Shown: piece by piece, positions 1-64,000 of the stretch
How positions within the stretch are numbered: the stretch's first letter is position 1
Layout of the letters: each line of letters opens with the position of its first letter
The notes under the pieces: model-generated
What the model saw: the letters and a program-made list of their open reading frames with translations, nothing else
The model's database searches: none
Told to the model about the DNA's origin: nothing
Assembly (NCBI GenBank): GCA_903828515.1
Contig: CAIKMD010000006.1
Coordinates: forward strand, 682,001-746,000
DNA: 64,000 nucleotides
DNA from: an uncultured Rhodospirillales bacterium
GTDB lineage: Bacteria; Pseudomonadota; Alphaproteobacteria; ATCC43930; CGMCC-115725
Direction: 5' to 3'
Program-made: the position numbers and the translations under genes

Positions 1-705
1 AAGGCCTATCGCCGTCAGCTCGCGCTGATGTGCCGGATGATCGGCATGCAGGGCATGATCGGGATGTTCGGCCATATCTCGCTGCGCATTCCGAAGACGG
101 ATCTCGTCCTGATCACGCCGGGCGCGGGTGCGGAAAAGACGAGTGTCCGCGCCGATCAGATTTTCGTCTTCGACCTCAACGGCACGATTCTCTTTCATCC
201 CGGCGGCGATCACCCGATCAACATTCCCGCCGAATGGCGCATCCATACCCAGATTCATCGCGACCGGCCGGAAATGCTGGCCGTCGCCCATCTGCATTCG
301 ACTTGGTCGACCCTGCTCGGGATCGTCAATCGCCCGATCCTTCCGGTTTTCAACCAGGGTTTCGTCTTCGGCAACGGCGTGCCGACCTGGGACAATCCGC
401 AATTGGTGATGGGCGACGAGGCAGCCGTCGCCTTGTCGCGCACGCTGGGCGACAAGCTCGCGTGTCAGATGCGCGGACACGGCTCGGTGGTGGTCGGCGA
501 GACTCCCGAAGCTTGTTTCATGAACTGCGTATCGATCGAGGACAACGCGCGGTATCAGATCATGGCCGAGCCGTTCGGCGGCGGCGTGCCCTTCGCGCCC
601 GAAATCGTCCAAGGCGCGATCAAGTCCCGCGGCAACCTCAACGTCGCCAAGGTGGTCTGGCAGTTCTGGGAACAGAAAGCCGAGGCGCAGGGCGTTCCGC
701 TCTAG
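1..705 (+). CDS. Class II aldolase/adducin-family protein (5' end outside window)
   Basis: A zinc-dependent class II aldolase-fold enzyme of the fuculose-phosphate aldolase type; some relatives act as decarboxylases of hydroxylated acids. The frame is open to base 1, so the true start lies upstream. Counting from the first in-window Met (base 28), the zinc histidines are in AHLHSTW (His88, His90), a third is in RGHGSVVVGE near residue 150, and the usual catalytic Glu is Glu69 in PAEWRIH. It is followed 38 nt later by a 4,5-dihydroxyphthalate decarboxylase-like gene and likely heads or continues that operon. The substrate cannot be read from sequence; a role in handling an aromatic or hydroxy-acid intermediate is inferred from neighbours. 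Confidence 0.85.
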   Translation, partial: KAYRRQLALMCRMIGMQGMIGMFGHISLRIPKTDLVLITPGAGAEKTSVRADQIFVFDLNGTILFHPGGDHPINIPAEWRIHTQIHRDRPEMLAVAHLHSTWSTLLGIVNRPILPVFNQGFVFGNGVPTWDNPQLVMGDEAAVALSRTLGDKLACQMRGHGSVVVGETPEACFMNCVSIEDNARYQIMAEPFGGGVPFAPEIVQGAIKSRGNLNVAKVVWQFWEQKAEAQGVPL

Positions 706-743
706 AACGCCGCGCACCAAAACTTCCGCACATGAGGCATTAG

Positions 744-1739
744 ATGGCGTCGCTCAAACTCCGATTGGCGTGTTGGCATTACGATCGCACGCGCGCGCTT
801 GCCGACGGGACGGTTCAGCCCGAGGGCATCGAACTCGCCTTCAGCAGCGCTCAACAGGTCGGCGAGATCATGCAGCGCGCGCTGCAGGGCGAATACGACG
901 TGACCGAGCTGGGCCTTACCTATTATCTGCGCAGTCTCGAGGCGCCCAATCCGCCCTTCATCGCCATTCCGGTCTTTCCCAATCGGTTGTTTCGGCATGG
1001 CGCCATCTTCATCAACAAACAAAGCGGCATCGCCGGTCCGCGCGACCTCATCGGCAAGAAGGTCGGCGAATTGCATCGCTATGGCCACGATGCCGGCATC
1101 TGGTCGAAGGGTGCGCTGAGCGACGATTACGGCGTTCCCGCGAACAGTTTCACCTATTATGTCGGCGCGCTCGACAAGCCGGCAGCCGCGGCGGATTGGG
1201 CGGCGCCCATCGCCCCGCCGGGTGTCCGCATCCACGGAATCGGACCCGGCCAGACGCTCGATGCGATGCTCGAGTCGGGCGAGATCGACGCGCTGTTTTC
1301 GGCCTGGGTCCCGCCCAGCTTCGTCGCCGCGCCGGCGAAAGTCGGACGGCTCTTCGACGATTACGAGACGGTCGAGCGCGACTATTTTCGCCGCACCCGG
1401 ATTTTTCCGATGATGCATACGGTGGTGATCCGGCGCGATCTCTATCGCGAGAATCCGTGGATCGCGCGTTCGCTCGTCGCGGCGTTTCAGAAGGCCAAGG
1501 CCATCGCCGAAGGCGGTTACCGCGCGGGGTCGGTCTTCTTTACGCCCAGCCTGATGATTCCCTGGGCGGCGTCGCTTCAGGACCGCAATCGGGAACTGAT
1601 GGGCGACGATTATTGGCCCTACGGCGTCGAGCGAAACCGCAAGACGCTCGAAACCGTGCTGCGCTATCACCGCGAACAAGGGTTGTTGCAGCGCGCGTGG
1701 AAGCCGGAAGAACTCTTCGCGCCCGAGACCATAGGATGA
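744..1739 (+). CDS. 4,5-dihydroxyphthalate decarboxylase-like / SBP-fold protein
   Basis: A 331-residue protein with a periplasmic-binding-protein fold but no signal peptide. It resembles 4,5-dihydroxyphthalate decarboxylase (Pht5 type): the start CWHYDRTRALADG and the segments AIPVFPNRLFRHGAIFIN and DLIGKKVGELHRYGHDAG are characteristic of that group. Some relatives are annotated only as ABC transporter substrate-binding proteins. A cytoplasmic enzyme fits the missing signal peptide and the Rieske oxygenase 1.7 kb downstream. Its stop overlaps the next start (ATGA), implying translational coupling. The decarboxylase function is inferred from family resemblance and context; the alternative is a cytoplasmic ligand-binding protein. 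Confidence 0.75.
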   Translation: MASLKLRLACWHYDRTRALADGTVQPEGIELAFSSAQQVGEIMQRALQGEYDVTELGLTYYLRSLEAPNPPFIAIPVFPNRLFRHGAIFINKQSGIAGPRDLIGKKVGELHRYGHDAGIWSKGALSDDYGVPANSFTYYVGALDKPAAAADWAAPIAPPGVRIHGIGPGQTLDAMLESGEIDALFSAWVPPSFVAAPAKVGRLFDDYETVERDYFRRTRIFPMMHTVVIRRDLYRENPWIARSLVAAFQKAKAIAEGGYRAGSVFFTPSLMIPWAASLQDRNRELMGDDYWPYGVERNRKTLETVLRYHREQGLLQRAWKPEELFAPETIG

Positions 1740-2719
1740 ACGTCGTGTCGCGCGGGCGTCTGGCCGGTTTGACGCTGGCGACCGTCCTGTCGCTGTCGCC
1801 GCTCTCGGCGCGGGCGGCCGATACGATTATCTATGGTCATGCCGGCGCGCCTTCGGCGGTCATGTGGCCGCTTTATGCCGGTATCGAGAACGGCTTCTTC
1901 GCCGCCGAAAACCTGGCGATCGATATGGTCTTCGCGCGCTCCAGCGCGTCGGTCATCCAGCAGATGGCGTCGGGTTCGCTCGACATGGGCGATACCGGAA
2001 TCATGGACCCGATTCGCGCCATCGACCAAGGCGCGGCGGTCGCGATCCTCGCGATCAACGCGACGCCGTCGCCCTATGCGCTGATGGCGAAGTCGGACAT
2101 CAAGAGCGTCAAGGATCTGAAGGGCAGGGCGGTCGCTGCCGGCGACATCACCGATATCGCACGAGATTACCTCGATCGCATCCTGGTCGGCAACGGGATG
2201 GCGGATGCGGATATCGATTCCATTCCGGGGACGTCGACGCCGGCGCGGCTTGCCGCGCTCGAATCGGGCGCTGCCGATGCCGCGATCGTATCGCCGCCGG
2301 CCAATTTTCGTGCTGAGTCCCGCGGGTTCGTCACGCTCGCGCTGGCCGCCGACTACACGAAGGACTTTCCCTTCGGCGTGATCACCGTCAGCCGGCAATG
2401 GGCGTCGGCCAACCCGTCGGTCGCCAAGCGGTTTCTCGCCGTGGAGGTGAAAAGCGTCGCCTGGCTCTATGACCCTGCCCATCGCGACGCGGCGATCCGC
2501 CTGATGGCCGAGGCCGGCAAGGCCGAAATCGCCGACGTCGACAAAAGCTACGACTTCTTCCACAACATCAATTTCTTCGAACGCAGCGCGGCGATCTCGA
2601 AGGCGGGATTGCGCAGTGTCGTCGACCTGCTGAAGGAGCGCGGCGACGTCAAGAAGTCGCTCGACGTCGACTCACTGATCATGCCGGGGATCGCGACCTT
2701 CGCGCCCCAGGGCGGCTAA
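1736..2719 (+). CDS. NMT1/THI5-like solute-binding protein
   Basis: A 327-residue ABC-type substrate-binding protein of the SsuA/THI5 (NMT1-like) group, expected in the periplasm. The ATG at 1736 lies inside the previous stop (ATGA overlap) and is followed by a clear signal peptide of about 28 residues ending SARA. The mature protein has the family pattern of an opening strand (IIYGHAGAPSA), GFFAAENLAIDMVFARSS, and DLKGRAVAAGD in the first lobe. The open frame extends upstream to 770, but that part is a shadow of the preceding gene. No permease or ATPase partner lies nearby. The ligand is unknown; context suggests an aromatic or sulfonate-like small molecule. Confidence 0.85.
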   Translation: MNVVSRGRLAGLTLATVLSLSPLSARAADTIIYGHAGAPSAVMWPLYAGIENGFFAAENLAIDMVFARSSASVIQQMASGSLDMGDTGIMDPIRAIDQGAAVAILAINATPSPYALMAKSDIKSVKDLKGRAVAAGDITDIARDYLDRILVGNGMADADIDSIPGTSTPARLAALESGAADAAIVSPPANFRAESRGFVTLALAADYTKDFPFGVITVSRQWASANPSVAKRFLAVEVKSVAWLYDPAHRDAAIRLMAEAGKAEIADVDKSYDFFHNINFFERSAAISKAGLRSVVDLLKERGDVKKSLDVDSLIMPGIATFAPQGG

Positions 2720-2752
2720 ACCTAGACGCAACGCACGAAGCCTGGCCACGTT

Positions 2753-3343
2753 ATGAAGTCGCAGATCATCCCACCGGCCGATTACCGCGTCACGCCGTGG
2801 CGCAACGGTACCGGCAAGACGGCAGAGATCGCGGTCGAGGCGGGCACCGGCGATCGTTTCGTCTGGCGTCTCAGTGTCGCGGGTGTGCCGGAATCCGGTC
2901 CATTCTCGGATTATGCGGGTTACCGGCGGATCATCGCCGTCATTGAAGGCGCGGGCATGCGCCTGACGGTCGGCGATCGCGAACCGGCCACACTCACCAC
3001 GCAGACCGAGCCCTATGTGTTCTCGGGCGATATGCCGACCGTCTGCACGTTGCTCGCCGGTCCCATCCGCGATTTCAATCTTATTTTCGATCCGGCGCTC
3101 GTGCGAGGGACCGTCACGTCCATCCATCTCAACGGAGAAGTGCATCGATTGCCGTTGCCTGGCGGCACGGTCTTGGTATACGCCGCGAAGGGGGATCTTT
3201 CGGTTGAACTTCCGTCGATCGGTCAAACCCGGTTGCCGGAAAACTCGACCCTGCGTCTCGACGCTGCCGCTGGCCCCCTGTCGATCGACGGTCTCGCTGG
3301 CGGAAGAGCGCTCGTCGTCAACATTGATCGTTCAGGTTCTTGA
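2753..3343 (+). CDS. hutD: HutD/Ves-family bicupin protein
   Basis: A 196-residue protein of the HutD family, a bicupin whose exact biochemical role is unsettled; members often sit in histidine-utilisation loci or near stress genes. The N-terminal PPADYRVTPWRNGTGKTAEI and the FVWRLSVAGV and GPFSDYAGYRRIIAVIEGAG segments are the diagnostic family motifs. It starts 33 nt after the preceding solute-binding protein gene and is probably in the same transcription unit. No hut genes are visible in the window, so participation in histidine catabolism is not supported by context. Confidence 0.85.
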   Translation: MKSQIIPPADYRVTPWRNGTGKTAEIAVEAGTGDRFVWRLSVAGVPESGPFSDYAGYRRIIAVIEGAGMRLTVGDREPATLTTQTEPYVFSGDMPTVCTLLAGPIRDFNLIFDPALVRGTVTSIHLNGEVHRLPLPGGTVLVYAAKGDLSVELPSIGQTRLPENSTLRLDAAAGPLSIDGLAGGRALVVNIDRSGS

Positions 3344-3481
3344 GCGATCGGAAGTGTTGCGCTTTCGATCAGGTCGGAAACCGGATACCATCCCGCAATC
3401 GAATAGCCCGCTTCTCCAAGGGGTGACGTCAACGTCTCTTGGGTCCGAAGCGCGAAGCGAAACGCACGTGGGAGAGAGCGC

Positions 3482-4639
3482 ATGTTGAGCCGGGAAGACA
3501 ACGAGCTGTTCACCAAAGTTGGGCCCGGCACGCCGATGGGCGAGATGCTCCGGCGCTACTGGCATCCGGTCGGATGTTCGGAAAAAGTGACGACCAAGCC
3601 GCAACGCATCAAGGTCCTCGGCGAGGAACTCGTACTCTATCGCGGCGCCAGCGGCGCGCCCGCCTTGATGCAACTTCGTTGCGCGCATCGCAGCCTCGCG
3701 CTCGATTACGGCCGCGTCGAAGGTGACGATCTGCGTTGCCCCTATCACGGCTGGCTTTACGACAAGGCGGGAAAATGCCTCGCCCAGCCGGCCGAGCCCG
3801 AGGGCAGCAATTTCAAGGAAAAGATCCAGATGCGGGCCTATCAGGTCCAGGAGTGCAGCGGTCTTGTCTTTGCCTATATGGGGCCGCAACCCGCGCCGCT
3901 GCTGCCGCTCTACGACGTGCTCCGCCTGGAAGAGGGCGCCAAGGCCCTCCAGGTGCGCAACTTCAACGCCAATTGGTTCAACCACGTCGAGAACATCGTC
4001 GATGTCAGCCATCTCGCCTGGCTGCACGGTCACTCGTTCCCCGCCTATGGCGCACGCGAGGTCACCTATCATTGGGACCGCCAGCCTTACGGTGCCGATA
4101 ACGTCATGCTGGTCGACGGTTCCAGCGCGGACGACACGCACGTCTCGTGTTACCTATTTCCGACAGCAAACCGGTTCAGTTTGCCGCCGCTCACGCCGGG
4201 CGGCGAGCTCGTGCGCGGCTTGCTCTACCGGGTGCCGGTCGACGATGAATCGGTGATGCTCTTTTTCGTGCGTTTCGTTCCGGCTGAGGAACGTTCAATG
4301 ACGCTCAAGATTCGTCACGACAAGCTCGGCGAATACAAACATTCGGATGCCGATTGGTGGGGCCTCGATATCACCGAGCAGGATCGGATGGCGGTCGAAC
4401 AGCAGGGCGTCGTCGCCGATCGTCCGAACGAGCATCTGGGCGTCTCCGACGGCGGCATCATCCTGATGCGCAAGATGATGCGTGAATCGCTCGCGGCGGT
4501 TGCGCAGGGCAGCGACCCGCTTTGCATCATCCGCGATCCCGCCGAACAGGCGGTCGAGTTCCGCCAGCAGGCATCCTTGATGCAGCAGCGACAGGACGGC
4601 GTCTTCTATGCCCGCGCCTTTACCAAGGAATCCGCATGA
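3482..4639 (+). CDS. Rieske [2Fe-2S] aromatic ring-hydroxylating oxygenase (phthalate 4,5-dioxygenase-like)
   Basis: A 385-residue oxygenase alpha-type subunit. The Rieske motif C-x-H-x16-C-x2-H is complete: Cys67, His69, Cys86, His89. The mononuclear iron site is present as Asp174, His177 and His182 in ENIVDVSHLAWLH. The short length and single subunit resemble phthalate 4,5-dioxygenase and related demethylases that need a separate reductase; none is seen in the window. The start follows a good ribosome-binding site (GGGAGAGA). With the upstream dihydroxyphthalate decarboxylase-like gene it suggests oxidation of an aromatic acid. The precise substrate is inference. The stop overlaps the next start (ATGA). 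Confidence 0.88.
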   Translation: MLSREDNELFTKVGPGTPMGEMLRRYWHPVGCSEKVTTKPQRIKVLGEELVLYRGASGAPALMQLRCAHRSLALDYGRVEGDDLRCPYHGWLYDKAGKCLAQPAEPEGSNFKEKIQMRAYQVQECSGLVFAYMGPQPAPLLPLYDVLRLEEGAKALQVRNFNANWFNHVENIVDVSHLAWLHGHSFPAYGAREVTYHWDRQPYGADNVMLVDGSSADDTHVSCYLFPTANRFSLPPLTPGGELVRGLLYRVPVDDESVMLFFVRFVPAEERSMTLKIRHDKLGEYKHSDADWWGLDITEQDRMAVEQQGVVADRPNEHLGVSDGGIILMRKMMRESLAAVAQGSDPLCIIRDPAEQAVEFRQQASLMQQRQDGVFYARAFTKESA

Positions 4640-5649
4640 AACCGAATTTCTTCGCCATGCTTCTTGCCGCCACCACCGCGTTCGCTTTGCCGGCGCTGGC
4701 GGAGGAGCCGACCAAACTCAAATTCGCGACGCTGAGTCCGGGCGAGGGGCCGCTGAACCAGCGTGTGCTTCATCCCTGGGCCGAGCGCGTCAACGCGCAA
4801 GGCAAGGGCATCGTCGAGATCGACGTGCGCGATGGGTTTTCGATCGCCAATTTCGACAACATCTATACGCGCGTGCTCGAGGATGTGGTCCAGGTCGCCT
4901 TTACCGTCACCGGCTCGATCGCGGGCAAGTTCGTGCGGTCCGGTGTCGTGTCGATGCCCTATCTTTATGACCGGTCCGACGACGCCTCGGCCGCGTTCTG
5001 GCGCCTCTATAAGACCGGCGGTATGGGGAACGAATACGACGAGATCGTGCCGCTGTTCATCTGCGCGACCGCCAATTCGGGCTTTCACCTGACGCGGCCG
5101 CCGATCGCGACCGACGATCTGACGGGCTTGAAGATCGTCACCTCGTCGAAAACCGCGGCCATGTTGGTGACCGCGCTTGGCGGGACGCCGATCTCGTTCC
5201 AGCAATCGGACATGTATACGGCGCTGCAACGCAAGGCCGTCGACGGGACCACCGGCGCTTGGACGTCGTTCCCGCCCTACAAGCTGGGTGAGGTGACGAG
5301 CTATCACATCGACGCCGGGCTCGGCGGCGCGCCGGCGATGGTGTTCATGGCGAAGAAGACGTTCGACGCGCTGCCGCCGGCGGTGCAGAAGGTGCTGCTG
5401 GACAATGCCGGCGAAGCGCAAAGCCGCGCCTTCGGTGCCTACTGGCAGAATCTCGATGTCGAGGTTCGCGCCCAATACAAGAACATGCCGGGCCATACGA
5501 CCGTAACGCTGACGCCGGCCCAGACTGCCGAGTGGAAACAAAAGCTCGCGGCCGGCGTGACCGAGCGGTGGGTGAAAGACACGCCGGGCGGCGAAGCGAC
5601 CCTCGCGGCCTATCGCAAATTGTTGGCCGACGTTGTGGCCGAACGATAA
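4636..5649 (+). CDS. TRAP-type (DctP-family) solute-binding protein
   Basis: A 337-residue periplasmic solute-binding protein of the DctP/TRAP type. The ATG at 4636 overlaps the preceding stop (ATGA) and opens a signal peptide of about 22 residues ending ALA-EE. Family features are LKFATLSPGEGPLNQ at the mature start, the central LTGLKIVTSSKTAAMLVTALGGTP region with the ligand-contact strand, and SFQQSDMYTALQRKAVDGTTG. DctP proteins normally capture carboxylates. The DctQ and DctM membrane partners are not in the window, so the gene is an orphan receptor or uses a permease encoded elsewhere. Confidence 0.85.
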   Translation: MKPNFFAMLLAATTAFALPALAEEPTKLKFATLSPGEGPLNQRVLHPWAERVNAQGKGIVEIDVRDGFSIANFDNIYTRVLEDVVQVAFTVTGSIAGKFVRSGVVSMPYLYDRSDDASAAFWRLYKTGGMGNEYDEIVPLFICATANSGFHLTRPPIATDDLTGLKIVTSSKTAAMLVTALGGTPISFQQSDMYTALQRKAVDGTTGAWTSFPPYKLGEVTSYHIDAGLGGAPAMVFMAKKTFDALPPAVQKVLLDNAGEAQSRAFGAYWQNLDVEVRAQYKNMPGHTTVTLTPAQTAEWKQKLAAGVTERWVKDTPGGEATLAAYRKLLADVVAER

Positions 5650-5706
5650 GAGAAAGAGAACGGGATCGCGATGATCACGCAGCGAATAGTCCTGGGCTAG
5701 CGGGAA

Positions 5707-6756
5707 ATGGCCGATCCTCTTCTTCTGATCGGGAGTGTTCCCTACGAGACCGTCGAGGAGGTTTTTCGGAACTGGGGCGGCGCGCTTGCACCGTATCTGC
5801 CCAGCATGCCGGACGGCGAGGTCGGTGACCGGCGTTACTGGATCGACGGCGTCGCCTACCGTGTTTTCAATGGACACCCCGAGCTCGAGACGCTGAAGCG
5901 GCCGGCGCCCGACGAGGACGGGGTCGAACACTGGCAACCGCGCAGCGTCGCTGACGAATGGAAATTCCGCGTCAGGGAGGGTGTCGGTCGTGTGCGCTTC
6001 GGCGATCCCGGCTGGCGGCTTGGGTTCGCCAAGGATGCGATCAATTCCTATTTCATCTTCCGCAAGCTGAAGGAGGAAGGGGTCATCCCGGCTTCGGTGC
6101 GGTTCCAGGTTTCGCTGCCGCTCACCAACAGCGTGATCTTCCCGCATTTCCTGGACCCGGCCGACCATCCGAAAATCATCCCCGGCTACGAGGCTGCCGT
6201 CCGCGCGGAGGTGGCGAAGATCGTCGAGAAAATTCCCCCGCGCGAACTTTGCATTCAGTGGGATGCCGCCATCGAGATGGGCCACATGGAGGGACGCTGG
6301 TCGCACATCAAAGGCGACCCGTTGGAAAATGGTGTCGCCACCATCCCGAACCTCGTGCCCTTCATCCCGGCGGAGGTTCGCGTCGGTTATCATTTGTGCT
6401 TCGGTACTTTGGGCGGCTGGCCGCTCACCCAACCGCAAGACCTCGCGAATCCCGTTCGCTGGGCCAACGCGGCCATCGAGCGGTCCGGTCGACGCATCGA
6501 TTTCGTCCATATCCCGACGCTCGACCGCAGCGACGATGCGTTCTACGCGCCGTTGTCGGAGTTGCGCCTCCAGGGCGCCGATCCTTATCTCGGTCTCATC
6601 CACAACATGGAGCGGTTCAAGGAACGCCTGGCGACGGCCCGGCGCTTCTTGCCGCAATTCGGCCTGGCGGCACCCTGCGGGTTCGGCCGCGAGCCGACAT
6701 CAGCCTTGGCCTTGCGCCGCCAGGAGCATCTCGACGCCTTGAAACTGGCGGAGTGA
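5707..6756 (+). CDS. Conserved protein, possibly UROD/MetE-like barrel
   Basis: A 349-residue cytoplasmic protein with no signal peptide or membrane segment. I do not recognise it with certainty. The overall pattern, with strands ending in acidic residues (IQWDAAIEMGHMEG), HLCFGTLGGWPL-like turns, and a C-terminal FIHIPTLDR-like strand (DFVHIPTLDRSDD), recalls the UROD/MetE-like TIM barrel superfamily of methyltransferases and decarboxylases. The Cys/His zinc site of cobalamin-independent methionine synthase is not obvious. It lies 57 nt after the TRAP binding-protein gene and is probably co-transcribed with the catabolic cluster, so a demethylase or decarboxylase step is conceivable but unproven. 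Confidence 0.7.
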   Translation: MADPLLLIGSVPYETVEEVFRNWGGALAPYLPSMPDGEVGDRRYWIDGVAYRVFNGHPELETLKRPAPDEDGVEHWQPRSVADEWKFRVREGVGRVRFGDPGWRLGFAKDAINSYFIFRKLKEEGVIPASVRFQVSLPLTNSVIFPHFLDPADHPKIIPGYEAAVRAEVAKIVEKIPPRELCIQWDAAIEMGHMEGRWSHIKGDPLENGVATIPNLVPFIPAEVRVGYHLCFGTLGGWPLTQPQDLANPVRWANAAIERSGRRIDFVHIPTLDRSDDAFYAPLSELRLQGADPYLGLIHNMERFKERLATARRFLPQFGLAAPCGFGREPTSALALRRQEHLDALKLAE

Positions 6757-6892
6757 CGAAAAGCCGGATGCTGGTTGTCGCCGGACCGAATGGCCGATCG
6801 GCGTCCGCGTCGGGCTTGCAGGAAGAACGGTAAAGCGAGACTATCGATCTCAAATCGGCAATCGACCGGGGAATTCCGGCGCAGGGGGGAAC

Positions 6893-7924
6893 ATGAAGAT
6901 GACCGCAGCGATCAAGCACCGCTCTTTTTTCCGCGCGACCCTGCCGGCGGGCCTGATCGCCCTTCTCGGATGGATCGCGCCGGCCAGCGCCGAGATGGAA
7001 AAGACCAGCCTCGCGCAAACCCCGGCGATTATCCCGTTCCTGGCCGCCTATATCGCGGAAGACGCGAATATCTGGCGCGACAATGATCTCGACGTCAAAG
7101 TCGTCAACCTTGATGGCGTCGCCACGGTGAACGCCGTTATCGCCGGGTCGGTCGATTTTGCTCTTTCGTCGAGCGCGGCTTTGACGCGCGCGGCAGCGCA
7201 CGGCCAAAGGCTGTTGGCGCTGGCCTCGATCAACAATCAAAGCGGACAGGTCACGGTCATCCGCAAGGAGTTCGCGGATGCCGCGCATTTCGATCCGACC
7301 GCGCCTTTGGCTGTTCGCGCGAAAGTGCTCAAGGGGCGGATCGTCTCGGGTGGCAGCGTCGGTTCGGTTGCGGACGTCTTTCTTAAGTCTGTCGCGCGGG
7401 CAGGCGGTCTCGATCAGAACGACTATACGAATCCGCCGCTCAGCGCGTCCGATCTGTTGGGCGCCTTTTCGCGTCGCGCCGTCGACGGATTTTCCTACAG
7501 CCTGCCTTACCCACAACAAGCAGCCGCCGAGGGAACGGCCGTCGTCGTTGCCGACGGGACCAAGGGTGAACTCAAGGAGTTCCTGCCGCTCGCTGCCGGT
7601 CTCGTGCTCACCCGCCCCGACGTGTGCACACAGCACCGCTCGATGTGCGAGAAGATGGGCCATTCGTTTCTGGTGGCGACGAAATTTCTCATGGAACGCC
7701 AAGACGATGCTCTTGCGATCTTGAAGAAGCGCTTTGCGACGGTGAACGATGCCGTCCTTAAAAGCGCCTTCGAGGCCGTCATCCGGATAACCCAATCGCC
7801 GCCGACCATTTCGTTGGTCGCCTTGGAAAACGGCGATCACATGAATGCCGAGGCGGGATTCCTGAAGCCCGAGGACAAGGTTGCGTCTTATGACGGCCTC
7901 TTCACCAACGAGTTCCTCCGCTGA
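6893..7924 (+). CDS. NMT1/THI5-like solute-binding protein
   Basis: A 343-residue exported protein of the SsuA/THI5-like group. A long signal peptide of about 34 residues ends ASA-EM, and a strong GGGGGG-type ribosome-binding site precedes the ATG at 6893 (an in-frame ATG at 6899 is an alternative). The first lobe shows IIPFLAAYIAEDANIWRD, VNLDGVATVNAVIAGSVDFA and the typical AALTRAAAHGQRLL helix; the second lobe keeps DLLGAFSRRAVDGFSYSLPY. It is the third exported binding protein in this cluster and again has no transport partner beside it. The ligand is unknown. Confidence 0.85.
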   Translation: MKMTAAIKHRSFFRATLPAGLIALLGWIAPASAEMEKTSLAQTPAIIPFLAAYIAEDANIWRDNDLDVKVVNLDGVATVNAVIAGSVDFALSSSAALTRAAAHGQRLLALASINNQSGQVTVIRKEFADAAHFDPTAPLAVRAKVLKGRIVSGGSVGSVADVFLKSVARAGGLDQNDYTNPPLSASDLLGAFSRRAVDGFSYSLPYPQQAAAEGTAVVVADGTKGELKEFLPLAAGLVLTRPDVCTQHRSMCEKMGHSFLVATKFLMERQDDALAILKKRFATVNDAVLKSAFEAVIRITQSPPTISLVALENGDHMNAEAGFLKPEDKVASYDGLFTNEFLR

Positions 7925-7958
7925 TGGCGCCCATCGACGCGGGCCCGGTATCGTTGCC

Positions 7959-8891
7959 ATGAATCGTATCCTCGTCGCCCTTTCGGTGGCCGCGATCGGC
8001 GTCGCGGTCGCCAGTCCGGCCCGCGCTCTCGACAAGGTCCTGATCGGCTATTTCGGATCCGACGCCACGCTCGCGGCGTTCATCGCCAAGGACCAGGGCT
8101 ATTTCGAGGCGCACGGCATCGACGCCACGGTGCAGCAGATGTCGGGCAACTCCACCGCGGTTCCGGTGGCCATCGCGGCCGATTCCGTGCAGGTCGCGGT
8201 CACCTCGTTTCCGACGCTGGTGCTGGCCGCCGAGAATGGAATCGACGTCAGGATTCTGGCGGGGACCACGGTGAGCTCGCCCGGTCTGCACGTCTCGGCC
8301 CTCGTCGTGCGGCCCGAACTCGACGTGAAGACCGCGAAGGATGTCGAGGGCAAGACCGTCGGCGTGCCCGGCATCAACAATTTCATTCACGTGCTGATGG
8401 TGAAATGGCTCGGCGATAACGGCGCCGATCCGGCGAAGGTGCATTTCGTCGAGGCCCCGATGCCGCAAATGGCCGATCTCCTGCACTCGGGCCAGATCGA
8501 CGCGGCGACGCCGGTCGAGCCGATCACGACGCGGCTTCTCGGCGGCGGAGCGGGAAAGCTTGTCTCGTACTATACGGACGGGCTGCCGGTCGGCACCTCG
8601 GCCTATATCCTGCTCGTCGGCGGCGCTTACGCATCGGCCCATCCCGCCACCGTCAAGGCGCTGCGCGCTTCGCTCGACGAGGGGCTCGCCTATTACCGGA
8701 CGCATCCCGAGGAGATCGATGTGATCCTGGCGAAATACCTGCATTTCCCGATCGAGATTCTTCGCGCATCGCCCAAGGCGCAATACGACAACCAGATCAC
8801 GCGAGACCAGGTGGCGTTCTGGATCGACGCGATGAAGAAGCAGAAGCTGACCAGCCGCGACCTCGACCCGGCAAGTTTGATCGTGCCCTGA
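7959..8891 (+). CDS. ABC-type nitrate/sulfonate/taurine-like solute-binding protein
   Basis: A 310-residue exported SsuA/TauA-like binding protein. The ATG at 7959 is chosen over an upstream in-frame one at 7881 because it begins directly with a signal peptide (about 24 residues, ending ARA-LD), while the upstream start would overlap the previous gene and hide it. Diagnostic segments are IGYFGSDATLAAFIAKDQGYF, VEGKTVGVPGINNFIHVLM and ITTRLLGGGAGK. It follows the preceding binding-protein gene by 34 nt, and the two are probably co-transcribed. No ATPase or permease is nearby. Confidence 0.85.
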   Translation: MNRILVALSVAAIGVAVASPARALDKVLIGYFGSDATLAAFIAKDQGYFEAHGIDATVQQMSGNSTAVPVAIAADSVQVAVTSFPTLVLAAENGIDVRILAGTTVSSPGLHVSALVVRPELDVKTAKDVEGKTVGVPGINNFIHVLMVKWLGDNGADPAKVHFVEAPMPQMADLLHSGQIDAATPVEPITTRLLGGGAGKLVSYYTDGLPVGTSAYILLVGGAYASAHPATVKALRASLDEGLAYYRTHPEEIDVILAKYLHFPIEILRASPKAQYDNQITRDQVAFWIDAMKKQKLTSRDLDPASLIVP

Positions 8892-9056
8892 GGCGTTCAC
8901 CGATCGTGCCGGACGCGGATGTATCCCCGACCATATTTTGCCGTTGCCGCATAGTCGTTTTGCGCGCAGGCTCGCGTGCGATCGCAGGCGGACAACCCGC
9001 AGCTGCGCCGATTTTGGGCAACTCGAGCATTCCGCGACGGTAAGGCAAAGCCAGCG

Positions 9057-10277
9057 ATGCGAATTTTGGAATGCGATTGCTGCGGCCTCCGCCACGCGCT
9101 CGGCGACTTGTCGCCGGACCGTACCGCGCTCTGCCGGCGTTGCGGCGGAGTCCTGGCGAGCACGCCATCGAACTCGCTCGAGCGTTCGCTGGCGCTGGCG
9201 GTGATGGGGCTGATCCTGGTCGTCGTGGCGAACACGATGCCGTTCATGTCGCTCAACATTCAGGGCCGCGTCCAGCTCGCCACCCTCATCACCGGCGATT
9301 TCGCGCTCTACGATCAGGGCAAATGGGAACTCGCGGCGCTGGTTCTCTTCACCACCGTGCTGGCGCCGGCGGTCAAGCTCTGCCTGATTTGCTATGTGCT
9401 CATCGGACTGCGGATGCGTCGACCGCCGCCGAAGCTGGCTTTCGTCCTGTGGCTGCTCGACTACCTTCGCCCCTGGGCGATGATCGAGGTTTATTTACTG
9501 GGCGTCTTCGTCGCCTATGTGAAGCTTGCCGCCTTCTCGACGATCGTCGTCGGGCCGGCTTGTTACGCGCTTGCCACGCTGTTGCTGGCGATGGTCGCGT
9601 TGGACAGCATGCTCGATTTCGATGCGGTGTGGGCCGAGATGGAGCGACGCGGCCTCGTCGCCAAGCCGGCGGCGCAATCGGGCGAGGGACTTTTGCTGTG
9701 CGAGACCTGCAATCTGGTCGGGCCGGTCGGTTCGGGCAGCCACGCCTGTCCGCGCTGCGGCGCGCAACGGCACCATCGCAAGCCCAACAGTGTGATGCGC
9801 GCCTGGGCGCTGGTGATCACCGCGGTCGTTCTTTACCTGCCGGCGAACATCCTGCCGGTCATGACGGTGGTGTCTTTCGGCAGCGGTGAATCGGATACGA
9901 TCCTGAGCGGTGTCAAATCGCTGTTCCTCGGCGGCATGTGGCCGTTGGCGCTCCTGGTGTTCTTTGCCAGCATCACCGTGCCGGTGCTCAAGATCGGGAG
10001 TCTGATTTTCCTGCTGATCACGACGCAAAAGGGCAGCCGCTGGCGCCTGAAGGACCGCACGATCCTTTATCGCATCGTCGAGGCGGTCGGGCGCTGGTCG
10101 ATGATCGATATTTTCATGATGTCGATTCTGGCCGGTCTTGTTCGGTTGGGATCGATCGCGACCATCGACATCGGCACCGGCGCGATCGCCTTCGCGGGTG
10201 TCGTGGTCATTACCATGTTCGCGGCCTCCGCCTTCGATCCAAGGCTGATGTGGGATGCCGCCGGAGAAAATAAATGA
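9057..10277 (+). CDS. pqiA: Paraquat-inducible protein A-like membrane protein
   Basis: A 406-residue inner-membrane protein with the duplicated PqiA architecture: two copies of a zinc-ribbon followed by about four transmembrane segments. The first ribbon is ECDCCG...CRRC in residues 4-29, the second CETC...CPRC around residue 217-240; each is followed by a VVVANTMPFMS or YLPANILPVMTV helix typical of the family. PqiA works with PqiB and PqiC in transport of lipids between inner and outer membrane. The start at 9057 places the zinc ribbon at the N-terminus; an upstream in-frame ATG at 8976 is less likely. The stop overlaps the pqiB start (ATGA). Confidence 0.92.
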   Translation: MRILECDCCGLRHALGDLSPDRTALCRRCGGVLASTPSNSLERSLALAVMGLILVVVANTMPFMSLNIQGRVQLATLITGDFALYDQGKWELAALVLFTTVLAPAVKLCLICYVLIGLRMRRPPPKLAFVLWLLDYLRPWAMIEVYLLGVFVAYVKLAAFSTIVVGPACYALATLLLAMVALDSMLDFDAVWAEMERRGLVAKPAAQSGEGLLLCETCNLVGPVGSGSHACPRCGAQRHHRKPNSVMRAWALVITAVVLYLPANILPVMTVVSFGSGESDTILSGVKSLFLGGMWPLALLVFFASITVPVLKIGSLIFLLITTQKGSRWRLKDRTILYRIVEAVGRWSMIDIFMMSILAGLVRLGSIATIDIGTGAIAFAGVVVITMFAASAFDPRLMWDAAGENK

Positions 10278-11872
10278 CCGACCTGCAACCCGGATTGCCA
10301 CCGAGCCCGGCCGCGCCGACGATACGCCGCCGGCGGATGTCGCCGATCTGGGCGTTGCCGATCGTCGCCGGGCTCGTCGCCGCCTGGCTCGGTTATACGA
10401 CCTTCGCCGGTCAGGGGCCGACGATCACGATCAGCTTCAAGACCGCCACCGGGCTTGTCGCCGGCAAAACCCTGATCAAGCACCACGACATCGAACTCGG
10501 GCTGGTGGATGCGATCGTGCCGGCGCCCGACCTGTCGAGCGTGACTGTCTCCGTGAAGATGAACAAGACCGCCACGCAGTTGCTGCGCGAGGGAACGCAT
10601 TTCTGGGTCGCCCGGCCGCGTATCAGCCTGAGCGGCCTTTCGGGTCTCGATACGCTGGTCGGCGGCAGTTACATCGAGATGGATCCGGGACCGGCGGCGG
10701 GCAAGAACACCCGAAGCTTCGCCGGTCTCGAAGAGCCGCCGGTCGTGCAGTCGGACGTCATCGGGACGACGTATATTCTCACCACCGAAAAGATCGGCTC
10801 GGTCGGTTCCGGTTCGCCGGTTTTCTTTCGCGGCATCGAGGTCGGCCAGGTCATCAACTACCAGTTCGCGGGCGTGGCGAAAGGCTTCTCCGTCCGCATC
10901 TTCGTGCGGCAACCCTATGATTCGTATGTTCGCGAGGGCACGCATTTCTGGAATGCGTCGGGGATCAGCCTGACGACCGGGGCGGACGGGTTCAAGCTCA
11001 ACATCGAATCGCTGGCGGCCGTCATCGGCGGCGGGATCGCATTCGATACTATCGACACCGGACACGCGGTTGCGGCGGCGAAGGCGGACACCGCCTTTGT
11101 CCTGTTTGACGACCACGCCGCCGTGGAGGAATCGAGTTTCACCAGCCGCACCCGCGTGATCGTGGAATTCGACGGTTCGGTGCGCGGTCTCGACGTCGGA
11201 TCGCCGGTCGAGATGCTCGGTATCAGAATCGGCCGGGTGGTCGAGTATCACCTCGTCATCGACGCGGCGACGAAGAAGATTCGCGTTCCCGTGGTGATCG
11301 AGCTGGCCATGGAGCGCGCGCAGATTCTCAACCTGCCGTCGGCGCAGCTCGGCAATGGCGCGCTCGCGATGGGATTGGTGTCGCTCGGCATGCGCGCGCA
11401 GCTCCAAACCGCGAGTCTCCTCACCGGCCAGTTGCTGATCGCTCTCGACTTCTTCCCGGACGCGCCGCCGGCGACGATCACCCTGACGGATACTTATCCG
11501 AAATTCCCGACCGTTCCGGCCCAGATGGTTGCCATGACCCGTTCCGTCGGCGCGATTCTCGACAAGCTCGCGGCGCTGCCGCTCGACGACCTGACGAAGA
11601 ATCTGGGGTCGACACTCGATTCGGCGCGTGCGCTTCTGAAGACCACTGACGCGAGCGGCAAGCCGCTCCTCGCCAGCCTGCAGCAGACCAGCGACGCGGC
11701 CCAATTGATCCTGCAGTCGATCAAGTCCGGCTATGGCGAGGATTCGCAGGTGCGCAGCGAGGCCGCGACCCTGTTGATCCAACTTCAGGCCGCGGCGAAA
11801 TCCATCACCACGCTCGCCAATTACCTCGACGAGCATCCCGAGTCCCTTCTGCGTGGAAAGGCATCACCATGA
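10274..11872 (+). CDS. pqiB: PqiB-like MCE-domain lipid transport protein
   Basis: A 532-residue protein anchored by one N-terminal helix (about residues 23-43) with three MCE/MlaD domains, roughly residues 47-115, 160-235 and 290-360, recognisable by the repeated REGTHFW signature after the first two. The C-terminal part is helical, as in PqiB, which forms a syringe-like hexamer across the periplasm. It is coupled by ATGA overlaps to pqiA upstream and the lipoprotein gene downstream, so the three are one operon for inner-to-outer membrane lipid traffic. Length matches the family. Confidence 0.92.
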   Translation: MTDLQPGLPPSPAAPTIRRRRMSPIWALPIVAGLVAAWLGYTTFAGQGPTITISFKTATGLVAGKTLIKHHDIELGLVDAIVPAPDLSSVTVSVKMNKTATQLLREGTHFWVARPRISLSGLSGLDTLVGGSYIEMDPGPAAGKNTRSFAGLEEPPVVQSDVIGTTYILTTEKIGSVGSGSPVFFRGIEVGQVINYQFAGVAKGFSVRIFVRQPYDSYVREGTHFWNASGISLTTGADGFKLNIESLAAVIGGGIAFDTIDTGHAVAAAKADTAFVLFDDHAAVEESSFTSRTRVIVEFDGSVRGLDVGSPVEMLGIRIGRVVEYHLVIDAATKKIRVPVVIELAMERAQILNLPSAQLGNGALAMGLVSLGMRAQLQTASLLTGQLLIALDFFPDAPPATITLTDTYPKFPTVPAQMVAMTRSVGAILDKLAALPLDDLTKNLGSTLDSARALLKTTDASGKPLLASLQQTSDAAQLILQSIKSGYGEDSQVRSEAATLLIQLQAAAKSITTLANYLDEHPESLLRGKASP

Positions 11873-12453
11873 ACGGCAACCAGCCGTCACGTCGTCGGAT
11901 CGTCGGCGGGCTGGCGGTTCTCGCTATGCTGAGCGCGTGTGCGAACGCGCCGTCGCCGCGTTTGTTCATTCTCTCGCCCCGCCCGGCCGATCCGGTCGGC
12001 AAGCTCGCTGCGATCGTCAAGATGAAGCGGGTGACGATCGCACAATATCTCGATCGTCCTCAGCTCGTTCGTTACGCCAGCGCCAACGAACTCGCGGTTT
12101 CGGAATTCAACCGGTGGAGCGGACAACTCGCCGATATCGTGACCGCGGCGTTGGTCCAGAATCTCGCGTCGATGTTGCCCGATTGTAAGGTCTATGCCGA
12201 TACCAGCGCGCTCACCTTGCCGCCGGCCGATATGGTCTTGGAGATCGACATCAGCCGCTTCGAGCCCGACCCGCAGGGGACGGTCGCCTTGGCGGCGCAA
12301 TGGGTCGTCCACGGCAAAGGCCGCAGCGACGCCATTCGCCTGGCGAAGATCGAAGCCCCCGCCAAGCCGAACGACGCGGCGGCGCAGGTCGCCGCGATGA
12401 ACGACGTCCTGGCGCAATTCGCTTTCCAGATCGCCACCGGCCTCGTCGCCTGA
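11869..12453 (+). CDS. pqiC: PqiC-like ABC-type transport auxiliary lipoprotein
   Basis: A 194-residue lipoprotein: RRRIVGGLAVLAMLSAC is a lipoprotein signal with lipobox LSAC, so the mature N-terminal Cys is lipidated. The mature domain (LFILSPRPADP, RVTIAQYLDRPQLVRY, FNRWSGQLADIVTAALVQNLA) is the ABC-type transport auxiliary component (PqiC/YmbA) fold. In the Pqi system this protein sits in the outer membrane and receives PqiB. It overlaps the pqiB stop by ATGA, and transcription appears to end after it, as the next gene is 210 nt away. Confidence 0.88.
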   Translation: MNGNQPSRRRIVGGLAVLAMLSACANAPSPRLFILSPRPADPVGKLAAIVKMKRVTIAQYLDRPQLVRYASANELAVSEFNRWSGQLADIVTAALVQNLASMLPDCKVYADTSALTLPPADMVLEIDISRFEPDPQGTVALAAQWVVHGKGRSDAIRLAKIEAPAKPNDAAAQVAAMNDVLAQFAFQIATGLVA

Positions 12454-12663
12454 CCGTGGTCGAGCCCAATTTCGTCTCCGCCCGCGCCCGGTAAATCACG
12501 GACATCGCGAAAATCAAAACGACCGGCATCCAAGAAGCAAAACGCGTCTGACGGCATCAGCTTCCTCGGCGCGTGGACGAACAAAAACTTCAAAGTCTCT
12601 GGCTTTGCCCTCCGCCGCCCGCAGGGCGTAGATTGACCCCGTTCCATCACCATGAGGGAAATC

Positions 12664-13533
12664 ATGACCGATACAGCTTACGTGCCGCCGAAGGTCTGGA
12701 CCCATAAGCCCGATGGCGGGCGATACGCCGCCACCAACCGGCCGATCGCCGGCGCGACCCAGGAGAAAGAACTGCCGGTCGGCCGCCACCCGCTGCAGCT
12801 TTATTCGCTGGCGACGCCCAACGGCGTGAAGGTCACCATCATGCTGGAAGAGCTTCTGGCGCTTGGTCATCGTGGCGCCGAATACGACGCCTGGCCGATC
12901 AAGATCAACGAGGGCGATCAGTTCGGCAGCGGCTTCGTCGCCGTCAATCCGAATTCCAAGATCCCCGCGCTGCTCGACCGTTCCGAATCCAAACCGGTCC
13001 GCGTGTTCGAATCCGGTTCGATCCTCGTCTATCTCGCCGAGAAATTCGGCGCCTTGCTGCCGACCGAGCGCGCGGCGCGCGCCGAATGCCTGTCCTGGCT
13101 CTTCTGGCAGATGGGCAGCACGCCTTATGTCGGCGGCGGCTTCGGCCATTTCTATGCTTACGCGCAGGAAAAAATCGAATATGCGATCAACCGCTTCGCC
13201 ATGGAGACGAAGCGTCAGCTCGACGTACTCGATCGTCGCCTGGCGGAAAGCGAATATGTCGCCGGGCCCCAGTATACGATCGCCGACATCGCGATTTGGC
13301 CGTGGTATGGCGGCCTCGCGCAGTTCAACCAATATGGCGGCGGCGAATTTCTGTCGGTGCAGGATTACAAGAACCTGCAGCGCTGGACGACGCAGGTCGG
13401 TCAACGCCTGGCGGTGAAACGCGGCCGCAAGGTCAATCGCCTGAGCGGCGACCCCGCCGATCAATTACACGAGCGGCACGACGCGAGCGACTTCGACACA
13501 AAGACGCAGGATAAACTCGCCGCGAAGAGCTGA
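12664..13533 (+). CDS. yghU: YghU-like nu-class glutathione S-transferase
   Basis: A 289-residue GST-fold protein of the YghU/nu class, whose E. coli member has disulfide-bond reductase activity with glutathione. The extended N-terminal arm (YVPPKVWTHKPDGGRYAATN) before the thioredoxin domain is diagnostic; the thioredoxin domain begins at HPLQLYSLATPNGVKV and has the cis-Pro loop NPNSKIPALLD. The helical domain ends with YTIADIAIWPWYGG. The ATG at 12664 is preferred over the one at 12652 because GAGGGAA lies at the right distance before it. It stands alone between the pqi operon and a repeat-rich gap. Confidence 0.9.
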   Translation: MTDTAYVPPKVWTHKPDGGRYAATNRPIAGATQEKELPVGRHPLQLYSLATPNGVKVTIMLEELLALGHRGAEYDAWPIKINEGDQFGSGFVAVNPNSKIPALLDRSESKPVRVFESGSILVYLAEKFGALLPTERAARAECLSWLFWQMGSTPYVGGGFGHFYAYAQEKIEYAINRFAMETKRQLDVLDRRLAESEYVAGPQYTIADIAIWPWYGGLAQFNQYGGGEFLSVQDYKNLQRWTTQVGQRLAVKRGRKVNRLSGDPADQLHERHDASDFDTKTQDKLAAKS

Positions 13534-13577
13534 CGGCGTGGTTGCTCGGCGCGATACCCTATCAATTCCCTCCCCCC

Positions 13578-13718
13578 CTTGAGGGGGAGGGTTAGGGTGG
13601 GGGGTACGACCCCCACGCTCGTGTAAGAATTGCGAAAATCCTCGACCGATGCCGATCGGCGCCTGCATCGTGAGGATCGATGGCGCGCTCCCCCCACCCT
13701 AGCCCTCCCCCTCAAGGG
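13578..13718. repeat. Palindromic repeat C (CCCTCCCCCTCAAGGGG family), IS target
   Basis: Two long inverted arms, 13578-13606 and 13690-13718, read as reverse complements (TTGAGGGGGAGGG and GGTTAGGGTGGGGGG with their complements) around an 85-nt loop. Fragments of the same family lie at 16912-16931 and 27430-27453. The transposon at 13731 is inserted directly beside the right arm, and the sequence on the other side of the transposon (CCCCCCTCAAGGGGGGAGGG) belongs to the same repeat type. The 13534-13785 gap holds nothing else that I can see. Confidence 0.8.
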
Positions 13719-13785
13719 GAGTATGATATTTGACAAACCCTAGACTATTAGTGGCATATGTTGGCTCCGGCCATACTGGGGGCAT

Positions 13786-14334
13786 ATGCGCGTTAGCGAA
13801 ACCATCCGAAAAGCGATGCCGTGGGTCGAGCCTTTGCTCGACTTCTTCGATTGGAAGAAGCGCGTCATTACCGTTGTTTTCGCGCTGGTTGTTTTTGGTT
13901 GGTCGTTCGTGAATGGCCTTCCTTGGCCGGTCATCATCGTAATTGCCTTCGCGATGATGGTAGTGAGCGCCTATGCGCTCGTGCTGCCCGGCTTAGTTAG
14001 GCTTGTAAATGTCGGATACCAGGCAGCCCCGAACACCGGCATATGGCGGCACAAGAAGAAGTTTCTTTTATGCCAAGGCGCGTGCCTTTTGGCGAACACG
14101 GTTCCGGTCTATCTGGAAAGTGAAATGAGCCCCGATGCTCACGCTTGGCTAGTGCAGTTTTATGATGCAGTTAATTCCAAGGAGATCGAATTCGTTCACA
14201 GCGCTGATGACAATCGGGACCACTATTTTGGTGGCTCCTATCATCCCCACACTCGGACGGAAATAACGAAGGAAACGCTGATAAAGTTTTGCCGGGTACG
14301 CGACAGAAACCCGGAGTTCTTGGCGGACGCCTAA
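13786..14334 (+). CDS. Hypothetical membrane protein, transposon passenger
   Basis: A 182-residue protein I do not recognise. Residues 25-45 (ITVVFALVVFGWSFVNG) and 48-70 (PWPVIIVIAFAMMVVSAYAL) form two membrane helices separated by a short turn. The following C-terminal domain of about 110 residues is soluble, with a conserved-looking IWRHKKKFLLCQGACLLAN segment and a His/Arg-rich end (YHPHTRTEITKETLIKF). It begins 45 nt inside the left end of the IS1595-type element, faces inward, and has lower GC than the flanking chromosome, so it is cargo. Function is unknown. Confidence 0.65.
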   Translation: MRVSETIRKAMPWVEPLLDFFDWKKRVITVVFALVVFGWSFVNGLPWPVIIVIAFAMMVVSAYALVLPGLVRLVNVGYQAAPNTGIWRHKKKFLLCQGACLLANTVPVYLESEMSPDAHAWLVQFYDAVNSKEIEFVHSADDNRDHYFGGSYHPHTRTEITKETLIKFCRVRDRNPEFLADA

Positions 14335-14378
14335 AATTAGGCCTCTTTAATCGCTTCCTCGGCCAGCCATCCCACGGA

Positions 14379-14576
14379 CTATTGGCGGGGAGATGGCGGG
14401 TTGAGAAACCAAAGGATTGCCGCGCCGACAATAAATATTGCGCCGACGATTTCGCCCTCGCCGGCAGTTACCAAAGCGCGCGTTGTAAATATCCCTGCAT
14501 AACCGGGCCAATACCAACTACAGACCCCAGCGCACGCAAAACCTATTGCGATGCTCTTATGCATTTGCCATCTCAT
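14379..14576 (-). CDS. Small two-helix membrane protein, transposon passenger
   Basis: A 65-residue protein with two hydrophobic stretches (IAIGFACAGVCSWYWPGYAG and EIVGAIFIVGAAILWFL) ending in PPSPRQ. Its ATG at 14576 overlaps the stop of the 50-residue gene upstream (ATGA), strong evidence that both are translated together; a second Met at residue 5 is a less likely start. It lies in the transposon between the 182-residue gene and the DUF3800 gene. Codon composition is AT-richer than the chromosome. Function is unknown. Confidence 0.55.
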   Translation of the reverse strand: MRWQMHKSIAIGFACAGVCSWYWPGYAGIFTTRALVTAGEGEIVGAIFIVGAAILWFLNPPSPRQ

Positions 14577-14725
14577 TTGGCTTTAGCTTTCGGCTTCGCT
14601 TTCGCGACTTTCCCTAGCCGCTTCTCAAACCGCTCTTTGTCGTCGTCGCATTCAAGCTGGCGAGCGGCTTCGATGAAGCGATCGCGTTGTGATAACTCGC
14701 GTTTTTCGGGACTCTTTCGTGGCAT
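14573..14725 (-). CDS. Small basic/acidic 50-residue protein, transposon passenger
   Basis: A 50-codon gene starting MPRKSPEKRELSQRDRF and ending in a Lys/Ala-rich tail (KVAKAKPKAKAK). It is charged and helical, without hydrophobic segments. From memory, similar SQRDRFIEAAR-containing small proteins recur beside DUF3800 genes and IS1595 elements in alphaproteobacteria; I cannot verify this here. It is coupled by ATGA to the membrane protein gene downstream and diverges from the DUF3800 gene, whose ATG is only 19 nt away on the other strand, so their 5' regions overlap. Function is unknown. Confidence 0.6.
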   Translation of the reverse strand: MPRKSPEKRELSQRDRFIEAARQLECDDDKERFEKRLGKVAKAKPKAKAK

Positions 14726-14744
14726 TGCGCTATCCATAAGGGCG

Positions 14745-15590
14745 ATGTCCTACGGTTATATAGCATATATCGACGAATCCGGTGATGACGGATTGCGTTC
14801 AAATTTACGGCCAGACGCGCCCCAGGGGGCGTCTGAGTGGATGGTCATTACGGCCGTGGTGGTCCGCGTTGATACCGTAGACAGTCGGACGGTCGAATGG
14901 ACACGAGAGATCATCCGCGATCTAGGCCAGCATCAAACAACGCATCTGCATTTTCACAAACTCAAGGAAGATAAGAAACGGCAAGTTTGCCGTGCCATTG
15001 CTGCGTTGCCCTTGCGCTGTTTCGTAGTTCTCTCTCACAAGCGGAACATGCTGCATCATCGAAATTTGCGGGCAGAACGCGCGACGGTGAATAGAACCGC
15101 TTGGTTCTTTTGCTGGCTTTCGAGGCTCCTATTGGAAAGGGTAACGGCCTACTGCCATCAGCGCACTTTTAGGGACTACGGGGAATGTCGGAAAATCCGC
15201 GTAGAATTTTCTGAACGAGGCGGCGTCAAGATTGATGATGTAAAAAATTACTATCGCTATTTAAGCGGGCAAAATGATCTCGGAATGATGCATCTGAACA
15301 ATTTCAATCTAGCTTGGCCAGTCGTTGATACCGAGCAAATGTTCATCTATCCGAACCGGATGCGTGCTGGCTTGCAACTCGCCGACTGCGTTTCAAGTTC
15401 GTTTTTCCAAGCTGTTGAGCGAACGCCAGCCGGAATCGTCCGGCCAGAATCTGCGAAGTTGCTGCTCAATTCCGTTTGCAGCAGAGCAAACCGGCGCTAC
15501 GGATTTGGATTAAAGGTTATGCCGACTTGGATACCTTCGCGACTGCCCGAGAATCAGTGCGAGATAATCGACTTCTACAGAAATGCGTAG
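14745..15590 (+). CDS. DUF3800 protein, transposon passenger
   Basis: A 281-residue DUF3800 protein. The family hallmark YIDESGD occurs at residues 8-14, followed by the strand EWMVITAVVVRV; the second acidic cluster is in the late LQLADCVSSSFF helix. The fold is thought to be RNase H-like, so a nuclease role on nucleic acid is plausible but not demonstrated. AAGGG precedes the ATG. It is a frequent passenger in mobile elements and here lies inside the IS1595-type transposon, diverging from the two small genes. The 270 nt after it (15591-15860) hold no gene or clear hairpin. Confidence 0.8.
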   Translation: MSYGYIAYIDESGDDGLRSNLRPDAPQGASEWMVITAVVVRVDTVDSRTVEWTREIIRDLGQHQTTHLHFHKLKEDKKRQVCRAIAALPLRCFVVLSHKRNMLHHRNLRAERATVNRTAWFFCWLSRLLLERVTAYCHQRTFRDYGECRKIRVEFSERGGVKIDDVKNYYRYLSGQNDLGMMHLNNFNLAWPVVDTEQMFIYPNRMRAGLQLADCVSSSFFQAVERTPAGIVRPESAKLLLNSVCSRANRRYGFGLKVMPTWIPSRLPENQCEIIDFYRNA

Positions 15591-15860
15591 GAAGGCGGCG
15601 AGCCCCCGGACCCTATTTCCATCGGCGGTGTCCTAGCCTGCTCACAGAGCTGGCATCCGATTCGACTGCCACGTTGCCGTGACAAGGGCACTCCGGCGTT
15701 GCTCGCCATTTTTAAGATACAAGATTCTGTCTGCTGAATCAATGACTTAGTAAGATTCTGAATTCATTCGTCAATTCGCTTTGGAAATTGGAAATCGAAC
15801 GTTAGTTGCCCAGCCGCTTCCAATTTCTCGCGTGTAGAAAATGATCGGTGCTCAATCGGC

Positions 15861-16847
15861 CTACGCTTCGGCTTCTCCGCTATCAGTGGCGCGATAGGTC
15901 AGGCGTTTTCCAACGATACCTTTCAGCGCCTTTGTCGTGCGTTCAGCATCACCCACACCAAGCGCCATGCGCTCGTTGTAGCGAAAATCAAACTCGGCGA
16001 GATAGCGCTTCAAGTGCTGCTGCGAAACGTGGTGATAGGTCCCGACAATGCCGCGCTTGAGGACACTGAAATAGCCCTCGATCGTGTTGGTATGCGCCTC
16101 GCCGCGAACGTACTCGCCTATCCCATGGTTGACGGTCTGATGCGCGAAGTCTTTGCCCATGTGGCGATACTGGCCTGCGTCGTCCGTCATGAGATTCGTC
16201 TTGGCGTCGATCTGGGCAACGAGGATCGGACGAAGCGTTGCGGCGGTCACCGCCGGGACGTGATGGGACCGGACGCGACCGCCGCGCTCGACTAGGGAGA
16301 AGGCAATCTCTTTGCCTGTGCCGCCCAGATTTCGTTTGTCGCGCTTGTGCGCGTGCTTGTTCTTTTCCTTGCCGCCGATGAAGGTCTCGTCGGCTTCAAC
16401 CGTCTTGCCTTGGCCGCCCATCTGGCCGGGGAACTTCCCTTCGCGCATAGCCTCGCGCAAACGATGGCCCATGAACCAAGCGGTTTTGAGCGTCACACCT
16501 AACGTGCGATGCAACTGGTTGGCGCTCACGCCCTTCTTGCTGCTGCACATAAGGTGCGCGGCTTGAAACCAGATATGCAGCGGGACCGGGCTATCCTCGA
16601 ATACCGTCCCTTTGCGAACGGTGAACTGGCCGCGACAGGCGTAGCACTTGCGGAGGCCATAAACCGGCTTGCCCTTGGGGTGTGCTTGGCTGGGCTTCGT
16701 GCGCTGTCCGGCGAGGCGTCCGATCTTGGCAGCGTCGGCGTTGCCGCAATGCGGGCAGGTCGGGCCATTCGGCCAGACGATCCGCTCTAGGGCTTCAAAA
16801 GCCGCCGCTTCATCGTGAAAGTAGGGCTCGGAAAGTACGCTCGCCAT
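15861..16847 (-). CDS. IS1595-family (ISXO2-like) transposase
   Basis: A 328-residue transposase. The N-terminal zinc ribbon is CPHC (residues 31-34) and CYAC (68-71), followed by a helix-turn-helix-like region (KKGVSANQLHRTLGVTLKTAW). The ISXO2-like catalytic domain carries Asp153 in EADETFIGG, Asp222 in TDDAGQY and the HTNTIEGYFSVLKRG block (Asn254, Glu257) expected for this family. All motifs are intact, so it may be active. The ATG at 16847 follows a GAGG ribosome-binding site; an in-frame GTG at 16853 is less likely. Confidence 0.92.
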   Translation of the reverse strand: MASVLSEPYFHDEAAAFEALERIVWPNGPTCPHCGNADAAKIGRLAGQRTKPSQAHPKGKPVYGLRKCYACRGQFTVRKGTVFEDSPVPLHIWFQAAHLMCSSKKGVSANQLHRTLGVTLKTAWFMGHRLREAMREGKFPGQMGGQGKTVEADETFIGGKEKNKHAHKRDKRNLGGTGKEIAFSLVERGGRVRSHHVPAVTAATLRPILVAQIDAKTNLMTDDAGQYRHMGKDFAHQTVNHGIGEYVRGEAHTNTIEGYFSVLKRGIVGTYHHVSQQHLKRYLAEFDFRYNERMALGVGDAERTTKALKGIVGKRLTYRATDSGEAEA

Positions 16848-16872
16848 GACCACACCTCGTAAATACCCTTAT

Positions 16873-16901
16873 AAAATAGGGTTTGTGTGTGGGTTTGTCA
16901 A
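16873..16901 (-). promoter_or_regulatory. Promoter of the transposase, embedded in the transposon end
   Basis: On the minus strand TTGACA (16896-16901) and TATTTT (16873-16878) are separated by 17 nt. The -35 box lies in the terminal inverted repeat with its first base in the flanking direct repeat, so full promoter strength would depend on the insertion site. The transposase ATG is about 26 nt downstream of the -10 box. Confidence 0.6.
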
Positions 16902-16963
16902 GTATGATATTCCCCCCTCAAGGGGGGAGGGAATTTCAGCGTGGCTTTAAGAGCACCGGCGTC

Positions 16964-16998
16964 AGACCGGTTTCCCCTGCCACAACGTGTCGCAATCG
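16964..16998 (-). pseudogene. Fossil C-terminal tail of an M24-like gene
   Basis: Read on the minus strand, this stretch encodes C-D-T-L-W-Q-G-K-P-V-stop, matching the last residues C-D-V-L-W-Q-G-K-P-A-stop of the M24-like gene ending at 17847. By eye 28 of the last 33 bases agree. It lies 3' of the GST gene, as the intact tail lies 5' of it, so it looks like the remnant of a tandem duplication of a GST/M24 unit. Confidence 0.6.
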
Positions 16999-17004
16999 TT
17001 CTCC

Positions 17005-17826
17005 CTACGCGGTCGCCTTCGGCGAGCGCCGGTATTCGGCAAGCCGGTCGGCGACGCGCGCGCGAATGGCGCCGCCCGAACTCTTCATCGCTTCGAAATC
17101 GGCGGCAGGCACCTTCTCGGGGATCGAGGCGATGAAGCTCGGCAAGGTCTGCGCCCGTCCCCACCATTCGCGCGTCGCCGGACGGTCTTCGATCCAGACG
17201 TCGAGCAGATCGAGATAGGCCATGCGGGCGACGAACGGCATCATGTTGATGTCGGCAAGGCTGAGTTGCGCGCCGATCAGCCACGGACCACCGGCCTTCA
17301 AATCCTTCTCCATCTTCGCGAAGGCCATCTCGAACGCGCCGATGCCCTGGAAGACATAAGGGCTGTCGACGCCCTCCTCATAAGTCGAGATCAGCCGCGC
17401 GCGCTTGATCGGATCGCCCACGTTCTGAAAGCGGCCCTGACGTTGCTCTTCGGTCATCCCGCGCATGCGCTCGCGAAACATCGCCGAGAAGCTGAGTTCG
17501 CGCGTCGCCTCGAAGAGCTGCTCGTCGACCGCCTTGCTCCAGAGACGCATCCGGGCGCGCAAAAACGGATCCGGCGGCACGAGACGGAGGTCCGGAAAGC
17601 AATCGTCGATATATTCGCAGATCAGCGTCGATTCGATGACGATATTTCCGTCGTGATCGAGCGCGGGGACGACGCCCTTCGGATTGATCTTCAGATACTC
17701 AGGCGAGAATTGCTCGTTCCGGAAGAGATCGACGTTCTGCGTGACGTAGTCGATGCCCTTTTCGGCCAGCGTGATGAACACCTTCTGGGTACAGATCGAA
17801 TTGTAATAGCTGTAGACCTTGAGCAT
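17005..17826 (-). CDS. Glutathione S-transferase family protein
   Basis: A 273-residue GST: thioredoxin-like N-domain (MLKVYSYYNSICTQKVFITL, cis-Pro loop NPKGVVPALDHDG, and ES in NIVIESTLICEYID for glutathione contact) and an all-helical C-domain with LIGAQLSLADINMMPFVARM. The ATG at 17826 begins the first beta strand; a longer upstream reading overlaps the preceding gene and is discarded. It lies 20 nt after an M24-like gene in a three-gene minus-strand operon, which suggests work on a common xenobiotic or conjugate. Exact class and substrate are not clear. Confidence 0.88.
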   Translation of the reverse strand: MLKVYSYYNSICTQKVFITLAEKGIDYVTQNVDLFRNEQFSPEYLKINPKGVVPALDHDGNIVIESTLICEYIDDCFPDLRLVPPDPFLRARMRLWSKAVDEQLFEATRELSFSAMFRERMRGMTEEQRQGRFQNVGDPIKRARLISTYEEGVDSPYVFQGIGAFEMAFAKMEKDLKAGGPWLIGAQLSLADINMMPFVARMAYLDLLDVWIEDRPATREWWGRAQTLPSFIASIPEKVPAADFEAMKSSGGAIRARVADRLAEYRRSPKATA

Positions 17827-17846
17827 CCTGTCCACTCCCGGGGCTT

Positions 17847-18893
17847 TCAGGCCGGCTTCCCCTGCCATAACACGTCGCAGCCCGATTCCGTCACCGCGAT
17901 GAGCGCCGAGGCATAGGCTGTTTCGCTGCCCTCTTTGGTGCTGGCGGTCACGGCATAAACCGCGCCGGCTTCGAGCGGGGCGCCCGGCCCTTCGTCGAGC
18001 GAGAGGCCGATCGCGTTCGCGGTAACCCCGTCCGGCAGGTGCGTGCCGGCCCGCGCCACGGCGAGAGCGGCGGCGAGCGCGTCGCGTGCGCGCGCATTCG
18101 TCGCGCCGGGACGGCGGGCGACGGTCACCGAACCCGACGCCCAATAACCGTGGTTCTGCACGACGATGCCGGCATTGGCGGGATCGAGCACGCGCTCGTC
18201 GCCTGCTGCGTCGAGCGGCAGCGGAATGCCGCTGGGCGACAGGCTCGCCATGACGCGCGCATCCTGCGCCCCCGCGGCCATCGCGGCGCGCTCGGCCGCG
18301 AGCCCGGCGCTGCGCACACCGGCGCCCGCGCGCACGCCGGCGGCAAACGCGTCCACCGCCGCTGCGAGCTGGCGCGCCGCGCCGCGCATCACCTCAAGCT
18401 CGCGCGGCGATTTGTGCCGCCGCACTGCATCGAGCGCCGGATCGAGCGACAGCAGCGCGCGCGGCGCCACCGCTTTGGCGATGCCGGCATATTGTGCCTG
18501 CGGTAGCGTCGCGAAACCCCAAGTCGCCAGCGTCGCGCCGTCGCCGAGTGACTCGGCGATGAGCTTCGTCGCGGCGCCGATCGGTCGCACGTCCTCGACC
18601 CAGGTCAAACGCTTGGCGATGTCCATCATCTTGGGCGTGCCGCCGGCGAAGATACACAGCGGCCCTTCGCGTGGCACGAGTACCAGCGCCGTCCCGAGCT
18701 TCGGGGTAAAGCCGGTGAGATAAGCCAGCGCGCCGTAATCGCCCGGATGGCCGTGGACGACGAGCGCCGCAGCGCCCGAATCCGACATCGCCGCGCGCAC
18801 GCGCGCGAGCCGGCCCTCATATTCGCTGCGCGGCAGCACGCTCTCGTCCCAGTCATAGGGGCCGGTGAGCAACGTCGATTCAAGAATCTGCAT
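17847..18893 (-). CDS. Degenerate M24-like (creatinase/aminopeptidase P) protein
   Basis: A 348-residue protein with the creatinase-type N-terminal domain (SEYEGRLARVRAAMSDSGAAAL, then YLTGF) and a shortened pita-bread C-domain. None of the five metal ligands of M24 peptidases is recognisable: the strand that should carry them reads GIVVQNHGYWASGSVTVARR. It is therefore unlikely to be a metallopeptidase; a non-metal hydrolase like creatinase, or a partner subunit of the next M24-like protein (3 nt away), is more plausible. The operon order is M24, this gene, GST. Confidence 0.75.
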   Translation of the reverse strand: MQILESTLLTGPYDWDESVLPRSEYEGRLARVRAAMSDSGAAALVVHGHPGDYGALAYLTGFTPKLGTALVLVPREGPLCIFAGGTPKMMDIAKRLTWVEDVRPIGAATKLIAESLGDGATLATWGFATLPQAQYAGIAKAVAPRALLSLDPALDAVRRHKSPRELEVMRGAARQLAAAVDAFAAGVRAGAGVRSAGLAAERAAMAAGAQDARVMASLSPSGIPLPLDAAGDERVLDPANAGIVVQNHGYWASGSVTVARRPGATNARARDALAAALAVARAGTHLPDGVTANAIGLSLDEGPGAPLEAGAVYAVTASTKEGSETAYASALIAVTESGCDVLWQGKPA

Positions 18894-18896
18894 GGC

Positions 18897-20009
18897 TCAA
18901 CCCTCGACCGTGCCGAGTTCGGCCCATTTCGTACTGAGTGACTCGAAGCCGGTCGCGGTCACGCGCACCGGTTCGCCGCACAGCAGATAGCCGGTCTCGG
19001 GCAAATACTGGTTGGGATGGACGACGAAGATCATATCCTCTTCGAGAATCGTCTCGTTCTCGATGCCGATATCGCCCGGCGCGATCGAGCCCGTGCCCAT
19101 GCCGTGGCCGCGGCGATTCATGTAGGGCGGCCGGTTATATTGTTTGTAGCCGGCCTCGGTCAGCACGGCGTCGACCGCGCCGGCGACGTCCGAAACCCTG
19201 ACTCCGGGACGGATCGTCTCGATGCCGGCGGTCATCGCCCGCACCACCAGCGCGTATTTCTCGGCGAGGACGTTCGACGGCGTGCCGACCGAGGCGCTGC
19301 GGCAGATTTGCCCGAACTGCCCGTCATAGGCGGGCGTCGATTCGGCGATGATGACGTCGCCGCGTTCGAGCGGCCGGTTGCTCGACGCGCCGACGCCCTG
19401 CTGATGCGGTCCGCCGCTCAGCATCAGGAAATTGTCGTTGGCGCCGAGTCCGCGCGCATAGAGGTTCATTTCGACCGCGAGGTCGCATTCGCGCATCCCC
19501 GCGCGGCCGAACGCGAGCATATGCTCGTGTGTCTTTTCGGCGATCGCGACGGCCTTGCGCGCGTTGGCGATCTCCTCGTCGGTCTTCGGAGCCGTGACCT
19601 CGTTCACCGCATCGTCGAACGGCAATGCATCGGTTCCGACGATGTCGAGAACCCGCACGGCGAGGTCGTGCGTCATGTTGCCGAGACCGGTGGTCGCGAT
19701 GCGGCCGGGCGCGCGCTGGCGCAACAGCTCGGCGAGCGAACCGGCGAGGTCGTCGGTCGCCGTTAGCGGCAATTCGGGGCGCCGGAGCGCCGCGCGCTCG
19801 GCATCGTAGGCCGGGGTGACGATCAGCCGCTGGGTACCGTCGGCGCGGAGCACGAGCGCGCTCTCGCCGAGCGCGCGATAGCCCATGAGATGCGCCGCCA
19901 AGTTGATCCGCGCCAGATGATGCTTGGCGTTCGAAAACGCGACGAGTGTGTCGACCCGCTCCGCCGCCATGCGACGAAGCACGCGCTCGATCCGATCAGC
20001 CCGGTTCAT
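18897..20009 (-). CDS. M24-family pita-bread protein, creatinase-like
   Basis: A 370-residue protein with creatinase N-domain and M24 C-domain. The His of RRGHGMGTG is kept, but the two Asp ligands seem replaced by Glu and Gln (IIAESTPAYDG followed by QICR), and the TIEP Glu by His in VVHPNQY. Creatinase itself needs no metal, so activity on a C-N bond of a small molecule is possible. The start at 20009 follows a strong GGGAGGAG ribosome-binding site. It is first in a minus-strand operon with the degenerate paralogue and a GST. Confidence 0.8.
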   Translation of the reverse strand: MNRADRIERVLRRMAAERVDTLVAFSNAKHHLARINLAAHLMGYRALGESALVLRADGTQRLIVTPAYDAERAALRRPELPLTATDDLAGSLAELLRQRAPGRIATTGLGNMTHDLAVRVLDIVGTDALPFDDAVNEVTAPKTDEEIANARKAVAIAEKTHEHMLAFGRAGMRECDLAVEMNLYARGLGANDNFLMLSGGPHQQGVGASSNRPLERGDVIIAESTPAYDGQFGQICRSASVGTPSNVLAEKYALVVRAMTAGIETIRPGVRVSDVAGAVDAVLTEAGYKQYNRPPYMNRRGHGMGTGSIAPGDIGIENETILEEDMIFVVHPNQYLPETGYLLCGEPVRVTATGFESLSTKWAELGTVEG

Positions 20010-20204
20010 GCCAAACTCCTCCCAATGCGGGCGCAAGGTTAGCGGGTTCGCCGCGCGGTGTGTAGGCGGAGAAACGGCGCCACCAACGGCAGCCTTCGAC
20101 CCGTTCTCGAATTCTGAATGGTTCCCGAACAGCGCGCTGTTTCGGTGATTTCTGCCGTGCCGGTCGTGAAGAGGCGGGGAGGCTCGATGATTGCGGCTCG
20201 CCCG

Positions 20205-20510
20205 TCAGCCCGTGCGAGCGAGCCTGAGCACGACGCCTTTGCCGCGGACCTCCGCTTCCTCGTACTCCGCCGCGGCTATCGCCCGATCGAGCGCCGCGCG
20301 CAGCTCCTTCGCTGTTTCCAGCGTCAGTTCAACGCCCGCCCGCGCACCCGCATCGAGCGCGGTGTTGATGAAGTCGAGGGTGATGACGTCACCCAATGGC
20401 GCGTGGCGTGCGTGGTCATAAGCGACCACGGTTTGCGCGAGCGGGAACCATTCGTCCCCGCGTTTCGCCATGCCTTCGGCGCGCGCAATCTCGACGATCG
20501 ATGTGCACAT
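20205..20510 (-). CDS. Small conserved protein (resembles DUF6295)
   Basis: A 101-residue protein beginning MCTSIVEIARAEG. It resembles a small family, DUF6295 as far as I recall, that starts with MCTSIVE and has EWFPLAQTVVAYDHARHAP. No membrane segments are visible. It follows the dienelactone hydrolase gene by 11 nt on the same strand, and the pair is probably one operon. Function is unknown. The 195 nt downstream to the M24 gene contain only an AACAGCGCGCTGTT palindrome at 20128-20141. Confidence 0.75.
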   Translation of the reverse strand: MCTSIVEIARAEGMAKRGDEWFPLAQTVVAYDHARHAPLGDVITLDFINTALDAGARAGVELTLETAKELRAALDRAIAAAEYEEAEVRGKGVVLRLARTG

Positions 20511-20521
20511 GACCGCTTCTC

Positions 20522-21280
20522 CTACTTTGCCAGATGCTTGCCGAAGAAGGCATGCACCTTGCTCCAGCCATCCATGCATTGCTCGATCCGATACATCGGC
20601 CGGTTCCAATAGAAGAAGCCGTGGCCCGCGCCGTCATAGCGGTGGAATTCATAGTTTTTGCCGTGCTTTTTCAGCTCGGCCTCGTGCTGGTTCACCTGCT
20701 CCGGGCTCGGCGAACGATCTTCGTTGCCGAAGAGGCCGAGCAGCGGGCAGGAGAGGTCCTTCGTCATGTCGATCGCCGCGACGGGTTTTTTGGGGGTGAG
20801 GTCTTCCTTGGCCACGACCACGCCGCCACCCCAAAGCTCGACGGCCGCATCGACGTCGCTCCGCGTACAGGCATAGATGAACGTATGCCGGCCGCCCGAG
20901 CAGGAGCCGATAAGACCGACCTTGCCGTTGTGATTGGGTTGCGCGCGCATCCACGCCACCGCGCCGGCGGTATCGCCGACCATCTGGGAATCGGCAATGC
21001 CACCCTGGGCACGCACCTTTGCGGCGACGTCGTCCGGGTTGGCGTCGCTGCCGCCGCCTTCGCGCTCGTAGAGATTGGCGCAAATCGCGATATAACCGGC
21101 ATGAGCGAACCGACGTGTCTCGTCGATGTAGTATTCGCTCCAGCCTGGCACATGATGAATCAGCACGACGCCCGGAAAGGGGCCAGGACCAGATGGTTTG
21201 GCCACATACGCCGTGATCGGCGTTCCCTTGTCGCCTTCGATGGTTACGTTCTCACAAATCATCCCCCGGTAGAACGACAT
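20522..21280 (-). CDS. Dienelactone hydrolase family protein
   Basis: A 252-residue alpha/beta hydrolase of the dienelactone hydrolase family. The nucleophile is probably Cys127 in IGSCSGGR (carboxymethylenebutenolidase uses Cys at this point), with the acid in GNEDRSPS and the His in GAGHGFFYWNRP. No signal peptide is present, so it is cytoplasmic. Dienelactone hydrolases open lactones in chloro-aromatic breakdown, but the family is broad and the substrate is not certain. It is transcribed ahead of the small DUF6295-like gene. Confidence 0.88.
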   Translation of the reverse strand: MSFYRGMICENVTIEGDKGTPITAYVAKPSGPGPFPGVVLIHHVPGWSEYYIDETRRFAHAGYIAICANLYEREGGGSDANPDDVAAKVRAQGGIADSQMVGDTAGAVAWMRAQPNHNGKVGLIGSCSGGRHTFIYACTRSDVDAAVELWGGGVVVAKEDLTPKKPVAAIDMTKDLSCPLLGLFGNEDRSPSPEQVNQHEAELKKHGKNYEFHRYDGAGHGFFYWNRPMYRIEQCMDGWSKVHAFFGKHLAK

Positions 21281-21441
21281 CGCTTTTCTCCATGAGATTG
21301 AACGGCTATTCGGCCATCTTAGCTGTTCACGCTAAACGTCAGCAATTGGCACTTCATCGAAACAGCGTCGGCGGCCTTCGTGAACTCACCTATTTCCCTT
21401 GGCGCATTGTGCGGAGAACGGCCGGGCTCTACGTTGGAGAG

Positions 21442-22146
21442 ATGGTCGGCAAACCCACGATTGGATCCAAGCGGGATCAAAGCGAAGCCTATGGGAACCG
21501 TGCGACCCTGCGACGGCGCGATCTGCTCGTTGCGAGCGGGGTATGCATTCTCCTGAGCCGAAACGCTTTTGCACTACCGACCGGCGGGCGTCGTCTCATG
21601 CTCAAGAATATGTACACGGGCGAGACCTTCAACGGACCTTATCGCGACGCGACCGGACCGCTGCCCGATGCGCTTTTGGACCTTGCCAGTTTTCTGCGCG
21701 ATTTCCACGTCAACAAGACCGGACCGGTCGATGTCGGCATGCTCGATTTTCTCGCCGATGTGATGGCCGCGACCGGTCAGAGCAGCGCGACCGTGCTCTC
21801 GGCCTATCGGACCCGCGAGACCAATGAGCGGCTTAAGGCCACGAATTTTGGAGTCGCCGAGGAGAGCCAACATCTCTTTGGGCGTGCGATCGACATCACC
21901 TTCGATTCCGATCTGGGTAAGGTGGAGCGCGCGGCTCTCGTCATGAAGCGGGGCGGCGTCGGCTGGTACCCGCGCTCTCATTTCATCCATCTCGACAGCG
22001 GACCGACACGGAGTTGGGAACTGGATGGAACAGGTTTCGAAAACTTGCTCGGCCCGCCACGGCCCGGCCATATCCTTACCAATAAGGAGATACTGGCGCG
22101 GTTGCGCGCGGTAACGCGCCAGGAATTTCTGCTCCGGCACCACTGA
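21442..22146 (+). CDS. DUF882/M15-like peptidoglycan peptidase with Tat signal
   Basis: A 234-residue DUF882 protein, related to the MepK-type LD/DD-endopeptidases of murein. The N-terminus LRRRDLLVASGVCILLSR is a twin-arginine-type export signal. The zinc site is visible in SQHLFGRAIDITF (His, Asp) and in HFIHLD (His). The ATG at 21442 has GGAGAG before it; the frame is open further upstream but without better starts. A role in cell-wall cross-link cleavage in the periplasm is expected. It is a single gene, followed by the tRNA-Gln gene in opposite orientation. Confidence 0.85.
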   Translation: MVGKPTIGSKRDQSEAYGNRATLRRRDLLVASGVCILLSRNAFALPTGGRRLMLKNMYTGETFNGPYRDATGPLPDALLDLASFLRDFHVNKTGPVDVGMLDFLADVMAATGQSSATVLSAYRTRETNERLKATNFGVAEESQHLFGRAIDITFDSDLGKVERAALVMKRGGVGWYPRSHFIHLDSGPTRSWELDGTGFENLLGPPRPGHILTNKEILARLRAVTRQEFLLRHH

Positions 22147-22205
22147 CCCGTCTTCGCCGAACCGTTCTTTAACGGAGGCGACGGTCAGACTTACGGGACG
22201 GCGCC

Positions 22206-22279
22206 TGGCTGGGGGACTAGGATTCGAACCTAGATTAACGGAGTCAGAGTCCGCTGTCCTGCCGTTGGACGATCCCCCA
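22206..22279 (-). tRNA. tRNA-Gln (anticodon CUG)
   Basis: On the minus strand a full cloverleaf folds: 7-bp acceptor stem TGGGGGA/TCCCCCA, D arm with GTCC/GGAC, anticodon stem GCGGA/TCCGT with loop CTCTGAC giving anticodon CTG, and T arm CTAGG-TTCGAAT-CCTAG. The discriminator G and the CCA end are encoded. CUG reads the glutamine codon CAG, the main Gln codon in GC-rich genomes. Confidence 0.95.
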
Positions 22280-22354
22280 ATTGGGCGTGCGTGCTGGGGC
22301 GGTGGATAGCACACGCGGCGGTCCTTGTGTAGGGCGCGGCGGACCGGTTTCGGC

Positions 22355-22480
22355 CTATTCGGCCTTCACCACCGCGTTGATCGAGGTGTCGCCCGAGACG
22401 ATCATCCACGCCGCCGCGATCAGGAAGAAACACGCGATCGCGCTTTGCGCCGCCATCAGGGCGGTGAGGTTTCCGCCCAT
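22355..22480 (-). CDS. Possible 41-residue single-helix membrane protein
   Basis: A short reading frame starting MGGNLTALMAAQ with one hydrophobic helix (IACFFLIAAAWMIVS) and a polar end (TSINAVVKAE). AGGG lies upstream of its ATG. It would be the only content of the 337-nt gap between the tRNA and ppx apart from the tandem hexamer repeat. Evidence is the balanced amino-acid make-up only; it could be spurious. Confidence 0.3.
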   Translation of the reverse strand: MGGNLTALMAAQSAIACFFLIAAAWMIVSGDTSINAVVKAE

Positions 22481-22522
22481 GCTTGCCCTGATCCCTCGAT
22501 CGATCAGGCGGAGCGGGGAAGG

Positions 22523-22552
22523 CGACGGGGACGGGGACGGGGACGGGGACGG
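22523..22552. repeat. Tandem hexamer repeat (GACGGG)5
   Basis: Five perfect direct copies of GACGGG stand in the leader region of the ppx gene, 66 nt before its GTG start. Such a hexamer run could vary in copy number by slippage. It is not in a likely coding frame. Confidence 0.9.
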
Positions 22553-22617
22553 GCCTTATCAGGGCGGTGGGGCTGGGCTAGATTGCCGGTACTCTCTTTC
22601 CCAAGGTGTGAATCCTC

Positions 22618-23634
22618 GTGCAGAAGCCGTTTTCTTCGCCTGTCTCCGGTGCGCCCGACGCGCCGACGGGCGAAATCTTTGCGGCACTCGACCTCGGCAC
22701 CAATAATTGCCGGCTGTTGGTTGCGCGCGCCGATGGCGCCGAAACCACGTCGGGTTTCACGGTGATCGACGCGTTCTCGCGGATCGTTCGGCTGGGCGAG
22801 GGCCTCGCCGCGAGCGGCGTCCTCTCCGAAGGCGCGATGACGCGGACGATCGACGCGCTGAAAATCTGCGCCGAGCGGATCGCTTCGCACCGGGTCAGCC
22901 GCGCGCGCACCATCGCCACCGAGGCCTGCCGCCGCGCCGGCAACGGGCCCGATTTTATGGCGCGGGTGCGCGGCGAAACCGGCCTCGATCTCGAAATCAT
23001 CACGCCGGAGGAAGAGGCGCGCCTCGTCGTCGCCGGCTGCTCGGCGCTGCTCGATCCGCATGTCCCCAACGCGCTGGTCTTCGATATCGGCGGCGGTTCG
23101 ACCGAGTTGGTCTGGTTGTCGGTTCCGCCCTCGGGTGGTGCCGTCACGATCATCGATTCCGTGTCGCTGCCGCATGGCGTCGTCACGCTGGCCGACCGTT
23201 ACGGCGGCCGCGAGGTCTCGCCCGAAACCTACGCCGCGATGGTGGCCGAGATCGACGCGGCGCTGGCCGATGTCGATGCGCGCAACAATATCGCGGCGCG
23301 GGTTGCCGCCGGCGCGGTGCAGATGCTGGGCTCGTCGGGCACGGTGACGACGCTCGCCGCCGTGCATTTCCGCCTGCCGCGCTACAACCGCCGCCGCGTC
23401 GACGGCGCGACATTGAGCTTCGACGATCTGCGCCGCGCCTCGCGGCTCCTGTCGAGCCAGAGCCATGAACAACGCGTGCGCAACGGCTGCATCGGGATCG
23501 AGCGCGCCGACCTGGTGATCGGCGGCTGCGCCATTCTCGAGGCGATCTGCAATCGCTGGCCGGTCGGCAAACTGCGCATCGCCGATCGCGGCATCCGCGA
23601 AGGCATACTTCTGAACCTCGCGCGGGGCGCCTGA
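22618..23634 (+). CDS. ppx: Ppx/GppA exopolyphosphatase family protein
   Basis: A 338-residue member of the Ppx/GppA phosphatases, which hydrolyse polyphosphate or pppGpp in the stringent response. The two ASKHA nucleotide-binding motifs are present: AALDLGTNNCRLLVARA near the N-terminus and FDIGGGSTELVW in the middle, with LGSSGTVTTLA following. It is the short alphaproteobacterial form, without the extra C-terminal HD domain. The start is GTG at 22618, preceded by AAGGTG. Its stop overlaps the rlmE start by one base (TGATG), an arrangement common in alphaproteobacteria. Confidence 0.9.
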   Translation: MQKPFSSPVSGAPDAPTGEIFAALDLGTNNCRLLVARADGAETTSGFTVIDAFSRIVRLGEGLAASGVLSEGAMTRTIDALKICAERIASHRVSRARTIATEACRRAGNGPDFMARVRGETGLDLEIITPEEEARLVVAGCSALLDPHVPNALVFDIGGGSTELVWLSVPPSGGAVTIIDSVSLPHGVVTLADRYGGREVSPETYAAMVAEIDAALADVDARNNIAARVAAGAVQMLGSSGTVTTLAAVHFRLPRYNRRRVDGATLSFDDLRRASRLLSSQSHEQRVRNGCIGIERADLVIGGCAILEAICNRWPVGKLRIADRGIREGILLNLARGA

Positions 23635-24308
23635 TGGCGAAGAAGGTCTCGCACGGCGCGCGCCGGATGATGACGGTGCGCGTGAAGACGGCGAAGAAAC
23701 GCTCGACCTCCTCGGCCGCCTGGCTCGCGCGTCAGCTCAACGATCCCTATGTCGCCGAGGCAAGGCGCCTCGGCTATCGCTCGCGCGCCGCGTTCAAGCT
23801 AATCGAACTCGACGACCGGTTTCATGTCCTGAAGAAGGGCGCGAAGGTGGTCGATCTCGGCGCCGCGCCCGGCGGCTGGACCCAGATCGCGATCGCGCGC
23901 GGCGCGCATGTCGTCGCGGCGGACATCTTGCCGATGGAATCGGTGCCCGGTGCGGTGGTGATGGAACTCGATTTCATGGACGACGCGGCGCCCGATCTCA
24001 TCAAGGCAAAACTCGGCGGCAAGGTCGATGTGGTGTTGAGCGACATGGCCGCGCCGACCACCGGCCACGCCGCGACCGACCATCTGCGCATCGTCGCGAT
24101 GGCCGATGCGGCGCATCTTTTCGCCACCGAGATCTTGGCGCCGGGCGGCAGTTTTCTCGCCAAAGTGTTCCAGGGCGGCGCCACCGGCGAATTGCTGGTG
24201 GCCCTGAAACGCGATTTCACCACTGTCCGCCACGCCAAGCCGCCCGCCAGCCGAGCCGAGTCGGCCGAGATTTATGTGGTCGCGCAAGGGTTCAAGGGGC
24301 GGGCCTAG
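23634..24308 (+). CDS. rlmE: 23S rRNA 2'-O-ribose U2552 methyltransferase RlmE (FtsJ)
   Basis: A 224-residue RlmE: it methylates U2552 of 23S rRNA in the assembling 50S subunit. The SAM motif VVDLGAAPGGWTQIA is clear, and the catalytic K-D-K-E pattern is represented by the Lys of RSRAAFKL, Asp in LSDMAAP, Lys in FLAKVFQG and Glu in SAEIYVVAQGF. The basic N-terminal extension (KKVSHGARRMMTVRVKTAKK) is usual for the alphaproteobacterial protein. Translationally coupled to ppx. Confidence 0.95.
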   Translation: MAKKVSHGARRMMTVRVKTAKKRSTSSAAWLARQLNDPYVAEARRLGYRSRAAFKLIELDDRFHVLKKGAKVVDLGAAPGGWTQIAIARGAHVVAADILPMESVPGAVVMELDFMDDAAPDLIKAKLGGKVDVVLSDMAAPTTGHAATDHLRIVAMADAAHLFATEILAPGGSFLAKVFQGGATGELLVALKRDFTTVRHAKPPASRAESAEIYVVAQGFKGRA

Positions 24309-24364
24309 CGCACGGCTCCCATCCCATTTCGCGCTACCCGACTCGTCCGGGCCTCTTCCCCTGA

Positions 24365-25873
<1,509 letters not shown>

Positions 25874-25908
25874 CCCATAAGCTTCGAGGGTTGGACGGGC
25901 GCCGTGCG

Positions 25909-25986
25909 CCCTTCGACAGGCTCAGGGTGAGGAAGTTTTTCTTAATGCCCTCTAAAATTCATCCTCAGCCTGAGCTTGTCGAAGGC
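25909..25986. repeat. Palindromic repeat B copy 1 (CCTTCGACAGGCTCAGG family)
   Basis: Two inverted arms, CCTTCGACAGGCTCAGG (25910-25926) and its near-complement ending GCTTGTCGAAGG (25963-25985), enclose an AT-richer loop. Further copies occur at 57594-57640, 59421-59507 and 60754-60838. A transcript would form a long hairpin between guaB and the methyltransferase gene. Confidence 0.85.
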
Positions 25987-26027
25987 CGCAGGATGTCGAT
26001 GCAGCATCACCAAGAAAAGATCGCGCC

Positions 26028-27407
26028 ATGACTCCCGGCGCCCGGATCGAAGCCGCGATCGGATTGCTCGAGGCGATTAACGCGGGGCGCGCGCCGGCCG
26101 ACGACATCGTCGCCGAGTATTTCCGCCGCCACCGCTTCGCCGGGGTGAAGGATCGCGCCGCGATCTCGAAACACATCTATGGCGTGCTGCGGCAACGCGC
26201 GTCGATCGACTGGTGGGTGTCGCGCAACGGGATGGTTCCCGACGCGAGGAAACGCCTTCTCGCGCAGCTCTCGCTGTTCGAGGAATGGCCGATCGGTTCG
26301 ATCGTGCGCGCCTGCGACGGCGACGTGTTCCGCCCGATGCCGTTGGACCAGGCCGAGCAGGCGCTGATCACCGCGCTCTCGGGCGCGAAGCCTCACCCGA
26401 ACGAGATGCCGCAGGACGCGCGCGGCAATTACCCGACCTGGCTCGGGCCTTATCTTGAAAAGGCCCTCGGGCGCGACGTGCCGCGCGAGATGGCGGCGCT
26501 GGAAGCCGAGGCGCCGATGGATCTGCGCGTCAACACGCTGGTCAACGAGCGCACGACCGCGCTGGCCGCGCTCGAAGACGCGGGCATCATGCCGGTGCGC
26601 ACGCCGCATTCGCCCTTGGGCCTGCGCGTGTTCGAGCGGTTTCCGCTCTCGACGTTGTCGGTCTTCAAGTCGGGCGGCATCGAGGTGCAGGACGAAGGCT
26701 CGCAGGTCGCGGCCCTGCTGGCCGATGCGCGGCCGGGCATGCGGGTCGTCGATTTCTGCGCCGGCGCTGGCGGCAAGACCCTGGCGCTCGCGGCGTCGAT
26801 GAAGAACAAGGGCCATCTCGTCGCCTGCGATGTTTCGGCCAAGCGTCTCGAGCGCGCGACCCAGCGCCTGCGCCGCGCCACCGCCTCGATCGTCCAGCGC
26901 GTGCCGCTGGAAAATCAGCGCGACAAATGGGTCAAGAAACACGTCATGGGGTTCGATCGCGTCTTCGTCGACGCGCCCTGCACCGGCACCGGCACCTGGC
27001 GGCGCAATCCTGATGCCAAATGGCGCCTCAAGGAAAACGACGTGAGCGAGCTGGCCGCGCTCCAGGCCGACATCCTCGACAGCGCGCAGCGCCTGGTGAA
27101 GCCGGGCGGCCGCCTGATCTACGCGACCTGCTCGATCCTCAAGGAAGAGGACGAGGATCAGGTCGAGAATTTCCTGGCTGCTCACGACCAGTTCACCCTG
27201 GTCCCGATCACGGATGTCTGGGCCGAGACGATGGACACGCCCTGTCCGGTGCGCGGCACGACGCTGCGGCTCAGCCCGGCGCGCCACGGCACCGACGGAT
27301 TTTTCGTCGCGGTGATGCAGCGCAAGATGATCGAGAAGAAACCGGACAAAAAGAAGAACGATGCCAACGATGGCGCACCCGACGAAGCGCCGGTTGACGA
27401 AGAGTGA
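26028..27407 (+). CDS. RsmB/NOP-family RNA (cytosine-5) methyltransferase
   Basis: A 459-residue RsmB/NOP2-type enzyme that methylates cytosine C5 in rRNA or tRNA. An N-terminal NusB-like helical domain (about 1-150) precedes the SAM domain, which has VVDFCAGAGGKTLALA, the motif IV Cys318 in DAPCTGTGTW and the motif VI nucleophile Cys368 in YATCSILKEEDE. Both catalytic cysteines are present. The C-terminus after residue 430 is a Lys/Asp-rich low-complexity tail (KKPDKKKNDAND). The ribosome-binding site is weak. The exact target nucleotide cannot be assigned from sequence. Confidence 0.9.
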   Translation: MTPGARIEAAIGLLEAINAGRAPADDIVAEYFRRHRFAGVKDRAAISKHIYGVLRQRASIDWWVSRNGMVPDARKRLLAQLSLFEEWPIGSIVRACDGDVFRPMPLDQAEQALITALSGAKPHPNEMPQDARGNYPTWLGPYLEKALGRDVPREMAALEAEAPMDLRVNTLVNERTTALAALEDAGIMPVRTPHSPLGLRVFERFPLSTLSVFKSGGIEVQDEGSQVAALLADARPGMRVVDFCAGAGGKTLALAASMKNKGHLVACDVSAKRLERATQRLRRATASIVQRVPLENQRDKWVKKHVMGFDRVFVDAPCTGTGTWRRNPDAKWRLKENDVSELAALQADILDSAQRLVKPGGRLIYATCSILKEEDEDQVENFLAAHDQFTLVPITDVWAETMDTPCPVRGTTLRLSPARHGTDGFFVAVMQRKMIEKKPDKKKNDANDGAPDEAPVDEE

Positions 27408-27429
27408 TCTTCTTTGAGTCTCGCTCCCC

Positions 27430-27453
27430 CGAACCCTCCCCCTCAAGGGGGGA
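27430..27453. repeat. Repeat C fragment
   Basis: CCCTCCCCCTCAAGGGGGGAGGG is an imperfect palindrome of the same family as 13578-13718 and 16912-16931. It lies in the guaA leader and may act as a transcript hairpin. Confidence 0.7.
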
Positions 27454-27544
27454 GGGAACGCGCGTCCGCTCGAACGAACCGGATTCGCGCCGCCGTCCCC
27501 GTGCTCTTGCGCCATAACCGCCCGCCGAGGAAGATGACGACGCC

Positions 27545-29104
<1,560 letters not shown>

Positions 29105-29170
29105 GGGTTAGACAGTCCGCCTTCCCGAACGGGTATTGAACAATAATGGTTTGAGGAATAGGCGCGGAAT

Positions 29171-29848
29171 ATGGTGACTATCCAACAAATCACTCCTGAG
29201 TATCTGGCCAAGCTCAGGACCGAATTGGTCGCGCAGTTTCCGGGTGCGAGATTCGGATGGCCTGCAGATGCCAAAACAGCGGCTTTGGATGAGTTGTTGC
29301 GTGCTCTTTCGGATGGTCGTGAGGAGGCCATTCAGGAGACGCTTACCGCCCACCCTTACGCCATACAGTACGCTGTCGACTACTCTGGTCATCATGGTAT
29401 TTGGGCATTTCCAAAGCAGATGATTAAGCCATCTGCAGCAGATGGAACATCGGGATTGATCCCAGACTACTTGATCGTAACACGGTCTTCGCTTGGGTAT
29501 TTCTGGTACATCATTGAACTCAAGCGTTTCGACGCACAATTCGCGAACGCGGATGGAACCGGCTACAGCAAAGAAGGCCATAAGGCGCTTGCTCAATGCA
29601 ACGCCTACCTCGCCCATTTTCGAGACTATATTGACACCGTGCGTAGCAATGTTCGCATTCCTGAGTTGATACAGCCCGAAGGGGTAATTTTGTTGATAGG
29701 GGATTCAGAAAAGGAAAGTGAAGCTCAGAGGCAGTGCCGCGAGGATTTTGTGCGTAGCAATCCGAAGATCAACGTAGTCAGCTATCGACGCATTATTCGC
29801 GGATTGGAAAGTGATCTGCGAGTCCGATCGCAGTCGGCGGGCCAGTGA
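29171..29848 (+). CDS. Shedu-like (DUF4263) PD-(D/E)xK nuclease protein
   Basis: A 225-residue protein resembling the Shedu anti-phage nuclease SduA (DUF4263). The PD-(D/E)xK core is visible: Pro98-Asp99 in GLIPDYLIV and Glu117-x-Lys119 in YIIELKR, followed by the helix EGHKALAQCNAYLAHFRDYI, whose Gln and Tyr are typical of the domain. The N-terminal 90 residues are a helical region with ALSDGREEAIQETLTAHPY, also seen in Shedu proteins. It is shorter than many SduA proteins. Base composition is less GC-rich than guaA just upstream, which fits recent transfer. A defence role is inferred from the family. Confidence 0.75.
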   Translation: MVTIQQITPEYLAKLRTELVAQFPGARFGWPADAKTAALDELLRALSDGREEAIQETLTAHPYAIQYAVDYSGHHGIWAFPKQMIKPSAADGTSGLIPDYLIVTRSSLGYFWYIIELKRFDAQFANADGTGYSKEGHKALAQCNAYLAHFRDYIDTVRSNVRIPELIQPEGVILLIGDSEKESEAQRQCREDFVRSNPKINVVSYRRIIRGLESDLRVRSQSAGQ

Positions 29849-29989
29849 TCGAGTGGGAGTGACCAGATCGTCGCAGCGGTCATGTTGTTGCATCACGATC
29901 ACAGTGCGCTTAATCCAATGCGGGGAGGAAATTTAGCTGCGCTGTCAACGTAGTCTGCGTAATTGAAGAAGTAGAAGACGCGCCTCGGA

Positions 29990-30763
29990 TTAGAACGGAA
30001 TTTCGTCGTCCAGATCGGCGCTCGTGGGAGATCGCCCCTTCGAGGCGGTCGGTATTTGACTTGCGGGACGTGGCGGCAGGAGGGGCTGGGGCGACTGGGC
30101 TGGCGGAAGTTCGCGCTTCTCATCGTCGATAGCCTTGGCCTCGCCAATCGTATTCATGATTGTGGACACGAGCTTGTGCATGGTCGGGCTATCAGCAAGT
30201 TGGGCGATATTGGCGGCGCCGGCCAAGATCGCGACCATGATTCCGGCCAGCATCACCACGTTTACTCGCGGAGTCTCCAGTGCCGCCTCGAACTCCGCGA
30301 TACGCTTGCGCAACACGGCGCGCCGAGGTTCCGGCATATCCGCCTGATCGATAAGGGTTTTGATGCCGTGAACGTGCTGGCGAAGGCGGTCCTTGATTTT
30401 TGCTTCGATTGCGATGGCATCGCGCTTGCTGCGGATGCTGTTATCAAGCAGCAACTGGGCAGCGTAATGGTCGAGGTCAACCTTGAATTCGGCAAATTGT
30501 TCGGACCCAAAACCCTTCCGGGTCGGAACAGTCATGCTTGCGAATGGTTCGATCTCATAGCGCTTTGCCACCGCTATGATAGTGTTCATCGCTGTGTGCT
30601 GTGCTGATTCGTAGCTATGCCAGTTGTTACCCTGATCGTCGATCGCCCCCAAGGCCTCGGCGAGGTAGGTTTCAGCTCGGCGCAGCACCATCCCGAACGC
30701 TGCTCGCGGATCGTCGGGCAGTTCGGCCAAGAACTCCTCGGTCAGGATCTCCATCACGCTCAT
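29990..30763 (-). CDS. Hypothetical membrane protein with SSB-like C-terminal tail
   Basis: A 257-residue protein I do not recognise. Residues 1-165 are mostly charged helices, 167-189 a membrane helix (VVMLAGIMVAILAGAANIA), and 215-245 a Pro-rich linker. It ends DLDDEIPF, almost identical to the acidic tip (DFDDDIPF in E. coli) by which single-strand DNA-binding protein recruits its partner enzymes. No OB-fold is present, so it is not SSB itself. It converges on the Shedu-like gene with 141 nt between them. GC is lower than average. Interaction with DNA-repair proteins at the membrane is speculation from the tail. Confidence 0.6.
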   Translation of the reverse strand: MSVMEILTEEFLAELPDDPRAAFGMVLRRAETYLAEALGAIDDQGNNWHSYESAQHTAMNTIIAVAKRYEIEPFASMTVPTRKGFGSEQFAEFKVDLDHYAAQLLLDNSIRSKRDAIAIEAKIKDRLRQHVHGIKTLIDQADMPEPRRAVLRKRIAEFEAALETPRVNVVMLAGIMVAILAGAANIAQLADSPTMHKLVSTIMNTIGEAKAIDDEKRELPPAQSPQPLLPPRPASQIPTASKGRSPTSADLDDEIPF

Positions 30764-30876
30764 AAGGGCAGGATAGCAGGCTGGCTCGATTCCAGCTACT
30801 TACCGGCTATGCCAAGCATCCGATAATCGCGCGGCGACACGATCCGACCAGATTCGCCTCAGCCTCTCCCAACCAC

Positions 30877-31204
30877 CACAGGCCTCATGATTCGTCTCGA
30901 TAGCATCAGCAAGCAGCACGGCCATCAGATCCTGTTCATCGACGCGTCGATGGGCGGCGCGTCCGGCGTAGAAGCAGGCGGAAGCCGGGGATAGGGCAAG
31001 ACGATGTTCGAGAGCTTTGAGACCAAGACTGTCAAAACCTCCGGGGCCACGATACACGCCGTCGTTGGCGGCAGCGGGCCGCCGCTGCTCTTGCTGCACG
31101 GCTCGCCGCAGACGCATGTCATGTGGCATAAGGTGGCGCCGCACCTTGCCAAACAATTCACCGTCGTCGCCGTCGTCTGCCTGTACGGTGATGTCAGCCA
31201 GTGA
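30877..31204 (+). pseudogene. Chimeric fossil: ABC-F 5' end joined to dehalogenase 5' part
   Basis: Bases 30877-30955 match 36606-36684 (upstream bases and first 23 codons of the ABC-F gene) with one difference seen. From there the sequence follows 31965-32210, the leader and first 60 codons of the fluoroacetate dehalogenase gene, at about 93 percent by eye, then decays to a stop at 31204. The two sources share CGCGTCGATGGGC (36672-36684 and 31965-31977), which is exactly the junction. Neither fragment can make a working protein. The rest of the 30764-31438 gap shows no gene. Confidence 0.85.
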
Positions 31205-31438
31205 AGTCGCCCCGATTGCTTGGGATGACCTCGCTTTACGTTGGAGACCGTGTTTTAGCTTGGGGAGCGCCGCATTCGCCGTCGTACCCGATCGCTTTCC
31301 CGCTGGTTGCTATTCTTCTTAAGCTCGCCGAAACTGATCCTCGGCGGATCGCGGAATTCGATCACGCATCGATGCCAATGAATGGGCACGGCCCTCATTC
31401 GGCAATCGCGGCATAAAAAGACGACCGAGGAGGAACCC

Positions 31439-31954
31439 ATGCGCGTTTTGTCTATAGCTCTGTTCTTGTCGATGGCGGCGATATCGTCCGTTGCTCACGC
31501 GCAAGCGCCAGCGACACCCGATGGGGCAGCGCTCAAGACCTTCACGTCGTCGACCGAGATCGTGGACCTGATCGCGAAAGCGAAGGCCGACCGCAAGAAT
31601 GGCGAGCCTATGATCGCGGAGCGAATCCTCTCGCTTGCCCCTTATCGGGCGACGCTCGAATACCGCGCCGGGCTCGCGCCGGCCGCGGTTCACGAAAAGG
31701 ATGCCGAGATGATGGTGGTGCTCGAGGGGAGCGGCAGCATCACGACCGGCGGCACGCTCGTCGACGAGAAGCGCACCAACGCTGCCAATCTCTCGGGCAG
31801 TGGGATTGCGGGCGGTACGACGCAGGCGCTGAAAAAAGGCGATGTCCTCATCGTGCCTGAAAAGACGCCGCATCAAACGAAGCCGGCCGACGGTGACGTC
31901 CTCGTGCTGATGACCTTCCATGTGCCGCGACCCGTCGGCGTCGTGTGGCCGTGA
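31439..31954 (+). CDS. Exported cupin-domain protein
   Basis: A 171-residue protein with a signal peptide (MRVLSIALFLSMAAISSVAHA) and a single cupin barrel. The barrel motifs read HEKDAEMMVVLEGSGSITTGG and a second His in VPEKTPHQTKP, giving a likely metal site in the periplasm. A strong GAGGAGGAA site lies before the ATG at 31439; an in-frame upstream start at 31382 would bury the signal peptide. It is followed 70 nt later by the dehalogenase gene. The function is unknown; small exported cupins of this type have no agreed role. Confidence 0.8.
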   Translation: MRVLSIALFLSMAAISSVAHAQAPATPDGAALKTFTSSTEIVDLIAKAKADRKNGEPMIAERILSLAPYRATLEYRAGLAPAAVHEKDAEMMVVLEGSGSITTGGTLVDEKRTNAANLSGSGIAGGTTQALKKGDVLIVPEKTPHQTKPADGDVLVLMTFHVPRPVGVVWP

Positions 31955-32024
31955 GTCTCGCCCGCGCGTCGATGGGCGTCCATCCGGTGTAGAAGCAGGC
32001 GGAAGCCGGGGATAGGGTAAGACG

Positions 32025-32891
32025 ATGTTCGAGAACTTTGAGACCAAGTCGGTCAGAACCTCCGGGGCCACGATACACGCCGTCGTCGGCGGCAGCGGGC
32101 CGCCGCTGCTCTTGCTGCACGGTTCGCCGCAGACGCATGTCATGTGGCATAAATTGGCGCCGCGCCTTGCCGAACAATTCACTGTCGTCGCCGCCGATCT
32201 GCGCGGCTACGGCGATTCGAGCAAGCCGCCGGGCGGCGCCCGGCATGAGAATTACGCCAAGCGGGAAATGGCGCTCGACCAGGTCGAGCTGATGCGGCAG
32301 CTTGGCTTTTCCCAGTTTCAGTTGGTCGGTCACGATCGTGGCGGCCGCGTCGCGCACCGTCTCGCGCTCGACCATCCGGACGTGGTGAGCCGCCTCGCCG
32401 TGCTCGACATCGCACCGACAGCGACCATGTATGCCAAGACCGACCGCCGCTTTGCCACGGCCTATTTTCATTGGTTCTTTCTGATCCAGCCGTTCGATCT
32501 GCCGGAACGGTTGATCGGTGCCGATCCGGATTACTACTTTGGCCGTGGCTTTCGCCGCGCGGCCCCCGGCGTGTTCACCGACGAAGCGGTCGCCGAATAT
32601 ACCCGCTGCATGCGCGATCCGGCGGCGATCCATGCGACCTGCGAAGATTATCGTGCGTCCGCCGGCATCGATCTGGAGCATGACGCCGCGGATGCCGACC
32701 GCCGAATCGAGTGTCCTCTTCTCGCGTTATGGAGCGCGCGCGGCATCATCGGCGAATTGTTCGGGCCGGTGGAGGCTTGGCGCGACAAGGCGCGCGATGT
32801 CCGAGGGCAACCGATCGACTGCGGCCACTTCCTGGCCGAAGAAGCGCCCGACGAGACCCTGGCGGCGCTCCTCGGTTTTCTCGCGGCGTAG
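32025..32891 (+). CDS. Fluoroacetate/haloacetate dehalogenase
   Basis: A 288-residue alpha/beta hydrolase with the complete active site of fluoroacetate dehalogenases (EC 3.8.1.3), which hydrolyse haloacetate to glycolate and halide. Seen: nucleophile Asp104, with Arg105 and Arg108 that bind the carboxylate (GHDRGGRVAHR), acid Asp128, base His268 in CGHFLAEE, and the halide pocket His149, Trp150 (YFHWFF) and Tyr209 (EDYRASAG). His-Trp distinguishes true defluorinases from other epoxide hydrolase-like proteins. No signal peptide. A broken copy of its 5' part lies 1 kb upstream. Confidence 0.85.
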   Translation: MFENFETKSVRTSGATIHAVVGGSGPPLLLLHGSPQTHVMWHKLAPRLAEQFTVVAADLRGYGDSSKPPGGARHENYAKREMALDQVELMRQLGFSQFQLVGHDRGGRVAHRLALDHPDVVSRLAVLDIAPTATMYAKTDRRFATAYFHWFFLIQPFDLPERLIGADPDYYFGRGFRRAAPGVFTDEAVAEYTRCMRDPAAIHATCEDYRASAGIDLEHDAADADRRIECPLLALWSARGIIGELFGPVEAWRDKARDVRGQPIDCGHFLAEEAPDETLAALLGFLAA

Positions 32892-32937
32892 CGCTCGATC
32901 GAACATGGATTTCGGTGATTTAATTTATCGCCCTCGA

Positions 32938-33477
32938 TCATTCGTGCGAACGGGCAAGTTGCGACAGATCCTTGATGGCTCGTTCGAGCGCCTGCTTGTC
33001 GAGACGGTGCGATGAAAGTCTGTAGCCGAGATATGTCCAATAGATGATGCGTGCGCGGGTCGTGGCATGGTTGGTTTCCAATCCGGTCTCGATCAGCAGC
33101 GCCCGTAGATAGCTCTCCCGCTTTGCGTCGACCGCAGCGACGGCGGCTTTTGCTTCCGGCGCGGCCGTCGCCCAGGCACGAACGGCGACCTCCAGGCTCG
33201 ATCGGGCGGTAAAGGCCCGGCGCAACAGCGCTTCGAGACGATCGCCGGCGACGGCCTCGACCTCTGCGACAATCTCCTCCAGCGCGACCTCGCGCCAGCG
33301 TTGCAGGACGGCACGGTGGAATTCGCCGACGTCACGAAAGTGCCAGTAGAAGCTGCCGCGCGAGACACCCAGGCTCTTCGCCAGCGAGTCGGCCCTGAGC
33401 GCGGTAAAGCCGGCGCCCGCGAGCGCTTTCAGTCCTGCGTTGACCCATTCGGCCGGCCGGAGACGATCGTCGGACAT
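32938..33477 (-). CDS. TetR-family transcriptional regulator
   Basis: A 179-residue TetR regulator starting at the ATG at 33477 (MSDDRLRPAEWV); an in-frame GTG at 33492 would run into the operator. The helix-turn-helix is SLAKSLGVSRGSFYWHF (residues about 30-46), and the rest is the helical ligand and dimerisation domain. It diverges from a small membrane protein gene, and two matching palindromes lie in the 75-nt gap, so it very likely represses both its own gene and the neighbour. The inducer is unknown. Confidence 0.88.
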   Translation of the reverse strand: MSDDRLRPAEWVNAGLKALAGAGFTALRADSLAKSLGVSRGSFYWHFRDVGEFHRAVLQRWREVALEEIVAEVEAVAGDRLEALLRRAFTARSSLEVAVRAWATAAPEAKAAVAAVDAKRESYLRALLIETGLETNHATTRARIIYWTYLGYRLSSHRLDKQALERAIKDLSQLARSHE

Positions 33478-33481
33478 TCTT

Positions 33482-33545
33482 CCATACACCACTGTATTGA
33501 CAGGCTGCGGGTACGACTATATACAAACCATACACATATGTATGG
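33482..33545. promoter_or_regulatory. Divergent TetR control region with two operators and promoter
   Basis: Two 18-bp inverted repeats share the plan CCATACA-N4-TGTAT(T/G)G: 33482-33499 (six of seven arm pairs match) and 33528-33545 (perfect arms). Between them a strong + strand promoter reads TTGACA (33497-33502), 17 nt, TATACA (33520-33525). The first operator overlaps the -35 box and lies just ahead of the TetR start; the second covers the start point. Centres are 46 nt apart. This is a textbook repressor layout. Confidence 0.8.
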
Positions 33546-33552
33546 ATATTCG

Positions 33553-33897
33553 ATGCGAAATCTGCTCCTGGAAACCGCCGGCGTTCTGGCGTTTTTCATA
33601 TCGATCGCGCATGGCGTTCTGGGCGAGACGAAGATTTTCGCGCGGGCGCAGATCGAGCCGCCGCCGGCGCGGCGCCTGATGCGGCTGGTTTGGCATTGTA
33701 GTGCGGTGGCTTGGGGCAGCCTTGCGATCCTGCTCTTCTTTGCGCCTCGGTTTGAGGGTGCGCGCGACAGCATTGTCGCGGTCAGTGTCGTCACCTACGG
33801 ATTCGGTGCAATCGCCAACGCATGGGCGACGCGCGGCCGGCATATCGGGTGGATGGCGCTGGCCGTCGTGGTCGGCCTTGCCGTGGCGGGACGATAG
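33553..33897 (+). CDS. Small four-helix membrane protein under TetR control
   Basis: A 114-residue integral membrane protein with four hydrophobic segments (about residues 6-24, 48-68, 77-97 and 100-114). The ATG at 33553 is chosen because the alternative at 33538 lies within the operator. No family is recognised; the length and helices suit a small efflux-associated or DoxX/DUF-like membrane protein. It is the only gene downstream of the TetR-controlled promoter, so it should respond to the TetR ligand. Confidence 0.75.
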   Translation: MRNLLLETAGVLAFFISIAHGVLGETKIFARAQIEPPPARRLMRLVWHCSAVAWGSLAILLFFAPRFEGARDSIVAVSVVTYGFGAIANAWATRGRHIGWMALAVVVGLAVAGR

Positions 33898-33996
33898 CGA
33901 AGCGGCTTGCCGCGGCAAATCGGCGCAAATGATCAGGCCGGCCGAGGCCGCGCGATTTTTTCGGTACCAAATTCCCGGTGCAAGGTACGCTCTATC

Positions 33997-34758
33997 TTAC
34001 TGCCTTAAATTGCTCGGCAAACGAACGGCTAACCCAAGACCGGGCGGATGATTTTGATCCGCCAGGTTCGTTGGATCGAGGCTCCAGAGTGCGGCGAGCG
34101 CAATGACGCTCGCTTCGTCGGGAAAAGCACTGGCCCGACCTTCTCGAACAAGCGTCCACGCTTCGCGTGGTGAGGTTCCGTTGGCGATCAGCTCTTGCAC
34201 CTTGAGATTTTGCTCTTCCGCGACTTCGAAAATCCGTTCGCCGGCATCGACAGGCGACAGGCCATCGAGATTCACGAATCCCAGTTTCGCTTCTTCGGTC
34301 GTCTGCTCACCGGCATTCGCCAAGACATCGCCGTCGGCCCAGCTGAAGACACGGATCGGCTTGCCCTCACAGGCGCGCGCCCAAGCGGCGAAGTCGGTCA
34401 CGCGGTGGCTGCCGAAAAACTGAACGTCGTCGAATCGCTTCTTCAAGCGGGAAAACAACGTATCGAATTTTTCTCCGATGCCTCGTGACGCTTCGGTGGC
34501 GACGGGATACGGAAACCACGCGCTTACAGCCACAACCCAACCATTGATCGGCGGCGAGACGAACATCCATGGATCGGATATCGACGAATCGATAGGGGGA
34601 CACGCAGCCGCAAGGCCGGTCGCCCAGTTTGCCGGCGTTGCCTGACGGATCTCGAGTGCATCGATAACCGAAGCGGGATCGGATGTCTTGATGGCGAACC
34701 AGGAAACCTTATATCCGAAGGACTGCGGATGATCGGGCGTCCGGTTGAATGAAGACAT
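33997..34758 (-). CDS. Hypothetical protein
   Basis: A 253-residue protein without signal peptide or membrane helix. I do not recognise a family with certainty. The N-terminal part (FGYKVSWFAIKTSDPASVIDAL, then NGWVVAVSAWFPYP) has strand-rich sequence with many aromatic residues, and DVQFFGSHRVTDFAAWARACEG and RVFSWADGDVLANAGE suggest a two-lobed sensor-like domain of the kind seen in immunity or SMI1-like proteins, without firm support. It begins 1 nt after the stop of the upstream exported protein gene, so the two are co-transcribed and probably work together. Confidence 0.65.
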   Translation of the reverse strand: MSSFNRTPDHPQSFGYKVSWFAIKTSDPASVIDALEIRQATPANWATGLAAACPPIDSSISDPWMFVSPPINGWVVAVSAWFPYPVATEASRGIGEKFDTLFSRLKKRFDDVQFFGSHRVTDFAAWARACEGKPIRVFSWADGDVLANAGEQTTEEAKLGFVNLDGLSPVDAGERIFEVAEEQNLKVQELIANGTSPREAWTLVREGRASAFPDEASVIALAALWSLDPTNLADQNHPPGLGLAVRLPSNLRQ

Positions 34759-34759
34759 G

Positions 34760-35758
34760 TCAACTTTTCTCTTCCGTCTTCACGCTGAGCTTGCTCGCCC
34801 CGTAATAGCCGTAGACCTCGTGCAACAGGGTCAGCACCTCGCTCGCAAGGTCGGTATCGGAGGTCTTGTCGGCCGGATAGGTTTTTGAATAATTCGGCGC
34901 GCGCCCCGGATCGGCGAAGCCGGCGCTGTGCAGGCGCGCGATACGCTCGGGCGTCAACACAGCCGCGATCGCCGGCCAGCTGTCGGCTGACTGCGCTTCG
35001 CAATAGAAGGCATTGGGTTCCGTCTGGGGCTGGCACTGGATATAGCCCAGCCCCGTGTCGAACACGGCAAAGACGTGACGATGGATATTGATCCTCAGCC
35101 GCGTGATCTCGGCGGTGACCATCGGTCCATGGAGTCTGATCAGGTCCGCTGTCGTGCTGTCGGGGCCGAGTTTCTGTGCGGGCTCGTCCTCTTTAGGCTT
35201 ATAGGCGCAGGCATGTACGGCCGTGGCAGCCATCGATGGCGCATCGTTGATGATGCCCGCAAGGTTTTGTGAGGGCCCGTTGCGCGGCGGACACGCTTGG
35301 CTCGCGATCGATTTGGTTTCGATCTCGAGGTTCGGCAGGTCGGCGTCGTAGCCTTGGGCGAGGGCGGCAAGCACCGTGTCGGCGATGGCCTCGGCGGAAA
35401 TATCCGGGCGGAAGGTCTGAACGTAGTTGCCGAAGCTCGGGTCGAGCGTCCAGCCCATCGCGGCCAAGCGATGGATATGCTCGGGTGTCAGTACGCGGCC
35501 CAGCGAGACCTGCATCAAGGCGCCGGCCGCTTCGCAACGCAGGGTCTGGTCGCTCATGCGGCGACACTGCACATATTTATTGCCATCCCAAACCGTGGCG
35601 AGGTTGTCGCGGCCCGGTCGGTCGAGGACCCGAATGGCCGAGATCGCGGCGGCGACTTTCTCTTTATCGGCGATTTGGGCCAAAGCGGGATAAGTGGCCA
35701 TGACCGCCATGACCGGGACCATCACCGCCAGCCGGCCAAAAATTCCTTTGAGCATCAT
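34760..35758 (-). CDS. Exported hypothetical protein with two internal repeats
   Basis: A 332-residue protein with a signal peptide (GRLAVMVPVMAVMATYPALA). The mature protein has two similar halves: each carries a Gln-Cys/Cys pair (VQCRR...LRCEAAG and IQCQP...FYCEAQS) followed by VLTPE-I-RL and an aromatic C-terminal stretch (YVQTFRPDISAEAIAD and YSKTYPADKTSDTDLA). The paired cysteines may form disulfides in the periplasm. The start codon at 35758 has GGAG upstream. The family is not one I can name. It is followed 1 nt later by the soluble hypothetical gene. Confidence 0.7.
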   Translation of the reverse strand: MMLKGIFGRLAVMVPVMAVMATYPALAQIADKEKVAAAISAIRVLDRPGRDNLATVWDGNKYVQCRRMSDQTLRCEAAGALMQVSLGRVLTPEHIHRLAAMGWTLDPSFGNYVQTFRPDISAEAIADTVLAALAQGYDADLPNLEIETKSIASQACPPRNGPSQNLAGIINDAPSMAATAVHACAYKPKEDEPAQKLGPDSTTADLIRLHGPMVTAEITRLRINIHRHVFAVFDTGLGYIQCQPQTEPNAFYCEAQSADSWPAIAAVLTPERIARLHSAGFADPGRAPNYSKTYPADKTSDTDLASEVLTLLHEVYGYYGASKLSVKTEEKS

Positions 35759-35860
35759 GGTCGGCGCTCCGCGAAAAGTGCTGCGAAGGTTATGAGTTCC
35801 TGATATGTTCCGAAACAACCATCATGCGCGGTATTGGTCAAGTCCGATTTTCGCGCGAGC

Positions 35861-35902
35861 TTTAGCCTCGCGGTTGATTTGGACCATTCAATAGGCTAAA
35901 TT
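35861..35902 (+). promoter_or_regulatory. Promoter and inverted repeat of the vapBC operon
   Basis: TTGATT (35874-35879), 17 nt, TAAATT (35897-35902) forms a good promoter. Perfect 8-bp arms TTTAGCCT (35861-35868) and AGGCTAAA (35893-35900) flank the -35 box and overlap the -10 box, as expected for autorepression by VapBC. The predicted start point falls at or next to the A of the vapB ATG, so the transcript may be leaderless. Confidence 0.6.
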
Positions 35903-35908
35903 ATTTCC

Positions 35909-36166
35909 ATGCAAATCTCCGTTTCCGACGCCAAAGGCCAACTGACCGATCTCGTCCGCCGGGCCGAGGCGGGGGATGAGGTCGTGCTGACCCGTCATGG
36001 CCATGCCGCCGTGCGACTGGTGCCGATCAAGGTCGCGCCCGATCGCAAATCGCGCCGTGCGCTGCTCGAGGCGGCGCGGGCTGCCGGGTCGGCCAAGGCG
36101 AAGGCGGGGCCGGATGCGGCGCGCAGCCAGGATTTTCTTTACGGGGATGACGGCCTGCCGGAATGA
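35909..36166 (+). CDS. vapB: Phd/YefM-type antitoxin (VapB)
   Basis: An 85-residue antitoxin of the Phd/YefM fold. The DNA-binding part is the N-terminal MQISVSDAKGQLTDLVRRAEAGDEVVL-type region (residues 1-50, with VVLTRHGHAAVRLVPI), and the C-terminal tail (SQDFLYGDDGLPE) is the toxin-masking segment; the FLYGDDGLPE end is typical of antitoxins of PIN toxins. It overlaps the toxin start by ATGA. It should neutralise the toxin and repress the operon through the upstream inverted repeat. Confidence 0.88.
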   Translation: MQISVSDAKGQLTDLVRRAEAGDEVVLTRHGHAAVRLVPIKVAPDRKSRRALLEAARAAGSAKAKAGPDAARSQDFLYGDDGLPE

Positions 36167-36546
36167 TCGCGGTCGATACCTCGGCCTTGATGGCCATCGT
36201 CCTTGGTGAACCGTCGGCCGATGCCTGCATCGCGGCGATCGAAGCCGACGATCATATTCTGATTTCCGCTGGCACCGTGGCCGAGGCGTTGATCGTCGCC
36301 GCGCGGCGCAACGTCGGCGCCGAGATCGCGTCCATCATCGACGGGCTCGGCTTCGAAGTCGTGTCGGTCACGCCGGCGGCGGCGCGGCGCATCGGCGATG
36401 CCTATGCGGCGTGGGGCAAGGGCATGAAATCGGCCGGGCTGAATTTCGGCGACTGCTTTGCTTATGAAGTCGCGAAGGAACATGCCTGTCGCCTCTTGTA
36501 TGTCGGCGATGATTTCGCGAAGACCGACATCGAGAGCGTTCTCTGA
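36163..36546 (+). CDS. vapC: PIN-domain ribonuclease toxin (VapC)
   Basis: A 127-residue PIN-domain endoribonuclease. The acidic metal-binding residues are present: Asp5 (IAVDTSAL), Glu41 (TVAEAL), Asp97 (FGDCFAYEVA) and Asp116/117 near the end. VapC toxins cut tRNA or rRNA and stop translation when the antitoxin is degraded. It is translationally coupled to vapB. The set appears intact and sits next to the ABC-F gene. Confidence 0.88.
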   Translation: MIAVDTSALMAIVLGEPSADACIAAIEADDHILISAGTVAEALIVAARRNVGAEIASIIDGLGFEVVSVTPAAARRIGDAYAAWGKGMKSAGLNFGDCFAYEVAKEHACRLLYVGDDFAKTDIESVL

Positions 36547-36615
36547 GCAGGGGTGTCTCCCTGCATCATCAACCAAGACAAATGATCGCAACAACGTCCA
36601 GTTAGCACAGGCCTC

Positions 36616-38262
36616 ATGATTCGTCTCGACAGCATCAGCAAGCAGCACGGCCATCAGATCCTGTTCATCGACGCGTCGATGGGCATTCAGAAGGGCGAGA
36701 AGGTGGGGCTGGTCGGGCCCAACGGCGCCGGCAAGTCGACGGTTTTCCGGATGATCGCCGGCGAGGAGCCGCCCGACGACGGCAATGTGCTGGTCGATCC
36801 CGGCATGACGATCGGCTATTTCAGCCAGGACGTCGGCGAAATGTCGGGCCAGAGCGCGGTCGCGGCGGTGATGGACGGCGTCGGGCCGGTGAGCGCGCTC
36901 GCCGCCGAAATGGCGACGCTCGAAGCCGCGATGGTCGATCCGGACCAAGAAGGCGATATGGACGCCATCATCGAGCGCTATGGCGAGGTGCAGGGGCGCT
37001 TCCAGGAACTCGACGGCTATGCGCTCGAGGCGCGGGCGCGCGAGGTGCTCGCGGGCCTGAGCTTCAGCCAGGAACGCATGGACGGCGATATCGGCCTGCT
37101 GTCGGGCGGCTGGAAGATGCGCGTGGCGCTGGCGCGTATTTTGCTCATGCGGCCCGACGCCATGCTGCTGGACGAGCCGAGCAACCATCTCGACCTCGAA
37201 AGCCTGATCTGGCTGGAGGCTTTCCTGAAAGCCTATGACGGCGCGTTGCTGATGACGTCGCATGACCGCGAATTCATGAACCGCATCATCGGCAAGGTCG
37301 TCGAGATCGACGGCGGCTCGCTCACCACCTATTCGGGCAATTACGATTTCTACGAACAACAGCGCGCGCTGAACGAGGCCCAGCGCCAGGCGCAGTTCGA
37401 TCGCCAGCAGGCGATGCTCTCGAAGGAGATCAAGTTCATCGAGCGCTTCAAGGCGCGCGCCTCGCACGCGGCACAGGTTCAAAGCCGCGTGAAGAAGCTC
37501 GACAAGATCGAACGGGTGGAACCGCCAAGGCGCCGCCAATCCGTCCAGTTCGAATTCCGCAGCCCGCCGCGCTCGGGCGACGACGTGGCGGGCTTCAAGA
37601 ACGTCTACAAGGGCTATGGCAATCAGCCGATCTACACCGGGCTCGATTTCCAGGTGCGCCGCAAGGAACGCTGGTGCGTGCTCGGCGCCAACGGCGCCGG
37701 GAAATCCACGCTCCTGAAGCTGGTGGCCGGCGCGGTCGTGCCCGAGCACGGCACGGCGCCCGACCAGGGCAGCGTGACGATCGGCAGTTCCGTCCGCATG
37801 GGCTATTTCGCCCAGCACGCGATGGATCTTCTGGACGGCGACGACACGGTTTTCGAATCGCTCGACGAATCATTTCCGCAGGCCGGACAGGGGGTGCTGA
37901 AATCGCTCGCCGGTTGCTTCGGCTTCTCGGGCGACGATGTCGAGAAACCCTGCCGCGTGCTGTCGGGCGGCGAGAAGGCGCGCCTGGTCATGGCCAAGAT
38001 GCTGTTCGACCCGCCGAACTTCCTGGTGCTGGATGAGCCGACCAACCATCTCGACATGGCGACGAAGGAGATGCTGGTCGCGGCGCTGGCGGAATTCGAG
38101 GGCACCATGCTGTTCGTCTCGCATGACCGTCACTTTTTGGCGGCGCTCTCGAACCGCGTGCTGGAACTGACGCCCGAGGGCGTTCATCAGTTCAGCGGCG
38201 GCTACACCGAATATGTCGCACGCACGGGCCACGAGGCGCCGGGGCTTCACCCCGGCGGTTAA
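36616..38262 (+). CDS. ABC-F family ribosome-associated ATPase
   Basis: A 548-residue ABC-F protein: two ATP-binding cassettes without membrane domains joined by a linker. First cassette: Walker A GPNGAGKSTV, signature LSGGWKMRVALA, Walker B AMLLDEPSNHLD. Second: GANGAGKSTL, LSGGEKARLVMA and LVLDEPTNHLD. The interdomain linker (about residues 240-310) is helical and charged, as in EttA/YbiT-type factors that act on the ribosomal E site. A 79-bp piece of its 5' end is duplicated at 30877-30955. The exact subgroup is not assigned. Confidence 0.9.
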   Translation: MIRLDSISKQHGHQILFIDASMGIQKGEKVGLVGPNGAGKSTVFRMIAGEEPPDDGNVLVDPGMTIGYFSQDVGEMSGQSAVAAVMDGVGPVSALAAEMATLEAAMVDPDQEGDMDAIIERYGEVQGRFQELDGYALEARAREVLAGLSFSQERMDGDIGLLSGGWKMRVALARILLMRPDAMLLDEPSNHLDLESLIWLEAFLKAYDGALLMTSHDREFMNRIIGKVVEIDGGSLTTYSGNYDFYEQQRALNEAQRQAQFDRQQAMLSKEIKFIERFKARASHAAQVQSRVKKLDKIERVEPPRRRQSVQFEFRSPPRSGDDVAGFKNVYKGYGNQPIYTGLDFQVRRKERWCVLGANGAGKSTLLKLVAGAVVPEHGTAPDQGSVTIGSSVRMGYFAQHAMDLLDGDDTVFESLDESFPQAGQGVLKSLAGCFGFSGDDVEKPCRVLSGGEKARLVMAKMLFDPPNFLVLDEPTNHLDMATKEMLVAALAEFEGTMLFVSHDRHFLAALSNRVLELTPEGVHQFSGGYTEYVARTGHEAPGLHPGG

Positions 38263-38275
38263 GGGAGCTGTTCCA

Positions 38276-38914
38276 ATGAGAGTGCGCGTGGCGGGTTTTT
38301 CGCTTTCGATCGACGGTTTCGGCGCCGGGCCCGAGCAAAGTCTCGAAAATCCGCTCGGCAAGCGCGGGACGGAACTGCATCAGTGGTTTTTTGGCACGCG
38401 CATGTTCCGGACCATGATCGGTCAGGACGGCGGCTCGGACGGCGTCGATCAGGCCTATGCCCATCGTGCGATGGATGGGTTCGGCGCCTTCATCCTCGGC
38501 CGCAACATGTTCGGGCCGATCCGCGGCGATTGGTCGGACGAATCATGGAAAGGCTGGTGGGGCGACAATCCGCCCTATCACGCGCCGACCTTTGTGCTGA
38601 CGCACCATCCACGCGATCCGATCGAAATGGAAGGCGGCACCACCTTCATCTTCGTGACGGATGGAATTGAGTCCGCGCTCGCGCAAGCAAAGGCCGCTGC
38701 CGGCGGAAAAGACGTGAAGATCGGCGGCGGCGTCTCGACGGTGCGGCAATATCTGGCGGCTGGTCTGATCGACGAGCTGCATTTTGCCTTGTCCCCGGTC
38801 GTACTCGGGCAAGGCGAAGCGATGTTCGCCGGGATCGACCTGCCGGCGCTCGGCTACCGCGTCACCGAACATCAGGCGACCGAGCACGCCATGCACGTCG
38901 TTCTGAGCCGATAG
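38276..38914 (+). CDS. Dihydrofolate reductase-like (RibD C-terminal) protein
   Basis: A 212-residue RibD_C/DHFR-fold protein. Motifs: SLSIDGFGAGPEQS at the N-terminus, FGAFILGRNMFGP for the nucleotide site and GGGVSTVRQYLAAGLIDELH, the family's dinucleotide-binding loop. Such stand-alone proteins are likely NAD(P)H-dependent reductases; real substrates are mostly unknown. AAGGGAG precedes the ATG at 38276. It starts 13 nt after the ABC-F gene and leads a run of small genes. Confidence 0.85.
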   Translation: MRVRVAGFSLSIDGFGAGPEQSLENPLGKRGTELHQWFFGTRMFRTMIGQDGGSDGVDQAYAHRAMDGFGAFILGRNMFGPIRGDWSDESWKGWWGDNPPYHAPTFVLTHHPRDPIEMEGGTTFIFVTDGIESALAQAKAAAGGKDVKIGGGVSTVRQYLAAGLIDELHFALSPVVLGQGEAMFAGIDLPALGYRVTEHQATEHAMHVVLSR

Positions 38915-38944
38915 GACGTCACGGTGCGAGCAGGCGGATCTTCA

Positions 38945-39352
38945 ATGAGTGACTCGCCCGCCCGGCTGATCGATACGCGGATCAAGGAGCTCGGCGACTG
39001 GCGAGGCGCGATGCTCGGCCATGTTCGCGCGCTCATCAAAGCGGCCGATCCCGACATCGTCGAGGCGTGGAAGTGGCGCGGCGTTCCGGTGTGGGAGCAC
39101 GCCGGTATCATCTGCACCGGCGAGACCTACAAGGCAGTCGTGAAGCTGACCTTCGCCAAGGGCGCGTCGCTGGCGGACCCGTCAGGCCTCTTCAATGCAA
39201 GCCTCGACGGCAACACGCGTCGCGCCATCGATATCCACGAGAACGACAAGCTCGACGACAAGGCATTGAAGGCGCTGATACGCGCCGCCGTGGCGCTGAA
39301 CACGGCGAAGCGTGCGCCGGCAGCCGCCCGGAAGAAACCGACGAGCACTTGA
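38945..39352 (+). CDS. DUF1801 (YdhG-like) protein
   Basis: A 135-residue DUF1801 protein. The family pattern is present: IKAADPDIVEAWKWRGVPVWEH in the middle, YKAVVKLTFAKGASL, and the C-terminal basic tail (AKRAPAAARKKPTST). It is soluble and its biochemical function is not known; the fold resembles frataxin/YdhG-type iron or nucleotide binding proteins. Start at ATG 38945; a GTG at 38924 is possible. Lies between the reductase-like and YbaK genes in the same direction. Confidence 0.8.
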   Translation: MSDSPARLIDTRIKELGDWRGAMLGHVRALIKAADPDIVEAWKWRGVPVWEHAGIICTGETYKAVVKLTFAKGASLADPSGLFNASLDGNTRRAIDIHENDKLDDKALKALIRAAVALNTAKRAPAAARKKPTST

Positions 39353-39362
39353 GAGAATAGCC

Positions 39363-39836
39363 GTGTCCAAAGCCACGCGCGCGACCCGCATGTTGGAGCA
39401 GGCGGGAATCGCCTTCACCGTGCATAGCTACGATTACGATCCGAATGCCGACAAGATCGGCCTGCAGGCGGCGGCGGCTTTGGGCGAGACGCCGCAGCGC
39501 GTGCTGAAGACGTTGATGGCGCTGGTCGACGGTAAGCCCGTGTGCGTCATCGTGCCGTCCGATCGCGAAGTCTCGATGAAGGCGCTCGCCGCGGTGTTCG
39601 GCGGCAAGGCGGCATCGATGATGAAGCCGGCTGAGGCCGAACGCCTCTCCGGCTACAAGGTCGGCGGTATCAGCCCCTTCGGCCAGATGCGCGCGCTGCC
39701 GAGCGCGATCGAGGAACAAGCGATGGCGCACGAACTTGTCTATATCAATGGCGGTCAGCGCGGCTTGCAGGTACGGCTCGATCCGCAAGAGGCGGCGCGG
39801 CTTTTGAAGGCGATCGTGGCAACGCTGGTGGCATAG
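39363..39836 (+). CDS. ybaK: Cys-tRNA(Pro)/Cys-tRNA(Cys) deacylase (YbaK/EbsC)
   Basis: A 157-residue YbaK-type trans-editing hydrolase that clears misacylated Cys-tRNA(Pro). Features: ATRMLEQAGIAFTVHSYDYD at the N-terminus, GETPQRVLKTLMA with the key Lys, and KVGGISPFGQ plus the Gly-rich INGGQRGLQV strand. The start is GTG at 39363, preceded by GAGAGAA. It is co-directional with the upstream small genes and separated by 144 nt from katG. Confidence 0.88.
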   Translation: MSKATRATRMLEQAGIAFTVHSYDYDPNADKIGLQAAAALGETPQRVLKTLMALVDGKPVCVIVPSDREVSMKALAAVFGGKAASMMKPAEAERLSGYKVGGISPFGQMRALPSAIEEQAMAHELVYINGGQRGLQVRLDPQEAARLLKAIVATLVA

Positions 39837-42149
<2,313 letters not shown>

Positions 42150-42160
42150 TCGCGGCGGTT

Positions 42161-43105
42161 TCAGGCGAAGCGCTGTGGCTTTCGAGAGCGTTTGACGACG
42201 CGCTCGGTCTGCAGCGGCGCGAGTTTCTCGATCAGAAATTTGCCGAGCACCTCGACGCGTTTCGGCAGCGGTCCTTCGGGCGGCGTTACCCAGTAAACCG
42301 CGCCCAACGGGATCGACCAGTCCGGCAGTAATCTTTCGAGCCGGTGGGATTCGATCGCCTCGCGCAGGAAAAATTCCGGCAGGATACCGATCCCGGTACC
42401 CGCGAGCAGCGCCGGCATCATCGCGTCGCCGTTATTCACGCGCAGCGGACCCGAGGGCCGCACGCTGAGGGATTGACGCCCCTTCGTGAAGCGCCAGATC
42501 TCGGTGTTCGTGGCATAGCTGTAGCCAATGCAGCGGTGCGCGGTGAGATCGAGCGGGCGTTCGGGTCTCCCGTGTCTGTCGAGGTAAGCGGGCGATCCGA
42601 CCAGGTAGCGCGGCATGTCGCACAGTCGCTGTGCGACGAGCGAGGCGCCGGGCTCGACGGCGATGCGGATCGCCGCGTCGAAACCTTCGCCGATCACGTC
42701 GGTCATCGCGTCGCTCAAATGCAGATCGATCGATATCTCGGGGAAGGTGGCCAGGAACGCCGGCAGCAGCGGCGCCACTTGCACCATGCCGAAGGACATG
42801 GGCGCTGTCAGACGAACCAACCCACGCGTCGATCCGGCCTCGGCCTGAACGACATCCTCGGCTGCTTCGCCCTCGGCAAGGATATGGGCGGCGCGTCCCA
42901 CCAGCTGTCGTCCGGCATCGGTCAACGCGAAGCGGCGCGCCGTGCGGATGATCAGCCGCGCGCCGAGCCGTGACTCGATCCGGCCGACCGCCTTCGACAC
43001 GGTCGCTTTCGAAAGCTGCAATGCCGCCGCCGCCTCGGCGAAGGAGCGACATTCGACCACCTTCGCGAAAATGGCGAGTCCTTCAAGATCGGGCAGTTTG
43101 GCCAT
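42161..43105 (-). CDS. LysR-family regulator with deformylase-like C-terminal tail
   Basis: A 314-residue LysR-type regulator. The N-terminal winged helix (FAEAAAALQLSKATVSKAVGRIE) and the effector domain (GLVRLTAPMSFG, then IGYSYATNTEIWRF) are standard. The last about 27 residues, from GKFLIEKLAPL to RKPQRFA-stop, match the C-terminus of the deformylase-like protein at 47611 (GIFWIQKLSAL...KLKRFA-stop) at 16 of 27 positions, and the DNA agrees at about 54 of 78 bases by eye. It is divergent from the AraC gene, and a GAAACC-TTG-GGTTTC palindrome lies just upstream. Confidence 0.88.
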   Translation of the reverse strand: MAKLPDLEGLAIFAKVVECRSFAEAAAALQLSKATVSKAVGRIESRLGARLIIRTARRFALTDAGRQLVGRAAHILAEGEAAEDVVQAEAGSTRGLVRLTAPMSFGMVQVAPLLPAFLATFPEISIDLHLSDAMTDVIGEGFDAAIRIAVEPGASLVAQRLCDMPRYLVGSPAYLDRHGRPERPLDLTAHRCIGYSYATNTEIWRFTKGRQSLSVRPSGPLRVNNGDAMMPALLAGTGIGILPEFFLREAIESHRLERLLPDWSIPLGAVYWVTPPEGPLPKRVEVLGKFLIEKLAPLQTERVVKRSRKPQRFA

Positions 43106-43118
43106 GGTTATAAATTTC

Positions 43119-43133
43119 GAAACCTTGGGTTTC
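43119..43133. promoter_or_regulatory. Candidate LysR/AraC operator palindrome
   Basis: GAAACCTTGGGTTTC is a perfect inverted repeat (6-bp arms, 3-nt spacer) 14 nt upstream of the LysR start and 120 nt before the AraC start. A second GTTTC half lies at 43139-43143. Divergent placement fits LysR autoregulation. Confidence 0.45.
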
Positions 43134-43252
43134 CAGAGTTTCTATTTCTGAATTCATTGCCTGTCCATAGAATCCATCGGCGGGATTGCGACGCCGCGCG
43201 ATCGCGGCGGAACGCGATCCGCCATGGAGGAAAGCCGTCCGGGGAGAACCCA

Positions 43253-44149
43253 ATGGAGTTGCGAACACCGGGAGTGAGAAAGTATCCCGCAACATCGGGG
43301 TTGCTCGCGTCGTCCGCTGGGCTCGGGTGGTCCACCTTATCCGTGGAACTCCGATCGCATGGGATCAGCGAAGCGCCGGCAATCGTTCCGCAACACGTGG
43401 AAATTTGCCTGGTCGTTGCCGGTAACGAGGACGGTCTCGTCCGGCGAACGGGCGTGGGGCTTGTCCAAGAGGCGATGCCGAAAACCGGCGCGATCTGGTT
43501 GAGCCCGGCCGGGCTTGGCAAGGCGATGGCGATCACCGCACCCATCCCGCAAACCTTGCATCTCTACCTGCCCATCGCGCTGTTCGATCGATTGAACGAC
43601 GATTTCAATCTTCCGGTCGCCCCGGCCCATTCGATCCGCTATGCCGCGGGCGTTCGCGATGAGGTGATCGAGCAGATCGGACGTTCCATTCTTTCCGAGC
43701 TCGACAACAAGGCGGCCGTCAGCCGCATGTATGTCGACACGGCCTCTCTGACCCTTGCGGCCAGGCTTCTCCACAAACATTGCGATCGTGGCGTCTGCGC
43801 GCCGACTGAGTCTTCCGCGCACAGTATCGATCATATCCGGCTTCGCCGCGTCCTCGATCATATCGCGGCCAACATCGAGGACGAGATCACGCTGGACGAT
43901 CTCGCCGGAATCGCGGGTTACAGCCCGTTTCATTTCGCGCGTAAGTTCACGCTCGCCATGGGCGTCCCGCCGCATCGGTACATAAGCCGCATGCGGCTGG
44001 AGAAGGCGATGGCCGAATTGGCGGCGGGCAGATTGCCGCTCGCGGAGATCGCGCTCAACGCGCATTTCGCCTCGCAGGCGAGCTTTACGCGCGCGTTTCA
44101 TCGCGCCGCCGGCATGACCCCCAAGGAATATCGGCGCCGACGACGCTAA
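43253..44149 (+). CDS. AraC-family transcriptional regulator
   Basis: A 298-residue AraC/XylS regulator. The C-terminal pair of helix-turn-helix motifs covers about residues 195-295: DEITLDDLAGIAGYSPFHFARKF and LPLAEIALNAHFASQASFTRAF, ending in MTPKEYRRRRR. The N-terminal 180 residues are a cupin-like sensing domain with no clear ligand. GGGGAGA precedes the ATG at 43253. It directly precedes a five-gene run (SnoaL-like, YCII, solute-binding, FMN reductase, SDR) and is its probable activator. Confidence 0.9.
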   Translation: MELRTPGVRKYPATSGLLASSAGLGWSTLSVELRSHGISEAPAIVPQHVEICLVVAGNEDGLVRRTGVGLVQEAMPKTGAIWLSPAGLGKAMAITAPIPQTLHLYLPIALFDRLNDDFNLPVAPAHSIRYAAGVRDEVIEQIGRSILSELDNKAAVSRMYVDTASLTLAARLLHKHCDRGVCAPTESSAHSIDHIRLRRVLDHIAANIEDEITLDDLAGIAGYSPFHFARKFTLAMGVPPHRYISRMRLEKAMAELAAGRLPLAEIALNAHFASQASFTRAFHRAAGMTPKEYRRRRR

Positions 44150-44255
44150 CGATACCGGGGAAGCAAGAACGGCAAAGAAATCCGCAAGCACGGGAAAGAC
44201 GAAACGAGCGGCAGCGCTCACGCTACGACCTCCCGCGATCGAAGAGGTGTTGGTG

Positions 44256-44723
44256 ATGAACGCTCAAACATCGGAAGAAGCCCGCAACGAACAGGCGATC
44301 CGAACCCTCTATTCGCTGGCGGAGGGCAACGCGAAAGACACGTCCCGTTTCGTGTCGCAATTCACCGACGACGGATATTTTTACGACGTGGGCGCGGGAA
44401 AGAAATATTTCGGTCGCGAAATCGGCCTGACCGTCGACGTCTACGCGGCGGCATTTCCGGACATGCATCGGGAACTCTATTCCATCCGAAGCTTCGGCGA
44501 TCATGTGCTGGTGGAGCTGTCGCTCAACGGGACGCACAAGGGCGATCTGGTGATTCCGCCGGGCACGATCTCGCCCACGGGGAAGGAAATCCACGCCCCG
44601 TGCTGCGACGTGTTTCGCTTGAAGGACGGCAAGGTCTTCTCGTTTCACTGTTACGTGGCCGTCCCCATTCTGTTGGAGCAACTCGGCATTTTCATGAATC
44701 TTCAGGCGGCTCTCAAACGCTGA
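44256..44723 (+). CDS. SnoaL-like (NTF2-fold) polyketide cyclase family protein
   Basis: A 155-residue NTF2-like protein of the SnoaL type. The pattern (RTLYSLAEGNAKDTSRFVSQ, then FPDMHRELYSIRSFGDHVLV and KEIHAPCCDVFRLKDGKV) is typical. Such proteins are isomerases, cyclases or binding proteins for small hydrophobic compounds; the actual reaction is unknown. AGAGG lies 8 nt before the ATG at 44256, preferred over an in-frame GTG at 44247. First of the AraC-headed set. Confidence 0.82.
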   Translation: MNAQTSEEARNEQAIRTLYSLAEGNAKDTSRFVSQFTDDGYFYDVGAGKKYFGREIGLTVDVYAAAFPDMHRELYSIRSFGDHVLVELSLNGTHKGDLVIPPGTISPTGKEIHAPCCDVFRLKDGKVFSFHCYVAVPILLEQLGIFMNLQAALKR

Positions 44724-44738
44724 TCGGTCGTCCTTGCC

Positions 44739-45053
44739 ATGGAAGCCAAATATTTTCTGATCTTTCTGAATTCGATTCCCGGCAAAGCGTTGACGCCGGA
44801 CGTCGTGAGCCGCCACGCCGCGCATCTGAAGGAGCTTGATGAGGCGGGCAAACTCGTTCTGGCGGGACCGATCCCGGAACGGATGGGCGGCCTCATCGTA
44901 CTGCGCGTCGCGAGCCTCGCCGACGCGAAAGCGATAGCCGAGGAAGATCCAATGATCCGAGGCGCCTACCAGACCTATGAACTCGGCACTTGGCTCATGA
45001 GCAACCGTCAAAACAACTATCAACCCAGTTTCCCGCCGGAGTCCCGCCCGTGA
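44739..45053 (+). CDS. YciI-like protein
   Basis: A 104-residue YCII domain protein (ferredoxin-like fold). The conserved His (SRHAAHLKEL), AGPIPERMGGLIVLRV and the late DPMIRGAYQTYEL stretch match the family, in which a His/Asp pair is thought to act in catalysis, for example in chloro-aromatic isomerisation. Its stop overlaps the GTG start of the solute-binding gene (GTGA). Function in this operon is probably conversion of the same small molecule sensed by AraC. Confidence 0.85.
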   Translation: MEAKYFLIFLNSIPGKALTPDVVSRHAAHLKELDEAGKLVLAGPIPERMGGLIVLRVASLADAKAIAEEDPMIRGAYQTYELGTWLMSNRQNNYQPSFPPESRP

Positions 45054-46234
45054 GTGCACCCATTCGCATCGGCTATTGCCTGTCGCTGACCGGCCCGCTC
45101 GCCTCGAACGGCAACACCGCCCGTCTCGCCCATCGGATTTGGGAACAAAACGTCAATCGCGCCGGCGGACTGCTCGGGCGACAGGTCGAGATGGTCTGCA
45201 TCGACGACGCGACCAATCCGAAGCTGGTGCCCGATATCTACAAGCGGCTGCTCGATGTCGAGAAAGTCGATCTGCTGATCGGCGGCTACGGCGACAATTC
45301 CGTCGCACCGGCCATGCCGCTCGTCATGGAGCGCCAGCGTTATCTCGTCGGCTTGATGGCGCTCGCGGTGAATGCATCGCTCAACTACCCGAATTATTTC
45401 GTGATGATCCCGACCGGTCCGCGTCCCGTCGAAGCCCTGACCGAGGGCTTCTTCAGCCTGGCGGCCAATCAGTCCCCGAAGCCGCAGACGATGGCGATCC
45501 TCGCCGCTGACGCACCGTTCTCGAAAGCCCCGGTTCAGGGCGCGAAGGCGCATGCTGAAAAGCATGGGTTCAAACTGGTCTCCGAAATGCTCTATCCGCT
45601 CTCGGCGGCCGACCTGAGTTCCTTCATCCGCGACCTGCAGCCGGTCAATCCGGACATCCTGTTTTTGTGTGCGTACCTCAACGATTCGGCGGCGCTGTTG
45701 CGCGCCATCGATGCGGTCGGGCTCGCGCCGAAAATGGTCGGCGGCGCGATGATCGGTCCGCAGAACGGCGCGATCAAGGCGCAGCTTGGTCCGCTGCTGA
45801 ACGGGCTCGTCAATTACGAGTATTGGCTGCCGGTGCCGAAGATGATGTATCCCGGCGTCGCCGACATGATCGCGGAATACCAATCGCTCGCCGAAGGCAC
45901 GGGTGCCGATCCGCTGGGCTACTACGTCGCCCCACAGGCTTACGCGCAGATGCAGGTGGTCGAACAGGCCATCGTCGGCACGAAGTCGCTCGATGACGCC
46001 AAGCTCGCCGAGTTCACGCGCGCGACCTCGTTCAAGACGGTTGTCGGCGACGTCAAATTCGGCCCCGGCGGCGGCTGGTCCGAGGCGCGCGTCCTGACGG
46101 TGCAGTACCAGAACATCCGAAGCACCGGCCTGGCGGATTTCAAGGAGCCCGGCACGCAAGCGGTGGTGGGGCCGTCGAGCCTCGCCTCGGGCGCGCTGAT
46201 CTATCCCTATGCAAAAGCGAAACGGAAAGCGTGA
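45050..46234 (+). CDS. LivK/AmiC-type periplasmic-binding-fold protein without signal peptide
   Basis: A 394-residue type I periplasmic-binding protein of the leucine/amide-binding group: IRIGYCLSLTGPLASNG at the start, VDLLIGGYGDNSVAPAMPLV, and DILFLCAYLNDSAALLRAI. It has no signal peptide from the GTG at 45050, and the open frame further upstream does not supply one either. It may therefore act in the cytoplasm, like AmiC, as a ligand sensor or carrier. It is translationally coupled to the YCII gene and precedes the FMN reductase. No liv-type transporter genes are near. Confidence 0.82.
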   Translation: MSAPIRIGYCLSLTGPLASNGNTARLAHRIWEQNVNRAGGLLGRQVEMVCIDDATNPKLVPDIYKRLLDVEKVDLLIGGYGDNSVAPAMPLVMERQRYLVGLMALAVNASLNYPNYFVMIPTGPRPVEALTEGFFSLAANQSPKPQTMAILAADAPFSKAPVQGAKAHAEKHGFKLVSEMLYPLSAADLSSFIRDLQPVNPDILFLCAYLNDSAALLRAIDAVGLAPKMVGGAMIGPQNGAIKAQLGPLLNGLVNYEYWLPVPKMMYPGVADMIAEYQSLAEGTGADPLGYYVAPQAYAQMQVVEQAIVGTKSLDDAKLAEFTRATSFKTVVGDVKFGPGGGWSEARVLTVQYQNIRSTGLADFKEPGTQAVVGPSSLASGALIYPYAKAKRKA

Positions 46235-46245
46235 GGCACGACAAA

Positions 46246-46827
46246 ATGCTCAAAATTGCCATCATCGTCGGCAGCACGCGTCCGGGCCGGGTCGGCGAAG
46301 CGGTCGCCAAATGGGCACACGACCTCGCGCGTCAGCGCACCGACGCCACGTTCGAACTCGTCGATCTCGCGAGCTTCAATCTGCCGCTGCTCGACGAACC
46401 CGTGCCGGCATCGTCGGGCCAGTACGGCCGTCCGCACACCAAGGCCTGGGCGGCGGCGATTGCCTCCTACGACGGCTTTGTCTTCGTGACGCCCGAGTAC
46501 AACCACGGTATTTCGGGTGCGCTCAAGAACGCGATCGACTTCCTCAACCGCGAATGGGCCAACAAGGCGGCGGGCTTCATCGGCTATGGCGGCATGATGG
46601 GGTCGCGGGCGGTCGAGCATCTGCGGGCGGTGATGGGGTCGCTTCAGGTCGCCACGGTCCTGCCCCAGGTCGGATTGTCGTTGTTCACCGACTTCGAGAA
46701 GTTTTCCGTTTTCAAGCCGACCGAGTTGCAGACGAAGAGCCTCGCCACGCTGCTGGATCATGTGGTGGCCTGGAGCAGCGCGTTCCGGGCCCTGCGCGAC
46801 AACGGAAATCGCCCTTTGGGCGTATAA
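46246..46827 (+). CDS. NADPH-dependent FMN reductase
   Basis: A 193-residue flavodoxin-like FMN reductase. The FMN phosphate loop GSTRPGRVG is at the N-terminus, TPEYNHGISGALKNAIDFL is the diagnostic family motif, and a GYGGMMGSRAVEHL loop follows. It reduces FMN or quinones with NAD(P)H, and could supply reduced flavin to an oxygenase. ATG 46246 is preferred over a GTG at 46231 that overlaps the preceding stop. It is followed 7 nt later by the SDR gene. Confidence 0.88.
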   Translation: MLKIAIIVGSTRPGRVGEAVAKWAHDLARQRTDATFELVDLASFNLPLLDEPVPASSGQYGRPHTKAWAAAIASYDGFVFVTPEYNHGISGALKNAIDFLNREWANKAAGFIGYGGMMGSRAVEHLRAVMGSLQVATVLPQVGLSLFTDFEKFSVFKPTELQTKSLATLLDHVVAWSSAFRALRDNGNRPLGV

Positions 46828-46833
46828 GCGCCG

Positions 46834-47595
46834 ATGTCGGGCCGGCTCGACGGCAAGGTGTGCATCATCACCGGGACGGGCGGTTCCATCGGCCGCGAAG
46901 CCGCCATCGCGTTCGCCCGCGAAGGGGCGTCGGTCGTCGGGTGCGATCTGAATTCCGACGCGGCAGAGGAAACCGTCGACCACGTTCGCCGCGCCGGCGG
47001 AACGATGGTCTCGCTGCACCCGTGCCGCCTGACCGCGCCCGCCGAATGCCGGGCGCTGGTCGATCTCGCGGTACAAAGCTTCGGGCGGATCGACGTGTTG
47101 TTCAACAACGCGGCGATGGCCTATTTCAACTGGCTCGAGGACATCTCGGACGAGGAATGGAACCGCGATCTTCGCGAAGAGATCGACCTGGTGTTTTTCC
47201 TCACCCGCGCGGCATGGCCGCATTTGAAGGCGAGCCACGGCACGGTCGTGAACACCGCCTCGCTCAACGGCACACTCAGCTTCAAGACGCTCGGCTCGCT
47301 GGCGCACACCACCGCCAAGGCGGGGATCATCGGCATGACGCGGCAATTGGCGATGGAGGGGCGTGCGCACGGGATCAGGGCCAATTCGATTTCACCTGGC
47401 TTGATCGAAACCAACCAGACGCGCGCGCAGTTGAAGGACCCGGAATGGGCGGAGGCGATGCTCGGCAAGACGCTGCTCGGCCGTCTCGGCCGGCCGCCGG
47501 AAGTGGCGAACGTGGCGCTGTTCCTGGCGTCGGACGAAAGTTCCTACGTAACGGGCATCGACATCGTGGTCGACGGTGGCATGAAGGTTTGGTGA
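46834..47595 (+). CDS. Short-chain dehydrogenase/reductase with catalytic Tyr replaced by His
   Basis: A 253-residue SDR. The nucleotide motif TGTGGSIG (residues 13-20), NNA at 91-93 and catalytic Ser143 are clear. At the usual YxxxK position the sequence is His158-x3-Lys162 (AHTTAKAG), so the general base Tyr is lost while Lys remains. Some SDR groups carry this change; activity would need a different base or could be lost. C-terminal ISPGLIETNQT is typical. Last gene in the AraC-headed operon. Confidence 0.85.
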   Translation: MSGRLDGKVCIITGTGGSIGREAAIAFAREGASVVGCDLNSDAAEETVDHVRRAGGTMVSLHPCRLTAPAECRALVDLAVQSFGRIDVLFNNAAMAYFNWLEDISDEEWNRDLREEIDLVFFLTRAAWPHLKASHGTVVNTASLNGTLSFKTLGSLAHTTAKAGIIGMTRQLAMEGRAHGIRANSISPGLIETNQTRAQLKDPEWAEAMLGKTLLGRLGRPPEVANVALFLASDESSYVTGIDIVVDGGMKVW

Positions 47596-47610
47596 GGGGC
47601 GAGCCGCGTC

Positions 47611-48111
47611 TCATGCAAACCGCTTCAGCTTCTGATACCGCTTGATCACCCGCTCGCGCTGCAGGGCTGAGAGTTTCTGGATCCAGAAGATCCCGTCGAG
47701 CTGATCGATCTCGTGCTGGTGACAGACGCTGAGCAGGCCGTCGGCTTCTTCGCTGTGCTCGGCGCCGTTTAGATCCTGATAGCGCACCCGGATCTGCGCC
47801 GGGCGCTCGATTTCGGCGACGACGCCGTTCATCGAGATGCTGCCTTCCTGCTGGCGGACGAGCGTGGGCGAGGCCCAGACGATCGTCGGATTGACGTAGG
47901 TCCGCGCTTCGCTGTCGTCCGAAAGTTGCAGCACCACGAGCCGTTTCGAAACCCCGATATGCGGCGCGGTGATGCCGATGCCCGATGCCGCACGCATCGT
48001 CTCGAGCAAATCGGCCGCGAGCGTGCGCAGGCCTTCGTCGAAAACCGTCACCGGTTCGGCGATAGTGCGCAGACGCTTGTCGGGATATGTCACGATCGGC
48101 TGGATGGTCAT
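47611..48111 (-). CDS. Peptide deformylase-like protein lacking metal ligands
   Basis: A 166-residue deformylase-fold protein. Motif 1 reads GIGITAPHIG, motif 2 EGSIS (Cys replaced by Ser91), and motif 3 HEIDQ at 133-137 (second His of HExxH replaced by Gln). Thus two of three metal ligands and the motif 1 Gln are gone, and normal deformylation is unlikely. It may bind N-termini, act with another metal, or be decaying, though the frame is intact. The C-terminal 27 residues resemble the tail of the LysR protein at 42161. It follows the threonine ammonia-lyase gene by 19 nt. Confidence 0.82.
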   Translation of the reverse strand: MTIQPIVTYPDKRLRTIAEPVTVFDEGLRTLAADLLETMRAASGIGITAPHIGVSKRLVVLQLSDDSEARTYVNPTIVWASPTLVRQQEGSISMNGVVAEIERPAQIRVRYQDLNGAEHSEEADGLLSVCHQHEIDQLDGIFWIQKLSALQRERVIKRYQKLKRFA

Positions 48112-48130
48112 GATGCTTGCTCTCGCGCGG

Positions 48131-49369
48131 CTATGGTGCGTTGGGGTCGCGCACGGTCAGGGTGAAACCGGCATCGCGAATGCTGCGCATCACCTGGCGC
48201 GCATGGTCCTCGTCGCGGGTCTCGATGGTGAGGCCGAGGCGCGCGGCGCTGGCCGAGAGGTCCATGGCGAAACGGCTGTGCGACACTTCGAGGACATTGG
48301 CGCCTTCGGCGGCGCAGATGCCCGACACCGCGTGCAACTGGCCCGGCTTGTCGGGCATCTCGATGTCGAGCGTCAGGACGCGGCCCGAGCGCACCAGGTC
48401 GCGCATCAGCACCGATGACAGCAGGCGCGAATCGATGTTGCCGCCCGACAGCAGCAGGCCGACTTTCTTGTCCTTGAACGTGTCGGGGTGTTCGAGGAGC
48501 GCCGCCAACGGCGCCGCGCCGGCGCCTTCGGCGACGATCTTGTCGAGGTTGGCGAACATGCCGATGGCGCGTTCGATATTGGTTTCGCTCACGGTGACGA
48601 TCTCGCGCACCAGCTTGCGCACGATGGCGATTGTCTTGTCGCCGACGCTTTGCACGGCGATGCCTTCGGCCAGGGTCGATCCGCCGCACGGGCGCTTGCT
48701 GTCGCCGAGCGCATTGATCATCGCGGGATAGAGCGCCGCCTCCACGCCGACGATCGCGATGTCGGGATCGATGCTTTTGGCCGCCAGCGCCACGCCGGCG
48801 ATGAGCCCGCCGCCACCGACCGGGATCACCAGCATGTCGAGCCCCGGCGCGTCCGCCATGAACTCGAGCCCGACCGTGCCTTGCCCGGCGATGACCTCTT
48901 CGTCGTTATAGGGATGGATCATTGTCAGGCCCTTTTCCTTCGCGATCCGTTCGCCCGCCAGCGCCGCGCCGGTGAAATCGTCGCCTTCGATCACCACCGT
49001 CGCGCCATAGTCGCGGGTCTTGCGGATCTTCACGAAGGGCGTGCCCTTGGGCATGACGATGGTGGCCGCGATGCCGAGCTTGGCCGCATGATAGGCCACG
49101 CCCTGCGCATGATTGCCCGCCGACATGGCGATGACGCCCGCCGTTGCCTGCGCGGCGGTGAGCGTCGTGAGCTTGGCGATGGCGCCGCGCGCCTTGAACG
49201 CGCCGGTGTGCTGCATGTTTTCGTATTTCACGAAGACCTGGGCGCCGGTGGCCCGCGACAGGGCGTCGGACAGCAGCGTCGGCGTATGGACGATGCGGCC
49301 TTCGATGCGCGAAGCGGCTTCGCGCACGGCATCGGCGGTCAGGGGGATCGGCTGAGCGGTAGCAGTCAT
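48131..49369 (-). CDS. Threonine ammonia-lyase (threonine dehydratase) with ACT domain
   Basis: A 412-residue PLP enzyme that deaminates threonine to 2-oxobutanoate. The PLP Lys is in QHTGAFKARGA (residue about 59), the phosphate-binding Gly loop PVGGGGLIAG lies in the middle, and an ACT-like regulatory domain fills the last about 75 residues (LTLDIEMPDKPGQLHAVSGI). Its single short ACT domain and length match the catabolic type rather than the large IlvA. It is transcribed before the deformylase-like gene. Confidence 0.92.
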   Translation of the reverse strand: MTATAQPIPLTADAVREAASRIEGRIVHTPTLLSDALSRATGAQVFVKYENMQHTGAFKARGAIAKLTTLTAAQATAGVIAMSAGNHAQGVAYHAAKLGIAATIVMPKGTPFVKIRKTRDYGATVVIEGDDFTGAALAGERIAKEKGLTMIHPYNDEEVIAGQGTVGLEFMADAPGLDMLVIPVGGGGLIAGVALAAKSIDPDIAIVGVEAALYPAMINALGDSKRPCGGSTLAEGIAVQSVGDKTIAIVRKLVREIVTVSETNIERAIGMFANLDKIVAEGAGAAPLAALLEHPDTFKDKKVGLLLSGGNIDSRLLSSVLMRDLVRSGRVLTLDIEMPDKPGQLHAVSGICAAEGANVLEVSHSRFAMDLSASAARLGLTIETRDEDHARQVMRSIRDAGFTLTVRDPNAP

Positions 49370-49490
49370 GGCAACGGACCTTTCGGACTAACGGAAAACA
49401 GACAGGCAGGCGCGGACGATCCGATTCTTAGAGAATCGGGCTCGTAATTCGGCTGCGTGCGATCCGTTGCATCATGATGGAGGTGACATA

Positions 49491-50111
49491 TCAGCCGGCC
49501 GGGCCGGCGGCAAGCGCCGCGCGGGGGCCGATGACGGTGTCGATCAGGGTGGGCACGCGCGCCTGCGCAAACGGCGCGTTGGTCATCAACCGGCAAAAGA
49601 AGATCGCGCCGAGCAACGCGAACGCGGCGACCTCCGGATCGATGCGCGGCGGGAAATCACCCGTGGCGATGCCGGCGGCGATCAGCGCGATGGTCGGCTT
49701 GCGCGCCTCGGCCTGAAAATGGTGATGAAACCGCCGCACCGCGCGATCGCGCTCGGCGCCCTCGATGAGCGCCGGCAGGCAGGCCGAGAAGGGTGAGTCC
49801 GCGACGACATCGGCGACATGGCGCAGCACGCGCTCGAGCTTCTCGCGCGGCGAGCCGGTCGTGACGTCGGGGTCGCGCTGCGCCTGCAATAGTTTGAACG
49901 CGTCGGCGATCAGCGCGATCTTGTCCGCCCAGTGGCGATAGATCGTCGCCTTGCCGACGCCGGCGCGGCGCGCGATCGATTCGATGGCAAGCCCGCCGTA
50001 ACCCTCTTCGCTCAGCTCGTCGAGCACTGCCTCCAGGATCACCTGGCGCGAACGCTCGATGCGCGGATCGACAACCGGCTTTGCCCGCGCGCGAACCTGC
50101 AGCTCAGGCAA
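49491..50111 (-). CDS. TetR-family regulator (VOC-linked)
   Basis: A 206-residue TetR/AcrR regulator. The helix-turn-helix (SIARRAGVGKATIYRHWADK) is in residues about 45-64, and the C-terminal domain is of the common TetR_C group. It overlaps the end of the VOC gene by 8 nt and is expressed from the same promoter, which contains a perfect palindrome between -35 and -10. This predicts autoregulation and induction by the metabolite that the VOC enzyme handles. Confidence 0.88.
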   Translation of the reverse strand: MPELQVRARAKPVVDPRIERSRQVILEAVLDELSEEGYGGLAIESIARRAGVGKATIYRHWADKIALIADAFKLLQAQRDPDVTTGSPREKLERVLRHVADVVADSPFSACLPALIEGAERDRAVRRFHHHFQAEARKPTIALIAAGIATGDFPPRIDPEVAAFALLGAIFFCRLMTNAPFAQARVPTLIDTVIGPRAALAAGPAG

Positions 50112-50526
50112 TGCCGGCTTTCGAGCCCGATCCCGGCGCGCGATAGGCCGGCGAGTTCACCTGAAACAGCTCGACGAGATTGCCCGACGGGTCTTCCAGC
50201 AGGATCTGCTTGCCGCCGGTGCCTTGAACGACGTCGCTGCGAAAGCGGCAGTTGGCCGCCTTGAGCCCGGCGATCGTGCCGTCCAGATCGTCGACCACGA
50301 GATGGATGCGGTTCCAGCCGCCGGGGACTTGCTGTTCGCCCGACTTCATCGCCGCGCCGCCGCCGACGCCGGGGGACGGCTTGGTGAGATAGAGATGCAT
50401 GTCCCCGCGCGAGATTTCGGCAAAGCCCGGCGCCGGGTGCATCTCGACCTTGAAACCGAGATGCTGGCCGTAAAAGCCGATCGCGGCATCGACGTCGTTG
50501 ACGATATAGCGAAAGCACGCGGCCAT
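50104..50526 (-). CDS. VOC-family glyoxalase/bleomycin resistance protein
   Basis: A 140-residue vicinal oxygen chelate protein with two beta-alpha-beta-beta-beta modules: FRYIVNDVDAAIGFYGQHLGF and WNRIHLVVDDLDGTIAGL, with a terminal DPSGNLVELFQ containing the metal-binding Glu; the His of IHLVV is the other conserved ligand. Such proteins are glyoxalase-like, dioxygenase-like or drug-binding. The ATG at 50526 has AGGGAGG 7 nt before it. Followed by the overlapping TetR gene. Confidence 0.88.
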   Translation of the reverse strand: MAACFRYIVNDVDAAIGFYGQHLGFKVEMHPAPGFAEISRGDMHLYLTKPSPGVGGGAAMKSGEQQVPGGWNRIHLVVDDLDGTIAGLKAANCRFRSDVVQGTGGKQILLEDPSGNLVELFQVNSPAYRAPGSGSKAGIA

Positions 50527-50554
50527 GATGGACCTCCCTTGTCGGTTCGTCTGG

Positions 50555-50583
50555 AACGTATTCGTCTCGTAGCGAGACGTCAA
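50555..50583 (-). promoter_or_regulatory. Promoter and operator of the VOC-tetR operon
   Basis: On the minus strand TTGACG (50578-50583), 17 nt, TACGTT (50555-50560). The palindrome CGTCTCG-TAG-CGAGACG (50563-50579) fills the spacer, with an extra half-site CGTCTCG at 50584-50590. A repressor bound here would block RNA polymerase, and the TetR protein of the operon is the obvious candidate. Confidence 0.75.
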
Positions 50584-50674
50584 CGTCTCGTTGTCGCCGG
50601 CTTTCGCCGGGGCCCCGCGCGACTTCTGCGTCCGATCTGATAAACTGCCCCCGATAAAAGAGGGGGAGGCCGCC

Positions 50675-51943
50675 ATGCCCGATTCGAATTCCGTCGTCGC
50701 GCCGATGCCGCGTGTTGCCCCGCCGAGCCCGGCCGAGGCGGCCGAGCGTCTGGCCCTGAAGCGCCGCTTCCCGACCTCGGCGGATCTGCGGGCGCATGCC
50801 AAGAAAATCCTCCCGAATTTCGCCTATGAGTATTGCGATGGCGGCGCGGGCGGATCGGACACCGGCATCGCGCGCAACAACAACGCGTTCGACGCGATCG
50901 AGATGGTGCCCCGCTATGGCACGGTGGTGTCGCCGCCGCCGGCCGATTGCATCTTGTTCGGCCGGCGTTACCGGGCGCCGATCGGCGTCGCGCCGGTAGG
51001 CGGGCCGGGCACCGTCTATCCCGGCGCGGAAACCCATCTGGCCAAGGCGTGCCAGGCGGCGGGCGTGCCTTATACGCTGGGGCTCCTCTCCGGCATCACC
51101 CTCGACGAGGCGGCGCGCCTCGCGCCCGACGTGTTGTGGTTTCAGCTCTATCGCTTCGCGCGCAACGATCATGCGATCGGCTTCGATCTGGTGAAGCGCG
51201 CCGAGGCGGCCGGGGTTCACGTCCTGATGCTGACCATCGACACGCCGATCCGCACCACGCGCACGCGCGAGGTGAAAAGCGGCATCGTCGCGCCGTTCCG
51301 CCTGACCACGCGGTTGAAGCTCGACGCGCTGTCCTCGCCGCATTGGACGCGCGCGCTGATCCGCAGCGGCATTCCGCGCTTCGTCAACCTCAACCCCTAT
51401 ATGGGCGGCGATACCAGCATCGAGGCGGCGGCGGCGTTCCAGCAGCGCGAAGGCGGCGGCGCTTTTCAGTGGGACGAGGTCGCGCGCTATCGCGACAAGT
51501 GGAAAAAGCCGCTGCTGGTGAAGGGCGTGCTCCATCCCGAGGACGCGGAAAAATGCGTGGCGCTGGGCCTCGACGGCATCGTCGTCTCCAATCATGGCGG
51601 CCGCCAGATCGACGCGCTGCCGGCGCCGATCGACACGCTGCCGGTGATCGCCTCGGCGGTCGGCAAGAAAATGACCATCCTCTATGACAGCGGCGTGCGC
51701 ACCGGCGTCGATGTCGCGCGGGCGATCGCGCTCGGCGCTGATGGCGCGCTCGCCGGCAAGCCGTTCCTCTGGAGCCTCGGCGCGCTGGGCGAAAAGGGCC
51801 CGGCCCATCTGATCGAGACCTTCATCGATGAGTTGCGCGCGACGTTGGGCCAGCTCGGCTGTCCGACGGTGCCCGACCTGCGCAACGTCGCCGTCCGCCA
51901 TCCCGGCGCCTGGCGCCCGGCGGACTTCGCCGCCCGCGGTTGA
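50675..51943 (+). CDS. FMN-dependent alpha-hydroxy-acid oxidising enzyme
   Basis: A 422-residue member of the lactate/glycolate oxidase family, cytoplasmic or membrane-associated. It has the FMN barrel: GIARNNNAFDAIEMVPRYG and PIGVAPVGG early, MLTIDTPIRTTRTREVKSG with Arg contacts, and VVSNHGGRQIDALPAP with the catalytic His and substrate-binding Arg, then the FMN phosphate loop DSGVRTGVDVARA. GGGGGAGG lies before the ATG at 50675. Which 2-hydroxy acid is oxidised is not apparent. An isocitrate dehydrogenase-like gene follows 160 nt later. Confidence 0.9.
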   Translation: MPDSNSVVAPMPRVAPPSPAEAAERLALKRRFPTSADLRAHAKKILPNFAYEYCDGGAGGSDTGIARNNNAFDAIEMVPRYGTVVSPPPADCILFGRRYRAPIGVAPVGGPGTVYPGAETHLAKACQAAGVPYTLGLLSGITLDEAARLAPDVLWFQLYRFARNDHAIGFDLVKRAEAAGVHVLMLTIDTPIRTTRTREVKSGIVAPFRLTTRLKLDALSSPHWTRALIRSGIPRFVNLNPYMGGDTSIEAAAAFQQREGGGAFQWDEVARYRDKWKKPLLVKGVLHPEDAEKCVALGLDGIVVSNHGGRQIDALPAPIDTLPVIASAVGKKMTILYDSGVRTGVDVARAIALGADGALAGKPFLWSLGALGEKGPAHLIETFIDELRATLGQLGCPTVPDLRNVAVRHPGAWRPADFAARG

Positions 51944-52101
51944 GGGACCCTGCGGCCCCAAATCTCACGCCGAAAATTAACGTTTGTTGACTATAATGGC
52001 CCCCGAGCGATCGAATGCATCGCCGGGGAGCGAATCGAGCCTGCTGGACGTGATCCGCGCGCGGCGTGTTGCCGTGGGCGAACCGTTATGTGGGGGCTAC
52101 C

Positions 52102-53133
52102 ATGGCAGCAGGCAAAACCGGTCCGATCGACGCAACCTTGATTCCGGGCGACGGCGTCGGTCCCGAAATCGTCGAGGGCGTGAAACTGGTCCTCGACGCG
52201 ATGGGCTCGCCCTTCGCCTGGGACGTCCAGTTGGGCGGCATGGCCGCGGTTGCCGCGGGCCAGGATCAGCTTCCCCAGGCGACGCTCGATTCCATCCGCC
52301 GCACCCGCCTCGCCCTCAAGGGCCCGCTGACCACGCCGATCGGCGGCGGGTTCCGCTCGGTCAATGTCCGCCTGCGCGAGGAGTTTCAGCTCTACGCCAA
52401 TGTCCGTCCGGTGCGCACCATCATCCCCGGCCAGCGCTTCGAGAACATCGACCTCGTCCTCTTCCGCGAGAACCTTGAAGGCTTCTATGTCGGGTTCGAG
52501 CACTACATCCCGGTCGACGGCGATCCGCATGCGGTCGCGATGGCCTCGGGCGTCAACAGCCGGATCGGCGTCGAGCGCGTCATCCGCTATGCCTTCGAAT
52601 ACGCGGTGAAGAACAAGCGCAAGAAGATCACGATCGTCCACAAGGCGAACGTCCTGAAAATCCTCTCCGGCCTCTTCCTCGAAGTGGGGCAGGCGATCGC
52701 CAAGGAATACGAAGGCCGAATCGAGGTCAACGACCGCATCATCGACGCCTGCGCGATGCTCCTCGTGCTCGACCCGTGGCAGTTCGACGTGCTGGTCACC
52801 TCCAACATGTTCGGCGACATCCTCTCGGACGAGATGGCGGGCCTCGTCGGCGGCCTCGGCCTCGCGCCCGGCGCCAATATCGGCAAGGACGCCGCGATCT
52901 TCGAGGCCGTCCACGGCTCGGCCCCCGATATCGCCGGCAAGGGCATCGCCAATCCGGTCTCGCTCCTGCTCGCGGCGGGTCTCATGCTGGAACATGTCGA
53001 CCGCCTCGACCTCGCCACGAAGCTGCGCGCCGGCATCGACGCCGCGATCGTCCAGGACAACGTGCGCACCCGCGACATGGGCGGCAAAGCCTCGACGATG
53101 GAGTTCGCGCAGGCGATTGCGAAAAGGGTGTAG
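52102..53133 (+). CDS. NAD-type isocitrate/isopropylmalate dehydrogenase family protein
   Basis: A 343-residue beta-decarboxylating dehydrogenase. Present are TLIPGDGVGPEI, the substrate Arg pattern YANVRPVRTIIPGQR, LVLFRENLEGFYVG, and the Asp cluster VTSNMFGDILSDEMAGLVGG. The short size and these motifs match NAD-dependent isocitrate dehydrogenase or related homoisocitrate/tartrate enzymes. Start at ATG 52102 after GGGGGC; a longer reading from 52066 lacks a good site. The substrate, isocitrate, is the most likely but not the only choice. Confidence 0.88.
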   Translation: MAAGKTGPIDATLIPGDGVGPEIVEGVKLVLDAMGSPFAWDVQLGGMAAVAAGQDQLPQATLDSIRRTRLALKGPLTTPIGGGFRSVNVRLREEFQLYANVRPVRTIIPGQRFENIDLVLFRENLEGFYVGFEHYIPVDGDPHAVAMASGVNSRIGVERVIRYAFEYAVKNKRKKITIVHKANVLKILSGLFLEVGQAIAKEYEGRIEVNDRIIDACAMLLVLDPWQFDVLVTSNMFGDILSDEMAGLVGGLGLAPGANIGKDAAIFEAVHGSAPDIAGKGIANPVSLLLAAGLMLEHVDRLDLATKLRAGIDAAIVQDNVRTRDMGGKASTMEFAQAIAKRV

Positions 53134-53199
53134 GGGGTAACCCCTTGAATCTTGAACGCCTCTCCTTGAGGTAAGGGGAAAGAATGCGTGGCGGCAGGG

Positions 53200-53328
53200 T
53201 CACTCATTCAATGCCGCTAGCGCGGAAATTGTTGCAAGCGTTGCCGCGATGAGTTCAGTATCGAGGCTGAACAATGAAATAAGATGAAGGCTGGCTGCAA
53301 GGACGGCGAGCCATTTATTCTGCTTCAT
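53200..53328 (-). CDS. Possible 42-residue membrane peptide
   Basis: A short frame reading MKQNKWLAVLAASLHLISLF, continuing to a second hydrophobic stretch (LIAATLATISALAALNE). Amino-acid make-up is that of a small membrane protein, but the ribosome-binding site is weak and upstream bases form a GA-rich tract (reverse of TTCTTTCTCTCTTTCTC). The 325-nt gap before the XRE-TPR gene otherwise holds only AT-rich repeats. Confidence 0.35.
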   Translation of the reverse strand: MKQNKWLAVLAASLHLISLFSLDTELIAATLATISALAALNE

Positions 53329-53412
53329 TTAGACGGTTCTTTCTCTCTTTCTCTCTTTCGTGATTGCGACCAGCTTGATTGCGCCAATCAAAGCTAGAGA
53401 GATTTCGCCAGA

Positions 53413-53457
53413 AAAAAATGCGGACTAGGGACGGAAAAAATGCGGAAAAAATGCGGA
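53413..53457. repeat. Phased direct repeats AAAAAATGCGGA upstream of the XRE-TPR gene
   Basis: Three exact copies of AAAAAATGCGGA start at 53413, 53435 and 53446, spaced 22 and 11 bp, that is two turns and one turn of helix. They end directly before the ATG at 53459. The arrangement suggests an operator for the gene's own helix-turn-helix protein. A minimal frame M-R-K-stop (53451-53462) overlaps the gene start. Confidence 0.7.
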
Positions 53458-53458
53458 A

Positions 53459-55216
53459 ATGACTGAGCAAAGTTTCGGCCAAGCGTTGGGGCAGCTGATC
53501 TACCGCAAGCGCAAGGCGGCTGGACTAACTCAGATGCAGTTAGCAGAGGATGCGTTCAACGATTCGGGAAAAACTAGACGCGTCAGTGAATTAGAAAATG
53601 GAACTGTCGCGAATCCACACCTCAAAACCATCGATCCTATTATTAACTACTTGAGGATTTCCGATTCGGAATTAGCTGAATGTGCTCAGCAAGCAATTTC
53701 TCGCCCAGATACAGATCTAGATCGCGCTTACAGAGAGGCTAGAAATTTAATTGATGCAGTTGCAAAGCAATTTGAGCATTCAAAACCAACTGCCTCGCTA
53801 AGTGAACTTGATGAATTTCTTCGCGGTAAGGCGAAGGAGTGGTCGTCTCTTCGAACGCGAATCGAGGCTATAGATGTTCCCGAACACGAACTTGCGGATT
53901 TGAAGTCTGCTGCTAACAGGGCGTTGTCCGAGGGCGATTTTGACCAAGTCGATTTATTGCTATCGAAAGCAGAGGACAACTATCAGAGGAATCGCACACT
54001 ATTCGAAGTTCGAAAACATGCCGAAATCCGGATCACTCGCGGCGATAATAGTTTGCTTCGAGGAAATCCTGATACCGCATTGAATTTCTATCTTTCGGCA
54101 GCAGAATTCTTTCGCCCGTTCGACGAGAATGAAATGGTAGAAATTCTCACGCGAATGGCCGGGCAGGTGTACGAGATCGCGAGACGTTCGTTCGATCCGC
54201 CGTTCTTTGTCTCTGCACGTCTTTTGGAAGTTCTGGTCGGTGTTCCTGCTTTGAAGAACAATCCTGAAGAAATGGCAGGGGCACATTACAGGCTTGGGCT
54301 TATATATCGTAACCAAAGCGAACGAAGTTCCAGTACCGGAGATTTAGAGAACGCGATTACCCACACAAAGATCGCTTTGTCTAATATGACCAAGGGCAAG
54401 CGCATTTTTGAATGGGTATCTGCGCAAATCAATTTGGCGAATTGCCTCAAACAACGGGGTAAGAGAACCTCGGTTCAGTCCGATTTGCGAGAGGCTGTTG
54501 GTATTTTGCGCGACGCCCGAACGATGCTTGAGGGGAACGCGGAATCGGCAAGCTTAGTACCTCATGTTTGTAACAATTTGGGTGCTGCCATACTAGACCT
54601 GCACGACGTTGACGAAACGAGCCCAATAGAATTCCCCTTAGATCAGGCAATTGATGCGTTTGCAGCGGCGGTGAAAGCTAGCGAGGAGCTCTTCGACCCA
54701 GAAACATGGGCTGCGGCCAAAACAAATATTGGCGGTGTGTTAGCAGAGAAGGCTAGTGTTGACGGCATTGAAGACGGCGCGAAGAACTTTTTGAGAATAC
54801 GAGCAATCTCCGAATACTCTGCTGCTGCGGAGTCATATTCCTGTGTGGCCTTTCCAGTGCAGTTCGCGAGTGTGCAACTGCGCCTGGCTCGCCTCTTGTT
54901 TGAGCACGCGATCGATAATAGCCAGTTAGCTGAGATTTATTTGTTTCGATCAATTCAATCATATCAAGCCGCCGCCAGTTATTTTACCGAGAGCCGCAAT
55001 CCTTCTCAGTGGGGAAGAATCCAAAAAAAATTGGGGGATATATTCTTTGTACACGCCCAATTGGATAATGTTGAGAGCGCGCAATCTGACTGCGATTGCG
55101 CGATAAATTTCTATCAGGAAGCTTTACGTGTTTTCGAAGCTGGTTCTGAAGAAGTCAAGGTGTGTGAACACGCAATTAAGAGCGTTCAATCGATCGCGGC
55201 AAGCTTGGCAGGTTAA
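53459..55216 (+). CDS. XRE-type helix-turn-helix protein with TPR-like repeats
   Basis: A 585-residue protein. Residues 8-65 are an XRE-type helix-turn-helix (GLTQMQLAEDAFNDSGKTRRVSE), followed by a helical region and a large array of tetratricopeptide-like helices (from about residue 170 to the end; for example AGAHYRLGLIYRNQSE, AQINLANCLKQRGKR, NNLGAAILDLHD). The gene is strikingly less GC-rich than its neighbours, with codons unlike them, and has no clear relatives in the window. It resembles TPR-containing transcriptional or signalling regulators, sometimes in defence or phage-linked loci. Function is unknown. Confidence 0.75.
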   Translation: MTEQSFGQALGQLIYRKRKAAGLTQMQLAEDAFNDSGKTRRVSELENGTVANPHLKTIDPIINYLRISDSELAECAQQAISRPDTDLDRAYREARNLIDAVAKQFEHSKPTASLSELDEFLRGKAKEWSSLRTRIEAIDVPEHELADLKSAANRALSEGDFDQVDLLLSKAEDNYQRNRTLFEVRKHAEIRITRGDNSLLRGNPDTALNFYLSAAEFFRPFDENEMVEILTRMAGQVYEIARRSFDPPFFVSARLLEVLVGVPALKNNPEEMAGAHYRLGLIYRNQSERSSSTGDLENAITHTKIALSNMTKGKRIFEWVSAQINLANCLKQRGKRTSVQSDLREAVGILRDARTMLEGNAESASLVPHVCNNLGAAILDLHDVDETSPIEFPLDQAIDAFAAAVKASEELFDPETWAAAKTNIGGVLAEKASVDGIEDGAKNFLRIRAISEYSAAAESYSCVAFPVQFASVQLRLARLLFEHAIDNSQLAEIYLFRSIQSYQAAASYFTESRNPSQWGRIQKKLGDIFFVHAQLDNVESAQSDCDCAINFYQEALRVFEAGSEEVKVCEHAIKSVQSIAASLAG

Positions 55217-55264
55217 GCTTGGCGAGCAGTTTACTTTAAACTTTGTATGAGGGATGCCAGTCCA

Positions 55265-55624
55265 ATGCCTACCCCCAAACCCGTCACCATCTATGGCATC
55301 AAGGCCTGCGACACGATGAAGAAGGCGCGGACCTGGCTCGATGCCAACGGCACTGCCTATCGCTTCCATGACTACAAGGTGGAAGGGATCGATGAGGCGC
55401 GGCTCGCGGCGTGGGTGAAGAAGCTCGGCTGGGAGGTTCTGCTCAACAAGTCGGGCACGACGTTCCGCAAATTGCCGGATCGCGCGAAAGCGGGGCTTGA
55501 TGCGGGCAAGGCGATCAAGCTGATGCTGGAACAGCCCTCGATGATCAAGCGGCCGGTGCTCGATCTCGGCGGCAAGCTGGTCGTGGGCTTCAAACCGGAA
55601 GTTTACGAAGCCGCGCTGGGGTAG
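55265..55624 (+). CDS. ArsC/Spx-family thioredoxin-fold protein (YffB-like)
   Basis: A 119-residue ArsC-family protein resembling YffB. IYGIKACDTMKKARTWL carries a single Cys at the arsenate-reductase position; LNKSGTTFRKLPD and PSMIKRPVLDLGGKLVVGF supply the conserved Arg and Pro. A glutathione-dependent thiol reductase role is expected, not necessarily on arsenate. The ATG at 55265 begins MPTPKPVTIYG; an in-frame ATG at 55247 gives six further residues. Confidence 0.87.
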   Translation: MPTPKPVTIYGIKACDTMKKARTWLDANGTAYRFHDYKVEGIDEARLAAWVKKLGWEVLLNKSGTTFRKLPDRAKAGLDAGKAIKLMLEQPSMIKRPVLDLGGKLVVGFKPEVYEAALG

Positions 55625-55659
55625 GGCGCGATCGATTCCGATCGGATCGGCCTTAGCAG

Positions 55660-55800
55660 AAAGACACCTCACCCTCCCATTGCTGTCGCAATGGGCCCCT
55701 CCCTCTCCCCACGTCGTGCGGAGAGGGGCTTCATCGTACCAACCCTCTCCACCCATTGGGGGGAGAGGGTGCGAGCGTCAGCGAGCGGGTGAGGTGGGCT
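55660..55800. repeat. Inverted repeat region between yffB-like and histidine kinase genes
   Basis: CACCTCACCCTCCCATTG near 55668 and CTCACCCGCTCG-like complements (GCGAGCGGGTGAGGTGGG, 55781-55798) form long inverted arms around GAGAGGG-rich inner repeats. This resembles a bacterial interspersed mosaic element. No gene is seen. Confidence 0.6.
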
Positions 55801-55826
55801 CGCGTCAACCTTAACCGATAAGGTTT

Positions 55827-57431
55827 CTAAGCCGCGATCTGCGCGGCCGTGGCGAGCGGCAGCCAGACGATGGCTTTGGCGCCGCGACCGATTGCGCTGG
55901 TGATCTCGATGCCGCCGCCATGGAAGTCGAGAATCTGTTTCACCAGCGGCAGGCCGAGGCCGACCCCGAACGACTTGGTGCTGAACAGCGGCTCGAAGGC
56001 GCGTTCGAGCACCTCGGGCGACATGCCGGGGCCGTTATCGGCGATGATGATCTGCGCCCGGCCGTTGACGCAGCGGCTCTGGATGTCGATGTGCCAGACA
56101 TGGTGCTGCGGCTGCGCGTCGGCCGCTGCTTCCATCGCCTGAATCGAATTCTCGACCAGATGGGCGATAACGCGGCGCAGGCAGTCGGGATCGGCGAGGA
56201 TGGTCCCGTTGCCCGCCGCGAGCGCGCGATCGACCACGATCGCCGGCGGCAGGGACAGCCGGTCGAGCGCATCGCCCAGCCAGGTGTCGAGCGCGACGGG
56301 GTGCGGGCTGAGCGCGCGGATCTGCGAGTATTCGGCAAGCTGCGCGATGAAATTCTCGCAGCGCTGGACGCTGCGGTCGATCCGCTCCAACTGGCGGTTC
56401 GCGCGCGGATCGGTGATCGCGTCGCCCTGGGTCAGCGCGTAGACCGAATTGCGGATCGCGCTCAGCGGATTGCGCAGCTCGTGGCTGACCGTCGCGGTCA
56501 ATTGATCGAGGGTGGAGCGGCGTTCCTGCTCCAGTAATTTGTGTTGCAGCGTGCGAACCTCGTCGGTGCGCGCCGCCACGCGGCGTTCCAGTTCGATCTC
56601 GGCGAGGACCGTGGCGGTGATGTCGCGCGCGGTGCCGCGATAGCCGCAAAATTCCCCGTCCTCGTCGAACAGGGGTTTGCCGCTGGTACTGGTGTAATGC
56701 ACCGTGCCGTTGGCGTCGGTGCGTTTCGTGATCAGGTTGCGGAAGGACCGCCGCGCGGCAAGATCGGCGGCATGGGCGTCCCACTCCGCATCGGTCAGGA
56801 CGCCGTTGCCGACTTCGTGGCGGGTCTTGCCAAGATTGGCCTGCGCGACTTCGCGCGAGCCGTTGAACGACGCGTCGGAGAAGAAGGAGAAGCGCAAATC
56901 TGCGTCCTGCTCCCATAACCAATCGGCGCCGATTTCGGCGAAATCGCGAATGCGCTCCTCGCTGTGCTGGGCCAGCGCCTGCGAGGCCTCGGCGATATAG
57001 CGCGCCTCCAGCAGTTCGGACGTGCGTTCGGTGACGCGCTGTTCGAGTTCGGCGTTGACCGTGGCGAGCGCTCGCTCGCTGGCTTCGTGGCGCGCGAGCG
57101 AGCGGTCCGCCTCGCGGCGCAACAGGCCGACGAGCAGGCCCATCGCGGGCGCGACCAGCGCGATGACGACGACGCGGGCGAAATTGTCATGGGTATAGAC
57201 AAAGAAGTGGTGCGGCGTGGCGAAGAAGATCGCGGTATAGAGGACGAGCATCGCCGCGCCGGCCAGCCCAATGGCAAGCCCGCCGCGATAGGCGCCATAG
57301 GCGACGGCGAGCAGCAGCACGCCCGGCTGATTGGGAATATCGACCCCGGCCGCGCCCAGCGCCGATAGCGCGGCAATGCCGGCCGGCACGACCGACAGAT
57401 AACCCAAATTGAGCCCAATGCGGGAACGCAT
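55827..57431 (-). CDS. Membrane sensor histidine kinase with PAS domain
   Basis: A 534-residue sensor kinase. About five membrane helices occupy residues 5-105, followed by a coiled coil (ERALATVNAELEQRVTERT), a PAS domain (about 155-270, IGADWLWEQDADLRFSFFSD), HisKA with phospho-His317 in TVSHELRNPLSAIRNS, and HATPase with N box VENSIQAM, DNGPGMSP and GVGLGLPLVKQI. No response regulator gene is adjacent, so its partner is elsewhere. The ATG at 57431 (after GAAGAGG) is preferred over an in-frame TTG at 57452. Confidence 0.9.
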   Translation of the reverse strand: MRSRIGLNLGYLSVVPAGIAALSALGAAGVDIPNQPGVLLLAVAYGAYRGGLAIGLAGAAMLVLYTAIFFATPHHFFVYTHDNFARVVVIALVAPAMGLLVGLLRREADRSLARHEASERALATVNAELEQRVTERTSELLEARYIAEASQALAQHSEERIRDFAEIGADWLWEQDADLRFSFFSDASFNGSREVAQANLGKTRHEVGNGVLTDAEWDAHAADLAARRSFRNLITKRTDANGTVHYTSTSGKPLFDEDGEFCGYRGTARDITATVLAEIELERRVAARTDEVRTLQHKLLEQERRSTLDQLTATVSHELRNPLSAIRNSVYALTQGDAITDPRANRQLERIDRSVQRCENFIAQLAEYSQIRALSPHPVALDTWLGDALDRLSLPPAIVVDRALAAGNGTILADPDCLRRVIAHLVENSIQAMEAAADAQPQHHVWHIDIQSRCVNGRAQIIIADNGPGMSPEVLERAFEPLFSTKSFGVGLGLPLVKQILDFHGGGIEITSAIGRGAKAIVWLPLATAAQIAA

Positions 57432-57593
57432 GTCGATCGCCTCTTCGCCCAACGGCAGAAACCGGCCCTGAAGGTAGGCGAGCAGCGTTAACGCCCGGTT
57501 TAGCGATTGCGGCGGAATGGGGGCAAACGGCCCGCTTTTGCGCCGGTTTTTACGATATCCGCCTTATGGATGAGACGATTTTTATGGCCCCTG

Positions 57594-57640
57594 ATGCCGC
57601 AAAGAAAATCTCCTCATCCTGAGTTCGTTGAAGGACCCCC
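57594..57640. repeat. Palindromic repeat B copy 2 (partial)
   Basis: ATCTCCTCATCCTGAGTTCGTTGAAGGACCCCC is the right part of repeat B; the left arm near 57565 is degraded. It leads directly into repeat A at 57667. Confidence 0.7.
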
Positions 57641-57666
57641 GATGGGGTTGCCGCGAAAGTAGATTG

Positions 57667-57748
57667 ACCACGGAGACACGGAGGACACGGAGAAGAATAA
57701 AAATCTTCTCTTCTCTTCTCTTCTCCGTGTTCTTCGTGCCTCCGTGGT
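57667..57748. repeat. Palindromic repeat A copy 1 (CCACGGAGACACGGAGG family)
   Basis: Arms ACCACGGAGACACGGAGG and CCGTGCCTCCGTGGT pair around an AGAAGAAT...ATCTTCTC core. Other copies lie at 59304-59375, 59539-59609, 60644-60707, 60870-60942 and 62193-62260. The 57432-57817 gap contains repeats A and B and no gene. Confidence 0.85.
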
Positions 57749-57817
57749 GAATTATCTTTGGTTGCCGATGGCTCGCTGCACGGGCCTGTTGCGTCCTTCG
57801 ACAGAATTGCGGCCGCC

Positions 57818-58126
57818 TTAAGCGGCAGGCGGCGGCCCGTCCCAGACTGCGTAGCCGTCGCGCATTTTCCGGTTGAGGCTGATCTCGTTGTAGTAGAAGC
57901 CCCAGACCGCGCCGATGATCGCGGTGCTCACCCAGGTCTGAAGCCCGATGAACAGAACCGCGATGCCGCCGACGATCGTCGCGCCGATCACCATGAGTCC
58001 GAGCTTGATGTCACCGCGAATGAGGGCGGGAATGCCGCCGAAGAACAGGCTGGTCCAGCTATAGCCCTTATAGGCGACGGTCTCGTCGCCGGTGGTCGGA
58101 TTGCGCAGTTGAACGGGAACGGCCAT
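57818..58126 (-). CDS. Small membrane protein (DUF2628/HrgC-like)
   Basis: A 102-residue protein with two membrane helices. GYSWTSLFFGGIPALIRGDIKLGLM recalls the DUF2628/HrgC family, small membrane proteins of unknown function; a second helix follows (ATIVGGIAVLFIGLQTWV) with GAVWGFYYNEISLNRKM at the end. The ATG at 58126 is used; the longer frame starts without ribosome-binding site. A repeat-rich gap precedes it on the 3' side. Confidence 0.7.
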   Translation of the reverse strand: MAVPVQLRNPTTGDETVAYKGYSWTSLFFGGIPALIRGDIKLGLMVIGATIVGGIAVLFIGLQTWVSTAIIGAVWGFYYNEISLNRKMRDGYAVWDGPPPAA

Positions 58127-58331
58127 GTGTCTCCCCCAAGGTTCGCCAGTTACCGGCTTTGCCGACAATTTATCATGGCACGGGCGGCGGTGAAGGCCCG
58201 ATTTCGGTGGCGAATGTTCCGCTCAATCCAATCTCGCTTTTTGGCGGCGTCGCCATAGAATACGCGCGGGGCTCGTCCCTGCCTCGTGCCGTCGCAAATG
58301 GCACGCCATAAATTCCGGGAGTGAAACCGCC

Positions 58332-59288
58332 ATGATGCTTCGCCGCTCGATCCTGCTTGCCGCCGCCCTGCTGGCGATCGTGGTGCCGGCTCAGGCCGCC
58401 GACAAGGTGCGCGCGGCGAAAGCCGTCGGCAGCCAATGGGTCTTCATCCCGCTCGATGTCGGCCTCGAACAGGGCATCTTCGCGAAATACGGCATCGACC
58501 TCGAAATCTCGACCATGCGCGGCGAGGCGGGGTTGCAGCAGGCGCTGACCGCCGGCAGCCTCGATATCGGCCTTCAGGGCAGCGGCGGCATCGCCCTCTC
58601 GGTCAAGGGCGCGCCGATCGTCGCGATCGCCGACTATGTCGATGCGCCGGACAATTTCGCGGTCGTGGTGCTCGCCGATTCGCCGATCAAGACTGTGGAC
58701 GATTTGAAGGGCAAGCTGCTCTCGGGCGCCACCACCGGCGGCTTGCCCGAATGGCTGGTAAAGCATCTCGGCGTGGTGAAGGGCTGGGGCGCCGAGGGCA
58801 TTCGCTTCATCGCGGTGGGATCGCCCGACGCCAGTCTCTCGGCGGTGCGCACGCGCCAGGTCGATGGCATGATGACGGCGAACGCGACGGGATTTTTGCT
58901 CGAACAGCAGGGCATCGGCCGCATCGTGACGCATATGGGCGCGTTCGCGCACGACTATCACTCGGCCTTCGTCTTCGCGCGCACCGGCTTCGTCAAGGAC
59001 ACCCCCGATGTCGTCGAGCGTTTCCTCAAAGGCCTCTTCGCCACGATCGCCTATATGCGCGAGAACAAGGAAAAGACCGGGGTGATCGCCGCGCGCGTGC
59101 TCAACCTCGATCGCGGCATCGTCGATCACGTCTACGATATCGAGAAGGCATCCTTCTCGACCGACGGGCATTTCGACCCGAAGGCGGTCGAGGCGCTGAA
59201 GCAATCCCTCATCGACATGGGCTCGCTCACGGAAAAGCCGCGCGACGATCAGGTCCTGACGACGAAGTTCGTGCCGGTGAAGCCGTAG
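58332..59288 (+). CDS. SsuA/THI5-like solute-binding protein
   Basis: A 318-residue exported binding protein; the signal peptide (about 23 residues) ends VVPAQA-AD. The mature lobe shows VFIPLDVGLEQGIFAKYG, TAGSLDIGLQGSGGIALSVKG and DLKGKLLSGATTGGLPEWLV. No ABC permease or ATPase is nearby. The ligand is unknown. It precedes composite repeat A-B-A (59304-59609), and transcription may end in it. Confidence 0.86.
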   Translation: MMLRRSILLAAALLAIVVPAQAADKVRAAKAVGSQWVFIPLDVGLEQGIFAKYGIDLEISTMRGEAGLQQALTAGSLDIGLQGSGGIALSVKGAPIVAIADYVDAPDNFAVVVLADSPIKTVDDLKGKLLSGATTGGLPEWLVKHLGVVKGWGAEGIRFIAVGSPDASLSAVRTRQVDGMMTANATGFLLEQQGIGRIVTHMGAFAHDYHSAFVFARTGFVKDTPDVVERFLKGLFATIAYMRENKEKTGVIAARVLNLDRGIVDHVYDIEKASFSTDGHFDPKAVEALKQSLIDMGSLTEKPRDDQVLTTKFVPVKP

Positions 59289-59303
59289 GACGAAAGCAGG
59301 ATA

Positions 59304-59375
59304 ACCAGGGAGGCACGGAGAGCACGGAGGAAGAACAAAATCTTCTCTTCTCCGTGCTCTCCGTGCCTCCGTGGT
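59304..59375. repeat. Palindromic repeat A copy 2
   Basis: ACCAGGGAGGCACGGAG...CTCCGTGCCTCCGTGGT; slightly diverged arms around a GAAGAACAAAATCTTC core. First part of the A-B-A unit at 59304-59609. Confidence 0.85.
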
Positions 59376-59420
59376 GAATCATCTTTGGCGACTGATGTTT
59401 CGCGGCATGGGCATCGTGCG

Positions 59421-59507
59421 TCCTTCGACAGGCTCAGGATGAAGCGGTTTTCTTTACGGCCCCTAATGCCATCGAAAATTTCTCCTCATCCTGAGCCTGT
59501 CGAAGGA
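59421..59507. repeat. Palindromic repeat B copy 3
   Basis: Left arm TCCTTCGACAGGCTCAGGAT (59421-59440), right arm ATCCTGAGCCTGTCGAAGGA (to 59507), with the loop TTTTCTTTACGGCCCC. Middle part of an A-B-A composite. Confidence 0.88.
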
Positions 59508-59538
59508 CCCCCGGTGGTTCTGCAGCGAAAGCAGGGTA

Positions 59539-59609
59539 ACCACGGAGACACGGAGGACACGGAGGAAGAACAAAATCTTCTTCTCCGTGCCCTCCCTTGT
59601 CTCCGTGGT
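59539..59609. repeat. Palindromic repeat A copy 3
   Basis: Arms ACCACGGAGACACGGAGG and CTTGTCTCCGTGGT around a GGAAGAACAAAATCTTC core. Closes the A-B-A unit in the 405-nt gap 59289-59693, which has no gene. Confidence 0.85.
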
Positions 59610-59693
59610 GAATCGTTCTTCCTTATTGTCGCCGCCCCACGCGCCGCCATAGAATGACCTCACGGCACGAAAAATAAATCCGGGGGAAACGCC

Positions 59694-60632
59694 ATGCATC
59701 GTCGCTCGATGATTCTCGCCGCAGCACTCGTCACGGTCGCTCTCGCGCCGCCAGCGAGCGCCGCGACCAAGATCAATCTTCTCTACATTCCGGGCGGCGA
59801 TTTCGTGCCCGCTTTTGTCGCCAAAGACCGGGGCCTGTTCGACAAGCACGGTCTCGACGTCGACATGTCGATCGCGCAGAACGGATCGGTGATCGCCGCC
59901 GCGCTCGCGTCGGACTCGGCGCAGATCGGCACGCCGACGCCGCCCGTGCTGCTTCAGGCGAACGAGCAGGGGCTCGACATGGTGATCGTCGCGGGGGCAA
60001 CCGTGCTGCCGTTTCCCGCCGGCGCGAGCGGCGTGATCGCCCGCCCCGAGAGCGGTCTGAAAGGCCCGAAGGATCTGGTTGGTCATAAAGTCGGCGTGCC
60101 CGGCTTCGGCGGAAGCTTCGACGTGATGACGCGCAACTGGGTCAAGGCGGCGGGCGTCGATTATAAAAAGGTCGACTGGATCGAGCTGCAATTCCCCCAG
60201 ATGGGCGACGCGCTCAAGGGCGGCCTCGCCGACGCGGTCGCGGCGGTCAATCCGTTCTATGCCCGCATCCTCGACGCCAAGCTCGGCACCGATATCGGCA
60301 ATCCGTGGACCAGCGCGCCCAACGGCACGATGATCGTGCTCTATTCCGCGACCCGCGCCTGGACGCAAAAGAATCCCGAGGCGGTCAAAGGCTTCCGCGC
60401 CGCGCTCGTCGAAGCGAAGGCTTACGCGATCGATCCGGCGAACGCCGCCGCGGTCCATGACAGCATCGCGAAATGGACCAAGCTCCCGCCGCAGGCCGCC
60501 GCCAGCATCGCCATCCCCGACGATCTCGAACCGCAGGCGAAAACCGAAGGCCTGACCTTCTGGATCACCGCCGCGCGCGAACAGGGCCTGATCAAAGGCA
60601 ACCCCGACCCAAAGACGCTGATCGCGCCGTAA
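59694..60632 (+). CDS. SsuA/TauA-like solute-binding protein bracketed by repeats
   Basis: A 312-residue exported binding protein with signal peptide (about 24 residues, ending PPASA-AT) and FVPAFVAKDRGLFDKHGLDV, DLVGHKVGVPGFGGSFDVM and the C-terminal DPKTLIAP common in the group. It is flanked on both sides by the same A-B-A repeat composite (59304-59609 and 60644-60942). No transporter partner genes are near. The ligand is unknown. Confidence 0.86.
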   Translation: MHRRSMILAAALVTVALAPPASAATKINLLYIPGGDFVPAFVAKDRGLFDKHGLDVDMSIAQNGSVIAAALASDSAQIGTPTPPVLLQANEQGLDMVIVAGATVLPFPAGASGVIARPESGLKGPKDLVGHKVGVPGFGGSFDVMTRNWVKAAGVDYKKVDWIELQFPQMGDALKGGLADAVAAVNPFYARILDAKLGTDIGNPWTSAPNGTMIVLYSATRAWTQKNPEAVKGFRAALVEAKAYAIDPANAAAVHDSIAKWTKLPPQAAASIAIPDDLEPQAKTEGLTFWITAAREQGLIKGNPDPKTLIAP

Positions 60633-60643
60633 GAAGCCTTATC

Positions 60644-60707
60644 ACCACGGAGACACGGAGGAAGAATAGAAATCTTCTCTTCTCCGTGTCCTCCGTGTCT
60701 CCGTGGT
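60644..60707. repeat. Palindromic repeat A copy 4
   Basis: ACCACGGAGACACGGAGGAAG...CTCCGTGTCTCCGTGGT around an AATAGAAATCTT core, 12 nt after the solute-binding gene. It could act as a transcript terminator or mRNA-stabilising hairpin. Confidence 0.87.
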
Positions 60708-60753
60708 GAAACGTTCTTCTTTGCTGAGTTCTCGCTGCATGACGGTCGTGCGG

Positions 60754-60838
60754 CCTTCGACAGGCTCAGGCTGAGGGTGAGTTTTCACGGCCCCTGATGC
60801 CACAAAGAAAATCTCCTCATCCTGAGCCTGTCGAAGGA
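60754..60838. repeat. Palindromic repeat B copy 4
   Basis: CCTTCGACAGGCTCAGG (60754-60770) and CCTGAGCCTGTCGAAGG (to about 60837) are exact complements. Between them GTTTTCACGGCCCCTGATGC matches the loop of copy 3. Confidence 0.88.
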
Positions 60839-60869
60839 CGCCGGATGTGGATGCAGCGAAAGTAGAATG

Positions 60870-60942
60870 ACCACGGAGACACGGAGGACACGGAGGAAGA
60901 ATAGAAATCTTCTCTTCTCCGTGTTCTCCGTGTCTCCGTGGT
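60870..60942. repeat. Palindromic repeat A copy 5
   Basis: ACCACGGAGACACGGAGGAC...TCTCCGTGTCTCCGTGGT around an AATAGAAATCTTC core; closes the second A-B-A unit in the gap 60633-61044, which has no gene. Confidence 0.87.
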
Positions 60943-61044
60943 GAATCATCTCATCCCATCGTCCTGCACAAACGATAACGCCGCCGATTCGATCTCCGAA
61001 CCGGCGGCGCTGATCGTGGTCGTCTGGCGCTCGCGCGCCGATCG

Positions 61045-61605
61045 TTACATCATCTTCGGGGTCAGCAATGTCTGCGCGGCGGCCGCATCTTTCTGCGCGG
61101 TCTTCATGTGGGTCGTCTTCAGGCCGGCATTCGCCTGGGCGAGGGCCTGGCGCAGCGTGTGCTTCTGATGACGGTTGCTGGTATCGCTGATCGCGCCGGC
61201 GCCCTGGTCCTTGCACGGATTGGCCATCGAGGCATCGAAGCCCTTGCCCATCGGGCCGACCAGGCAATTGACGACATGATGCAGATGCATCTTCGTCATC
61301 GTCATGTCGGTCGATTTGGCGGCGAGGCCCGCGTGCTGGGCGGCGGTCGCGGTTTCGGTCGTCGGGTCGGTGCCGGCCATCGCCGGTGCCGGCGCGGTTT
61401 TGGCCGCATCCGTCTGGGTCTGGCGGGTGGTCGGGGTCACCGCGCGCGGTGCGGTTGCGTTCGAGCCATCCGGGCTGCCGCTGCAATTGCGCAGGGCGTC
61501 CGAGCAGTTGTTCGGGTTCTCGTTGTGCATCGGCGCTTGGCTTTGGGCAAAGGCGCCCGAGGCGGCGGTCAGCGCGAAAATCGAGACGAGGGTCAATAAT
61601 TTCAT
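61045..61605 (-). CDS. Exported hypothetical protein, Cys-containing
   Basis: A 186-residue protein with a signal peptide (LVSIFALTAASGAFA) and a low-complexity, Thr/Ala/Pro-rich first half. The mature N-terminus contains NNCSDALRNCSG, and the second half NCLVGPMGKGFDASMANPCK with further Cys, so two disulfides are possible in the periplasm. Repeats HHVVNC and LAQANAGLKTTHMK suggest a helical C-terminal part. No family is recognised. The gene stands alone between repeat units. Confidence 0.7.
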   Translation of the reverse strand: MKLLTLVSIFALTAASGAFAQSQAPMHNENPNNCSDALRNCSGSPDGSNATAPRAVTPTTRQTQTDAAKTAPAPAMAGTDPTTETATAAQHAGLAAKSTDMTMTKMHLHHVVNCLVGPMGKGFDASMANPCKDQGAGAISDTSNRHQKHTLRQALAQANAGLKTTHMKTAQKDAAAAQTLLTPKMM

Positions 61606-61695
61606 GGGTGTTTCTCCGGAACGCGGGCACGCCTGTCGCGCCGGCTGCGGAGATAGGCCGGCCGAAACGGGCGACGGACAAGGATCGGAAACTAC

Positions 61696-62160
61696 CTAAG
61701 CGGGCGGGGCGCGCAAAGCGGCCTGCACGACCTTATCGAGCGCGTTCAAAAAGCGCGAACGGTCGGCTTTGGAGAACGGGGCAGGGCCGCCGGTGGCGAC
61801 GCCCAACTCGCGCAGATGCTGCGAGACCGCGCGCCCGGCCAGCGCATTGCCGATATTGTTGTTGTCCCAGATCTTGCCGTTGGGCGTCACCGCATAGGCG
61901 CCCTTGGTCAGGCAGCGCCCGGCGAGCGGAATGTCCTGGGTTACGCAGACGTCGTTCGCCGCGATCTGCTCGACGATCCAGTCATCGGCCTGATCGGCGC
62001 CCGCTTCGACCGTCACCATCGTCACGTTCGGATCGCGCGACGGCAGGATCGGACGCGACCCGTTCGAGACGACGAACACCTTGAGGTTCAACCGCTCGGC
62101 GACGCGATAAACCTCGTCGCGCACCGGACACGCATCGGCATCGATGTAGAGGATGGTCAT
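61696..62160 (-). CDS. YaiI/YqxD-family (DUF188) protein
   Basis: A 154-residue DUF188 protein, related to PIN/NYN-type nuclease folds. IDADACPVRDEVYRVAER at the N-terminus carries the acidic residues, followed by ADQADDWIVEQIAANDVCVTQD, IPLAGRCLTKGA and the usual C-terminal RFLNALD. A nuclease role is suggested by the fold but not shown. Length is normal. Repeat A copy 6 lies just upstream. Confidence 0.85.
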   Translation of the reverse strand: MTILYIDADACPVRDEVYRVAERLNLKVFVVSNGSRPILPSRDPNVTMVTVEAGADQADDWIVEQIAANDVCVTQDIPLAGRCLTKGAYAVTPNGKIWDNNNIGNALAGRAVSQHLRELGVATGGPAPFSKADRSRFLNALDKVVQAALRAPPA

Positions 62161-62192
62161 GGGTCGTGGCGCTCGACCGTCTCGATCGATTT

Positions 62193-62260
62193 ACCACGGA
62201 GACACGGAGGACACGGAGGAAGAATAAAAATCTTCTCCGTGTCCTCCGTGTCTCCGTGGT
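62193..62260. repeat. Palindromic repeat A copy 6
   Basis: ACCACGGAGACACGGAGGAC...GTCCTCCGTGTCTCCGTGGT around an AATAAAAATCTTC core, between the yaiI-like and solute-binding genes. Arms are nearly perfect here. Confidence 0.87.
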
Positions 62261-62290
62261 GAATTTTCATGCGTCGCTGCCGCTCAACCC

Positions 62291-63298
62291 TCACTCGCGC
62301 CCCGGCAAAACCGTCGCATAGCGCTTGTCGATCAGCACGCCCGCCTTGAGGTCGTCCTTCATCAGGCCCTGGGATTTGTACCAGTCGATCTGATGCTGCA
62401 CGTCCTTGGCGTCGAGGCGAGCATCAGCGTCGAGATAGGAGATGCCGGGCTTCAACTGTTCCGGCGTCTGGCCGAGATATTTGGCGAGGATGTCGAGCAT
62501 CGCCGGTGTGCCCGGTCCATCGCGGCGTTTCTCGTCGGGGCCGGTGAAGGCGTCGTGATAATCCTTGGTGCCGTGGCGATAGGCGCGCAGGAACCGGTTC
62601 AGCAGATCGCCGCGTTCATCGGCGCTCTTCGTCGTGGTGAACACCGCACCCAGTTGATAGGGCACTTCGTCGCCGGCGAATCCGAGCAGCTTGCCCTCGC
62701 CGCGCTGCACGATCGGCAGCATCGAGGCCGCCGGCCCGACACCCGCATCGGCCGCGCCGCCGGCAACCGATGTTGCGACGTTGGGGAAACTCTGCACGGG
62801 GAGGAAGCGGATGGTCGCGAGGTCGATCTTGTATTTCTCGGCGAGCAGCACGGTCGAATATTGCGGCGACGAGCCGACCGTGGTGATCGCGACCGAATGG
62901 TTGCCCAGGTCGCGATAGGATTTGAGCCCCGCCTCATAGGCGCGGTTCGAGGCGACGACGGTGTTGTTCTGAAACCCCGGCACGTCGGCGCTTTGCGCCG
63001 CGATGACCCGGAGCGCACCCTGCGCCGCAAGGTTGTAAAACCCCGCGACCAACGCGGTCGAACCGACATCGATGTCGCCCGAGACAGCAGCCACCGCGAT
63101 CGGCAAGGCCGCTTCGAAATAGATCAACTGCGCGTCGAGCCCTTCGGCGGTGAAATAGCCGAAGGTCTGCGCGACGAAGATCCCGCCATTGCCGCCGGTT
63201 TTAAGGAGCCCGATCTTGATCGGGTCGGCGGCGGCGGGAAGGGCGATGAGGAGCAACGCGCCGACCAGGATGGAGCCGCGATGAAAGAGGCGTGTCAT
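62291..63298 (-). CDS. NMT1/THI5-like solute-binding protein
   Basis: A 335-residue exported binding protein. The ATG at 63298 overlaps the stop of the M24-like gene (ATGA), and opens a signal peptide of about 24 residues ending PAAA-DP. The mature start KIGLLKTGGNGGIFVAQTFGYF, VAAVSGDIDVGSTAL and VASNRAYEAGLKSYRDLGN are typical. It is co-transcribed after an M24-like protein, so the compound captured may be the substrate of that enzyme. No permease is visible. Confidence 0.87.
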   Translation of the reverse strand: MTRLFHRGSILVGALLLIALPAAADPIKIGLLKTGGNGGIFVAQTFGYFTAEGLDAQLIYFEAALPIAVAAVSGDIDVGSTALVAGFYNLAAQGALRVIAAQSADVPGFQNNTVVASNRAYEAGLKSYRDLGNHSVAITTVGSSPQYSTVLLAEKYKIDLATIRFLPVQSFPNVATSVAGGAADAGVGPAASMLPIVQRGEGKLLGFAGDEVPYQLGAVFTTTKSADERGDLLNRFLRAYRHGTKDYHDAFTGPDEKRRDGPGTPAMLDILAKYLGQTPEQLKPGISYLDADARLDAKDVQHQIDWYKSQGLMKDDLKAGVLIDKRYATVLPGRE

Positions 63299-64000
63299 TG
63301 CTTGTGGGTCACGGTCGTTGGAATCTGGTTGAGCTCTTCGCAACCCGTCGCGGTCACGATCACCGTGCCGCCGAGATTGACGCGGTGATGGCCGAGGCAC
63401 GCATTGGGCTCGAACGCGAAGACCATGCCCGGCTGCAGCACGCAATCGCGCTCGCGGCCGCTCGGCCTGCCGGCATATTTGACGCCGAGATCGAGCTTCT
63501 CCTGGTTGAGCTTGCTGCGTCCCGACAGAAAATGCGGGGCCACCGAATGCAGGAGCGGCGTGTAGGACCAGCAGCCCGATGCCTTGAGCGGCTGTTCCAT
63601 CGCGGCGACCAACTCGGAGAATTTGATTCCGGGCTTCATCGTTTTGAGGCCGACATCATAGCATTGCCGCGCGGTGCGCTCGCAGGTTTGGCTCGTCGCG
63701 TCGATCGGATCGAGCGCCACCGTCATCTGAACCTGGACTTCCTGATTGCCGCAGCTCGGCATCAACTCGGCCTGCAACAGATCGCCGCGTTCGAGAATGC
63801 GCGGCGCCTCGCCGCGCGTGGTCCAGCGCGGCGGTCCCCAGGAGAGCGTGTGCGGACCCGAGTTCATCACGATCATCGGATAGCGCAGGCCGATGCCGTG
63901 GCGGATGATCGCGGCAGTCGCCTCGGCCATGATCGCTTCTTCGCCGACGCCGGGTGCTGCGATCTCGATGATCGCGCGACACGCGGCCTCGGCGGCCTTC
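63295..64000 (-). CDS. M24-family pita-bread protein (5' end outside window)
   Basis: At least 235 codons of an M24 domain; the frame stays open to the window end, so the N-terminal creatinase domain lies outside. Where the Asp ligands should be, the sequence reads LLQAELMPSCGNQEVQVQMT, and the final Glu ligand position has LGGTVIVTATG; the middle Glu is kept in FAFEPNACLGHH. Thus at least some metal ligands are missing and a creatinase-like or other activity is more likely than aminopeptidase. Its stop overlaps the solute-binding protein start, which pairs enzyme and receptor. Confidence 0.8.
   Translation of the reverse strand, partial: KAAEAACRAIIEIAAPGVGEEAIMAEATAAIIRHGIGLRYPMIVMNSGPHTLSWGPPRWTTRGEAPRILERGDLLQAELMPSCGNQEVQVQMTVALDPIDATSQTCERTARQCYDVGLKTMKPGIKFSELVAAMEQPLKASGCWSYTPLLHSVAPHFLSGRSKLNQEKLDLGVKYAGRPSGRERDCVLQPGMVFAFEPNACLGHHRVNLGGTVIVTATGCEELNQIPTTVTHKQ

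Follow-up and report, generated by a model that had tools for sequence, protein, structure and literature searches.

An IS1595-family transposon carrying a DUF3800 gene of predicted nuclease fold and a convergent structured RNA

According to the part of one source available to us, members of the IS1595 family generate 8-bp target duplications, and the related Merlin elements have inverted repeats that start with GG (PMC8101967). Family members that carry passenger genes (tIS) are credited, in the accessible text of a second source, to Siguier et al. 2009, with the mobilisable lincomycin-resistance elements MTnSag1 and tISCpe8 as examples (PMC5704250). Excerpts of two further sources report DUF3800 as an accessory in some VI-F and V-A2 CRISPR loci (PMC12669027) and describe its active site as rearranged relative to that of RNase HII (PMC10910872). 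DUF3800 genes are also adjoined by RNAs, including DUF3800-VII (RF02967) and DUF3800-VIII (RF03075). We found no literature on a tested function for catalogued DUF3800 genes and their RNAs, nor any linking these two RNA types to IS1595 transposons.

The 64,000-nucleotide stretch of an uncultured Rhodospirillales bacterium that we analysed, here called the window, contains an element that resembles the known tIS in its transposase domains, in inverted repeats that open with GG, in the length of its 8-bp duplication and in having passenger genes (Table 1). Unlike MTnSag1 and tISCpe8, as far as these are described in the text available, it carries a DUF3800–RNA module and a member of a 54-aa protein family rather than lincomycin resistance.

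Table 1. Features of the transposon, in window positions
Feature	Position	Strand	Details
Whole IS1595-family transposon	13717..16914		3198 bp; from inverted repeats and 8-bp duplication, compared with other elements
Left terminal inverted repeat	13717..13740	+	24 bp, GGGAGTATGATATTTGACAAACCC; same form in other elements
Right terminal inverted repeat	16891..16914	-	24 bp; 21/24 identity to left repeat
Left target duplication	13709..13716	+	8 bp, CCCTCAAG; register may slide by one base
Right target duplication	16915..16922	+	8 bp, CCCTCAAG
182-aa ORF	13786..14334	+	Probable membrane protein, judged from hydrophobic N-terminal part
65-aa ORF	14379..14576	-	Overlaps 54-aa gene by 4 bp
54-aa protein gene	14573..14737	-	IS1595-linked family; motif SQ..KF..AARELE.D.DE..F...L.KIAK.KP
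DUF3800 gene, 281 aa	14745..15590	+	PF12686; predicted RNase HII-like fold
Structured noncoding RNA, probably DUF3800-VII type	15592..15707	-	About 117 nt; convergent with DUF3800; RF02967, covariation, R1
RNA promoter -10 box	15714..15719	-	TATCTT; by consensus
RNA promoter -35 box	15737..15742	-	TTGATT; by consensus; 17-base spacer
IS1595 (ISXO2-like) transposase	15861..16853	-	PF12762, PF12760, NF033547; ATG at 16847 is an alternative start

Ends, target site and small cargo genes

The transposase is intact and lies where the original prediction had placed it, with matches to the ISXO2-like DDE domain (PF12762, 1.2e-40), the N-terminal zinc ribbon (PF12760, 8.4e-11) and NF033547 (1.8e-60, 204.5 bits against a cut-off of 75). 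The element starts with GGG and ends with CCC, and the same 8-bp sequence stands on both sides; because the target contains runs of G and C, the register of this duplication could slide by a base. Ends had been proposed at 13720-16911 with an 11-bp duplication. The 24-bp repeats of other IS1595 elements move them to 13717-16914, and the 11-bp direct repeat proves to be a coincidence inside the inverted repeats. Both predicted copies of AGTATGATATT, the near-palindromic inner part of the 24-bp repeats, are present (two matches against 0.11 expected with one mismatch allowed), and TGACAAACCC and GGGTTTGTCA were both located in the window. In the IS1595 elements of relatives and named genomes, the inverted repeats are 24 bp long and resemble GGCGATTATATACTTGACAAACCC, and most of the duplications measure 8 bp. 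Such repeats, together with perfect 8-bp duplications, delimit the window element, 13 of the 22 named transposase-bearing loci (including L098) and the viral-contig locus L064.

The proposed cargo-bearing IS1595 transposon inside a palindromic repeat is supported, with its ends corrected, and its composition departs from its surroundings as predicted (GC 0.54 in the element, 0.59 for the element plus 1.5-kb flanks). The insertion target is a REP-like palindrome whose 23-mer is repeated exactly 35 more times in the genome; the transposon is present in a single copy. Given the 8-bp duplication, the empty site reads CCCTCCCCCTCAAGGGGGGAGGG, for which we count 35 other exact genome copies and 21 within two mismatches. 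The left junction of the empty site proposed originally (CCCCTCAAGGGG, 0-4 bases, AGTATGAT) has one genome match, the site itself. An orthologous empty site was sought in six relatives and none was found. Only in G010 does the left-flank gene have a clear ortholog (78%), and the match there stops at the end of that gene, so the empty sites seen are all paralogous copies of the target repeat. Inverted-repeat targets show a weak, post hoc bias: six of 21 sites, a sample that leaves out four with imperfect duplications or tandem insertion, have at least six of eight arm pairs, against 4.6% of control positions (P 3e-4).

The coupled small genes and the 182-aa ORF are present as predicted. Across 190 genomes, nine of the 11 matches to the 54-aa family (among them the window and G070, both in the profile) have an IS1595 transposase within 1.5 kb; the 54-aa gene is a general companion of IS1595 transposases. 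The 182-aa gene is an extra of the window element, as is the 65-aa gene as far as seen: relatives of the former were absent from 38 other genomes of the family and from the plasmid collection, profile searches gave the latter no family match, and a PHROGs search of four cargo proteins returned none. Toxin-like genes are part of the cargo in some other IS1595 elements (PIN, 1.2e-13; PIN_10 with DUF433; HEPN), and dCTP-deaminase-like genes are also present among them.

The DUF3800 protein and its RNA

The DUF3800 gene lies where predicted and its product matches PF12686 at 4.9e-12 (47.2 bits, curated cut-off 21), as do all 81 rows of its alignment (A4) at E<=0.001. With the residue that follows the start Met counted as 1, nine positions are invariant in these 81 sequences: D9, E10, G12, D13, H68, K98, E130, Y168 and D213. 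The structure model (pLDDT 94.3) predicts an RNase HII fold: it aligns over 173 residues with the RNase HII structure 1eke at Z 12.0, and Foldseek places it in the RNase HII superfamily (E 7.6e-4). RNase HII enzymes have the N-terminal motif D-E-A/S-G, which DUF3800 shares. Identity is low, at 9-14% in the best rows of the fold search, and a PDB sequence profile search gave ten hits at E<=1, the strongest at 0.026, with no RNase H among them; the same search found no solved DUF3800 structure by sequence. The DUF3800 of CRISPR loci, in the portion of the literature available, has the domain and RNase H fold in common with the window protein; it differs in setting, since the five element proteins have no Cas or TPR match in the protein profile search. 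DUF3800 of the window type is rare (five of 384 other genomes of the class), with relatives in two Cupriavidus plasmid records (30% identical) and one GenBank Rhizobium phage (27%).

A structured RNA, absent from the original prediction, converges on the DUF3800 gene. It appears to be of the same type as the DUF3800-VII and -VIII RNAs and scores 36.0 bits against RF02967 (E 1.1e-4), 0.2 bit under the gathering threshold of 36.2; of five relatives of the gene, three reach 55.4, 40.8 and 37.5 bits. It differs from the RF02967 model in its longer interior, with 38 inserted nucleotides where the model has 7. Because a strict-filter RF02967 scan of 385 genomes picked up a single genome but not the copy in the window itself, we built a model, R1, which has only nine pairs. 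R1 matches the window RNA, a training member, at 15589-15711 with 80.7 bits. Over 1.13 Mb it gives 54 matches at E<=1, of which 53 lie on the opposite strand at a DUF3800 3' end; the L069 match lies about 240 bp past that end. At E<=0.01, R1 matches 43 of the 80 named DUF3800 loci, 21 of these outside the training set, and finds nothing in 37, including seven transposase-bearing ones (L073, L074, L080, L090, L099, L108, L141); of these seven, L080, L090 and L099 match only weakly. Among viral-contig loci, 30 of 45 have a match. The stem covaries, with 37 two-sided cells against 14.0 when shuffled; in the RNA alignment (A3), L136, L140, L142 and L062 pair one register off and were retained, counting as mostly unpaired. 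The window RNA's folding is only modestly better than that of shuffles (z -2.09; 6 of 200 as good). A promoter signal is found on the RNA strand in 47 of 72 cases, against 2 of 72 on the opposite strand.

Recurrence and exchange of the cassette

The gene order common to the elements is 54-aa gene, DUF3800, RNA, transposase. A transposase or fragment lies convergent past DUF3800 in 22 of the 80 named relatives; 20 are near full length (L085 is cut by a contig end, L090 split over two frames) and the other two (L126, L129) are fragments. Of these 22 loci, 20 also have the 54-aa gene, against two of the 58 others, and the whole set also occurs on one viral contig. The smallest elements, at 2.3-2.46 kb, have space for little beyond this set. 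What is shared is a cassette of about 1 kb that begins shortly before DUF3800 and reaches as far as the region of the RNA promoter; this cassette also occurs without a transposase and in viral contigs. Another IS1595 element has a second DUF3800 beside a different RNA (DUF3800-VIII, 50.3 bits) in the same convergent layout. On the evidence, DUF3800 and the RNA form one module, and not the separate genes as which the cargo was originally treated. On the DUF3800 tree, the label 'with transposase' requires 18 changes against 20.2-20.3 when shuffled and is hardly clustered, so no single transposon lineage is apparent. Sequence identities show that the cassette is exchanged between transposon backbones.

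Proposed function and rival readings

We give about even weight, for and against, to the full reading that a complete IS1595-family transposon mobilises a two-part module of a DUF3800 protein with a predicted nuclease fold and a self-promoted structured RNA. Transcription of the RNA would start at a promoter of its own and run in the direction of the stop codon of DUF3800; the RNA may bind the protein to form a ribonucleoprotein (RNP) and may control or serve as cofactor for a nuclease activity. More speculatively, the module might be retained because an RNA-held toxin stabilises the element or because competing mobile DNA is excluded, the transposase might move it by IS1595 transposition, and the 54-aa protein might be an accessory of IS1595 elements. 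We read the module as a probable RNP that serves maintenance or exclusion; the sequences show its structure and association, and its function is inferred. Finding the package in transposons, in phage-like contigs and in the chromosomes of related bacteria points to an RNA–protein system, so far unstudied, that spreads on transposons. A bolder and distinctly tentative proposal is a widespread class of mobile ribonucleoprotein nuclease apart from CRISPR and OMEGA, in which an RNase HII-fold DUF3800 with a dedicated structured RNA, as a cassette of about 1 kb on IS1595 transposons and on phages or prophages of Alphaproteobacteria, would act against competing mobile DNA or for its own retention.

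The earlier suggestion of a defence or maintenance module stays plausible, but PADLOC matched none of the five element proteins at E<=1 and the stand-alone copies have no recurrent neighbours. Among 105 mechanically picked immediate neighbours of transposase-less relatives, the best 25 of 135 Pfam families and the best 25 of 94 PADLOC families each match at most two members; the PADLOC matches listed comprise mad2 in two and mostly methyltransferase models in single members. ARAGORN found tRNA genes at nine of 58 transposase-less loci. A defence-island or tRNA-linked setting for these copies was rejected on these grounds.

Of the competing readings, a toxin–antitoxin pair fares best and is possible, if doubtful. 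DUF3800 would be a toxic RNase held in check by the convergent RNA, through binding or as a 3'-end antisense, so that loss of the element is punished. The compact two-part unit, the RNA's own promoter signal, the extent of the shared cassette and the toxin-like cargo of some other elements are consistent with it. Convergent RNA antitoxins, however, typically pair with small hydrophobic toxins, which a 281-aa nuclease-like protein does not resemble, and the RNA is kept as a structure that simple antisense would not need.

It is unlikely that the module is an RNA-guided or RNA-cofactored nuclease akin to TnpB or IscB with omega RNA, whose RNP would cleave nucleic acid in the element's favour. 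As in OMEGA systems, a transposon carries both a protein of predicted RNase H fold and a structured RNA cognate to it. Argonaute entries also occur lower in the fold list, at a Z of about 7 that the tool calls common, and were not counted as evidence of kinship. Omega RNAs, however, run to the element end, where flanking DNA supplies the guide, whereas the window RNA lies inside the element, with DUF3800 on one side and the transposase on the other, and so cannot read flanking host DNA. In addition, a 15-nt identity scan of close relatives revealed no hypervariable stretch resembling a guide (the minimum was 0.69 for six RNAs and 0.53 for the window RNA with its two nearest), and TnpB and IscB domains are absent, only PF12686 passing the Pfam cut-off for the DUF3800 protein.

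We consider it less likely still that DUF3800, its RNA and the 54-aa protein are accessories that control or assist the transposition of IS1595 elements. The proximity of the 54-aa family to IS1595 transposases speaks for this, but 58 of the 80 named DUF3800 loci have no adjacent transposase, only six of 45 viral-contig loci show one or a fragment, and among 14 relatives' elements with listed ORFs only one (L043) has DUF3800.

It seems improbable that the RNA is no more than a conserved structure for termination, with DUF3800 as an ordinary passenger gene. The outer stem sits at the DUF3800 stop, followed in the window by a T run on the DUF3800 strand, and wobble counts (G-U against A-C, 8 vs 6) favour neither strand clearly; conserved sequence and further stems within the outer stem, along with a promoter on the opposite strand, argue against it. 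Chance ends, with cargo merely between two unrelated repeats, would fit the coincidental 11-bp repeat but are highly implausible, since other genomes hold the same cassette between like ends with perfect 8-bp duplications.

For the preferred reading of a mobile DUF3800–RNA module, the cassette offers a minimal testable unit of one protein and one RNA with a promoter in about 1 kb, and the window transposon is its natural vehicle with exact ends. If the protein and RNA act together, an RNase HII-type fold would join the few RNA-associated nucleases known to be carried by transposons. Cassette exchange, together with PIN, HEPN and dCTP-deaminase-like cargo, would mark small IS1595 elements as carriers of conflict genes.

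Extent and target site of the window transposon

The window carries an IS1595-family transposon whose ends were placed by comparison with other elements and whose transposase is the single copy in its genome. The inverted repeats, GGGAGTATGATATTTGACAAACCC and GGGAATATCATACTTGACAAACCC, agree at 21 of 24 positions, and the duplication CCCTCAAG flanks the element on the left and right. The original prediction had taken as flanks the 11-mer AGTATGATATT, which reads as a direct repeat because it is the nearly self-complementary inner portion of both inverted repeats. Its proposal that the insertion lies in a palindromic repeat was borne out: once the element is removed together with one copy of the duplication, CCCTCCCCCTCAAGGGGGGAGGG remains, a REP-like repeat for which a genome search returned 35 other exact copies and 21 with at most two mismatches. 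Several copies form inverted pairs about 115–130 bp apart. Rfam matches to mir-629 and mir-1224 at window 13581–13713, far below their cut-offs, fall on such an inverted pair and look spurious.

Features of the window transposon and its target
Feature	Position	Strand	Basis or remark
IS1595-family transposon	13717–16914 (3198 bp)		ends by comparison with other elements
54-aa gene	14573–14737	minus	
DUF3800 gene	14745–15590	plus	
DUF3800-VII RNA	15592–15707	minus	Rfam scan
RNA promoter (TTGATT, 17 bases, TATCTT)		minus (RNA strand)	sigma-70-like scoring
IS1595 transposase	15861–16853	minus	PF12762, PF12760, NF033547
REP-like palindrome	window 13585, 13709, 16915, 27440, and 56 genome places		35 exact and 21 near copies

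A search of 99 genomes gave matches in 29, and 20 longer regions were taken and scored for inverted-repeat pairs flanked by direct repeats. Resolved elements have in common ends that start GGC, GGG or GGA and continue with a TTGAC-like sequence. Perfect 8-bp duplications were seen in the window, L034, L036, L038, L048, L049 and L050; L037 and L043 have perfect direct repeats, but of 9 and 10 bp, respectively, and those at L042 and L046 are imperfect. L035, L040, L044 and L045 show good inverted repeats with no clean duplication, and the paired scoring found no convincing repeat pair in L032, L039, L041, L047 or L051. The L038 element, from another genus of the same family, has the same duplication as the window in the same sort of repeat, and that of L036, from another family, sits in a repeat resembling the window's target. 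Six of 21 clean-duplication elements sit between arms that form 6 or more of 8 complementary pairs, versus 4.6% of random positions; many further duplications are A/T-rich.

The DUF3800 protein and its convergent RNA

An AlphaFold2 model of DUF3800, built from 81 sequences, has a mean pLDDT of 94.3, and its best structural matches are RNases HII, H2 and HIII (Z 12.0 over 173 residues, 3.8 Å to 1eke). The first 18 structural rows are of this sort, including row 17, which is listed under its repair complex and was counted as RNase HII; 1eke is also first in Foldseek (E 7.6e-4). Residues D9, E10, G12, D13, H68, K98, E130, Y168 and D213 are invariant in the 81 sequences. For DUF3800, PMC10910872 already describes an RNase H fold whose active site is rearranged, and PMC12669027 an accessory role in some VI-F and V-A2 CRISPR loci.

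In an Rfam scan of 13500–17100 the DUF3800-VII RNA reached 36.0 bits (E 1.1e-4), 0.2 bit below the cut-off of 36.2; its fold energy is −54 kcal/mol (z −2.09). Relatives of DUF3800 occur in 5 of 384 other genomes of the class, and in three of these five the RNA exceeds the cut-off and converges on the DUF3800 stop codon. We aligned 25 cassette RNAs (A3), picked through a motif at the DUF3800 3′ end. Their outer stem varies in sequence while pairing is kept, with 37 two-sided changed cells versus 14.0 expected from shuffles and a covariation score of 0.480 (slid registers, at most 0.139); 54 of 71 distinct RNAs have all seven stem pairs intact. The model built from this alignment, R1, was run on the window, the viral contig L064 and 80 named loci, which are the best 80 of 209 DUF3800 relatives from one scan of named contigs. 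It gave 54 matches at E ≤ 1; all but L131:14519 (53 matches) are on the strand opposite DUF3800, at the 3′ end of the gene, the one in L069 about 240 bp beyond. Its matches at E ≤ 0.01 cover 43 of these best 80, 22 of the 43 being training members, and place the RNA in 15 of 22 transposase-bearing loci and 28 of the 58 others. Among 72 distinct cases, a sigma-70-like promoter score with weights of our own choosing exceeded the 95% level of mononucleotide shuffles upstream of the RNA in 47 on the RNA strand and in 2 on the opposite one. A wobble comparison favoured neither strand clearly, with G-U versus A-C counts of 8 versus 6.

The cassette with and without the transposase

The named relatives (best 80 of 209) are mostly from Alphaproteobacteria. 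A convergent IS1595 transposase lies within about 350 bp past DUF3800 in 22 of these best 80, leaving out L078, whose transposase is distant; 20 are near full length, counting L085 (cut by the contig end) and L090 (in two frames), and two are fragments (L126, L129). By single-query search of the same 80, the 54-aa gene is upstream and divergent in 20 of the 22 (absent from L066 and L126) and present in two of the 58 loci without a counted transposase (L069, L088). Inverted repeats with perfect 8-bp duplications bound 13 of the 22: L066, L073, L074, L077, L084, L090, L098, L099, L119, L120, L121, L125 and L141. The other nine lack this combination; among them L108 and L122 show good inverted repeats with no clean duplication, and one or two repeat-like ends were seen at L080, L085, L097, L107, L126 and L129. 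The smallest elements (L121, 2294 bp; L120, 2318; L084, 2338; L141, 2390, with a shortened DUF3800 frame of 172 aa; L074, 2405; L125, 2460) have little space besides the 54-aa gene, DUF3800, RNA and transposase. At L067 (about 2655–2664) two IS1595 elements, one with the cassette, stand head to tail with a single 8-bp sequence between them. A 109-base Rfam tRNA match lies just upstream of DUF3800 in Zavarzinia (L060 7179–7287, the same place as L102); it was absent from the ARAGORN results for L102.

The L064 contig bears a 3028-bp element with the window's gene order, the duplication CATATTCT and an adjoining ORF that reads as tape-measure-like; its 54-aa match is weak (E 4e-4), and its RNA is recognisable by alignment and below detection in the Rfam scan. 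DUF3800 relatives are encoded by 45 viral contigs (L170–L214). R1 matches 30 of these loci, always past DUF3800 and on the other strand: 29 matches follow the gene directly, and that of L193 comes about 1 kb after a partial DUF3800 match. L200 coincides in place with training member L064, and L194 and training member L106 are identical. Eight have a 54-aa match at E ≤ 0.001. Thirty of the 45 have the RNA and six a transposase or fragment, so that phages or prophages appear to be direct carriers of the cassette.

A search of 190 genomes with the 54-aa profile (25 members) gave 11 matches, spread over 8 genomes; two are profile members (window, G070), and nine have a whole or partial IS1595 transposase within 1.5 kb. 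The other two are a further copy in the genome of the window (G000:C2:363370–363513), where the 11 kb fetched showed neither IS1595 transposase nor repeat-like ends, and G098:C42, where the adjoining gene pair reads like the cargo of the L036 element.

Exchange of parts and the range of cargo

By sequence identity, DUF3800 and transposase parts have been exchanged between elements, since the window's DUF3800 is nearer to that of L064 (67%, versus 34% to L098) and its transposase nearer to that of L098 (68%, versus 49% to L064). The window's row belongs to no starred set of the transposase tree. Mapped onto the DUF3800 tree, the presence of a transposase changes 18 times, versus 20.2–20.3 in shuffles (52–66 of 500 as low), and at least 16 of the 18 changes are forced by well-supported branches. 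Seven related DUF3800 locus pairs, with and without transposase, have only about 0.93–1.08 kb in common, a stretch that runs from close to the DUF3800 start as far as the RNA promoter region. Some transposase-less loci may be decayed elements, because L081 (6002), L088 (670) and L101 (6520) each retain a single repeat-like end.

Varied small cargo genes occupy the elements of L034, L036, L037, L040, L042–L046 and L048–L050. Among 20 cargo ORFs from relatives' elements, seven match Pfam above cut-off, two only below it, and 11 have no match at E ≤ 0.01. The seven are PIN (1.2e-13), Cas2-like (1.4e-5), DUF3800 (3.2e-5, L043), DUF433 with PIN_10 (9e-12 and 1.3e-11, L044), HEPN (1.3e-4, L046) and dCTP deaminase-like (6.6e-31, L049). 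In the L048 element (G070:C1), a second transposase-like ORF appears on reading to interrupt the IS1595 transposase frame, with another in the cargo. At the DUF3800 gene of L043 we observed a DUF3800-VIII RNA, convergent as in the window. Type VIII shows no general tie to IS1595, because its two further places in 385 genomes, both with a related DUF3800, have no IS1595 transposase in the approximately 3 kb fetched.

The primary IS1595 paper is Siguier 2009, and Weinberg 2017 reportedly described the DUF3800 RNAs. In a search of mostly open literature, outside ISfinder, we found no publication that ties IS1595 transposons to DUF3800 or to its RNA, although an earlier record may exist. The structural claims on the window transposon are firm, and the function of the DUF3800–RNA cassette is hypothetical. 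The transposon is ordinary in kind and unusual in cargo, and the PIN, PIN_10 with DUF433, HEPN, Cas2-like and dCTP deaminase-like genes held by relatives' elements suggest that IS1595 elements are a general carrier of conflict genes.
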